A stretch of 36,342 bases of DNA from positions 1-36,342 of the forward strand of contig JAOAEV010000120.1 of the NCBI GenBank assembly GCA_026416585.1. Direction: 5' to 3'. Within the stretch, counting starts at the first letter, position 1, and every line of letters begins with the position of its first letter. Shown here one piece after another: positions 1 to 36,342 of the stretch. The position numbers and the translations under genes were made by a program. Below the pieces are notes generated by a model. The model saw nothing but the letters and a program-made list of their open reading frames with translations. It was not told the DNA's origin and searched no databases. This DNA is from Chlorobiota bacterium (GTDB lineage: Bacteria; Bacteroidota; Ignavibacteria; Kapaibacteriales; NICIL-2).

Positions 1-1578
1 ATCGCGCACTGCCGGTTCGACGTTGTCGGCAAATTGCTCGAAATTCTGCTCAAATAGTGAGACAAGATAGCGCGCCCTGTCGTCGTAAGCAGCTTTATCT
101 GCCCACGTGTTCCGAGGATTGAGAATATCTGCGGGCACACCATCGCACACCATCGGTATCGACAGCCCGAAGTATGGCTCGATAACAAACTCGACATTAT
201 CGAGCGCACCGGTCAATGCTGCCCGGAGCAATGCCCGAGTGTAGGCGATTTTCATGCGACTGCCGACACCGTACGGACCACCACTCCATCCAGTATTGAC
301 AAGCCATACCGTCACGTCGTGCTGCACCATGCGCTCGCGAAGCATGTTCGCGTACACCGCCGGATGGTGCACCATAAACGGCGCCCCGAAACAGGTCGAA
401 AACGTCGGCGATGGCTCTTTGACACCTGCCTCTGTTCCTGCGACTCGTGCCGTGTACCCTGAGAGGAAGTGATACATCGCCTGCTCTGGCGTTAGCCGTG
501 CGATCGGTGGCATCACCCCGAAGGCATCACAGGTAAGAAAGAAAATGTTTGCTGGGTGTCCAGCTTTGTTGTCGGGGACAATGTTTGGCAGCATATCACG
601 CTTGTAGGACGCACGCGTGTTTTCAGTAATGCCCTGATCGGTAAGATCAATGCGCCGCGTCACAGGATCATAGACGACGTTTTCCAAAATCGTCCCGAAC
701 GTGCGCGTCATCCGGAAAATAAGTGGTTCAGCTTCTGCACTCAAATTGATGACTTTGGCATAACAACCGCCTTCGAAGTTAAAGATGCCATCGTCACTCC
801 AACCGTGTTCGTCATCCCCGATGAGTGGACGTTCTGGGTCCGTCGAAAGCGTCGTCTTTCCCGTACCTGACAGTCCAAAGAACAGCGCTACGTCACCACT
901 GGCACCAACGTTTGCGGAACAATGCATTGGGAACACACCGCGGAGCGGCAGCAGATAGTTCATCAGCGTAAAGACCGACTTTTTGATTTCGCCGGCGTAG
1001 TGCGTACCGCCAATAAGCACCAGCCGCTGCTCGAAATTCAAGATGATGAATTTGTGTGAGGCTGTCTTGTCGATTTCCGGCTGGGCATGGAAATTCGGTA
1101 CATGGACGATGGTAAAATCCGGAGCAAAAGTTGTCAGTGCGTCCTCTATTGGTTCGATGAACATGTTCTTGGCAAACAAGTTATGCCAGGCATGCTCGGT
1201 GATCGTGCGGACTGCATATCGGTAGCGCGCATCCGCACCAATCCAAGAGTCATGAACGTAAACATCACGCCCCTGCAAATACGCAAATACTCGCCGTTTG
1301 AGGTGTTCAAACACTTCTGGCGAAAAAGGACGGTTCACCTTACCCCACCAGACGTGATCTTTGCTCGATGGTTCTTCGACGATGAATTTATCGCTGGCGC
1401 TACGACCAGTATTCGGTGCTGTCATGCAGAGCAACGCACCATGCTCAGAAATCTCCGCCTCCCCTAAAATGACCGCATGTTCATAGAGTTCTGCTGCAGA
1501 AGCATTATGGTTGATTTCACCCAAACCGATCAACCCCATTGCAGCAAGGTCGGATCGGAGCGCGTCGGAGGCAATCAT
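1..1578 (-). CDS. pckA: Phosphoenolpyruvate carboxykinase (ATP), 3' end cut by window edge
   Basis: Converts oxaloacetate and ATP to PEP, ADP and CO2, the first committed step of gluconeogenesis, in the cytosol. Translated from the complement, the frame is open from the ATG at 1578 to the window edge (526 codons). The family is usually about 530-540 residues, so only a few C-terminal codons should be missing. Around residues 233-242 lies the kinase-1a P-loop GLSGTGKTT, followed by STDPERPLIGDDEHGW, which carries the metal- and nucleotide-binding aspartates of the ATP-type enzyme. An in-frame TAG lies 27 bases upstream of the ATG, so the start cannot lie much further out. The gene diverges from the isoprenoid pair, and an exact TAnnTTTG box sits 36 bases upstream of the start. 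The nucleotide motif excludes the GTP-type family. Identity is secure. Confidence 0.96.
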   Translation of the reverse strand, partial: MIASDALRSDLAAMGLIGLGEINHNASAAELYEHAVILGEAEISEHGALLCMTAPNTGRSASDKFIVEEPSSKDHVWWGKVNRPFSPEVFEHLKRRVFAYLQGRDVYVHDSWIGADARYRYAVRTITEHAWHNLFAKNMFIEPIEDALTTFAPDFTIVHVPNFHAQPEIDKTASHKFIILNFEQRLVLIGGTHYAGEIKKSVFTLMNYLLPLRGVFPMHCSANVGASGDVALFFGLSGTGKTTLSTDPERPLIGDDEHGWSDDGIFNFEGGCYAKVINLSAEAEPLIFRMTRTFGTILENVVYDPVTRRIDLTDQGITENTRASYKRDMLPNIVPDNKAGHPANIFFLTCDAFGVMPPIARLTPEQAMYHFLSGYTARVAGTEAGVKEPSPTFSTCFGAPFMVHHPAVYANMLRERMVQHDVTVWLVNTGWSGGPYGVGSRMKIAYTRALLRAALTGALDNVEFVIEPYFGLSIPMVCDGVPADILNPRNTWADKAAYDDRARYLVSLFEQNFEQFADNVEPAVRD

Positions 1579-1613
1579 GATGCTGACAAAAAAAGTGGAA
1601 CACTACTCGGGTG

Positions 1614-1621
1614 CAAACTTA
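1614..1621 (-). promoter_or_regulatory. Bacteroidota-type -7 box for pckA
   Basis: On the minus strand this reads TAAGTTTG, an exact match to the Bacteroidota -7 consensus TAnnTTTG. It would give a leader of about 29 nt. No matching -33 TTTG is seen at normal spacing. Confidence 0.45.
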
Positions 1622-1624
1622 CAG

Positions 1625-1632
1625 CATATTTG
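1625..1632 (+). promoter_or_regulatory. Candidate -7 box for the isomerase gene
   Basis: CATATTTG matches TAnnTTTG at 7 of 8 positions. Its last base is 32 bases upstream of the ATG at 1664, the same distance as in three other plus-strand genes here. No -33 element was recognised. Confidence 0.3.
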
Positions 1633-1663
1633 CAACGGCGAATGCCCACAACCGACAGAACTA

Positions 1664-2701
1664 ATGAACGGCGCGCAGCAAACGTCCTCCCGAAAAGAAG
1701 AGCATGTGCGGCTTTGCACCGAAGCCGACGTCCGCTTTCGGCAGAAAACAACTGGGCTCGAGCAATACGACTTCGACTACGTCGCATTACCCGAACTCGA
1801 CTTCGAGCAGATTGCGACCACAACCAATTTTTTAGGCAAACGATTGGATGCGCCGCTTCTGATCTCATCCATGACAGGAGGTTATGACGGTGCAACGGCC
1901 ATCAATGCAGCCTTGGCACGCGTGTGTCAGCAGCGGCGATTAGCACTTGGTCTCGGTTCGATGCGTCAGGCACTCGAGTCGCACACGCACCGAGAAAGCT
2001 TTGCTATTGTGCGGAAGATCGCACCTGACATACCGCTGATAGCCAACATCGGCGCAACGCAGCTGGTGCAGGGCGTCGCACCACGTCAAGTTGAACGACT
2101 TGTCACAATGATCAGCGCCGATGCAATTGCGGTACATCTTAATCCTCTACAAGAGCTGCTGCAGCCTGAAGGAACACCGCGATTCCACGGCGTACTTGCT
2201 GCGATCGCTGAACTAATTGCGACACTACCAGTGCCAGTCATCGTCAAAGAAGTTGGTGCTGGTATTTCTGGTCGTGTCGCAGAGCAGCTTATTTCCATCG
2301 GTGTTCAGATTGTGGACGTTGCCGGCGCAGGCGGCACCAGTTGGGCAGGCGTCGAGCTGCTTCGGACTCATACCGCACAGCATCCACTGACAGAGTTGTG
2401 GGATTGTGGTATTCCAACTGCCGATTGTATCGTCGAAGTCGCAGCGCTCCGAAAGCAGGTGCCGCTGGTTATTATCGGTTCCGGCGGTATCGTCAATGGT
2501 TTCGATGCAGCCAAAGCAATCGCCTTAGGTGCTGACCTTGTTGGTATTGCTCGCCCAGTGCTACAAGCACTCCAGCGCGGTGAGACTGAGCTTAACCGTT
2601 ATTTGGACGAGTGGGAACTACAGCTTCGAGCTGCGATGTTCATCACCGGCTCGGCAACGATTGCCGCCCTCGGCTCAGCTCGCCTGCGGCGCCGGAGCTA
2701 A
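1664..2701 (+). CDS. fni: Type 2 isopentenyl-diphosphate delta-isomerase (FMN-dependent)
   Basis: Interconverts isopentenyl and dimethylallyl diphosphate using reduced FMN and Mg2+, supplying both C5 units for prenyl chains. The 345-residue product has the family marks in order: RKEEHVRL near the N terminus, ISSMTGG, GLGSMRQAL, NIGATQL, HLNPLQE with the nearby catalytic-region glutamine, VIVKEVGAGIS, DVAGAGGTSW, and the C-terminal flavin-phosphate loop GSGGI with ALGADLVGIARP. The frame is open from 1511, but that start would lie inside pckA and add about 50 unrelated residues. The ATG at 1664 puts RKEEH where the family has it. A prenyl synthase follows after 24 bases, so the pair is very likely co-transcribed. 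Confidence 0.95.
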   Translation: MNGAQQTSSRKEEHVRLCTEADVRFRQKTTGLEQYDFDYVALPELDFEQIATTTNFLGKRLDAPLLISSMTGGYDGATAINAALARVCQQRRLALGLGSMRQALESHTHRESFAIVRKIAPDIPLIANIGATQLVQGVAPRQVERLVTMISADAIAVHLNPLQELLQPEGTPRFHGVLAAIAELIATLPVPVIVKEVGAGISGRVAEQLISIGVQIVDVAGAGGTSWAGVELLRTHTAQHPLTELWDCGIPTADCIVEVAALRKQVPLVIIGSGGIVNGFDAAKAIALGADLVGIARPVLQALQRGETELNRYLDEWELQLRAAMFITGSATIAALGSARLRRRS

Positions 2702-2725
2702 TCGACTCATTCATTGACCCAGACC

Positions 2726-3694
2726 ATGTACGAACACCACATCGCAATCATCGAAGAAACAATCAGCTATGCAATTGCAACATCGGCTCTTCCCGCTGAG
2801 CTTGCTGAGCCGATTTTGTATGCCCTCGAAAGTGGCGGTAAACGGCTCCGACCGCTGATGACAGTTCTCGCTGCCGAATCATACGGAGTATCGAGCAAAA
2901 AAGCCGCTCCGCTGGCTGCTGCAATCGAGATTCTACACAACTTCACACTGATCCACGACGACATCATGGACCGCTCGCCACTGCGACGCGGCAAACCGAC
3001 CATCCACGTTGCATGGGACGAAGCGACTGCAATTTTAGCTGGCGATACCATGATGGGAATCGCTTACCGATTGTTGTCAGACGCTTATCCGCCAGAAGTA
3101 TGCCGTCAACTTGTGGCTGAATTTTCATCCGCTTTTGTCGAAATCTGCATCGGACAAGCGGAAGACCTGACATTCCGAACGCGGCGCGACGTGACGATGG
3201 ACGATTACACAGCGATGATCTCCCGCAAGACTGCACGGCTGTTTGCTACTGCTGCCGCCAGCGGTGGGATCGTTGCCGGGGCAATATCCGAGGTCGTGGA
3301 TGCATTGCGTCGTATTGGTCATGCAATTGGCATTGCATTTCAGATTCGGGACGACGTCCTCGATCTCTTCGGGGAACCAACATTTGGCAAGCAGCGCGGG
3401 CAAGATCTGCGCGAGGGAAAAAAAACCTTCATTGTCCTGAGTCTTGCCAACTGTGATGGAGTAAATAGCCAACTGATTAAGCGCTACATGGCTGGCGAGT
3501 CGCTCACAACTGATGCCGACATCGAACAGATCGCTACACTGTGTCAACAATGTGGCGTCCTCGACCGCGCACAAGCAACGATTAATTGTTATCTCGATAG
3601 TGCCATCGAAGCCCTGCGACATGTTCTTCCACCATCACCGGCACGGGAGTCGCTCATTGCAATTGCTGAACAAACACGCACTCGCCAGCTGTAG
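2726..3694 (+). CDS. Short-chain polyprenyl diphosphate synthase (FPP/GGPP type)
   Basis: Head-to-tail prenyltransferase that condenses allylic diphosphates with IPP. The product has 322 residues. The first aspartate-rich motif is DDIMD in HNFTLIHDDIMD, without the two-residue insertion of E. coli IspA. The second is RDDVLD, followed by GKQRGQDLREGKKT. The fifth residue before the first motif is Phe, and a bulky residue there goes with short (C15-C20) products, so GGPP or FPP is more likely than a quinone-length chain. This is inference. A TTG at 2714 is possible, but the ATG at 2726 is the better start. The gene is paired with fni upstream and ends before a long hairpin. Confidence 0.92.
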   Translation: MYEHHIAIIEETISYAIATSALPAELAEPILYALESGGKRLRPLMTVLAAESYGVSSKKAAPLAAAIEILHNFTLIHDDIMDRSPLRRGKPTIHVAWDEATAILAGDTMMGIAYRLLSDAYPPEVCRQLVAEFSSAFVEICIGQAEDLTFRTRRDVTMDDYTAMISRKTARLFATAAASGGIVAGAISEVVDALRRIGHAIGIAFQIRDDVLDLFGEPTFGKQRGQDLREGKKTFIVLSLANCDGVNSQLIKRYMAGESLTTDADIEQIATLCQQCGVLDRAQATINCYLDSAIEALRHVLPPSPARESLIAIAEQTRTRQL

Positions 3695-3707
3695 TCAAGC
3701 ACATAAA

Positions 3708-3740
3708 GACGGCACGCTGCCGCAATGGCAGCGTGCCGTC
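3708..3740. terminator. Strong hairpin between convergent genes
   Basis: A perfect 14-bp GC-rich stem (3708-3721 with 3727-3740) closes a 5-nt loop, between the 3' ends of the prenyl synthase (plus) and the sigma factor (minus). The minus-strand side runs into TTTATG and the plus side has no clear T-run. It probably serves both directions. Confidence 0.7.
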
Positions 3741-3760
3741 AAAGTAATGCCTGCAAGAAA

Positions 3761-4360
3761 TTACGACTCGATTTCTGGTTCGAGTTCAGGGTCGCTGACT
3801 TCCTCGCGCTGATCGAGCATGTCGCGCAGATAGCCTAATTTCTTGCGCAGATGCAAAACTGCATAACGTTTCCGCGCAAGCAGCGTGTTGATATTGACGC
3901 CCGAGTCTTCGCTCATCTCGCGGAACGAAACACCTTCGAACTCATTTTTCTCAAACACTTCGCGTTGTTCGGCAGGCAGCTCTGCCAATCCCTTTTGAAC
4001 TTCTTCCCAAATCGTCTTGCGAAGGAGTTCGGTATCAGGTGAATAACTTTCGTCAGCGATGAAATTCTCGAACGACTCCACCCCTTCGTCTATCAACGCT
4101 GGAGTGAGCATGTCCGAAAACGCATCGGCTTTCTTTTTGCGATACGAGTCAATGATTCGATTGCGCACAGCAGTAAAGACCCAGGATGCAACATTTTCGA
4201 TCGGCTTGTCAATGGTCTGAGCAGCCGCAAAAACGTTGGCAAACACATCATGCAAGATGTCCTCGGCTTCTTCTTGCGTTTTGACACGCTGGCGGATGAA
4301 GCCAAGCAGCTTCTTGCGTTCGGTTCGATAGAATTGTTCTAATTGCATGGTCAGGTTCAT
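3761..4360 (-). CDS. ECF-family RNA polymerase sigma factor
   Basis: Directs RNA polymerase to a small regulon, usually for stress or envelope functions. The 199-residue product has sigma region 2 near residues 15-85 (EEAEDILHDVFANVF, then WVFTAVRNRIIDSYRK). Region 4 lies near 130-180 (LAELPAEQREVF, a helix-turn-helix around SFREMSEDSGVNINTLLARKR). Region 3 is absent, which defines the ECF class. An acidic tail ends the protein. The frame is open to an ATG at 4498 (245 residues), but GAGGATC precedes the ATG at 4360 at ribosome-binding distance and family members start there. No anti-sigma gene is adjacent, so its control is not visible. The upstream region has a nested inverted repeat. Confidence 0.88.
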   Translation of the reverse strand: MNLTMQLEQFYRTERKKLLGFIRQRVKTQEEAEDILHDVFANVFAAAQTIDKPIENVASWVFTAVRNRIIDSYRKKKADAFSDMLTPALIDEGVESFENFIADESYSPDTELLRKTIWEEVQKGLAELPAEQREVFEKNEFEGVSFREMSEDSGVNINTLLARKRYAVLHLRKKLGYLRDMLDQREEVSDPELEPEIES

Positions 4361-4520
4361 GGACCGATCCTCACGTTGAATAGTGGCACTACCGATTACG
4401 CGCTTCGTTGAGCGCAATGCGGTCTGCAATTGGTCATGCCACATGTCTCCATCTGATAGTTGAACGTCGTCTTTTGCAATAACACGCTGGTATTTCATTT
4501 TGTTTCGTCAAGAAGAAAGA

Positions 4521-4576
4521 ACAACTGTGCCATCCTATTGTGGGCAGATTGTTCGGTCACTTAGACCGACAGTTGT
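4521..4576. repeat. Nested inverted repeats upstream of the sigma gene
   Basis: ACAACTGT (4521-4528) pairs with ACAGTTGT (4569-4576). Inside lies TCGGTC/GACCGA (4553-4558 with 4564-4569, 5-nt loop); the two right arms share base 4569, so both cannot form completely. The element lies between hutU's stop and the sigma gene. There is no T-run, so it is not a clear terminator. Confidence 0.4.
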
Positions 4577-4609
4577 GACGATCGTTGACAGTACAGTCTG
4601 CCATCATTG

Positions 4610-6277
4610 CTAATTCGATGTCAGCATTGGAATTCGTATTCCGAAGCGACAAGCATTATCGCGTGCCTGCCCGTAGCCGGCATCCGTATGCCGGAGAATA
4701 CCGGTCAGTGGATCATACGTGAGCACGCGTTGGAGCCGCCGCGCAGCATCGTCGGTTCCGTCCGCAACAATGACCATTCCCGCGTGAAGTGATAGCCCGA
4801 TTCCCACACCACCGCCGTGATGGAACGAAACCCACGTCGCACCGCCAATTGCATTGAGCGCGAAATTGAAGTACACCCAATCAGCAATTGCATCAGAACC
4901 ATCAATCATCGCTTCCGTTTCGCGGTGCGGAGATGCCACCGAGCCACAGTCGAGATGATCGCGACCGATAACAATGGGTGCCTTCACTCGACCGCTACGA
5001 ACCAGCTCATTGAAGAGCAATCCTGCTTGGACACGTTCACCGTAGCCCAGCCAGCAAATACGCGCAGGCAAGCCTTGATACCGAATGTGCTGCTGAGCAC
5101 TCCGAATCCATCGGTGCAAATGTTCATCGTGCGGAAAAAGCTCCATCAATGCCTCGTCGGTCACACGAATGTCGTCGGGATCACCGCTCAGCGCAACCCA
5201 TCGAAACGGACCGCGTCCGTCGCAAAATTGTGGGCGAATGAACTCCGGTACAAATCCCGGGATATCAAATGCCTGTTCAATTCCACCACAGTCTTTCGCC
5301 ACACCGCGGATGTTGTTGCCGTAGTCGAACACGACAGCCCCACGCTCCCGAAACACAAGCATCGCGCGAACATGCTCGGCAATCGAAGCATACGTGCGCC
5401 GCAAATACTCTTGATGATCATCACGGCGCAACTGGTCAGCTTCAGCCTTGCTCAGCCCGGCAGGATAGTAGCCGTTGAGCGGATCATGAGCTGCCGTTTG
5501 GTCAGTGACAACATCTGGTGTGATACCCCGCCGAACAAGTTCTGGATGCACTTCTGCGGCATTGCCGACCAGACCAATCGAGACGGGTGTTCCAGCAGCC
5601 TTGTGTTCGGCAATAATCCGGAGCGCTTCGTCAAGATCATTAAGCATCAGTTGGCAATACCCATCACGGATCCGGCGTTCGATTCGCTGCCCATCGATCT
5701 CAACGCACAAAATCGCAGCTCCGGCAATGGTGGCAGCAAGCGGCTGTGCACCGCCCATGCCACCCATTCCGGCAGTCAGCACAAAGCGGCCGCTGAGAGT
5801 GCCGCCGAAATACTTGCGTCCGCACTCAGCGAATGTTTCGTAGGTACCTTGCACAATTCCTTGCGTGCCGATGTAAATCCAACTACCAGCAGTCATTTGG
5901 CCATACATGGTCAGTCCCATAGCTTCCAACCGTCGGAACTCATCCCATGTTGCCCATCGTGGCACAAGGTTCGCATTCGCGATGATCACGCGTGGAGCAT
6001 CGGGGTACGTTCGCACGACACCGACAGGCTTACCTGACTGAACCAGTAGTGTTTCATCTTCATCCATCGTGCGAAGTGTAGCAAGAATCGCATCAAAGCA
6101 TTCCCAGTTGCGTGCTGCTTTTCCGCTTCCACCATAGACGATCAGCTCATCGGGCTTTTCGGCATTTTCCGGATCGAGATTGTTTTGGATCATCCGATAC
6201 GCGGCCTCGAGCTGCCAATTTTTGCAGACACGCTCTGCGCCGCGCGGTGCACGGATGATGCGCTGGATTGTCGTCAT
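4610..6277 (-). CDS. hutU: Urocanate hydratase
   Basis: Second step of histidine degradation: converts urocanate to 4-imidazolone-5-propanoate with tightly bound NAD+ as electrophile. The 555-residue product is full length. It shows [13 protein letters not shown] near residue 48, the NAD-binding glycine-rich segment [14 protein letters not shown], the active-site stretch [12 protein letters not shown] (its Cys matches the catalytic-region Cys of the Pseudomonas enzyme), [13 protein letters not shown], and the histidine- and glycine-rich HHGGGVGIG loop. It starts 3 bases after the stop of the DUF971 gene, so the two form an operon. The other hut genes (hutH, hutI, hutG) are not in this window. 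Confidence 0.97.
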
Positions 6278-6280
6278 GGA

Positions 6281-6625
6281 TTACCTCGCCACAGAAGTAT
6301 CGTCACGTGCAACAGATTCTGCAATCGTGCGCAACATTTGCCATGTATAAATTCCAGTGTCATGGCCATCTGCCCAACGTGCGCGAATGCCGTAATTACC
6401 AACTGGTTCGAGAGCAACAAGCTCGTTCATCCCTGGCGCGAACTGTTGAAGCGGAAGCATCACGGTCGTCCCAAAAACCTGTTCGCCTTTACAGTACGCA
6501 CACGGGCAGTGTTGGCGCAGAACATCGAGCGGAACTGCAACGCACAGACCATCACCCCATTCAATGCGGAGCGCGGTCACATCGAGACGTCTAATGGTCG
6601 TTGGTCGTTCTGCACCCATCGTCAA
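6281..6625 (-). CDS. DUF971 (GBBH-like N-terminal) domain protein
   Basis: A 114-residue protein that is essentially one DUF971 domain, as found at the N terminus of gamma-butyrobetaine hydroxylase, on some ApbC/HCF101 iron-sulfur carriers, and as a free-standing protein. Visible features are LRIEWGDG near residue 18, CPCAYCKG near residue 40 (three cysteines, a probable metal or Fe-S site) and the C-terminal GHDTGIYTWQMLR. ATG starts exist at 6625 and 6619. It lies immediately upstream of hutU with a 3-base gap, so it is co-transcribed. Its role is not known. A link to metal-centre assembly is an inference from the cysteines and fusion partners. Confidence 0.82.
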   Translation of the reverse strand: MTMGAERPTTIRRLDVTALRIEWGDGLCVAVPLDVLRQHCPCAYCKGEQVFGTTVMLPLQQFAPGMNELVALEPVGNYGIRARWADGHDTGIYTWQMLRTIAESVARDDTSVAR

Positions 6626-6649
6626 TACAAATGCTGCACTGCAAAAATC

Positions 6650-6672
6650 GTAAATTCACAGTGAAAATTTAC
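6650..6672. promoter_or_regulatory. Near-palindromic candidate operator in a divergent promoter region
   Basis: A 23-base near-palindrome: GTAAATT (6650-6656) pairs with AATTTAC (6666-6672), and the centre is the perfect TTCAC-A-GTGAA. It lies in the 62-base gap between the start codons of the divergent DUF971-hutU and yjbQ-comF units, where a repressor site would be expected. Confidence 0.4.
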
Positions 6673-6687
6673 TTTCACCCACCGCTG

Positions 6688-7116
6688 ATGGAAATCGTTC
6701 AGCGCTGGATTATTCTGGAACCGCATGAGCGAGGTGTTCATTGCATCACCGATCGCATCGTCGAACAGTTACCAGAACTCGGTCGGTTCCGTGCCGGCAC
6801 GCTACATTTGTTTCTCCGGCACACGAGTGCTGCACTTTCACTCGGCGAGCACACCGACCCTGACGTTCGCAGGGACCTTGCCGAGCATTTAGAGCGGCTT
6901 GTTCCAGACGATCTCCGGCTTTATCGTCATGCGATCGAGGGTGCTGACGATGCATCCTCGCACATCAAAAGTGCACTTATCGGTGCAGCAGTCGTTATTC
7001 CTATCTGCGATGGTGCACTTGCACTTGGGCAATGGCAAGGCATCTATTTATGCGAATTCCGTGACCATGCACCAGAGCGAACAATCGTTGCCACAATCAT
7101 TGGCACAGGGTCATGA
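6688..7116 (+). CDS. YjbQ/UPF0047 family protein
   Basis: A 142-residue member of the small UPF0047 (YjbQ) family, known for weak thiamine-phosphate synthase activity and conserved histidines around a bound ion; the main physiological role is unclear. The family pattern is complete: an N-terminal strand ending GVHCITDRI, LFLRHTSAALSLGEHTDPDVRRDL with its conserved His and Asp residues near 50-70, HIKSALIG near 95, and LALGQWQGIYLCEFRDH near the C terminus. The frame is open from 6601, but the ATG at 6688 gives the usual N terminus. Its stop overlaps the comF start as ATGA, so the two are translationally coupled. Confidence 0.9.
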   Translation: MEIVQRWIILEPHERGVHCITDRIVEQLPELGRFRAGTLHLFLRHTSAALSLGEHTDPDVRRDLAEHLERLVPDDLRLYRHAIEGADDASSHIKSALIGAAVVIPICDGALALGQWQGIYLCEFRDHAPERTIVATIIGTGS

Positions 7117-7850
7117 TCCTGCTCACACGCTTGATGCAACCACTGAACACAATGGCATCATCGCTTCTCGATTTTCTCATGCCATGGCGATGTATGATCT
7201 GCTACGCTGTATTGCCAAGCGATACGCTGTGGCACTATATCTGCCAGCGGTGTTTTGATCAGCTCGAACCAGCACCGCCGCCACACCACCTATTGGCAGC
7301 ATTCGACCGCATACACCAGACAGACGAATCTGCGATCTCGCACATCATTGGCCGATGGAGTGCTCATCACGAGCGACGACCTGGGTTATTCGATCTTGTT
7401 TATGCGCTCAAGTACTACGGCTATTGGCAGATCGGTATCGAACTGGGTCGAGAACTTGGCGCTGCTACCCAATTACTTAGCACCACCAGGTACGATGGAC
7501 TCGTTCCCGTACCGATTCATCCAGCACGGCGACGCGAGCGTGGATACAACCAAGCCGAAGCTATCGCCGAGGGAATGCAGCAGGTGCTTCACATCCCTAT
7601 CTGGCGCAACGCTCTCTGCCGCATGCGGTATACACGTAGCCAAACGACTCTCTCGTCAACAGAACGAATGGTCAATACTCGTGGTGCCTTCGGCGCTGGA
7701 CCAGATTCAACACGATTGCGCGGTAAGACAATTCTCATTGTTGACGACGTGTTCACGACTGGCTCAACACTTAACAGCGTCGCAATGACTGCGCTGCAGC
7801 TCGGGACAGCACGCGCCGATGCTGCCACACTGGTTGTAGCGACGTTGTAA
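7113..7850 (+). CDS. ComF family phosphoribosyltransferase-like protein
   Basis: A 245-residue ComF/GntX-type protein. An N-terminal double zinc-ribbon is marked by CMIC and CQRC near residues 27-48. The C-terminal type I phosphoribosyltransferase fold has PVPIHPARRRERGYNQ near residue 130 and the PRPP loop ILIVDDVFTTGSTLN near residue 205. Relatives are needed for DNA uptake in naturally competent bacteria, where ComF works with the DprA/ComFA machinery, but the protein is also common in non-competent species. No other competence gene lies nearby. It is coupled to yjbQ by an ATGA overlap and is followed after 28 bases by the aminopeptidase gene. Confidence 0.92.
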   Translation: MILLTRLMQPLNTMASSLLDFLMPWRCMICYAVLPSDTLWHYICQRCFDQLEPAPPPHHLLAAFDRIHQTDESAISHIIGRWSAHHERRPGLFDLVYALKYYGYWQIGIELGRELGAATQLLSTTRYDGLVPVPIHPARRRERGYNQAEAIAEGMQQVLHIPIWRNALCRMRYTRSQTTLSSTERMVNTRGAFGAGPDSTRLRGKTILIVDDVFTTGSTLNSVAMTALQLGTARADAATLVVATL

Positions 7851-7878
7851 TCGTGTTTCATTTTCACAGTGGACGGTT

Positions 7879-9270
7879 ATGCGTTCATTAGCTCGATGGA
7901 TTGCACTTGCTGCCTGCCTTGTCTCAGCAAATGCACAGGTGCTATTGCCCTACGAACAGTTCGATAATGACGGTATTCCTCCTGAGGTATACAGACAGCG
8001 GCGCGAGCGCTTAGCTGCTGCACATAGTCCCCGCTCACTGATTGTGCTGCTGAGTGCTGACGTACGTAACCGCCAAAACGATGTGGACTACGAATACCGA
8101 CAGAATTCAAATCTGCTGTACTTGACTGGCTGCACAGAACCACGCTGTGCACTGGTAATAATTCCTGGCGGCACAACGTGGAACGGCGAACATATTACCG
8201 AGCTTTTGTTCATCCCACCGCGTAATCCTGACCGAGAGTTGTGGACAGGCGTGCGGATGGGTACCAACGAAGCCCAACAGCTACTTGGCATTCGTCCTAC
8301 GCTCGACTATGCAATGCTCGGTGAAGTACTCGACTCACTCTTAACTAATCGCGACACGCTCTATATCGCCTCTGGTTTGCCGACACCATCAGTCACAATA
8401 CCAATTGTGGGCAAGCCAATCGAAGTGGAACAACTTCTGCGCGACTCTCTCCAACGTCGGCATTCCGACCTTGTTGTGCGGACATCACTGCGTACACTCT
8501 CAATCATGCGTGAGGTCAAGGATGAGCACGAGTTGCGTTTATTACGTCGAGCTATCGGGATTACGCTTGATGCCTTTGAGCACGTGTTACGATCCGTACG
8601 GCCAGCAATGAATGAGTACGAAATCGAGGCGCTCATGGAGTACCACTTTCGCCGTGCTGGCGCTGAAGATGTTGGCTATCCGAGCATCGTTGGCAGTAGC
8701 TACAATAGTTGCATTTTGCATTACCAAAAGAATCGACGCCCAACAAAAGCAGGAGACCTGGTTCTTGCTGACTGTGGTGCAGAATATCATGGCTACACTG
8801 CAGACATCACACGCACTTTTCCCATTAGCGGGAAATTCAGTCCGGAGCAACGTGCGTTGTACCTTCTTGTGCTTGAAGCACAAGATTCTGCAATTGCTGC
8901 AGCACGCGTCGGTGCTCCCTTCCGCGCTACTCACCGTGCAGCAGAGTCGGTGATTGCTCGCGGACTTGTCGATCTCGGCATTATCGCGTCGCCGTCTGAG
9001 GTGCGGCGCTATTTCCCACACGGTACATCACACTATTTGGGTCTTGACGTCCATGATGCTGGCACATACGGTCCTTTGCGGGAGGGAACGGTTATTACTG
9101 TCGAGCCGGGGATTTATATACCACCCGGAAGCCCGTGTTCGGAGCGATGGTGGGGTATTGGTATCCGTATTGAGGACGACATTCTCGTCACTTCGAACGG
9201 TCCGGTAAATCTCTCGGCACAACTGGTGCGACATCCTGATCAAATCGAAGCGCTGATGCGTTCGCAATAA
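7879..9270 (+). CDS. Secreted Xaa-Pro aminopeptidase (aminopeptidase P family, M24B)
   Basis: Metallopeptidase that removes an N-terminal residue preceding proline. The 463-residue product starts with a signal peptide (about 20 residues, ending SANAQ), then an AMP_N domain (to about 170), then a pita-bread M24 domain. The dinuclear metal ligands are visible: Asp in VLADCGAEYHG, Asp in TADITRTFP, His in FPHGTSHYLG, Glu in ITVEPGIY, and Glu in GIRIEDDILV. The cytoplasmic E. coli PepP has no signal peptide, so this copy probably works in the periplasm or outside, in peptide feeding. It reads with yjbQ-comF as the last gene of a plus-strand run. Confidence 0.94.
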   Translation: MRSLARWIALAACLVSANAQVLLPYEQFDNDGIPPEVYRQRRERLAAAHSPRSLIVLLSADVRNRQNDVDYEYRQNSNLLYLTGCTEPRCALVIIPGGTTWNGEHITELLFIPPRNPDRELWTGVRMGTNEAQQLLGIRPTLDYAMLGEVLDSLLTNRDTLYIASGLPTPSVTIPIVGKPIEVEQLLRDSLQRRHSDLVVRTSLRTLSIMREVKDEHELRLLRRAIGITLDAFEHVLRSVRPAMNEYEIEALMEYHFRRAGAEDVGYPSIVGSSYNSCILHYQKNRRPTKAGDLVLADCGAEYHGYTADITRTFPISGKFSPEQRALYLLVLEAQDSAIAAARVGAPFRATHRAAESVIARGLVDLGIIASPSEVRRYFPHGTSHYLGLDVHDAGTYGPLREGTVITVEPGIYIPPGSPCSERWWGIGIRIEDDILVTSNGPVNLSAQLVRHPDQIEALMRSQ

Positions 9271-9323
9271 AGTGCCGCTGGATGAAAATGCAGCTTATCC
9301 ATCAATCGTATCTGACGTAAGCC

Positions 9324-9367
9324 ATCCTGAACACAAAATCGATCACCCTGAACCTGCTTCAGGATCT
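9324..9367. repeat. REP-like hairpin element overlapping the coaBC 3' end
   Basis: CCTGAA-CCTGC-TTCAGG (9347-9363) sits inside a larger inverted repeat, ATCCTGAA (9324-9331) with TTCAGGAT (9358-9365). The core resembles the CCCTGAACTTGTTTCAGG-type dispersed repeat I associate with many Bacteroidota genomes. Only this copy was seen. It supplies the last codons and stop of coaBC and may serve as the terminator between convergent pepP-like and coaBC genes. Confidence 0.45.
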
Positions 9368-10719
9368 TGCTTCCTGCGCAGAAGCGCTACGGCATCGTCA
9401 AGAACGTACTCTGCGCACACTCGCTTTGGAACGGGAGAATATTGTTTGCGGTGGATTTGTCCATTGCTAAAGGTAACAATCGTAATCGTGTTCAAGTCAC
9501 CCTCAAAGCCACTATCAGGAACATCAAATGCGTTGAGCACAGCGATATCGCATCCACGAGCATGAAGTTTTTCAATGCCACCATCGAGTTGATCACTGGA
9601 TTCGAGGGCAAAACCGACAAGCACCGAACGCGCCATTTTTGCCCGTCCTAACTCGCCAAGAATATCCGGTGTGCGAATAAGTTCGACAGCAATGCGGTCA
9701 CCAAGTACATTGCGTTTGAGCTTTCCCGAATACACATCGGCGGGCATGTAATCAGCAACTGCTGCAGCAGCAATGGCGATATCCCACTTGCCCTCGTAAC
9801 GCAAGACTGCATCGAACATCTGGCGAGCAGATTCAATCCGAACGATATCCACACCATCTGGTTGCGGCAGCGCAACTGGACCGCTGATAAGCACAACATG
9901 TGCACCTCGGTCGCGTGCAGCTTCCGCGAGTGCATACCCCATCTTCCCCGATGAGCGATTCGAAATGTACCGCACTGAATCAAGTGCTTCGCGGGTCGGT
10001 CCAGCTGTAATCAAAACCGTCTTCCCATCGAGTCGTGTAACGTCACCAGCTTTCAACTGAGCAAGCTCGATCTCCGCGGTTAGTCGGTCATGTTCGATTG
10101 CGGTCTGCAACGGCGTACTCGCGATCGCCCCCAGGTGGGGTGTACGTAATTCACGGCTGTGACTTGATAGCACCTGCACTAACTGCCTAAAAAGGGATTC
10201 TGGTTCCGGCATGCGCCCGGTGCCCCACAGTCCACTAGCAAGCTCACCTTCTTCAGGTTCAATGATAATGGCTCCATCCCGGCGGAGCTGTTCAGCGTTA
10301 CGAACAGTCGCAGGGTGCTCCCACATCGTTGTATCCATCGCCGGCGCAACAAGTAGAGGCGTCGGACGCGGAAGAGCTAATGCTAAACAGGCAACAACAG
10401 TATCGCACCCACCACATGCCAGCGAAGCGAGTGTCTGTGCACTACACGGAGCAATCAGCATTACGTCCGCCCAGTGTGCCCAGTGAATATGCCACGATCC
10501 ACCCTGCTGGATACGTTCATCGAACATATCCGTAGCAACTGATTCACCAGCGAGATTCCCCAATACCAGCGGCGAGACAAAGTGGCGTGCTGTTGGTGTC
10601 ATCGCCACGCGAACATCCGCACCTGCCTGGCGCAACAGGCGCACAAGCAACGGCGCCTTGTAGGCTGCGATACTACCACAGACACCAAGCAGAATGTGTT
10701 TTCCGTCAAGTCGTTCCAT
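9343..10719 (-). CDS. coaBC: Bifunctional phosphopantothenoylcysteine decarboxylase / phosphopantothenate-cysteine ligase
   Basis: Two consecutive steps of coenzyme A synthesis: CTP-dependent joining of 4'-phosphopantothenate to cysteine, then FMN-dependent decarboxylation. The 458-residue product has an N-terminal CoaC flavoprotein domain (GVCGSIAAYKA; the His of HIHWAHWAD; PCSAQT; PAMDTTMW, where an Asp replaces the Asn of E. coli Dfp). The C-terminal CoaB domain follows from about residue 220 (TAGPTREALD, ISNRSSGKMG, KLKRN with the catalytic-region Lys). A GTG at 10764 is in frame, but the ATG at 10719 begins directly before the conserved core. It lies just downstream of rpoZ, an arrangement typical of Bacteroidota/Chlorobiota. 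The last codons derive from a repeat-like hairpin. Confidence 0.95.
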   Translation of the reverse strand: MERLDGKHILLGVCGSIAAYKAPLLVRLLRQAGADVRVAMTPTARHFVSPLVLGNLAGESVATDMFDERIQQGGSWHIHWAHWADVMLIAPCSAQTLASLACGGCDTVVACLALALPRPTPLLVAPAMDTTMWEHPATVRNAEQLRRDGAIIIEPEEGELASGLWGTGRMPEPESLFRQLVQVLSSHSRELRTPHLGAIASTPLQTAIEHDRLTAEIELAQLKAGDVTRLDGKTVLITAGPTREALDSVRYISNRSSGKMGYALAEAARDRGAHVVLISGPVALPQPDGVDIVRIESARQMFDAVLRYEGKWDIAIAAAAVADYMPADVYSGKLKRNVLGDRIAVELIRTPDILGELGRAKMARSVLVGFALESSDQLDGGIEKLHARGCDIAVLNAFDVPDSGFEGDLNTITIVTFSNGQIHRKQYSPVPKRVCAEYVLDDAVALLRRKQDPEAGSG

Positions 10720-10794
10720 TGTTTGCAAAATAAAAACGCCCGCCTGCCGATTTCCTTGGGGCACTGCGGACGTTGCTCATCGCTTCGTGAGTGA

Positions 10795-11160
10795 CTACTG
10801 CTGCTGTGATCCGGTAGAATACCACCAGCGAAGTTCACCATCCAACATTTCCCGCATCGCCAGGAATGTTGGTTTATGAATCTTGTCAAACTCACGGCTG
10901 ATCTGCAGCTTGTCGAAGTTGGTAACGTTTTCTTCCTCCGATTCTGCAAGGTCGGCAACCCGAGCCAGGTATTGATTGCGGATCTGGTCGTTAATCTGAC
11001 GCGCACGCAATCCAACGGAAACAATTGCTTCATAGAGCGAACCATGTTGCGAGGCGTGCATTTTGACTTCGATCGGATTGACCAGTTCAAAATGATTGAC
11101 GCTCATCTTCGGCACCGAGTAGTGAAATAACTGGTTGCAAAAATACGACGCACCGCTCAT
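10795..11160 (-). CDS. rpoZ: RNA polymerase omega subunit (RpoZ/Rpb6-like)
   Basis: Small subunit that assists RNA polymerase assembly and beta-prime folding. In 121 residues it shows the helix RARQINDQIRNQYLARV near residues 51-67, with the preceding YEAIVSVGL, matching the omega/Rpb6 core in the Bacteroidota form. It is recognised mainly by this core plus its place directly upstream of coaBC. The ATG at 11160 overlaps the TGA of the upstream outer-membrane gene (ATGA), which supports that start. An internal ATG at 11106 would give 103 residues, closer to a normal N terminus. The acidic ESEEEN stretch and the tail are variable in the family. Confidence 0.8.
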   Translation of the reverse strand: MSGASYFCNQLFHYSVPKMSVNHFELVNPIEVKMHASQHGSLYEAIVSVGLRARQINDQIRNQYLARVADLAESEEENVTNFDKLQISREFDKIHKPTFLAMREMLDGELRWWYSTGSQQQ

Positions 11161-11969
11161 CTAGATTGGCGCGCGAACGAGAGGGTCACAAACCACGTGG
11201 CAAGCTTTGTTCCACCACTTGTGGAGAAATCCGTAAGCGGGATTGAGTATTGGACACCAGGACGGAAGTGCCACGAGGACCACAGCTCAACACTTGCTTC
11301 CACCCGGAGGAACACATTCGCAGCAAAACGCTGCATACCGAGCACATCACCGTCGCGGACTACAGCCGAGGTTCCTCCATTGGACATCTGAAGCTCGACC
11401 TGTTCTCCGTTGGGCAAGCGCACCGTAGTCTGCGTCAACGATTTTGTGTGCCGCGCTTTCCCCAGAAACCACACCCCAAGCTGCGCACCGGTCATCAATG
11501 CTACTGATTCCGAGCCAAATGGCATCGTCCGCACATACGGCAGCGCGTGGATTCCAAACAATGTCAGATCGAGCTGTTGGCGGAATTCGACCGGAATACC
11601 GGCGTATTGTGCAGAGCCATCGCGTGATCTAAAGGTCAGCAATTCCTGCTCTCGGTAGCGGGATACAATGCTGCGATAGTCAACCGACCCCGCAATTCCC
11701 AACCGAAACAGTGGGCGTTCGGGTGCACGTAATTCGTAAAAAACACCGGCAGTCAGACCGCTGCCGCTTCCGCCGTGAAAAGGCGGACACTGGCACGTAT
11801 CGCGATACTCGCCCTGTTGCACGACAATGGGAATGCCGACAAAAACACCAGGATAGTCGTAGGTTTTTATCTCCGGCGCAATTGGAGAGGACTCTCCAAT
11901 GACCGGATGTTGCGCTACGAGCTCAACAGCAAGCATCACCGATAAGACGAGCACCACTGGCAATAGCAT
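11157..11969 (-). CDS. Predicted outer-membrane beta-barrel protein
   Basis: A 270-residue exported protein of unrecognised family. The first 20 residues form a signal peptide (hydrophobic LLPVVLVLSVMLAV, cleavage after VAQ). The rest alternates polar and hydrophobic residues in strand-length blocks, with Tyr/Phe-rich segments and a terminal strand, LATWFVTLSFARQSR, as in porin-like barrels. A small cysteine pair (DTCQCPP) lies near residue 60. A strong ribosome-binding site, GGAGG, precedes the ATG. Its stop overlaps the rpoZ start, so it heads a three-gene unit with rpoZ and coaBC. No substrate can be inferred. Confidence 0.72.
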   Translation of the reverse strand: MLLPVVLVLSVMLAVELVAQHPVIGESSPIAPEIKTYDYPGVFVGIPIVVQQGEYRDTCQCPPFHGGSGSGLTAGVFYELRAPERPLFRLGIAGSVDYRSIVSRYREQELLTFRSRDGSAQYAGIPVEFRQQLDLTLFGIHALPYVRTMPFGSESVALMTGAQLGVWFLGKARHTKSLTQTTVRLPNGEQVELQMSNGGTSAVVRDGDVLGMQRFAANVFLRVEASVELWSSWHFRPGVQYSIPLTDFSTSGGTKLATWFVTLSFARQSR

Positions 11970-12073
11970 GGACAGCCTCCGTCGCAGAGCGTATTCGACT
12001 CTACGCGCTCAATCAGCCGACTATTATCGAACGACGTCGCGCGCCTGTATTTTGCACTCGAAAAAAAATATAC

Positions 12074-13474
12074 ATGACAATGGACGAAATGACTAGCGAA
12101 CAATTGAACATTGTACCATCACTTGCGATACCGATCAATCAGCCACTGTTCGAGCAAGAAGGGGTGCGGAGCGTAGCAGTACGAAGTCTGCTGCGCATCG
12201 AGCAGACTTCACTGAGTTCCGAGCACGTTGTATCGGCAGAAATTGCTGCACATCCTGAATGGACCGAGTTTGACCGTGCACTCTATCAGGAACTGGTCTT
12301 CGGCACACTTCGGTGGCGTGCCAAGCTCGACTGGATACTGACTGGATTCTATCACGGTGAATTTTCCAAGTGTATGCCCGTCATACAGGAAACCCTCCGT
12401 GTGGCGCTCTACCAAATTCTGATGATCTCCAAAGTCTCACCGCAAATTGCTATCGAAAGCGCTGGACGAATCATCGAACGTACACGCGATACAGAGTACG
12501 CTTCCAGACTTGTTGGCGTTCTTCGGGGCATTGCGCGAAACGTTGCTGGTATCCGCTATCCGCCTCAAGAGCAACTTCCGTTGTACATGCACGTAGTGTA
12601 CTCGCACCCACTGTGGCTTGTTCAGCGATGGATCGAACGGTATGGTGAAGAAATCGCTCAACAGATGCTTGCGGCAAATTTGGAACGCCCTCCTGTTTTT
12701 TTAGCAAGCAACAGCCTTCGTGCATCGCTTGACACACTGATTGCTGAGCTGCAGCAGATGGCGATACCACTGGAAACAATACCCACCAACCCACCACTGT
12801 TGCGAATCAATCCGTTTGCTGACTACACTCACTTTGATGTATGGCAGCGCGGGATGTGCTATACAAGCGATCCCATCTGGTCAGCAGCCGCAGCCGTGAT
12901 CGCTCAGTACACTGAGGGCGATGTGCTTTATGCATGCACAAACCTGAGCCGCACACTTCTTCCATTTATAGAGCTCACGCAAAAAGCGAACCGCCTCTTA
13001 ACGCTGCACACGTCTTTACCCGTCCTTCCAGGATGGCTTCACCGTGAGTGCACCCGACTTGGGTGGCAATTGCCACCGCTTTTGACTGATTTGTCACCAG
13101 AAAGTGTCAGTACAATTGTTATCGAAACGCCGTCGAGTGGAATTGGGCTATGGCGACGTCAACCGGAGCGTAAGTGGCGTTCCGACTCTATAGACATTCA
13201 CCGCTCTACCCGGCGCGCATTGGAATTGATTGAACAAGTGCTCCCATCGCTCAAAACTGGAGGACATGTGCTGCTGCTGACACTCTCGACCGAGCAGGAA
13301 GAAACCGATTCACTCGTCGAATGGATGTGTGTAAGACAAGGTGGATTCCGCCGCGTTCCCCTCGAGATGGATGCTTTCACGTCTGCATTTCGCCGTAATA
13401 ATGGATCACTGCTCTCACTGCCTCACCTGCATCGTGGCGACACAGTGTATGTTTCACTTGTTGAAAAACACTAA
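12074..13474 (+). CDS. RsmB-like protein with degenerate methyltransferase site (pseudoenzyme)
   Basis: A 466-residue protein with the architecture of RsmB, the 16S rRNA m5C967 methyltransferase: an N-terminal NusB-like helical domain (about 30-165), a linker domain with HPLWLVQRW (about 178-186), and a C-terminal Rossmann domain. The C-terminal half aligns end to end with RsmB, but the active site is gone. The SAM loop LCAAPGGKT reads ACTNLSRTL (287-295). DAPCSG reads ETPSSG (351-356), with Ser354 in place of the Cys. YATCS reads LLTLS (401-405), with Leu404 in place of the nucleophile. The remaining frame (RRQPERKW, PSLKTGG) is conserved and has no stops, so the protein is probably retained for RNA or NusB-type binding. 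Its stop overlaps the next start (TAATG). ATG at 12080 is an alternative start. Confidence 0.85.
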   Translation: MTMDEMTSEQLNIVPSLAIPINQPLFEQEGVRSVAVRSLLRIEQTSLSSEHVVSAEIAAHPEWTEFDRALYQELVFGTLRWRAKLDWILTGFYHGEFSKCMPVIQETLRVALYQILMISKVSPQIAIESAGRIIERTRDTEYASRLVGVLRGIARNVAGIRYPPQEQLPLYMHVVYSHPLWLVQRWIERYGEEIAQQMLAANLERPPVFLASNSLRASLDTLIAELQQMAIPLETIPTNPPLLRINPFADYTHFDVWQRGMCYTSDPIWSAAAAVIAQYTEGDVLYACTNLSRTLLPFIELTQKANRLLTLHTSLPVLPGWLHRECTRLGWQLPPLLTDLSPESVSTIVIETPSSGIGLWRRQPERKWRSDSIDIHRSTRRALELIEQVLPSLKTGGHVLLLTLSTEQEETDSLVEWMCVRQGGFRRVPLEMDAFTSAFRRNNGSLLSLPHLHRGDTVYVSLVEKH

Positions 13475-16089
13475 TGATAGTTTGGATCAGTTGTTTTGCT
13501 GTGGTGGTAGTAGCCGCATATCCACAGCAGTGGCACGAAGCATCACCGCTCGACCGGCAACAGTGGTATATCCTCCGCTACCGCGATCCGCAAACTGGCA
13601 CGATACCGGCACACGCAGCAGAAAATGATGCTGCCATGGCACGCCGAATCGCAAGTACCGTGTACTCGAAGCAACCACACATAGCCTCAACGACCGTCGA
13701 GCCGATCGGTCCTATCAACGTTGCTGGACGTACCCGAGCATTTGCAATTGATAGCCGTGCACCATCGGTATTCATGTGCGGTGGTGTCAGTGGTGGTGTA
13801 TGGCGCAGCATTGATGCAGGGCGCTCGTGGGTACGCATGACACCACCGGACTTAGTACCACACGTCTCCTCCATTGTGCAAAGTCAGAAAACGCCTGATA
13901 CGTGGTACATCGGCACTGGCGAAGGTCTCTCGACTACTGAGCGCCGGACATCTACACTGTTGCGCACGATAGGTACAGGAACAGGCATCTATCGCTCAAC
14001 GAACAATGGAATAACGTGGCATGCAATTACGCCACCGTCGAACGCACAACCAAACTCAATTCCGGAGAGCCCATGGCAGATCATTTGGCGTTTGGCAGTT
14101 CGCTCTGATTCTTCAGGCGAAACGCTCTACGCGGCATGCTATGGTGGCATTTACTCATGGGACGGCAATCGCTGGCGCTTGGAGCTGGGCGATACATCCC
14201 GACCTGCCTTTGCCACAGACATTGTCTCAGCTGGCAATAAGCTCTATGCTGCACTCGGTGCGGCCGATGACGGCAGTCGTTCTCAACAATACGGCATTTT
14301 TGAATGGAGCGGCGGACGGTGGCGCGCTATCACGCCGGCTGCATTCTCAACGATGCGGCGAATCGTCCTCGCAACAAGCACTGATGGCTCGGTGGTGTAT
14401 GCATTCGCACAAGCACCATCGTCATGGAGCGAGCGTTACATAAGCTTTTCCTCTGTGCACCAGCTCTGGCAATATTCTGCTCTTCAGCAACGGTGGCGCG
14501 ATTGCTCATCGTGGCTTGCGGCGCTCCGTTCGCCGATCGCACCATTTGGAACGCTCGGCGGATACTGCATGGCAATCGCGGTTCACCCGAGAAACCCAGA
14601 CATCGTGTACATTGGAGGCACCGATGTTTTCTCTTCCCATGATGGATGCCGAACGTCAGCATATCACCTTGGAGGTTACCCATACACGGTCGAACCGAGT
14701 GCACTTCATCCAGATATCCATGCGCTCGTGTTCGATCGAGTCGATCCCAACCGCGTTTATGCAGCTACCGATGGTGGCGTCTATGCGACATCCTCGGCGC
14801 TGGCACAAGACAGTCCAGAATGGGAATCTCTCAACACAGGACTGATGACCACGCAAGCCTACCACGTCGCTATTGATCGGAGAAGTTTGGATCAATTCGT
14901 AATCGCAGGATTCCAAGACAACAGCAATTGGTACACAAACGCTGCCGCTCTCGGCATACCATGGGTATTTGCTGGTGGTGGCGATGGATGCAGGGTTTTA
15001 GTCGGTCAAGGACGGGGATTGGTTTTTGCCAGTTCACAGTTTGGCTACATTTATGCTCTCGATGCACGCCCAGAAACGCCACGGTACATCCAACTTCCAC
15101 AACCACCTCGAAGTGGTTCAGCATTCGCCACCGAGTTTGGCTACGATCCGGCAACGGGGTACTTGGTGTTAGCACTGGACAGTCAACTTTACCGGCTATA
15201 TGTGACGCCCACTGTAGTCGATCAGCGGTGGGAATTAGCAGCATCCTTGCCTTACGGCACACTGATCACAACACTTACTCTCCGTGGAGAGTTAGCGCTC
15301 GTCGGTACAGCATCCGGTACGTTATACATTGCAGACATTTATCGAGGCTATATCGAACCGATATCTGTTCCGCTACCACGAGGAGCGTTTGTTTCGGCGA
15401 TAGATTGGGATGAAGCTGACATCAGTCGAATTATCGTTACAGTATCTAACTACACACTTCCAAGCATTTTTGCGACGTGGGACAGTGGAGAATCATGGCT
15501 ATCTGTTGGCGGAACACTCGACGAAGAGCAGAATGGGTGGGGGCCATCTCTCCGTGTGGTGCGTTCTCTCTACCGTAACGGGAAACGGCTTTATGTGGCA
15601 GGCACCAGTATCGGTGCATTCGTCGCCGATTCGCTCAGTGCATCAACGCAATGGCAACCACTCGGAGTAACCACACTCGGCTTTTTGCCTGTCGAAGCCA
15701 TTGATATTCGATCTACCGACGGGATGACTGCTATCGGGACACATGGTGGTGGCATTTACGTATGTTACCTTGATCCCAGCACAGTCGGAAGCGAACAACC
15801 AGCGCCACCAAAGGACTTCTTCGTCGAGCGTTGTGTGCCGGAGCCTGTGAGCGATTTTGCAATCGTGTATGTTCACGTACCACGTCCCGAGGGCATTCTG
15901 ACCTTCGAGTTGTATGATATTTTGGGTCGCCCGATTAGCGAGCGTTCACAACCGGTTGTCACCCCTGGCGTAGTTGCAATGATGCTGGGACCTGCCGACC
16001 TTGATGGCATCGCTCAGGGAACGTACTTTTACCGGGTTCGGTGGAAGGATCGAATCGCCAGTGGTGCATTTGTACGAGTAGCACGATAA
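13474..16089 (+). CDS. Secreted Asp-box (BNR/sortilin-like) beta-propeller protein with T9SS sorting domain
   Basis: An 871-residue exported protein. A short hydrophobic start (WISCFAVVVVAA) acts as signal peptide. The body has repeated Asp-boxes of the S-x-D-x-G-x-x-W type: RSIDAGRSW near residue 112, RSTNNGITW near 175, SSHDGCRTS near 389, and TWDSGESW near 668. These are typical of sortilin/BNR propellers found in glycosidases and surface adhesins. The last 85 residues form a type A T9SS tail (FELYDILGRPI, then GTYFYRVRW). It should therefore cross the outer membrane and be released or anchored. No catalytic motif was recognised. Its start overlaps the stop of the RsmB-like gene by one base, so the two are coupled. 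Confidence 0.84.
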   Translation: MIVWISCFAVVVVAAYPQQWHEASPLDRQQWYILRYRDPQTGTIPAHAAENDAAMARRIASTVYSKQPHIASTTVEPIGPINVAGRTRAFAIDSRAPSVFMCGGVSGGVWRSIDAGRSWVRMTPPDLVPHVSSIVQSQKTPDTWYIGTGEGLSTTERRTSTLLRTIGTGTGIYRSTNNGITWHAITPPSNAQPNSIPESPWQIIWRLAVRSDSSGETLYAACYGGIYSWDGNRWRLELGDTSRPAFATDIVSAGNKLYAALGAADDGSRSQQYGIFEWSGGRWRAITPAAFSTMRRIVLATSTDGSVVYAFAQAPSSWSERYISFSSVHQLWQYSALQQRWRDCSSWLAALRSPIAPFGTLGGYCMAIAVHPRNPDIVYIGGTDVFSSHDGCRTSAYHLGGYPYTVEPSALHPDIHALVFDRVDPNRVYAATDGGVYATSSALAQDSPEWESLNTGLMTTQAYHVAIDRRSLDQFVIAGFQDNSNWYTNAAALGIPWVFAGGGDGCRVLVGQGRGLVFASSQFGYIYALDARPETPRYIQLPQPPRSGSAFATEFGYDPATGYLVLALDSQLYRLYVTPTVVDQRWELAASLPYGTLITTLTLRGELALVGTASGTLYIADIYRGYIEPISVPLPRGAFVSAIDWDEADISRIIVTVSNYTLPSIFATWDSGESWLSVGGTLDEEQNGWGPSLRVVRSLYRNGKRLYVAGTSIGAFVADSLSASTQWQPLGVTTLGFLPVEAIDIRSTDGMTAIGTHGGGIYVCYLDPSTVGSEQPAPPKDFFVERCVPEPVSDFAIVYVHVPRPEGILTFELYDILGRPISERSQPVVTPGVVAMMLGPADLDGIAQGTYFYRVRWKDRIASGAFVRVAR

Positions 16090-16094
16090 ACACA

Positions 16095-16129
16095 CCGAGC
16101 GGGCTCATTTCATACATGTGCCCGCTCGG
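16095..16129. terminator. GC-rich hairpin between convergent genes
   Basis: CCGAGCGGGC (16095-16104) pairs with GCCCGCTCGG (16120-16129) around a 15-nt loop, directly after the propeller gene and before the htrA stop on the other strand. No strong T-run follows in either direction. Probably a shared terminator. Confidence 0.6.
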
Positions 16130-16166
16130 CGAACACCAGCTGGAATAGCAGATACGACCGCACACA

Positions 16167-17750
16167 TCAGTGTGCTTTTGCGGGGAACCGCAGCGAGATA
16201 ATCTGCTTCCCCCGCTCGGTTTTGACTTCGAGCATAACAACCTCACCGGGCTTTTTGCTGTTTATCAGTGAGCGAAGCTCCTCCGGCGAGCGTACCGGTT
16301 TGCGATCAGCACGGAGAATCACTGCATTCGTCGTCAGTCCTCGCATGGATGCTTCACTGTATCGCTCGACATCAGTCACCTCGACCCCCTCGGTGACATC
16401 GAGCTTGGATTTTGTTTCTGCACTCAGCGGAGCAATGCTAAATCCGAGTTCGTCAAAGGTCACCGGTCCATCATTTTTTGATGGGCGTCCGGGTACTGGA
16501 TCCTTGGCATCGTCAGCGCTGGCGATTGATCCGTCTCGTGCTTCGAGCGTAACTTCTTTGGTAATCGTCTTCCCATCACGCCACATGCGCAGCTTCACTT
16601 TGTCGCCTGGACGATGCTCGAGCACAAGCGTCTGAAGTTGATTAGGAGAGTTTACGGGAGAACCATCGACGTCGAGTATGATGTCTCCTGTTTCAATACC
16701 AGCTTTGCTGGCCGGAGAATTCTTGAGCACATCCTGCACCATCACCCCTTCTACTTTGGGTAGACCAGCACCTTTTGCATCGGTTTCATCCACTGCGCGT
16801 ATCGTGACTCCAATGTACGCGCGATTGACTTTGCCGTAGTTAATCAAGTCGAGCGCGACTGCTCGTACAATATCCACCGGGATTGCAAAACCATAGCCAG
16901 CATAGAATCCAGTCCCCGACGCAATTGCGGTATTGATACCGATAAGTGTACCATTCAGTGTAAACAAACCACCACCGCTATTACCTGGATTAATTGCGGC
17001 ATCAGTTTGGATGTAGTTTTCGATGCCAAATGCATAGTTGTTGAGCCCCAAACCACCACGCCCGATAGCACTGATAATCCCAGCAGTAATTGTCGATCGT
17101 AATCCTAACGGATTACCCACAGCAATAACCCATTGCCCAATCTTGATATCGGCAGGGGTTCCTAGGTATGCCGTCGGCAAATCTTTTGCGTCTATTTTGA
17201 TAACAGCGAGATCTGTGAGCGAATCACGACCGACGATTTTCGCGGTGAACTCGCGCTTGTCGGATAACGTAACCTTGACGCCGTCGGGTTTGGCATCTCG
17301 GATAACGTGGTTGTTCGTGACAATATATCCGTCGCTGGTGATAATCACTCCGGAACCTTGACCGAGCGGACGAGAGCGAGGACGATTCTTTGGGCGAGAT
17401 TCGTCCTGGCGATCACGCGGACGGAAGAAGTCATCACCCCACGGATCGAAAAAACGAAAGAATTCCTCAATATCAGCACCCCCTTTATCCTCCCCAAGAA
17501 TTTCGATGGAGACGACCGTTGGTGATACTGTATTGGCGACAGCAACAAATGCATCATTAAGTGCTTGGACGTTGTCGGGCACTGTGATAGGGGGCTTTTT
17601 TGCACCAATGTCGCGCACACTTTGCCCGAATAATTTTGCCACAGGAAAACCGCCAATTTCTGCGATGAGCACAGCTCCAACAGCAGCTCCAATCAGCAAC
17701 AGCACGACCGTTCGTACAAGTTCGTGCCTGGATTTCAGCAGACCATTCAT
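16167..17750 (-). CDS. HtrA/Deg-family serine protease with two PDZ domains
   Basis: Periplasmic protein-quality-control protease and chaperone. The 527-residue product has one membrane-spanning or signal segment (residues 13-30), a trypsin-like domain with His148 (TNNHVI), Asp180 (SLTDLAVI) and Ser258 (GNSGGG), and two PDZ domains (near 295-395, with AYIGVTI and SPASKAGIETGDIIL, and near 440-525). An extended acidic and basic linker at 85-130 precedes the protease, as in Do-type loop LA. The ATG at 17750 follows AAAGGTG at good spacing. The frame extends to 17798 without added homology. It follows a terminator, so it has its own promoter. Membership in the Deg family is clear, the exact orthologue (DegP, DegQ or DegS) is not. 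Confidence 0.93.
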   Translation of the reverse strand: MNGLLKSRHELVRTVVLLLIGAAVGAVLIAEIGGFPVAKLFGQSVRDIGAKKPPITVPDNVQALNDAFVAVANTVSPTVVSIEILGEDKGGADIEEFFRFFDPWGDDFFRPRDRQDESRPKNRPRSRPLGQGSGVIITSDGYIVTNNHVIRDAKPDGVKVTLSDKREFTAKIVGRDSLTDLAVIKIDAKDLPTAYLGTPADIKIGQWVIAVGNPLGLRSTITAGIISAIGRGGLGLNNYAFGIENYIQTDAAINPGNSGGGLFTLNGTLIGINTAIASGTGFYAGYGFAIPVDIVRAVALDLINYGKVNRAYIGVTIRAVDETDAKGAGLPKVEGVMVQDVLKNSPASKAGIETGDIILDVDGSPVNSPNQLQTLVLEHRPGDKVKLRMWRDGKTITKEVTLEARDGSIASADDAKDPVPGRPSKNDGPVTFDELGFSIAPLSAETKSKLDVTEGVEVTDVERYSEASMRGLTTNAVILRADRKPVRSPEELRSLINSKKPGEVVMLEVKTERGKQIISLRFPAKAH

Positions 17751-17812
17751 TGCGGCACCTTTTCGATTGATGATTCGTCCGAGGCAATAAACGAACAACG
17801 ACCCAATTGTTG

Positions 17813-17851
17813 TAAAAAGATTGCTGCCCTTACCAAATCGGCAAGGGCAGC
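17813..17851 (-). terminator. Rho-independent terminator of the large surface-protein gene
   Basis: Read on the minus strand, a 12-bp stem with one mismatch (17840-17851 with 17823-17834) and an AAATC-type loop is followed by AATCTTTTT. It sits 26 bases after the large gene's stop and upstream of htrA. Confidence 0.75.
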
Positions 17852-17877
17852 ACGCTGACTACTGTGTGATTGCGAGC

Positions 17878-20800
17878 CTACTTCTCAACCACGATCGGCA
17901 CAGTTTCGACATAATGGCCGCTGCGCATCCGGAGCATATACGAACCACTGGCAATACCGTTCGGCACAAAGCGCACGGTGTACTCACCAGCCTTTAGCTC
18001 GCCCCGAACAAGTGTAGCAACAACTGCACCACTGGTGTTGACCAATTCGAGCGTTGTGTTGGCATCATAGCCGACTCCGAAGCGTATATCAGCACCACTG
18101 CTCGTCACTGGATTGGGATTTACCTGAACGATAAATGATGTTGTCGTCACTCGTACGAATCGCAGATTGAATGCGCACACTGGATTGATACGTAGGATAC
18201 CATCGCGCGTCTCGACAATAATACATTGATCGTTGGTGGTAATTTGTTCTAATTTGACGATGAATCCACCATCGGTTGGTAGCGATGCTGGCATGGAGGC
18301 AGTCAATTCGACCCCGAAGAGTTCATCGCCTTGCTGGACACGCAGGGGGGTCGTACCGTTGAACGTCACAAGGATTGTGCCTCGTAATGTTACGGGATCG
18401 TATTGCACTGATGCTGTTGCCACCGTCCACCCTGCTGCCGCAAGAGGCCCGAGCACGCGAACAACCGGCACACCATTTTGTGTGACCGCAGCAAAGCCCG
18501 TTGCATCAAAGCTGATTTGTGCGGTCAACTGTGTTACAGCGCCCATGGTTATTGGTTGCTCGGCGCGGAAACGCACAAGCTTCGGTGCGGATTCTGTTCC
18601 TTGCGGGACATCAAATACCTCAGACAACGTAGTAACGCGAGTTGTTTGCTGTAAACCTGTACCACTAAGGTCACCACGATATTCATCATTCGGGATGTTA
18701 TTGATTTCCAGTACAATTTGAGCGGCAAAGGCACGCGGTGCGGTTGGCGTAAATGGTATGTTCAGGTCGTAGGTACCGCCGACAGGGATTGCTGCAGGAA
18801 GCGGTAGATTAGTTGGTACACCAAATGCGGTCGGATCAGCACCCTGCATTCGAACAAAGCGCAACGCTGTTACTGGAATATCACCAGTATTAGTTACTCG
18901 AACAGTCAGCGTGGTGGTTGTACCGACGCAAACGCTACCGGACGCTGGTGCGACCGAAATGCGAGCAACGCCACTGTACGCACTACCATTCCACACCGAT
19001 TCCGCTTCTTCGAGTGCATCGCTGACTGTGCGAAGTGTCGCGGTGTTAGTGACGTTGCGTCCTTGCTCGGCAACGAAGTACGACGCATCAAACGTCACAC
19101 TTTCACCCGGCAGCACAACACGTGGTAAATTCAACGATGCTCGGTCAAACGTAAAGTTTTCTGTACCGTATACTCCATTAGTTCCGATAGCCCCTGGAAC
19201 GACGGGAACGAGATCGCGCAAATTTAGCGTATCGGCATAGCGCCAATTTTGGCGGCTTAGATTGGTAACGGTCACTTGTTTCACATCTGGTGACGTACCG
19301 GACTCAATTGGTCCGAAGGTCACCGTTGGAGTAATCGTCACTCGTGGCGCAATCCCGACACCAGTGATACGAGCCATCCGTGGTTCACCAGTGCTGTTGT
19401 CGAAGCGAACGACGATTTCATGCTCGCCTGTTGCTGAGGGATTAAAGTATACTGCTATTGGACGACCGGTCACCGATGAATATGTTTGACCTGGCGGGAT
19501 GTCCGTAGCGTTAATCTGATTGAGCGGCGGATCGAATATGAACGCTTGACCATTGCCGTACACATCTTGATCAACAACGACACTTTGGAGTGTCACGGCT
19601 TGAGAACCGTCATTCCGTGGATCAAGTGTCGCAATTGTTTGCCAATCAGCAAGGTATGGATAGGGATTTGTAGGATTGATCCGCTTTTCGCCAAAATCGA
19701 GCGGTGCCACTGTCAAGCCAGGCTTAACGCCACGCCCACGCACATGCACGACAGAATCAATGCGATTTGCGTCACTAGAGAAGGTAATTGTTGCTGTGTA
19801 CGTTTGTTCAGCAGTCGGTGTGAAGTTAAGCTGATACGTCCGTGAGTCATCGCCCCCTCCTTGCTGAGTGAGTACCAGCGGAGAAGCTGGAGAAATCCGA
19901 CCGAGCACAGGATCGGCAACAAATACTGGATCTGTCGGACCTTGCACACCGGAGATTGTTAACTGGACGGTGCCGCGACTAAATACTGTGAAGGTCCGCC
20001 GTGCAGTTGTACCAAGCCCGACGTCCCCAAAGTCAAGCGGGCGCGTCACGGGATTTGAAACATCAATAACTGGCTCACCGGTCTGCCCAGTAACTAAACG
20101 GCGGTAGCGGAACACACAGTCATCGCCAACACCGATAGAGTCACGTACGACGCCATCATTTGTCGCCGTGTAGCGAATTGTGACTGTTCGCCGTTCTTGC
20201 GGCTGCAAGTCAAAGGGGATTGGGTTATTGACGATTTCAAAGACCCCCAGACCGCCGTTTTTGAATTCCAACCGAGTGACTCGTATCGGCGCTGTACCTT
20301 CGTTGACAACATCAATCGTCCGCGTTGCAACATCGCCCTTACGAAGTAAGCCGAAGTTCACATCGCTTGGCTGGAGGGTAATGCGACGCGCTTTGTACTC
20401 AACCACGATTACCGTATCATTGTTGGCGCGGTCCCGAAAGATCACATATGCAATTGCATCTTCGTCGGGATTGTCGACAGTCAAACGCCACCGCGTCGTG
20501 CGCGTCTCGCCTGGAATAAACGGATCGTAATCAAGCGTATAGTTACGACTATTGGTCGGGTCGAGATATATCATCGCCAGGTTCGAACGGATAGCGGGAT
20601 CCTCCGGATAGTCAGTCACATCCGCATCGCCACCACTGACACCACTGACACTTCCGTCACAGTCGACAACATAGCGTGGGTGTGGCGGAATTGTATCCGG
20701 TAACAGTATCGCCAATGCAGCACTGGTCGGATGTCCGTATGAGTCATAATTGCTCAAACCATACGAGTAGGCAGCAAACGGTTGACTACACCGAATACGA

Positions 20801-22215
20801 TAGGCACCATCATTAATTCGGAGTACCTTCGCTGCATAACGCTTGCCCTGATACTGCATTGGGAATACGTCCCCAACCGTCGGACCAAATACCGTCGCTA
20901 CTGGTCTCCATGAAACCTGACCTCCAACAACCTCACCCCACTCGAGGTCATTGGGAATTGTCCCCTGATCTGTCAATGGATACACAACTATCACATAGTT
21001 TTCCGAAAAATTGAAAACCGAACCCCGTGCACCTGGTGTCGAAAAAATGATCTCACGCTGATACTGCTCGACTGGATATATTGTCACTTGGAAAGGATCC
21101 GAAACAATCCCATCATCTTCTTGACCAGTGTTGAAAAACGTCACGCCAATTGGCTTGTCGCCAGATAGAGCCACAATACCATTGAGCCCGTTGGCTGTCG
21201 CCCGGTCATAAATGAAACCTGTCCCCTCAACCCCACCCGCTGTTTGTATCGTCCGCCAAAAACTTCCGTCTCGGAACACCCGCGTGTTCGGCTCCTTTGC
21301 AAATATCTTGAGCATCGCCGCATTCCGCCGCGTTATCACCCGAGGTACAAAATACATTTTCCCCCAAAGGTCCGTCGCTATTTCCATATCTGCGATAAAA
21401 TCGCACCACCGCAAGTCAGTCGGTACATTAGCGCATTGATTCCCTGACACGACTGCTACCGGCTTCGTCGCTGTTACAACAGTCCCCGACAAATCACCCT
21501 CTTTTGCGTCGTCCCGCGTCGATACGACTAACACATCACCACGATTGAGCGTCCATGTTCGCGTCTGATTTGGGCGCAATCCGCTGGCTGTAATTGTTTG
21601 GGCGTTACCCCCCACGCGTATCGTTACCCGTGTGTTGTCGTAGGGAGCTGTAACTGTAAACTCACTCGGAAGAACGTAGCCACCATACATCCACGTCATA
21701 TCTGCCATCGAAGCAATGATATACTGCTTCCCCAGCGTATGAACTGGATACGCCAAGAAGGAATCCGACGTGTATTGGAAACGCGTCACCCCATAGACAA
21801 CAATCGGCGCATTTGACTTGATATGCATACCCGCACCTGGCCATACCTGATCGGTCGGCGGTGCATCGTTCGGGCTTTTTGAATATGCCTGTCCCACCCC
21901 GGGCGCGATGATTACCTCGATGACATCGTTTGGCAACGTGTAACGTATTGTTTGGAATCCACGCCCTTCGACTTCGATCAATACGCGTGTACGCGTCGCC
22001 GCTGCAATGTAGAGCACAAGTGAATTACCAGCCCCGGGAACTTCATAGCACGGTGGGAACGAAAAGTAAAACTCTGTTCCTGCCGCACCACCGTCGCGAG
22101 CCAACAATGGTACAAGCTTGTGGCGGATTTCATCGTGAGTCTCCTGACTATTGCTACCCCATGCTGGGAGAAGCAACACACACAGAACTGCCACTATCGA
22201 AAATGCACGTTGCAT
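17878..22215 (-). CDS. Large surface protein: IgGFc-binding domain, Ig-like repeats, T9SS sorting domain
   Basis: A 1445-residue exported protein. The signal peptide is MQRAFSIVAVLCVLLL and following (cleaved near 24). About residues 60-450 match the IgGFc-binding family in pattern: TAPYDNTRVTIR, an NQCANVP cysteine turn, WCDFIADM, WGKMYFVP. Then come several Ig-like choice-of-anchor/HYDIN-type repeats (about 590-1250), each with motifs like DFG..., NEGTAPIRVTRL and VTNTGDIPVTALRF. A region near 1260-1350 resembles a carbohydrate- or cohesin-like sandwich. The end is a T9SS tail with PNPV and LVNTSGAVV. The frame reaches 22317, but the ATG at 22215 (AGGATTGG upstream) starts the signal peptide. 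A terminator follows. No ligand is assigned. Confidence 0.84.
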   Translation of the reverse strand: MQRAFSIVAVLCVLLLPAWGSNSQETHDEIRHKLVPLLARDGGAAGTEFYFSFPPCYEVPGAGNSLVLYIAAATRTRVLIEVEGRGFQTIRYTLPNDVIEVIIAPGVGQAYSKSPNDAPPTDQVWPGAGMHIKSNAPIVVYGVTRFQYTSDSFLAYPVHTLGKQYIIASMADMTWMYGGYVLPSEFTVTAPYDNTRVTIRVGGNAQTITASGLRPNQTRTWTLNRGDVLVVSTRDDAKEGDLSGTVVTATKPVAVVSGNQCANVPTDLRWCDFIADMEIATDLWGKMYFVPRVITRRNAAMLKIFAKEPNTRVFRDGSFWRTIQTAGGVEGTGFIYDRATANGLNGIVALSGDKPIGVTFFNTGQEDDGIVSDPFQVTIYPVEQYQREIIFSTPGARGSVFNFSENYVIVVYPLTDQGTIPNDLEWGEVVGGQVSWRPVATVFGPTVGDVFPMQYQGKRYAAKVLRINDGAYRIRCSQPFAAYSYGLSNYDSYGHPTSAALAILLPDTIPPHPRYVVDCDGSVSGVSGGDADVTDYPEDPAIRSNLAMIYLDPTNSRNYTLDYDPFIPGETRTTRWRLTVDNPDEDAIAYVIFRDRANNDTVIVVEYKARRITLQPSDVNFGLLRKGDVATRTIDVVNEGTAPIRVTRLEFKNGGLGVFEIVNNPIPFDLQPQERRTVTIRYTATNDGVVRDSIGVGDDCVFRYRRLVTGQTGEPVIDVSNPVTRPLDFGDVGLGTTARRTFTVFSRGTVQLTISGVQGPTDPVFVADPVLGRISPASPLVLTQQGGGDDSRTYQLNFTPTAEQTYTATITFSSDANRIDSVVHVRGRGVKPGLTVAPLDFGEKRINPTNPYPYLADWQTIATLDPRNDGSQAVTLQSVVVDQDVYGNGQAFIFDPPLNQINATDIPPGQTYSSVTGRPIAVYFNPSATGEHEIVVRFDNSTGEPRMARITGVGIAPRVTITPTVTFGPIESGTSPDVKQVTVTNLSRQNWRYADTLNLRDLVPVVPGAIGTNGVYGTENFTFDRASLNLPRVVLPGESVTFDASYFVAEQGRNVTNTATLRTVSDALEEAESVWNGSAYSGVARISVAPASGSVCVGTTTTLTVRVTNTGDIPVTALRFVRMQGADPTAFGVPTNLPLPAAIPVGGTYDLNIPFTPTAPRAFAAQIVLEINNIPNDEYRGDLSGTGLQQTTRVTTLSEVFDVPQGTESAPKLVRFRAEQPITMGAVTQLTAQISFDATGFAAVTQNGVPVVRVLGPLAAAGWTVATASVQYDPVTLRGTILVTFNGTTPLRVQQGDELFGVELTASMPASLPTDGGFIVKLEQITTNDQCIIVETRDGILRINPVCAFNLRFVRVTTTSFIVQVNPNPVTSSGADIRFGVGYDANTTLELVNTSGAVVATLVRGELKAGEYTVRFVPNGIASGSYMLRMRSGHYVETVPIVVEK

Positions 22216-22323
22216 GGGACCAATCCTAATATCGTGAAACAAATGCGCCTGATATTTTTCCTTTGTCCACTTGTAATAATGCACCACCGCACGCTTTGTA
22301 TCGCTTTGGCGAATCATTCAATA

Positions 22324-22355
22324 GCAAAATAACAAAAAAAAATTCTTGAACAAAA
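22324..22355 (-). promoter_or_regulatory. Candidate promoter for the large surface-protein gene
   Basis: On the minus strand TTTTG (22355-22351) is followed after 19 bases by TATTTTGC (22331-22324), close to the Bacteroidota TTTG/TAnnTTTG pair. The start codon is about 100 nt downstream, which would give a long leader. Confidence 0.35.
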
Positions 22356-22357
22356 TT

Positions 22358-23914
22358 CTATGTCGAACCATCATTTTCGACCACGAATGTGACAGAAGAA
22401 CCGCTGATTTCCTCCAGAAGACTCTTACGCCGATGAGCACCCCATAGCTCAATTTCAACGTCAGCGCGCGCGATAATACCGACGCGGATACATTTGTTCT
22501 CCACTACAACGTGTACGGCGGCGACGCGCTGCTGACGACGACGATCAAGCCCCTCTGCGATGCGTAAACATGCAGCCATCCACCGAACAGCGTATTTCCA
22601 CTGCTGGGGTAGCACCGAAAAACTGGCATGTTTGGTCTTTGGGTGACTTTTGCGGTGATAGCGTGCAACATTAGCAATGATTGCTGCTTCTGTGCTCGAA
22701 AAGCCGGGCATGACAGCATTGCTGATAATGTAGTAGCTATGCTTGTGATGCTGATCAGGCGAAATGTGATAGCCAACATCATGGAGTAACCCAGCCGCTT
22801 CGAGCAACTCTCGCTCAGTATCCCCCAGCCCATGCAAGCAACGTAAACCATCGAACAATTCTAAGGCAAGCTTCGCCACATGTTGTGCATGTGCACGTTC
22901 GACATTAAATCTCTGACAGAGCTGCTCGGTCGTCGCCGCACGCAAGTGTACCAAGTGGTGATATTGTCGTTGATCGCGCAAGTGTTGGGCTGTGTCGAAC
23001 ACAACTCCTTCACGAAGTGCATACATCGAAACAAGCACACTTTGCACATCAAGCTGCAGTAAAAATCGCTCAGCGATGAGCGCGCCTGCAGTAATGATGT
23101 CCGCACGTTCTGGCTCGACACCAGCGATTTTGGCAATGTGATGCGGGGCTCGTGCACTGACGATATGCTCAACAGCATCCAACAACGCTGCACGTTCAAT
23201 GCGTTGCCCATGCAATTGCGCTGATGAGAGAGTACCGTCACCAAGCGCAACACGAGCGAGCGTTTCCCACGTACCGGAGGTCACGACGACTTCATCCCAG
23301 CCGACACAACGTGCTGCGTCGAGTACTGGCGACCATTCACCGATAAGCGTGCGTCGGCATTCCTCTATTGCTTTTGCAGATCGTGAGCGACGGAAAAACT
23401 GCTCAGTTAGCCGAATCGCTCCAATTTTCTCGCTCTGCACAAATAATACCTCACCGCGATCACCGATAACGATTTCGGTTGAGCCTCCACCTATGTCGCA
23501 CACACATAATCGTCTCTCGACAAGTGGCAAACCATGGATAACCCCGACGTAGATGAGCCGACCCTCTTCCTCCCCCGAGATGATTTCGATACGTACCCCA
23601 GTATGGTCTTCGACTCGTCGCAAAAAATCATCTCGATTGAGTGCTTCTCGCACGGCACTTGTCCCCACCGCACGAATAAATGCGCCATGCTGGCGAGCCA
23701 TTGCCACAAACCGCGTTATCGTTTGAACACCTCGTTCAATTGCATCTTCGGTCAAGTGTTTGATGTCGCCACTGGATTTTCCAAGCCGTACCACTTCACG
23801 ATCACGAGCAATTACCTGCATTGTCCCGTTCATCCCGACCCTTGCAACGATCATGTGAATAGAATTAGTGCCGACATCTATCGCCGCAATTGGTGGCAGA
23901 TCGACTGCGTTCAT
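22358..23914 (-). CDS. ppx: Ppx/GppA phosphatase (exopolyphosphatase / pppGpp phosphohydrolase) with C-terminal HD-type domain
   Basis: Hydrolyses polyphosphate termini or pppGpp; which substrate is used cannot be told from sequence. The 518-residue product has an actin-like ASKHA fold: AAIDVGTNSIHMIVA near residue 10, VGTSAVREA near 105, SGEEEGRLIYVG near 132 and the phosphate-binding CDIGGGSTEIVIG near 160. The C-terminal half adds an HD-type helical domain with HAQHVAKLA and LLHDVGYHIS (about 350-410). The length suits the two-module Ppx rather than the short GppA-only form. Its ATG overlaps the TGA of a small membrane-protein gene (ATGA), so they are coupled. Confidence 0.92.
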   Translation of the reverse strand: MNAVDLPPIAAIDVGTNSIHMIVARVGMNGTMQVIARDREVVRLGKSSGDIKHLTEDAIERGVQTITRFVAMARQHGAFIRAVGTSAVREALNRDDFLRRVEDHTGVRIEIISGEEEGRLIYVGVIHGLPLVERRLCVCDIGGGSTEIVIGDRGEVLFVQSEKIGAIRLTEQFFRRSRSAKAIEECRRTLIGEWSPVLDAARCVGWDEVVVTSGTWETLARVALGDGTLSSAQLHGQRIERAALLDAVEHIVSARAPHHIAKIAGVEPERADIITAGALIAERFLLQLDVQSVLVSMYALREGVVFDTAQHLRDQRQYHHLVHLRAATTEQLCQRFNVERAHAQHVAKLALELFDGLRCLHGLGDTERELLEAAGLLHDVGYHISPDQHHKHSYYIISNAVMPGFSSTEAAIIANVARYHRKSHPKTKHASFSVLPQQWKYAVRWMAACLRIAEGLDRRRQQRVAAVHVVVENKCIRVGIIARADVEIELWGAHRRKSLLEEISGSSVTFVVENDGST

Positions 23915-24090
23915 AGGTACTGCGCCGACTTCAGTGTATCCGCTGTGTTGCTCGCGATCGTTGATTGTTTCCGGTCAACTGAAGGCACTTTTTTTCGTCC
24001 CCACAAACGCCGTGCAAAACCAAGCCCGTAGAGACCAAAACCAGATACGATTGTTGCCAGAGCAAATACTATCAATATCCACCGCGCCAT
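23911..24090 (-). CDS. Small single-span membrane protein, unknown function
   Basis: A 59-residue peptide starting MARWILIVFALATIVSGFGLYGLG: one hydrophobic span (about residues 4-24), then a basic stretch (ARRLWGRKK) and a polar tail, consistent with an inner-membrane protein with cytosolic positive residues. ATG at 24099 adds three residues. A start at 24141 is unlikely because it lies upstream of the predicted promoter at 24120-24127. Its TGA overlaps the ppx start codon, which is the best evidence that it is translated. No family recognised. Confidence 0.55.
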   Translation of the reverse strand: MARWILIVFALATIVSGFGLYGLGFARRLWGRKKVPSVDRKQSTIASNTADTLKSAQYL

Positions 24091-24119
24091 TGTCGGCATT
24101 TTGCATAAAGATAATAGCA

Positions 24120-24127
24120 CAAAAATA
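24120..24127 (-). promoter_or_regulatory. Bacteroidota-type -7 box for the small membrane protein-ppx unit
   Basis: Minus-strand TATTTTTG, an exact TAnnTTTG match, 30 bases before the ATG at 24090. It is one half of a divergent pair with the box at 24153-24160. Confidence 0.5.
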
Positions 24128-24152
24128 GAGTACCTCTCCATACAGAGAAGGC

Positions 24153-24160
24153 TAAGTTTG
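24153..24160 (+). promoter_or_regulatory. Bacteroidota-type -7 box for the DUF1624 gene
   Basis: TAAGTTTG, an exact TAnnTTTG match. Its last base is 32 bases before the ATG at 24192, which favours that start over the TTG at 24177. No clear -33 element. Confidence 0.5.
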
Positions 24161-24191
24161 TTGTGGGTAGGATATCTTGTCTATTGGTTAC

Positions 24192-25400
24192 ATGCGTTAT
24201 CGCTGGCTCGACTACCTTCGCGGATTAGCAGCACTGTGGATGATCGAGGTTCACGTCGTCGATGTTGCACTCGATCCACACTGGCATACGTCACAGTGGT
24301 TTCCATGGCTTAGCCTGACGCACGGTTTTGTTGCGGTAGCGTTTCTCTTCTGTGCCGGTGGTGCGCTGGCAATAACGTTAGAACGGAAACTCGACGCCTA
24401 CCGACGTTTCGAGCGTCCGCTGTGGGATTACTTAGCAAAACTGGGATTACTTCTACTGATTGGCTATTGGCTACACTTGCCGGCATTTTCGCTCGAGCGT
24501 ACGCTCCACGCAACACCGCAAGAATTAGTGCGCCTTGCCGATTGCGACATTCTCCAAACAATTGCCTACAGCTCACTCATTGCTTTAGCTATTGCACTGT
24601 TCATCCCGCGCCCCAATTGGTATCGAAGCACATATGCTGCTATCTCGATTACCATTGCTATACTTACACCTCTTGTATGGGAACATCGCTTCGATGAAAA
24701 TCTACCACTGTTCATTGGTGCTCTCATTGCACCCCAGCCAGTGAGTAAGTTTCCGCTTTTCCCGTTTGCGGCATACTTTTTTGCCGGAGCATGGATTGTT
24801 CTTTGGTTGCAGAATCGCCCGCGCAGAGTAATCTGGTTAGTCACTCTCGCGTGTTTAGGAATCGCTGCTGTCACTATGGTGATTGGTTTTTCTTCACCGA
24901 AACAATGGTGGCATTCATCTCCAATACACACCTTATTTAGACTCAGCGCTACAGTTGCTGCCCTTTGCATGCTGATGCTCACTCACGAGACAATTACACG
25001 ACAGCGATTCAGCAATATCCTGCTCCTGGCGGGACAGCAATCACTCTGGGTGTACGTGTTCCATCTGCTACTTGTATATGGATCTGTTGGAGGAAATGGG
25101 CTTTCAGCGGTAATTGGTAAGCAACTGAATCCATTCGAGACAGTGATGCTCATCATTGCCATAAGTGTAGTGACATTGGGAACAGCATGGATGTGGGCAT
25201 ATCTCAAACACGTGATGCCTCAGGTTGTGCGTGTGGTGGTTGCAGCAGTCGTTGTGACAGCAGGAGCAACCTTCGTGCTTTTACCGGCACGATACGCAGC
25301 ACTGCTCTCTACGGGCGAATTGGTTCGGCGGGATGGAGTTGTACCGGCGGTGGTGCAAAGCGATCTTCCTCGATCACCTGCCGTGCCTGTTCAGGAGTAA
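24192..25400 (+). CDS. DUF1624 (heparan-alpha-glucosaminide N-acetyltransferase-like) membrane protein
   Basis: A 402-residue polytopic inner-membrane protein. The N terminus RYRWLDYLRGLAALWMIEVHV carries the conserved R-x-x-x-LD-x-LRG-x-A-x-x-x-M-x-x-H pattern of DUF1624/HGSNAT-like acyltransferases, which move acetyl groups across membranes to sugars in the characterised member. About ten hydrophobic segments follow (for example LLLLIGYWLHL, YFFAGAWIVLWL, TVAALCMLML, VVVAAVVVTAGATFVLL). No catalytic acetyltransferase activity is shown in bacteria here; the acceptor could be an envelope glycan. A TTG at 24177 is an alternative start. The final 92 bases run antisense into the end of the PBP gene. 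Confidence 0.8.
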   Translation: MRYRWLDYLRGLAALWMIEVHVVDVALDPHWHTSQWFPWLSLTHGFVAVAFLFCAGGALAITLERKLDAYRRFERPLWDYLAKLGLLLLIGYWLHLPAFSLERTLHATPQELVRLADCDILQTIAYSSLIALAIALFIPRPNWYRSTYAAISITIAILTPLVWEHRFDENLPLFIGALIAPQPVSKFPLFPFAAYFFAGAWIVLWLQNRPRRVIWLVTLACLGIAAVTMVIGFSSPKQWWHSSPIHTLFRLSATVAALCMLMLTHETITRQRFSNILLLAGQQSLWVYVFHLLLVYGSVGGNGLSAVIGKQLNPFETVMLIIAISVVTLGTAWMWAYLKHVMPQVVRVVVAAVVVTAGATFVLLPARYAALLSTGELVRRDGVVPAVVQSDLPRSPAVPVQE

Positions 25401-27480
25401 TCGGTATAAGTGTCGAATCGCGGTCAGTAAACGTGCGGTTGACAAAACCGAGGGATGAATCAGCATAGATTTTCGCCATCAATCGCCCCCAAATCGGTGC
25501 TGCTGCTTTACCCCCCATTCCATAAGCACCAGTGAATTTGATGCGGTGATCATCAAACCCGAGCCAAACGCCAGCGACCAATTCTGGGGTCATACCAACA
25601 AACCACGCATCGGCATAATCGTTTGTTGTCCCAGTTTTCCCTGCCGCATCGTAGCGGAAAAACTGACGAACAGTCGAACCAGTGCCACCGTCAACGACTC
25701 CTTGCAGCAAACGGATCATCGTGCGACACACAGCCGGATTCAGTGCATCGGTAACACTTGTAGGAAACTTGCCCCGATAGATCTCGCGGCCCAGACGGTC
25801 ACGAACTGCCCTGATGGCAACTGGCGGCACAGAAATGCCCCCGTTGAGAAATGTCCCGTACGCACTAACTAAATCGATGGGATACACTTCTTCAACACCA
25901 AGTGCAAGCGCTGGATACGGGTCCATCGGCGTTGTAATGCCCATCTTCCGTGCCAGTGCAACGACTCGCTGCGGCGTGGTATACTGCGTGATGACCCGTG
26001 CTGCTACTGTGTTGATCGAGAACTTAATTGCTGTCGCAACATCTACCGCATTGGCATGTGATGAGCCGCTCGGTGACCAGGTCCGACCATCGGCGAATGT
26101 GTATGTAAAGGGTGATGCATCAATGACTGTGGTGGCATCGAGTGTACCATCAGCAAGCGCAGCCGCATAGACGAATGGTTTAAATGCTGAACCAGGTTGC
26201 CGCCGAATCTCCATGCAGTGATTGAGCGAATACCGCGAACCACTGCCCCGCTCGAATGCCAGAGGAGAAGCCCCAACCATTGCCAGTATTGCTCCTGTTT
26301 TGGGATCGAGTACGACCACTCCACACTGCACGGTCGTCACCGCACGTTTGACAGAATCAACAAAGTGCTGTGATGCCAACAATTGCCGCATAACGTGTTG
26401 TTGCTGCTGTGGCGAATCGGCAGCAAGGTACACCGGATGTGACTGCGCTGCTTTCTGCAATATTGCAGCGAGCAAGTCTTTGTGCGCATTCCACGACCAA
26501 GATCGATCGAATTCCCGCTGAAACTGTTCGAGTTGTTCACGAACAGCTTCATTGGCATATCGCTGGATGCGTTCATCGAGTGTTGTTTCGATAGTCAAGC
26601 CATCGCGGTAAAGGTCGTAGTCTTGCAATCGAAGGTCGCGGGAAAGCTTTTTGCGCAACATCTCGACAAAGTGTGGTGCCAGTCCGCCACGACGCTGAGA
26701 TGCAAAGCTTCCGGCAGCAATAGTAATTGGCTCACGAGCCAATTGTGCCCGCTGTTGAGGAGTCAGGAAACCGGTATCTTCCATCAACGCCAACACAAGA
26801 TTACGTCGCCGCAGTGCACGTTCGTAGTTTGTTTGAGCGTCATATGTTGCAGGCGCTTTGAGAAGTGCGACAAGGTATGCACACTCATCTGGGGTCAATT
26901 GGCGAGGATGCTTCCCAAAGTACTCCTGTGCAGCAACGTAGATACCATATGCACCACGACCGAAATTGACCGTGTTGGCGTACATTTCTAAAATTTCATT
27001 TTTAGTGTATGTATGCTCGATCTGCACGGCAGTAATTGCTTCGCGAAGTTTACGTGCAATTGTTGGCTCTTGGTTGAAGTAGAGATTCCGGGCAAGTTGC
27101 TGCGTGATTGTTGAAGCACCTTCCTTTGCGCGGAGTGCCAAAACATTTTTGATGGTCGCCTTTACGATACGCCACAGATGAATCCCCCAGTGATTGTAAA
27201 ACTCGCGGTCCTCAGTGGCAATGAGTGCTTGAAAAAAAGCCGGCGGGATGCTATCATATGGCACATAAAGCCGTCGTTTGACGAAAAAGCTTTCCACCAG
27301 ACGCCCGTTCCGATCAAGAATGCGACTGGCAAACTCTTGCGGCGGATTTTCCAACTGTTCCAAAGAAGGTAAGGTGCCGATAACGGCTGCATCGAACCAC
27401 ACCACCAGTGCAGCAATTGCGATAGCAGCACCGGCAATGATGTACCCGACTTTGGCGCTCGTCGTCACCGGCAGATCCAC
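25309..27480 (-). CDS. Class A penicillin-binding protein (PBP1A type)
   Basis: Builds and crosslinks peptidoglycan. Counting from the GTG at 27480 (723 residues): a single anchoring span near 10-35 (VGYIIAGAAIAIAALVVW), a glycosyltransferase-51 domain with Glu90 in ATEDREF and STITQQLARN near 125, then a transpeptidase domain with Ser431-x-x-Lys434 (GSAFKP), SIN at 488-490 and KTG at 615-617. All catalytic motifs are intact. The frame continues to 27570, but those codons lie in the rpsD terminator, so a GTG at 27480 or 27468 is the probable start. A long insert near 315-385 lies between domains. Its 3' end overlaps the DUF1624 gene tail to tail. Confidence 0.93.
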   Translation of the reverse strand: MDLPVTTSAKVGYIIAGAAIAIAALVVWFDAAVIGTLPSLEQLENPPQEFASRILDRNGRLVESFFVKRRLYVPYDSIPPAFFQALIATEDREFYNHWGIHLWRIVKATIKNVLALRAKEGASTITQQLARNLYFNQEPTIARKLREAITAVQIEHTYTKNEILEMYANTVNFGRGAYGIYVAAQEYFGKHPRQLTPDECAYLVALLKAPATYDAQTNYERALRRRNLVLALMEDTGFLTPQQRAQLAREPITIAAGSFASQRRGGLAPHFVEMLRKKLSRDLRLQDYDLYRDGLTIETTLDERIQRYANEAVREQLEQFQREFDRSWSWNAHKDLLAAILQKAAQSHPVYLAADSPQQQQHVMRQLLASQHFVDSVKRAVTTVQCGVVVLDPKTGAILAMVGASPLAFERGSGSRYSLNHCMEIRRQPGSAFKPFVYAAALADGTLDATTVIDASPFTYTFADGRTWSPSGSSHANAVDVATAIKFSINTVAARVITQYTTPQRVVALARKMGITTPMDPYPALALGVEEVYPIDLVSAYGTFLNGGISVPPVAIRAVRDRLGREIYRGKFPTSVTDALNPAVCRTMIRLLQGVVDGGTGSTVRQFFRYDAAGKTGTTNDYADAWFVGMTPELVAGVWLGFDDHRIKFTGAYGMGGKAAAPIWGRLMAKIYADSSLGFVNRTFTDRDSTLIPITPEQARQVIEEDRFAPPPVQLHPAEPIRP

Positions 27481-27489
27481 ACTAATGAC

Positions 27490-27495
27490 ATTATA
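27490..27495 (-). promoter_or_regulatory. TATAAT-like box near the PBP start
   Basis: Minus-strand TGGTATAAT has an extended -10 form, 10 bases upstream of the GTG at 27480. If used, the transcript would start almost at the codon. The overlapping TATTTTG at 27508-27514 gives a 28-base distance, like other genes here. No -35 is clear. Confidence 0.3.
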
Positions 27496-27507
27496 CCAAC
27501 TCGAACA

Positions 27508-27551
27508 CAAAATACGTGCCCCCGTTCTGCCCAGAGCAAACGGGGGCACGT
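27508..27551 (-). terminator. Rho-independent terminator of rpsD
   Basis: A perfect 13-bp GC-rich stem (27514-27526 with 27539-27551) has a 12-nt loop. On the minus strand it is followed by TATTTTGTG, a short U-tract. It starts about 50 bases after the rpsD stop. Confidence 0.78.
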
Positions 27552-27600
27552 CATCGTCATGGAGTGGCAATTGACCACTATGCGAGAAGAGAATGTGTAA

Positions 27601-28203
27601 TTACCGCGAGTAGTATTCGACCACAAGTGGTACTTCACAAACGATGGGGACCTCCTCGCGTGGTGGCAAGTACAGGTATTTTGCTGACATGTCGGCTTTG
27701 GAGACCTCCAAATATGGAACAGGCTGCGCAGTACGAATCGCGTTTTGGAAACATTCGAGCGCACGGCTTTTCTCGCGCACCCGAATGACATCATTTGGCT
27801 TGACGCGGCACGATGGAATATCCACTTTGCGTCCGTTGACCTCGATATGTCCGTGCCGAACATACTGCCGTGCCGCATATACCGTCGGCGCGAAGCCTGC
27901 ACGATAAACCAGTGCGTCGAGACGAGATTCGAGCAACTGTACCAGATTGTCTCCTGTATTGCCTGCCAAGCGAGATGCTTCAGCAAAATAGTTCCGCATC
28001 TGTCGCTCATGGACATTGTACTGTAGGCGTAGGCGTTGCTTTTCGAGTAGCTGCCGCCCGTAATCACTGAGTTTGCCACGCCGTTTGACCGGTCCATGTT
28101 GCCCAGGTGGGTATGGCTTGCGGTCCATGTGTTTGCGGGCTTTCGTCGTCAGCGAAAAGCCCAACTTACGCGACAGTTTGACCTTAGGTCCTGTGTACTT
28201 CAT
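27601..28203 (-). CDS. rpsD: 30S ribosomal protein S4 (cysteine-free form)
   Basis: Primary 16S rRNA-binding protein of the small subunit, also a translational repressor in many bacteria. The full 200 residues show the N-terminal PYPPGQHG segment, LREKQ-like LLEKQRLRLQYNV near 55, and the S4 RNA-binding domain (RLDALVYRAGFAPTVYAARQYVRHGHIEVNG near 90-120). None of the N-terminal zinc cysteines of the C+ S4 forms is present. In most bacteria rpsD sits in the alpha operon next to rpoA; here it stands alone between fusA and a PBP gene. A terminator hairpin follows. A leader of about 100 nt, if transcribed from 28316-28323, contains two hairpins. Confidence 0.96.
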   Translation of the reverse strand: MKYTGPKVKLSRKLGFSLTTKARKHMDRKPYPPGQHGPVKRRGKLSDYGRQLLEKQRLRLQYNVHERQMRNYFAEASRLAGNTGDNLVQLLESRLDALVYRAGFAPTVYAARQYVRHGHIEVNGRKVDIPSCRVKPNDVIRVREKSRALECFQNAIRTAQPVPYLEVSKADMSAKYLYLPPREEVPIVCEVPLVVEYYSR

Positions 28204-28230
28204 GTGCGTACCACGCTACAAAAGATGGAA

Positions 28231-28238
28231 CAAAACTT
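28231..28238 (-). promoter_or_regulatory. Candidate proximal -7 box for rpsD
   Basis: Minus-strand AAGTTTTG matches TAnnTTTG at 7 of 8 positions, with its last base 28 bases before the rpsD start. It competes with the distal box at 28316-28323. Confidence 0.25.
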
Positions 28239-28256
28239 TTGTGCAACATTTTCCTG

Positions 28257-28312
28257 CCGAGCTGTAGGCTCGGTGGAGGTACGTCGCAATTGTGTCAGCC
28301 GACAGTGCGGCT
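28257..28312. other. Two hairpins in the fusA-rpsD gap
   Basis: CCGAGC-TGTAG-GCTCGG (28257-28273) and AGCCG-ACAGTG-CGGCT (28297-28312). Neither is followed by a T-run on the minus strand, so they do not look like intrinsic terminators. They would be part of an rpsD leader if transcription starts at the distal box. Confidence 0.35.
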
Positions 28313-28315
28313 GTG

Positions 28316-28323
28316 CAAAATTA
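28316..28323 (-). promoter_or_regulatory. Candidate distal -7 box for rpsD
   Basis: Minus-strand TAATTTTG is an exact TAnnTTTG match just after the fusA stop. It would give a leader of about 106 nt holding both hairpins. No -33 element is seen. Confidence 0.35.
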
Positions 28324-28327
28324 GCTG

Positions 28328-30460
28328 TCACTTGTTGCCTTCTGCACGCTTTTTCTGATACTCCCGTACCATCTCTTCCTGGACTGCACGCGGCACTTGA
28401 GCGTATTTGAGGAATTCCATCGTGAATTCACCCTTGCCTTGCGTGACCGATCGCAGATCTGTAGAATAGCCGAACATTTCCTGCAACGGCACTTCAGCAG
28501 TAACCACGACATATCCGGCTTCGCTTTCCGTGCCGATGATCACGCCACGTCGCTGGTTGATTTGCCCGATGACGACACCCTGGAATTCTTCTGGTGCCGA
28601 CACTTCCAGTTTCATAACTGGTTCGAGCACGACTGGATTGGCACGCATGTAACATTCGCGAATAGCAGCTTTTGCAGCGGTTTTGAACGCCATTTCGGAA
28701 GAGTCTACTGGGTGCGTCGAACCATCATTGAGCACAACCCGAGCACGCTGAACCGGCTGCCCGATAAGCATACCTTCTTTGAGCTGCTCCTGGAAGCCTT
28801 CGTCGCAAGCAGGAATAAACTCACGTGCAATGACGCCACCAACAATCGCATCAACGAACTCATAGTTATTCGGATTGTCGGATTCGAGTGGCTCAATATA
28901 TCCTGCCACACGAGCAAACTGACCTGCTCCACCGGTTTGCTTTTTATGTGTATAGTTGAACTCCGCTCGCTTAGTGATCGTCTCACGGAAGGCAACTTTC
29001 GGTCGTCCGACAACAACTTCGCAGTTATACTCTCGCTTGATACGCTCGATATAGATTTCCAAGTGCAGCTCGCCCATACCGCGGATAATGGTTTCACCGG
29101 TTTCTTCATCGCGGTACACACGGAATGTCGGATCTTCCTTAGTAAAACGATTGAGTGCTTTCGAAAAATTCGCCAGGCTTGTCTTGTCCTTCGGTGCCAC
29201 CGCAAGCTCGATAACCGGCTCAGGCACGAACATAGAGGTCATCGTGAGATTAACCGATCCATCAGTAAATGTATCGCCGGTAGCGCAGTCCACGCCAAAC
29301 ATGGCAACGATATCACCGGCGAGGGCTTCTTCGATATCATGCATTTCGCTGGCATGCATGCGCACCAAACGCGGCACCTTGATTTTCTTACCCGTCGCAT
29401 TATTGACAATCACATCACCCTTGCGCACACGCCCTTGATAGATGCGCATATACGTAAGCTGACCATAACGCCCATCTTCGAGTTTGAACGCATACGCAAC
29501 CACCGGACGGTCTGGATCTGGTGTAATCAGAACTCGCTCTTCATCGCGATCTCGATCGAGCGCATAATTTTCAACTTCGAATGGATTGGGCAAGAACATA
29601 CACACCCCGTCGAGCAGGGGTTGAATGCCTTTGTTCTGTTTAGCTGTTCCGACGAACACTGGTGTAACTTTCAGTGCAATGGTTGCCTGTCGGACTGCAG
29701 CAATGATCTCATCTGGTGAAATTTCCTCTTCCATCAGGTACTTTTCCGCGATGGCATCATCGTAATCGGCAGCTTTCTCGATAAGCTTAGTACGATACTC
29801 GTGCGCTAAATCAAGCATATCCGCTGGAATCTCTTCTTCACGCACAAACTCGCCATTATCGCCGTCAAAGTAGAGTGCTTTCATGTAGATGAGGTCTACG
29901 ACACCCCGGAATTGGTCTTCGGACCCGATCGGGATGTTGATCATGACCGGATCATGATGGAGCTTTTCGCGAAGCTGCTGGACAACACGATATGCATTCG
30001 CACCAGCACGGTCAAGCTTATTGATGAAAGCAATGCGCGGGACGTTGTAGCGGCGCATTTGACGATCGACCGTGATAGACTGGCTCTGCACACCGGCTAC
30101 ACCGCACAGAACAAGTATTGCGCCATCGAGGACGCGCAGAGATCGTTCAACCTCGATCGTGAAATCCACGTGACCGGGAGTATCAATCAAATTAATGTTA
30201 TATCCCTTCCACTGGCAATACGTTGCTGCTGACTGTATTGTGATTCCTTTTTCACGTTCAAGGTCCATCGAATCCATCGTCGGACCGGCACCGTCTTTAG
30301 AGCGCACTTCGACAATCCGGTGAATGCGCCCGGTATAATAAAGGATGCGTTCACTGAGCGTGGTCTTGCCTGAGTCAATATGGGCAGATATTCCGATATT
30401 TCGCAATCGGGCAATGTCAATTCCTACTGTCGCAGGTGTAGGGGCTGTCATCGTACTCAT
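28328..30460 (-). CDS. fusA: Elongation factor G, resembling the mitochondrial/spirochaetal (spdEFG1/mtEFG1) type
   Basis: Ribosomal translocase GTPase. The full 710 residues have the G motifs: AHIDSGKTT (27-35, P-loop, Ser where canonical EF-G has Ala), [10 protein letters not shown] (switch/G2 region), DTPGHVDF (G3), NKLD (G4). Domains II-V follow. Several stretches match mtEFG1/spdEFG1 from memory and not the usual [47 protein letters not shown]. It is not next to rpsL, rpsG or tuf, so it is not the str-operon copy. Translation starts 29 bases after an exact -7 box. EF-G identity is certain; the subfamily call rests on recalled sequences. Confidence 0.95.
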
Positions 30461-30488
30461 AAATACAACATATTGTTCACCAAGATTG

Positions 30489-30496
30489 CAAAAATA
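30489..30496 (-). promoter_or_regulatory. Bacteroidota-type -7 box for fusA
   Basis: Minus-strand TATTTTTG is an exact TAnnTTTG match. Its last base is 29 bases before the fusA start, giving a leader of about 22 nt. Confidence 0.5.
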
Positions 30497-30646
30497 CGCA
30501 GCAATGTTACCGAAATTGTATCAGTAATACACGGAGGCGACTCTCCTGCTCGTCTTGTATGCTGTTCAATACGTTGTCATTTGCTGTGACAAGCGTGTCA
30601 GCAGCAATTTGGCGCTATGACAGCGCACAACCTTATAAGCCGAGCG

Positions 30647-30654
30647 TATAGTTG
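30647..30654 (+). promoter_or_regulatory. Candidate -7 box for the pirin gene
   Basis: TATAGTTG matches TAnnTTTG at 7 of 8 positions, and its last base is 32 bases before the ATG at 30686. The rest of the 30461-30685 gap holds no tRNA or gene that I can see, only a small hairpin, GCGCT-ATGAC-AGCGC, near 30612. Confidence 0.3.
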
Positions 30655-30685
30655 TGGACATTTTCATCATTATCCAACGTTTCCG

Positions 30686-31405
30686 ATGAGACACATTTCA
30701 GCACCAATACGGGATGAAGGAGCCGGTGCTCGCGTCCGACGCCTGTTTCCCTCGACGGAGCTACGCTGGCCGGCAACAGATCCTTTCTTACTGTTCGATG
30801 AATTTTTCGTTGCGGCACACGCGGGGTTCCCGGACCATCCACACCGTGGATTCGAAATCATCACATACATGCTCGAAGGCGGATTCCAGCATCGCGACTC
30901 ACTCGGCAACGCCGTCAGCGCACCGGCAGGGCACGCAATGCATTTTGTCACTGGAAGTGGTATCATTCACTCGGAAATGCCGATTGGTTCAGCACACGGA
31001 ATCCAGCTGTGGATTAACCTGCGTCGCACGCAGAAAGCTATTGCTCCATCGCTGCGACTGATCAGCCCTGATGAAATGCCCCAGCACACAATCGAGGGCG
31101 GATACGTCCGACGCATTGCCTCGCCGTCTGGTCCCATCGTACTGCATACAGCGGCTACCTACGATGACGTCGTCTTCAATAGTGTTGGATCAGTAAGTTG
31201 GGATGTCAGCCGCGAGAGCGTGGCCCTGGTTTACGTCATCGAGGGTGAGATAAAATGCACTGACACAACTATACATGCTGGCCAGATGTGCGTTTTCGAT
31301 GGCGAGCCCGCCGAGATTCAGTCGAGCTCGTCGGCACGTGCTATCGTACTGACCGGTCAGCGCCAACACGAGAGCATTCGCTTCGTCGGTCCATTCGTTG
31401 ATTAG
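30686..31405 (+). CDS. Pirin family protein (bicupin)
   Basis: A 239-residue two-cupin pirin. The iron ligands are all present: His51 and His53 in FPDHPHRGFE, His95 and Glu97 in GSGIIHSEMP. Some bacterial pirins act as quercetin dioxygenases and others as redox regulators; nothing here decides between them. The second cupin has SRESVALVYVIEGEI near 175 and LTGQRQHES near the end. The ATG at 30686 starts the conserved R-x-x-x-A pattern, while the frame open from 30617 adds unrelated residues. Its stop overlaps the stop of the convergent alkyltransferase-like gene by 4 bases. Confidence 0.93.
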   Translation: MRHISAPIRDEGAGARVRRLFPSTELRWPATDPFLLFDEFFVAAHAGFPDHPHRGFEIITYMLEGGFQHRDSLGNAVSAPAGHAMHFVTGSGIIHSEMPIGSAHGIQLWINLRRTQKAIAPSLRLISPDEMPQHTIEGGYVRRIASPSGPIVLHTAATYDDVVFNSVGSVSWDVSRESVALVYVIEGEIKCTDTTIHAGQMCVFDGEPAEIQSSSSARAIVLTGQRQHESIRFVGPFVD

Positions 31406-31734
31406 TTAGTCAGAGGCGGTACCCACAAGTGCCGCTCGAGGCGAACACGGTCGCCATCGAACGAAACACCTTCTGCTTCGAGTAGCTCGCGCATGAGTGT
31501 CGGCGTTGCAAAGTGCATGCGTCCGGTCAGTTCCCCATTACGGTTGACGACACGATGAGCGGGAATGTCGGAACACCCAGCGACTGCATTCAGTGCCCAC
31601 CCGACCGTCCGTGCTGCCGAGCGAATGCCAAGCGCTCCTGCAATGTGTCCGTACGTAGTCACTTTCCCGCGTGGTATCTGCCGAACAAGTGCCCAGACTT
31701 CTTCGAAAAAATCACACTTCTGAGCTCTCACCAT
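31402..31734 (-). CDS. Alkyltransferase-like protein (MGMT family, no acceptor cysteine)
   Basis: A 110-residue single-domain relative of O6-alkylguanine-DNA alkyltransferase. It has the DNA-binding helix (GKVTTYGHIAGALG near 22-36, with ARTVGWALN following) and the active-site loop, but the PCHR motif reads PAHR (Ala for the alkyl-accepting Cys). It therefore cannot transfer alkyl groups. Proteins of this ATL type bind O6-alkylguanine and direct nucleotide-excision repair to it. Its start overlaps the pfkA stop (TAATG), so the two are coupled. Tail to tail with pirin. Confidence 0.9.
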   Translation of the reverse strand: MVRAQKCDFFEEVWALVRQIPRGKVTTYGHIAGALGIRSAARTVGWALNAVAGCSDIPAHRVVNRNGELTGRMHFATPTLMRELLEAEGVSFDGDRVRLERHLWVPPLTN

Positions 31735-32741
31735 TAGCGGAGTGCGAGGGTCATTTTAATAAGCTCTTCCGGGATGTCGAGATGATTTGACCGGCTATCG
31801 TCGGCTGCCGCATCGAGCGGTAGTGGTTCCTGCCAGTGTCCTGTATAGAATGCAGTGTAGAAACCACTGTCTTTTCGCATAAATGCATCAGTCACCATCC
31901 GATAGCCTAACCAACTGGCACGGAGGATGTCGGTGACGGCAGCCTGCCCCCCACGCTGAAAGTATCCCATGTCCACTGTGCGTATTTCCCGCTTGATGTT
32001 CCGACGGCGAAAGATGTCTTCCAAAATTGTACGTATCTCATCAAGCGATTTGCTGTAGCCTTCAGCGACCACAATACGTGTATCGCGATCGCGCTCTTCG
32101 ATCATCGTTGCCAGTTGCTCAAAGTCAACATTCTCCCGTGGACGGATGATATACTCGGCACCGGTGGCGATACCGGCATAAAACGCCAAGTATGCCGAAT
32201 CGCGCCCCATCGAGCCAATCAAATACACACGTCGATGAGAGCTCGCAGTATTGCGAATCCACTCGAGCATCTCCAGACTGCGGTCGAGCGCACTGTAAAA
32301 GCCAATCGATGTGCCGAAGTTGTTTGCTACATCGTTGTCAATCGAACCCGGGCATGCCATGATGCGCGTGCGCAATCCTTCTGCTTTGATAATGTGGTCG
32401 AGTGTAGCGCACGCTTTCAAACTCCCGTTGCCCCCACAGACAAACAGGTAGTCGAAGTGATTGTCGTCAAGATTGATCGCTACTTGGCGCTGCAGTTCAG
32501 GATTAGCGGCAAGTTCCGGTACGCGGACTGTACCTAAAATTGTGCCGCCTTGGAAAGCAATTCCTGCAACATCGAGTTTGCCAAGCCGACGGTATTCATT
32601 TGTGATAAGTCCACGCCAACCGTCGATAACACCCCACACCGACGTTTCCGGACGAATGTTCAATGCCGAACGAACAACGCTCCGGATAAACGCATTCATC
32701 CCGGAACTGTCGCCGCCACCAGTAAGAATGGCAAACTTCAT
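31734..32741 (-). CDS. pfkA: 6-phosphofructokinase, divergent ATP-type
   Basis: Phosphorylates fructose 6-phosphate in glycolysis. The 335-residue product has LTGGGDSSGMNAFIR at the N terminus, GGTILGTVR (Arg73), GGNGS at 103-107, PGSIDND with catalytic Asp135 and Asp137, SIGFYSALD, SMGRDS, VVAEGYS and DMGYFQRGG. Gly106 and Gly132 are as in ATP-dependent enzymes (PPi enzymes have Asp and Lys there). Two residues differ from E. coli PfkA: Asn105 replaces the Mg-ATP-site Asp103, and Tyr replaces the substrate-site His249. The ATG at 32741 is preferred to a GTG at 32753. It lies in an operon with a secreted T9SS protein upstream. Confidence 0.9.
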   Translation of the reverse strand: MKFAILTGGGDSSGMNAFIRSVVRSALNIRPETSVWGVIDGWRGLITNEYRRLGKLDVAGIAFQGGTILGTVRVPELAANPELQRQVAINLDDNHFDYLFVCGGNGSLKACATLDHIIKAEGLRTRIMACPGSIDNDVANNFGTSIGFYSALDRSLEMLEWIRNTASSHRRVYLIGSMGRDSAYLAFYAGIATGAEYIIRPRENVDFEQLATMIEERDRDTRIVVAEGYSKSLDEIRTILEDIFRRRNIKREIRTVDMGYFQRGGQAAVTDILRASWLGYRMVTDAFMRKDSGFYTAFYTGHWQEPLPLDAAADDSRSNHLDIPEELIKMTLALR

Positions 32742-32754
32742 CGCTCTCGGCACA

Positions 32755-33543
32755 TCAGCGAATAATCTGCAAAGGCTGGCTCAACGAACGCTCGCCATTA
32801 CGCACCACCAGACGGTATGCTCCACTCGGCAGTTCGGTAATTGACATGGCTGTACGATCAGACGGCATGACCTGTGCGTGTACCAACCGACCAAGTGCAT
32901 CGAGAATTTCCACACGCGCACCAGCAACGGCAGACACATAGACTACATCGCTTGCCGGATTTGGTGCGATCGTCACGTCGCGAAGTGGTTGATCAACTGA
33001 TGAGGTGGTCGCCTCAAACGTAACATCAAACGAGATGTAATCGCTCATCTCAGCAACATTGTAAATGACCACACCAATGACCGACTGCCCCGAGACACCT
33101 TGCGGATCAAACTGAAGCTTGAATGTGTGATCGCGCTCACCTGGCTGTAGCGTCACTTGCCCCTGCTCGTCGCTCTGTATCACAAACGATGGATAGCACG
33201 CCATCCCGCTGCAGAAGTTGACACGATGCTCGACGCTTTTCCGACTCGTATCGATCCGGACACCGAACGTGACAGAATTCGGCGAAACATTCTCCACACT
33301 AACATAGGCATCTATTGGCCTATCTGGCATGACCGCAAATGTGAGTGGCTGGCCATCAACAAGCCGAAGTGACGGATTTTGAACTTGTGGATATGCCCAC
33401 CGCTGCGCGCATGGACAACATCCTGATTTCGGCTTGATAACAATCGTGTGTGATGCGCTTGCGCGCACTTGAGCGTTTGCGACGACCGCAACAATCGCGG
33501 TAGCGACCCCGGCTACAAATACCGATACCAAAACATGTTTCAT
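32755..33543 (-). CDS. Secreted cysteine-containing protein with T9SS sorting domain
   Basis: A 262-residue exported protein. The signal peptide (KHVLVSVFVAGVATAIVAVVANAQ) is cleaved near 25. The mature part has CCPC near residue 40, FCSGMACYP near 110, and an Ig-like strand pattern ending VVIYNVAEMSDYISFDVTF, which I recall from small T9SS proteins of Bacteroidota. It then has a type A sorting tail with IAPNPASD and ILDALGRLV. A strong ribosome-binding site, TTGGAGG, precedes the ATG at 33543. It is divergent from tlpA, and its four or five cysteines make it a plausible redox client. It is 13 bases upstream of pfkA. Confidence 0.85.
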   Translation of the reverse strand: MKHVLVSVFVAGVATAIVAVVANAQVRASASHTIVIKPKSGCCPCAQRWAYPQVQNPSLRLVDGQPLTFAVMPDRPIDAYVSVENVSPNSVTFGVRIDTSRKSVEHRVNFCSGMACYPSFVIQSDEQGQVTLQPGERDHTFKLQFDPQGVSGQSVIGVVIYNVAEMSDYISFDVTFEATTSSVDQPLRDVTIAPNPASDVVYVSAVAGARVEILDALGRLVHAQVMPSDRTAMSITELPSGAYRLVVRNGERSLSQPLQIIR

Positions 33544-33570
33544 AAGTTTGCCTCCAATATTCGAACCGCA

Positions 33571-33578
33571 CAAAACTA
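33571..33578 (-). promoter_or_regulatory. Bacteroidota-type -7 box for the T9SS protein-pfkA operon
   Basis: Minus-strand TAGTTTTG is an exact TAnnTTTG match, with its last base 28 bases before the ATG at 33543. Leader about 21 nt. Confidence 0.5.
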
Positions 33579-33599
33579 CAACGTGTAAACATCAAAAAA

Positions 33600-34115
33600 A
33601 TGGTTCTGCCTGTTTTCATCGTTTTGTTATGGTCGGCAACAACTGCCGTTAGCGGACGAGCTCAGGACTCGACTGCCGGAGAACGTCTGCCTGTTGTTAC
33701 GCTCAAAAAGCTCGACGGGACTCCCATTACCACACAAGAGTTTGTCGCAGGGAGCAGTGGTCCGATCGTGCTTGACTTTTGGGCAACATGGTGCAAGCCG
33801 TGTATTCAAGAGCTGTCAGCACTCTCGGAAGTGTACGAGGAGTGGAAAAAACTCACAGGTGTCCGCATCATTGCCATTTCAATCGATGATGCGCGCAACA
33901 GTAAGAAGGTTGCTCCATTTGTACGCGGACGCCGCTGGCAATTCGACGTATATCTTGACGAAAACGCTGATCTCAAGCGCGCATTGAATGTCAATGAAAT
34001 TCCACACACGTTTGTGCTCGATCGGCACGGACGAATCGTATATCAGCACAAATCCTACGCCCCTGGCGATGAGGAACTGCTGTTGGACGCCATCAGGAAA
34101 GCAGCCGCCGAATGA
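33600..34115 (+). CDS. TlpA/ResA-like secreted thioredoxin
   Basis: A 171-residue periplasmic thiol-disulfide protein. The signal peptide (VLPVFIVLLWSATTAV) has no lipobox cysteine. The thioredoxin fold has the redox site WATWCKPC near residues 60-67 and the cis-proline segment NEIPHTFVLD near 138. Its job is reducing or isomerising cysteines outside the cytosol. The divergent neighbour encodes a cysteine-bearing T9SS protein, a possible client. Its stop overlaps the DUF6029 start (ATGA), so the two are coupled. Confidence 0.93.
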   Translation: MVLPVFIVLLWSATTAVSGRAQDSTAGERLPVVTLKKLDGTPITTQEFVAGSSGPIVLDFWATWCKPCIQELSALSEVYEEWKKLTGVRIIAISIDDARNSKKVAPFVRGRRWQFDVYLDENADLKRALNVNEIPHTFVLDRHGRIVYQHKSYAPGDEELLLDAIRKAAAE

Positions 34116-35737
34116 GCACTGCACATATGCTTGCATCACCTGTAGTATTGGCATTGCTTGTTGTTGCCGCCTCTGCACAACTACCGCAAGGGTGGCGTGC
34201 TGACTTGCAAGTGGACGCACAGTCATACACTCCTGATTCAGCAATCAACGCGCCCGCAGTCCGTGAAAAGGTGCTCGCGCAAGGATTTTTCAACCTGCTC
34301 TACTCGAGCGAGCGATTGCGCTTTGGTATCCGCTACGAGGCGTATTTCAATCCCCTACTCGGCATTGATCCACGTTACGAAGGTAACGGGATTCCGTACC
34401 GTTTCATCCAGTATAGGGGGGATCAATTCGACATCATCATTGGTAACTCCTATGAGCAATTCGGCAGTGGGATGATTCTCCGCACATACGAGGAACGCTC
34501 GCTTGGCTTCGATAATTCTATTGACGGCGTTCGACTCAAGGCACGTCCGCTCGAGGGTATTCAGCTTACAGCACTGTTCGGTAAGCAGCGGGCATTCTTT
34601 GGGCTGGGACCAGGAATTGTTCGTGCTGCCGATCTTGATGTCGAACTTCACCAGCTCACAATCGGCAACAATAAAGTTTTCGACCTACCATTCGCACTCG
34701 ATCTTGGCGCCAGTGTTGTCAGCAAATACCAACCAGCGGCGGATCCGATTCTCCGGTTGCCTGAGAACGTATTCGCCTATGCGACGCGTATGTCGCTAAC
34801 AACCGAGCAATGGAATCTCTACGCCGAATGGGCGTACAAAGTCAACGATCCACAGCAAACTAACCACAACAGCTTCAATTCAGGCAACGGGCTCTATATT
34901 TCCACTTCCTATAGCGGTGATGGGATCGGACTGCTGCTGGCCGCCAAGCGTATCGACAACATGGATTTTCGCTCCGATCGCGGCGCTATCGGCAATGTCC
35001 TCAACATCAACTTTCTCCCACCACTGACAAAAGTGCACACGTATCGCCTCTTTACGCTCTACCCCTATGCCACCCAGCCATACGGAGAGTATGGCATCCA
35101 AGGTGAGCTGACACTGACACTGCAGCGAGGAACGTTGCTCGGCGGGCCCTATGGTACAACGGTGACAATCAACTATGCACGCATCCACAGCATTGATTCA
35201 ACCAAAATCGATGAGTTTACATATCGCTCGACGTGGAAACCGGGGAAAGTGCTCTTTTTTCAGGACTTCAACGTCGAAATTCAGCGCACATGGTCACGCT
35301 TGCTGAAAACGACGCTCACGATGGTCGCGCTGGCATACAACAAAGACGTCATCGAGGTGAAGACCGGTTATGGGACAATCTATCCACTGGCGTTTGTTCT
35401 CGAGACACAGTACAAACTCGGCAGCCGCAGTGCGCTGCGGATGGAGCTATCTCACATGAGTGTGCGTGGTGACATGGGAAGCTGGACATTTGCATTATTC
35501 GAGTACACACCAATCAGCAATCTGTACTTGACTGTCTTCGATGAATGGAACTACGGCAATGACGACCCGAAAAAGCGCTTCCACTATCCTGCTGTGTCGG
35601 TGACGTACGTAATAGGCGGCACTCGCATCGCTGTTGGATACGCAAAGCAGCGTGCAGGTATCCTCTGTGTTGGTGGTGTGTGTCGCTTAGTACCAGCATC
35701 GAACGGATTTTCGCTCAACCTTACCAGTACCCTCTGA
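34112..35737 (+). CDS. DUF6029-type outer-membrane protein
   Basis: A 541-residue exported protein, with a signal peptide (SPVVLALLVVAASAQ) ending near residue 23. The body is beta-strand rich with barrel-like blocks. The pattern FGSGMILRTYEERSLGFDNSIDGVR near residues 115-135 is what I recall from DUF6029, a family found in Bacteroidota outer membranes with no known function. The last residues, NGFSLNLTSTL, look like a barrel-closing strand but lack the usual terminal Phe. It is coupled to the TlpA gene by an ATGA overlap, suggesting its folding or cargo needs disulfide control. Confidence 0.82.
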   Translation: MSTAHMLASPVVLALLVVAASAQLPQGWRADLQVDAQSYTPDSAINAPAVREKVLAQGFFNLLYSSERLRFGIRYEAYFNPLLGIDPRYEGNGIPYRFIQYRGDQFDIIIGNSYEQFGSGMILRTYEERSLGFDNSIDGVRLKARPLEGIQLTALFGKQRAFFGLGPGIVRAADLDVELHQLTIGNNKVFDLPFALDLGASVVSKYQPAADPILRLPENVFAYATRMSLTTEQWNLYAEWAYKVNDPQQTNHNSFNSGNGLYISTSYSGDGIGLLLAAKRIDNMDFRSDRGAIGNVLNINFLPPLTKVHTYRLFTLYPYATQPYGEYGIQGELTLTLQRGTLLGGPYGTTVTINYARIHSIDSTKIDEFTYRSTWKPGKVLFFQDFNVEIQRTWSRLLKTTLTMVALAYNKDVIEVKTGYGTIYPLAFVLETQYKLGSRSALRMELSHMSVRGDMGSWTFALFEYTPISNLYLTVFDEWNYGNDDPKKRFHYPAVSVTYVIGGTRIAVGYAKQRAGILCVGGVCRLVPASNGFSLNLTSTL

Positions 35738-35824
35738 ATAGGTGCTCGTAGCCTCACAACGGTGCAGGCGACAACAGACTTCACGGGACACCACCACACG
35801 TAACAAGACATTGAGCAGATGGTG

Positions 35825-35832
35825 TAATTTTA
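35825..35832 (+). promoter_or_regulatory. Candidate -7 box for mnmH
   Basis: TAATTTTA matches TAnnTTTG at 7 of 8 positions, with its last base 32 bases before the ATG at 35864, as for three other plus-strand genes. No -33 element is seen. Confidence 0.3.
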
Positions 35833-35863
35833 TGCCGCTATCGCTAAATAGAGCAATTGAGGC

Positions 35864-36342
35864 ATGCGTACGGTCAGCGTTGAAGAATTCCTCACTGTAC
35901 GAGCAGATAGTTCGCTGTGCGTCTTCGACGTTCGCAGCCCACGCGAATATGCTCGAGGTGCGATTCCCTCTGCACACCCTCTGCCACTGTTTGACGACAC
36001 TGAACGCCACCACATAGGGCTAGCCTACACAGAACACGGCAGCTCTGCTGCGATCAAGATGGGGCTTAACCTGGTTGGACCTAAATTGCGGTGGTTTATC
36101 GAAGAGGTCGAGCGATATCTTCTCCCCGGACAATCTGTCGGCGTGTACTGCTGGCGTGGTGGGATGCGGAGCAATGCCATAGCATGGTTACTGGCATTCT
36201 ACGGCTTCGATGTACTGGTGTTGCGCGGCGGCTATAAGGCGTTCCGCCGATGGGCACTGGCAACGTTTGCCCGACCGCATCGGTTCATTATCATCAGCGG
36301 CTATACCGGTTCAGGTAAGACCGAATTGCTACAGCAACTGGC
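35864..36342 (+). CDS. mnmH: tRNA 2-selenouridine synthase (rhodanese-P-loop), 5' part only
   Basis: Converts 2-thiouridine at the tRNA wobble base to 2-selenouridine, via a geranylated intermediate. The 159 codons in the window give a rhodanese domain with DVRSPREYARGAIPSA near residue 23 and the active-site CWRGGMRS near 92, then the start of a P-loop domain with GYTGSGKTE at about 146-154. An in-frame TGA lies two codons upstream of the ATG, so this is the start. The C-terminal half lies beyond the window. The enzyme needs selenophosphate; whether a selD gene is present cannot be judged here. Confidence 0.93.
   Translation, partial: MRTVSVEEFLTVRADSSLCVFDVRSPREYARGAIPSAHPLPLFDDTERHHIGLAYTEHGSSAAIKMGLNLVGPKLRWFIEEVERYLLPGQSVGVYCWRGGMRSNAIAWLLAFYGFDVLVLRGGYKAFRRWALATFARPHRFIIISGYTGSGKTELLQQL

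Follow-up and report, generated by a model that had tools for sequence, protein, structure and literature searches.

Why would a gene for an RsmB-like protein persist as a full-length reading frame once the residues for catalysis are gone from it? This question is raised by positions 12074-13474 (+) of the window, i.e., the whole 36,342-nucleotide stretch analysed here, which comes from a member of Candidatus Kapabacteria. The gene is complete, with 466 codons, a frame that is open throughout and a TAA stop. It bears on a standing question, namely whether it is the methyl group or the binding to the precursor ribosome for which rRNA methyltransferases are retained, and this has so far been approached mainly through catalytic mutants (Nop2, Dim1). 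Named relatives of the host are Candidatus Kapabacteria/Kapaibacterium, the nearest being MAGs such as KatS3mg039, KatS3mg040, SKYG14 and SKW43, and its GTDB-like family comprises 8 genomes in 3 genera.

Catalytic site and predicted fold

The domain order is that of RsmB/Fmu, the 16S rRNA m5C967 methyltransferase (TIGR00563, 1SQF/1SQG), i.e., NusB, ferredoxin-like and Rossmann, and all three Pfam domains required for an RsmB are present. The NusB-like helical domain (residues 31-155, 12164-12538 (+)) matches Pfam NusB with an E-value of 1e-16, and the ferredoxin-like RNA-binding domain (residues 178-245, 12605-12808 (+)) matches PF22458 (RsmF-B_ferredox) with 7.5e-13. The third match, Methyltr_RsmB-F at residues 343-462 (E 2.6e-12), begins only at profile position 78, and the SAM-loop third of the profile is unrecognisable. 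TIGR00563 (rsmB) aligns over residues 32-465 with 119 bits, which is below the equivalog cutoff of 269 bits. The protein is neither a stand-alone NusB (TIGR01951, 32 bits against a cutoff of 88) nor an RsmF (m5C1407; 21 bits against 588), having a NusB domain instead. An AlphaFold model built with an alignment of 40 sequences has a mean pLDDT of 90.9, with disorder confined to residues 1-23, and sequence conservation likewise sets in at about residue 23. Its best Foldseek matches, PH0851 (2YXL) and the SAM-bound and SAM-free forms of E. coli Fmu/RsmB (1SQF/1SQG), extend over the full length (TM 0.77-0.87 over about 450 columns), and thus the whole RsmB fold is predicted to be preserved.

What sets the protein apart from RsmB/Fmu is its catalytic site. 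The original prediction had read three degenerate motifs by eye, and the alignment confirms all of them. The former SAM-binding glycine loop (residues 287-295, 12932-12958 (+)) reads ACTNLSRTL where intact proteins have LCAAPGGKA, the former motif IV (residues 351-356, 13124-13141 (+)) reads ETPSSG instead of DAPCSG, and the former motif VI (residues 401-405, 13274-13288 (+)) reads LLTLS instead of YSTCT. The release cysteine of motif IV is replaced by serine (Ser354) in every family member read, and the nucleophilic cysteine of motif VI (TCS/TCT) by Leu404 in the window protein. Judged from these positions, the window protein is a pseudoenzyme that has lost both catalytic cysteines and the SAM-binding loop. 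It also lacks the motif III acid and the majority of the remaining near-invariant residues in the SAM half. Among 99 positions that are at least 93% conserved in intact RsmBs, the family has lost 51 and kept 48, and the kept positions cluster towards the N-terminus, where 35 of the 50 positions up to residue 246 remain vs 13 of the 49 beyond it (Fisher p 2e-5). The clearest C-terminal element retained is the flank of the dead motif IV, SSGIGLWRRxPExKWRxDS, whose basic stretch RRQPERKW (residues 361-368, 13154-13177 (+)) lies next to the former active site and is almost invariant in the genus. This flank, the glutamates retained in the family at 407 and 410 and the intact predicted fold are what one could cite for a protein that is still catalytic through unusual chemistry or an unusual SAM pocket. 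But such activity is scarcely credible, as the six complete family members have L, A, A, A, S or P where the nucleophile should be, and have also lost, or keep only inconsistently, the glycines and the lysine of the loop and the acid of motif III.

Descent of the locus

The losses are not peculiar to one assembly. They are common to all six complete family orthologs, which lie at one syntenic locus, and in a seventh family genome (G007), where the gene is split into two pieces on two contig ends, the C-terminal piece carries the same losses. Relatives retaining the cysteines would have reduced the case to a local change, and none was found among these orthologs. Since the losses recur in independent assemblies, two single-contig genomes included, sequencing error and local mutation are ruled out. 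Absence of the gene from G002 is uninformative, its 6337-base contig stopping inside the gene for the neighbouring 871-aa protein. Outside the family, all 74 readable orthologs in a GTDB scan retain all three motifs. In the maximum-likelihood tree, the family forms one clade (98/95) within the RsmB orthologs of the order, far from the two intact paralogs described below.

The gene's surroundings point the same way. The divergently transcribed neighbour (11157-11969 (-), 270 aa), which is without a Pfam match but probably BamD-like by gene order, has homologues that adjoin intact rsmB in many order relatives, and the window locus is therefore the ancestral rsmB locus. By clade and by locus alike, the window protein takes the place of the RsmB ortholog; it truly descends from the RsmB of the order by vertical inheritance, with a single loss in the family's ancestor. 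Downstream, the gene for an 871-aa protein with weak BNR/Asp-box similarity (13474-16089 (+)) overlaps the stop codon of the pseudoenzyme gene by one base (TAATG). It adjoins the pseudoenzyme gene in the five genus members with a full locus, was not found next to it in genus g2 (G006), and is probably co-transcribed with it.

A second degenerate RsmB occurs in another family of the order (L066, G023:C53, about 8719-9999). Its SAM loop reads LGSRSGSAA and its motif VI TRS instead of TCS (Cys to Arg), while the cysteine of motif IV is kept. The first tree grouped L066 with the window family, but this grouping is doubtful because of long branches, and the AU test does not reject a placement in family f9, to which it belongs (p 0.43). 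L066 is probably an independent loss at an earlier stage. A change of just the release cysteine is often harmful, as noted for Nop2 (PMC4510066), so the nucleophile is expected to be lost first, an order into which L066 would fit.

Two further observations were made among the order's RsmB sequences. Matches to RsmB/F in G031, G053 and G057 are only weak, and an rsmB ortholog may be absent there altogether. In family f7 (L015, L025, L027, L030, L032, L033, L056, L057 and L060), the frame is open for ~170-320 codons upstream, extending the RsmB frames to 613-759 aa, possibly by an N-terminal fusion or a chance open frame.

Selection and intact paralogs

Congeners are 50-58% identical over the whole protein, with synonymous sites near saturation. 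As saturation precludes a formal dN/dS at such divergence, the analysis is confined to pN/pS and a neutral simulation. Overall pN is far below pS. The NusB domain is the best conserved part (mean identity 71% between congeners), with a pN of 0.16-0.22 against a saturated pS of about 0.7-0.8. When family pairs were compared by region with intact RsmB pairs whose NusB identity is similar, the family was more conserved in the ferredoxin domain (59% vs 42%), equally so in motif IV (62% vs 65%), and less so in the SAM half (34% vs 47%). Purifying selection thus acts strongly on the NusB and ferredoxin domains and on motif IV, but has relaxed in the SAM half. In the simulation, a frame of 466 codons drifting neutrally acquired about 5 in-frame stops at 0.1 substitutions/site and about 18 at 1. 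The low pN in the NusB domain and a frame without these expected stops uphold the original claim of a maintained pseudoenzyme rather than a decaying gene. A slow, ongoing decay of a dispensable rRNA methyltransferase, caught before its frame breaks, would account for the relaxed SAM half (29-52% identity) and would agree with the order genomes that have no clear rsmB ortholog (G031, G053 and G057). It is nevertheless very improbable, given one old loss common to three genera whose synonymous divergence is saturated and whose complete frames are all open, where drift should have left several stops, and given the tight constraint that persists on the other three regions.

The conservation of the NusB domain, which is also fully recognised by Pfam, raises the prospect that the protein is kept for this half as a NusB substitute, acting together with NusA/NusE/NusG in rRNA antitermination or in the binding of boxA. 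The original prediction had likewise allowed for a NusB-like factor. This part of it fared poorly, since the seven tested genomes that carry the pseudoenzyme gene all encode a free-standing NusB as well, which rules out replacement of a missing NusB. What the protein shares with NusB is its N-terminal helical domain, and such a role would not require the ferredoxin domain and motif IV to be conserved. The order's intact RsmBs conserve the NusB domain too. We hence hold a NusB-like function to be improbable, and RNA binding or assembly to be likelier.

The window genome also encodes two further RsmB/F-type proteins with all motifs intact, as had been looked for after the original prediction. 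Both are retained in the eight family genomes read, and RsmD (TIGR00095 family), the modifier of the adjoining base 966, is also kept. The paralogs occur in other families as well, including order relatives with an active RsmB, and family members have three RsmB/F-type genes each, the same number as relatives in f2 and f9. As the paralogs are not family-specific and the number of genes is not raised (the count of RsmF-B ferredoxin genes is likewise unchanged), no compensation by a family-specific duplicate is seen. A different connection to the paralogs would be that of a prozyme-like regulatory partner, the dead protein guiding or activating an intact RsmB/F, perhaps for methylation of C967. 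RsmB is monomeric, and the paralogs that accompany an active RsmB in order relatives leave no mark of co-evolution. Such a partnership is therefore unlikely, even with both paralogs kept throughout the family and with pairs of dead and active proteins known elsewhere, e.g., the AdoMetDC prozyme of trypanosomes (PMC6221367) and Mettl17, which is required for methylation by Mettl15 (PMC11785013).

A putative role in 30S assembly

The reading that we favour, with somewhat better than even confidence, is that this RsmB descendant acts as a non-catalytic RNA-binding factor in 30S assembly, the assembly role being suggested by analogy. In the ancestor of one Kapabacteria family, RsmB lost both catalytic cysteines and presumably methyl-donor binding with them, and the catalytically dead protein was then retained in a non-catalytic capacity. 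Most likely it has kept its hold on the pre-30S particle, at helix 31 or close to it, where the NusB-like domain, the ferredoxin-like domain and the basic flank that is retained beside motif IV, RRxPERKWR, would make the contact, and it may serve as an assembly or quality-control factor without methylation. We infer three points here: that SAM is unbound, that the partner is helix 31 or the 30S, and that the role is in assembly. The ferredoxin domain and the motif IV flank presumably bind RNA, as we take members of this protein family generally to do. The ferredoxin region shows no increase in net charge (about -2 to +1), and a wholly different partner could have been acquired. In G007, the 16S rRNA at site 967 reads GATGCAAC, so C967 is present there. 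16S rRNA was not found in the genus genomes G001-G006, single-contig ones included, possibly due to masked stretches, and a 393-base 5' piece in G000 is the sole 16S read from the genus.

Several studied systems offer parallels for an assembly role. Deletion of rsmB in E. coli leads to the accumulation of 17S precursor, and RsmB, which acts on an early intermediate, has been proposed to help in the early steps of 30S assembly (PMC7056703). In yeast, growth and the processing of pre-rRNA are still supported by a Nop2 in which both cysteines are mutated (PMC4510066), and the assembly role of NSUN4 is separate from methylation (PMC3916286). Nop2/NSUN1 and NSUN4 would thus share with the window protein an m5C-methyltransferase fold and a methylation-independent role in ribosome assembly (PMC4510066, PMC3916286), but they are still active enzymes in nature, whereas the activity of the window family has apparently been lost by evolution. 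Mettl17 is also a mitoribosomal assembly factor with a methyltransferase fold, for which methyltransferase activity is evidenced in no organism (PMC11785013). It differs in belonging to an unrelated methyltransferase subfamily and in its Fe-S cluster, and SAM is reported in the T. brucei protein.

No described inactive RsmB was found in the open-access literature, and an automatic annotation as RsmB would mislead for the window family. A bolder version, in which a core rRNA-modifying enzyme has become a dedicated structural factor with partners of its own, possibly steering an intact paralog, and in which G023 is independently doing likewise, seems to us unlikely. If true, nature would have split the structural role of RsmB from its chemical one. 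A bacterial family that has the RsmB scaffold but not its chemistry is natural evidence for a selected, non-catalytic role of RsmB.
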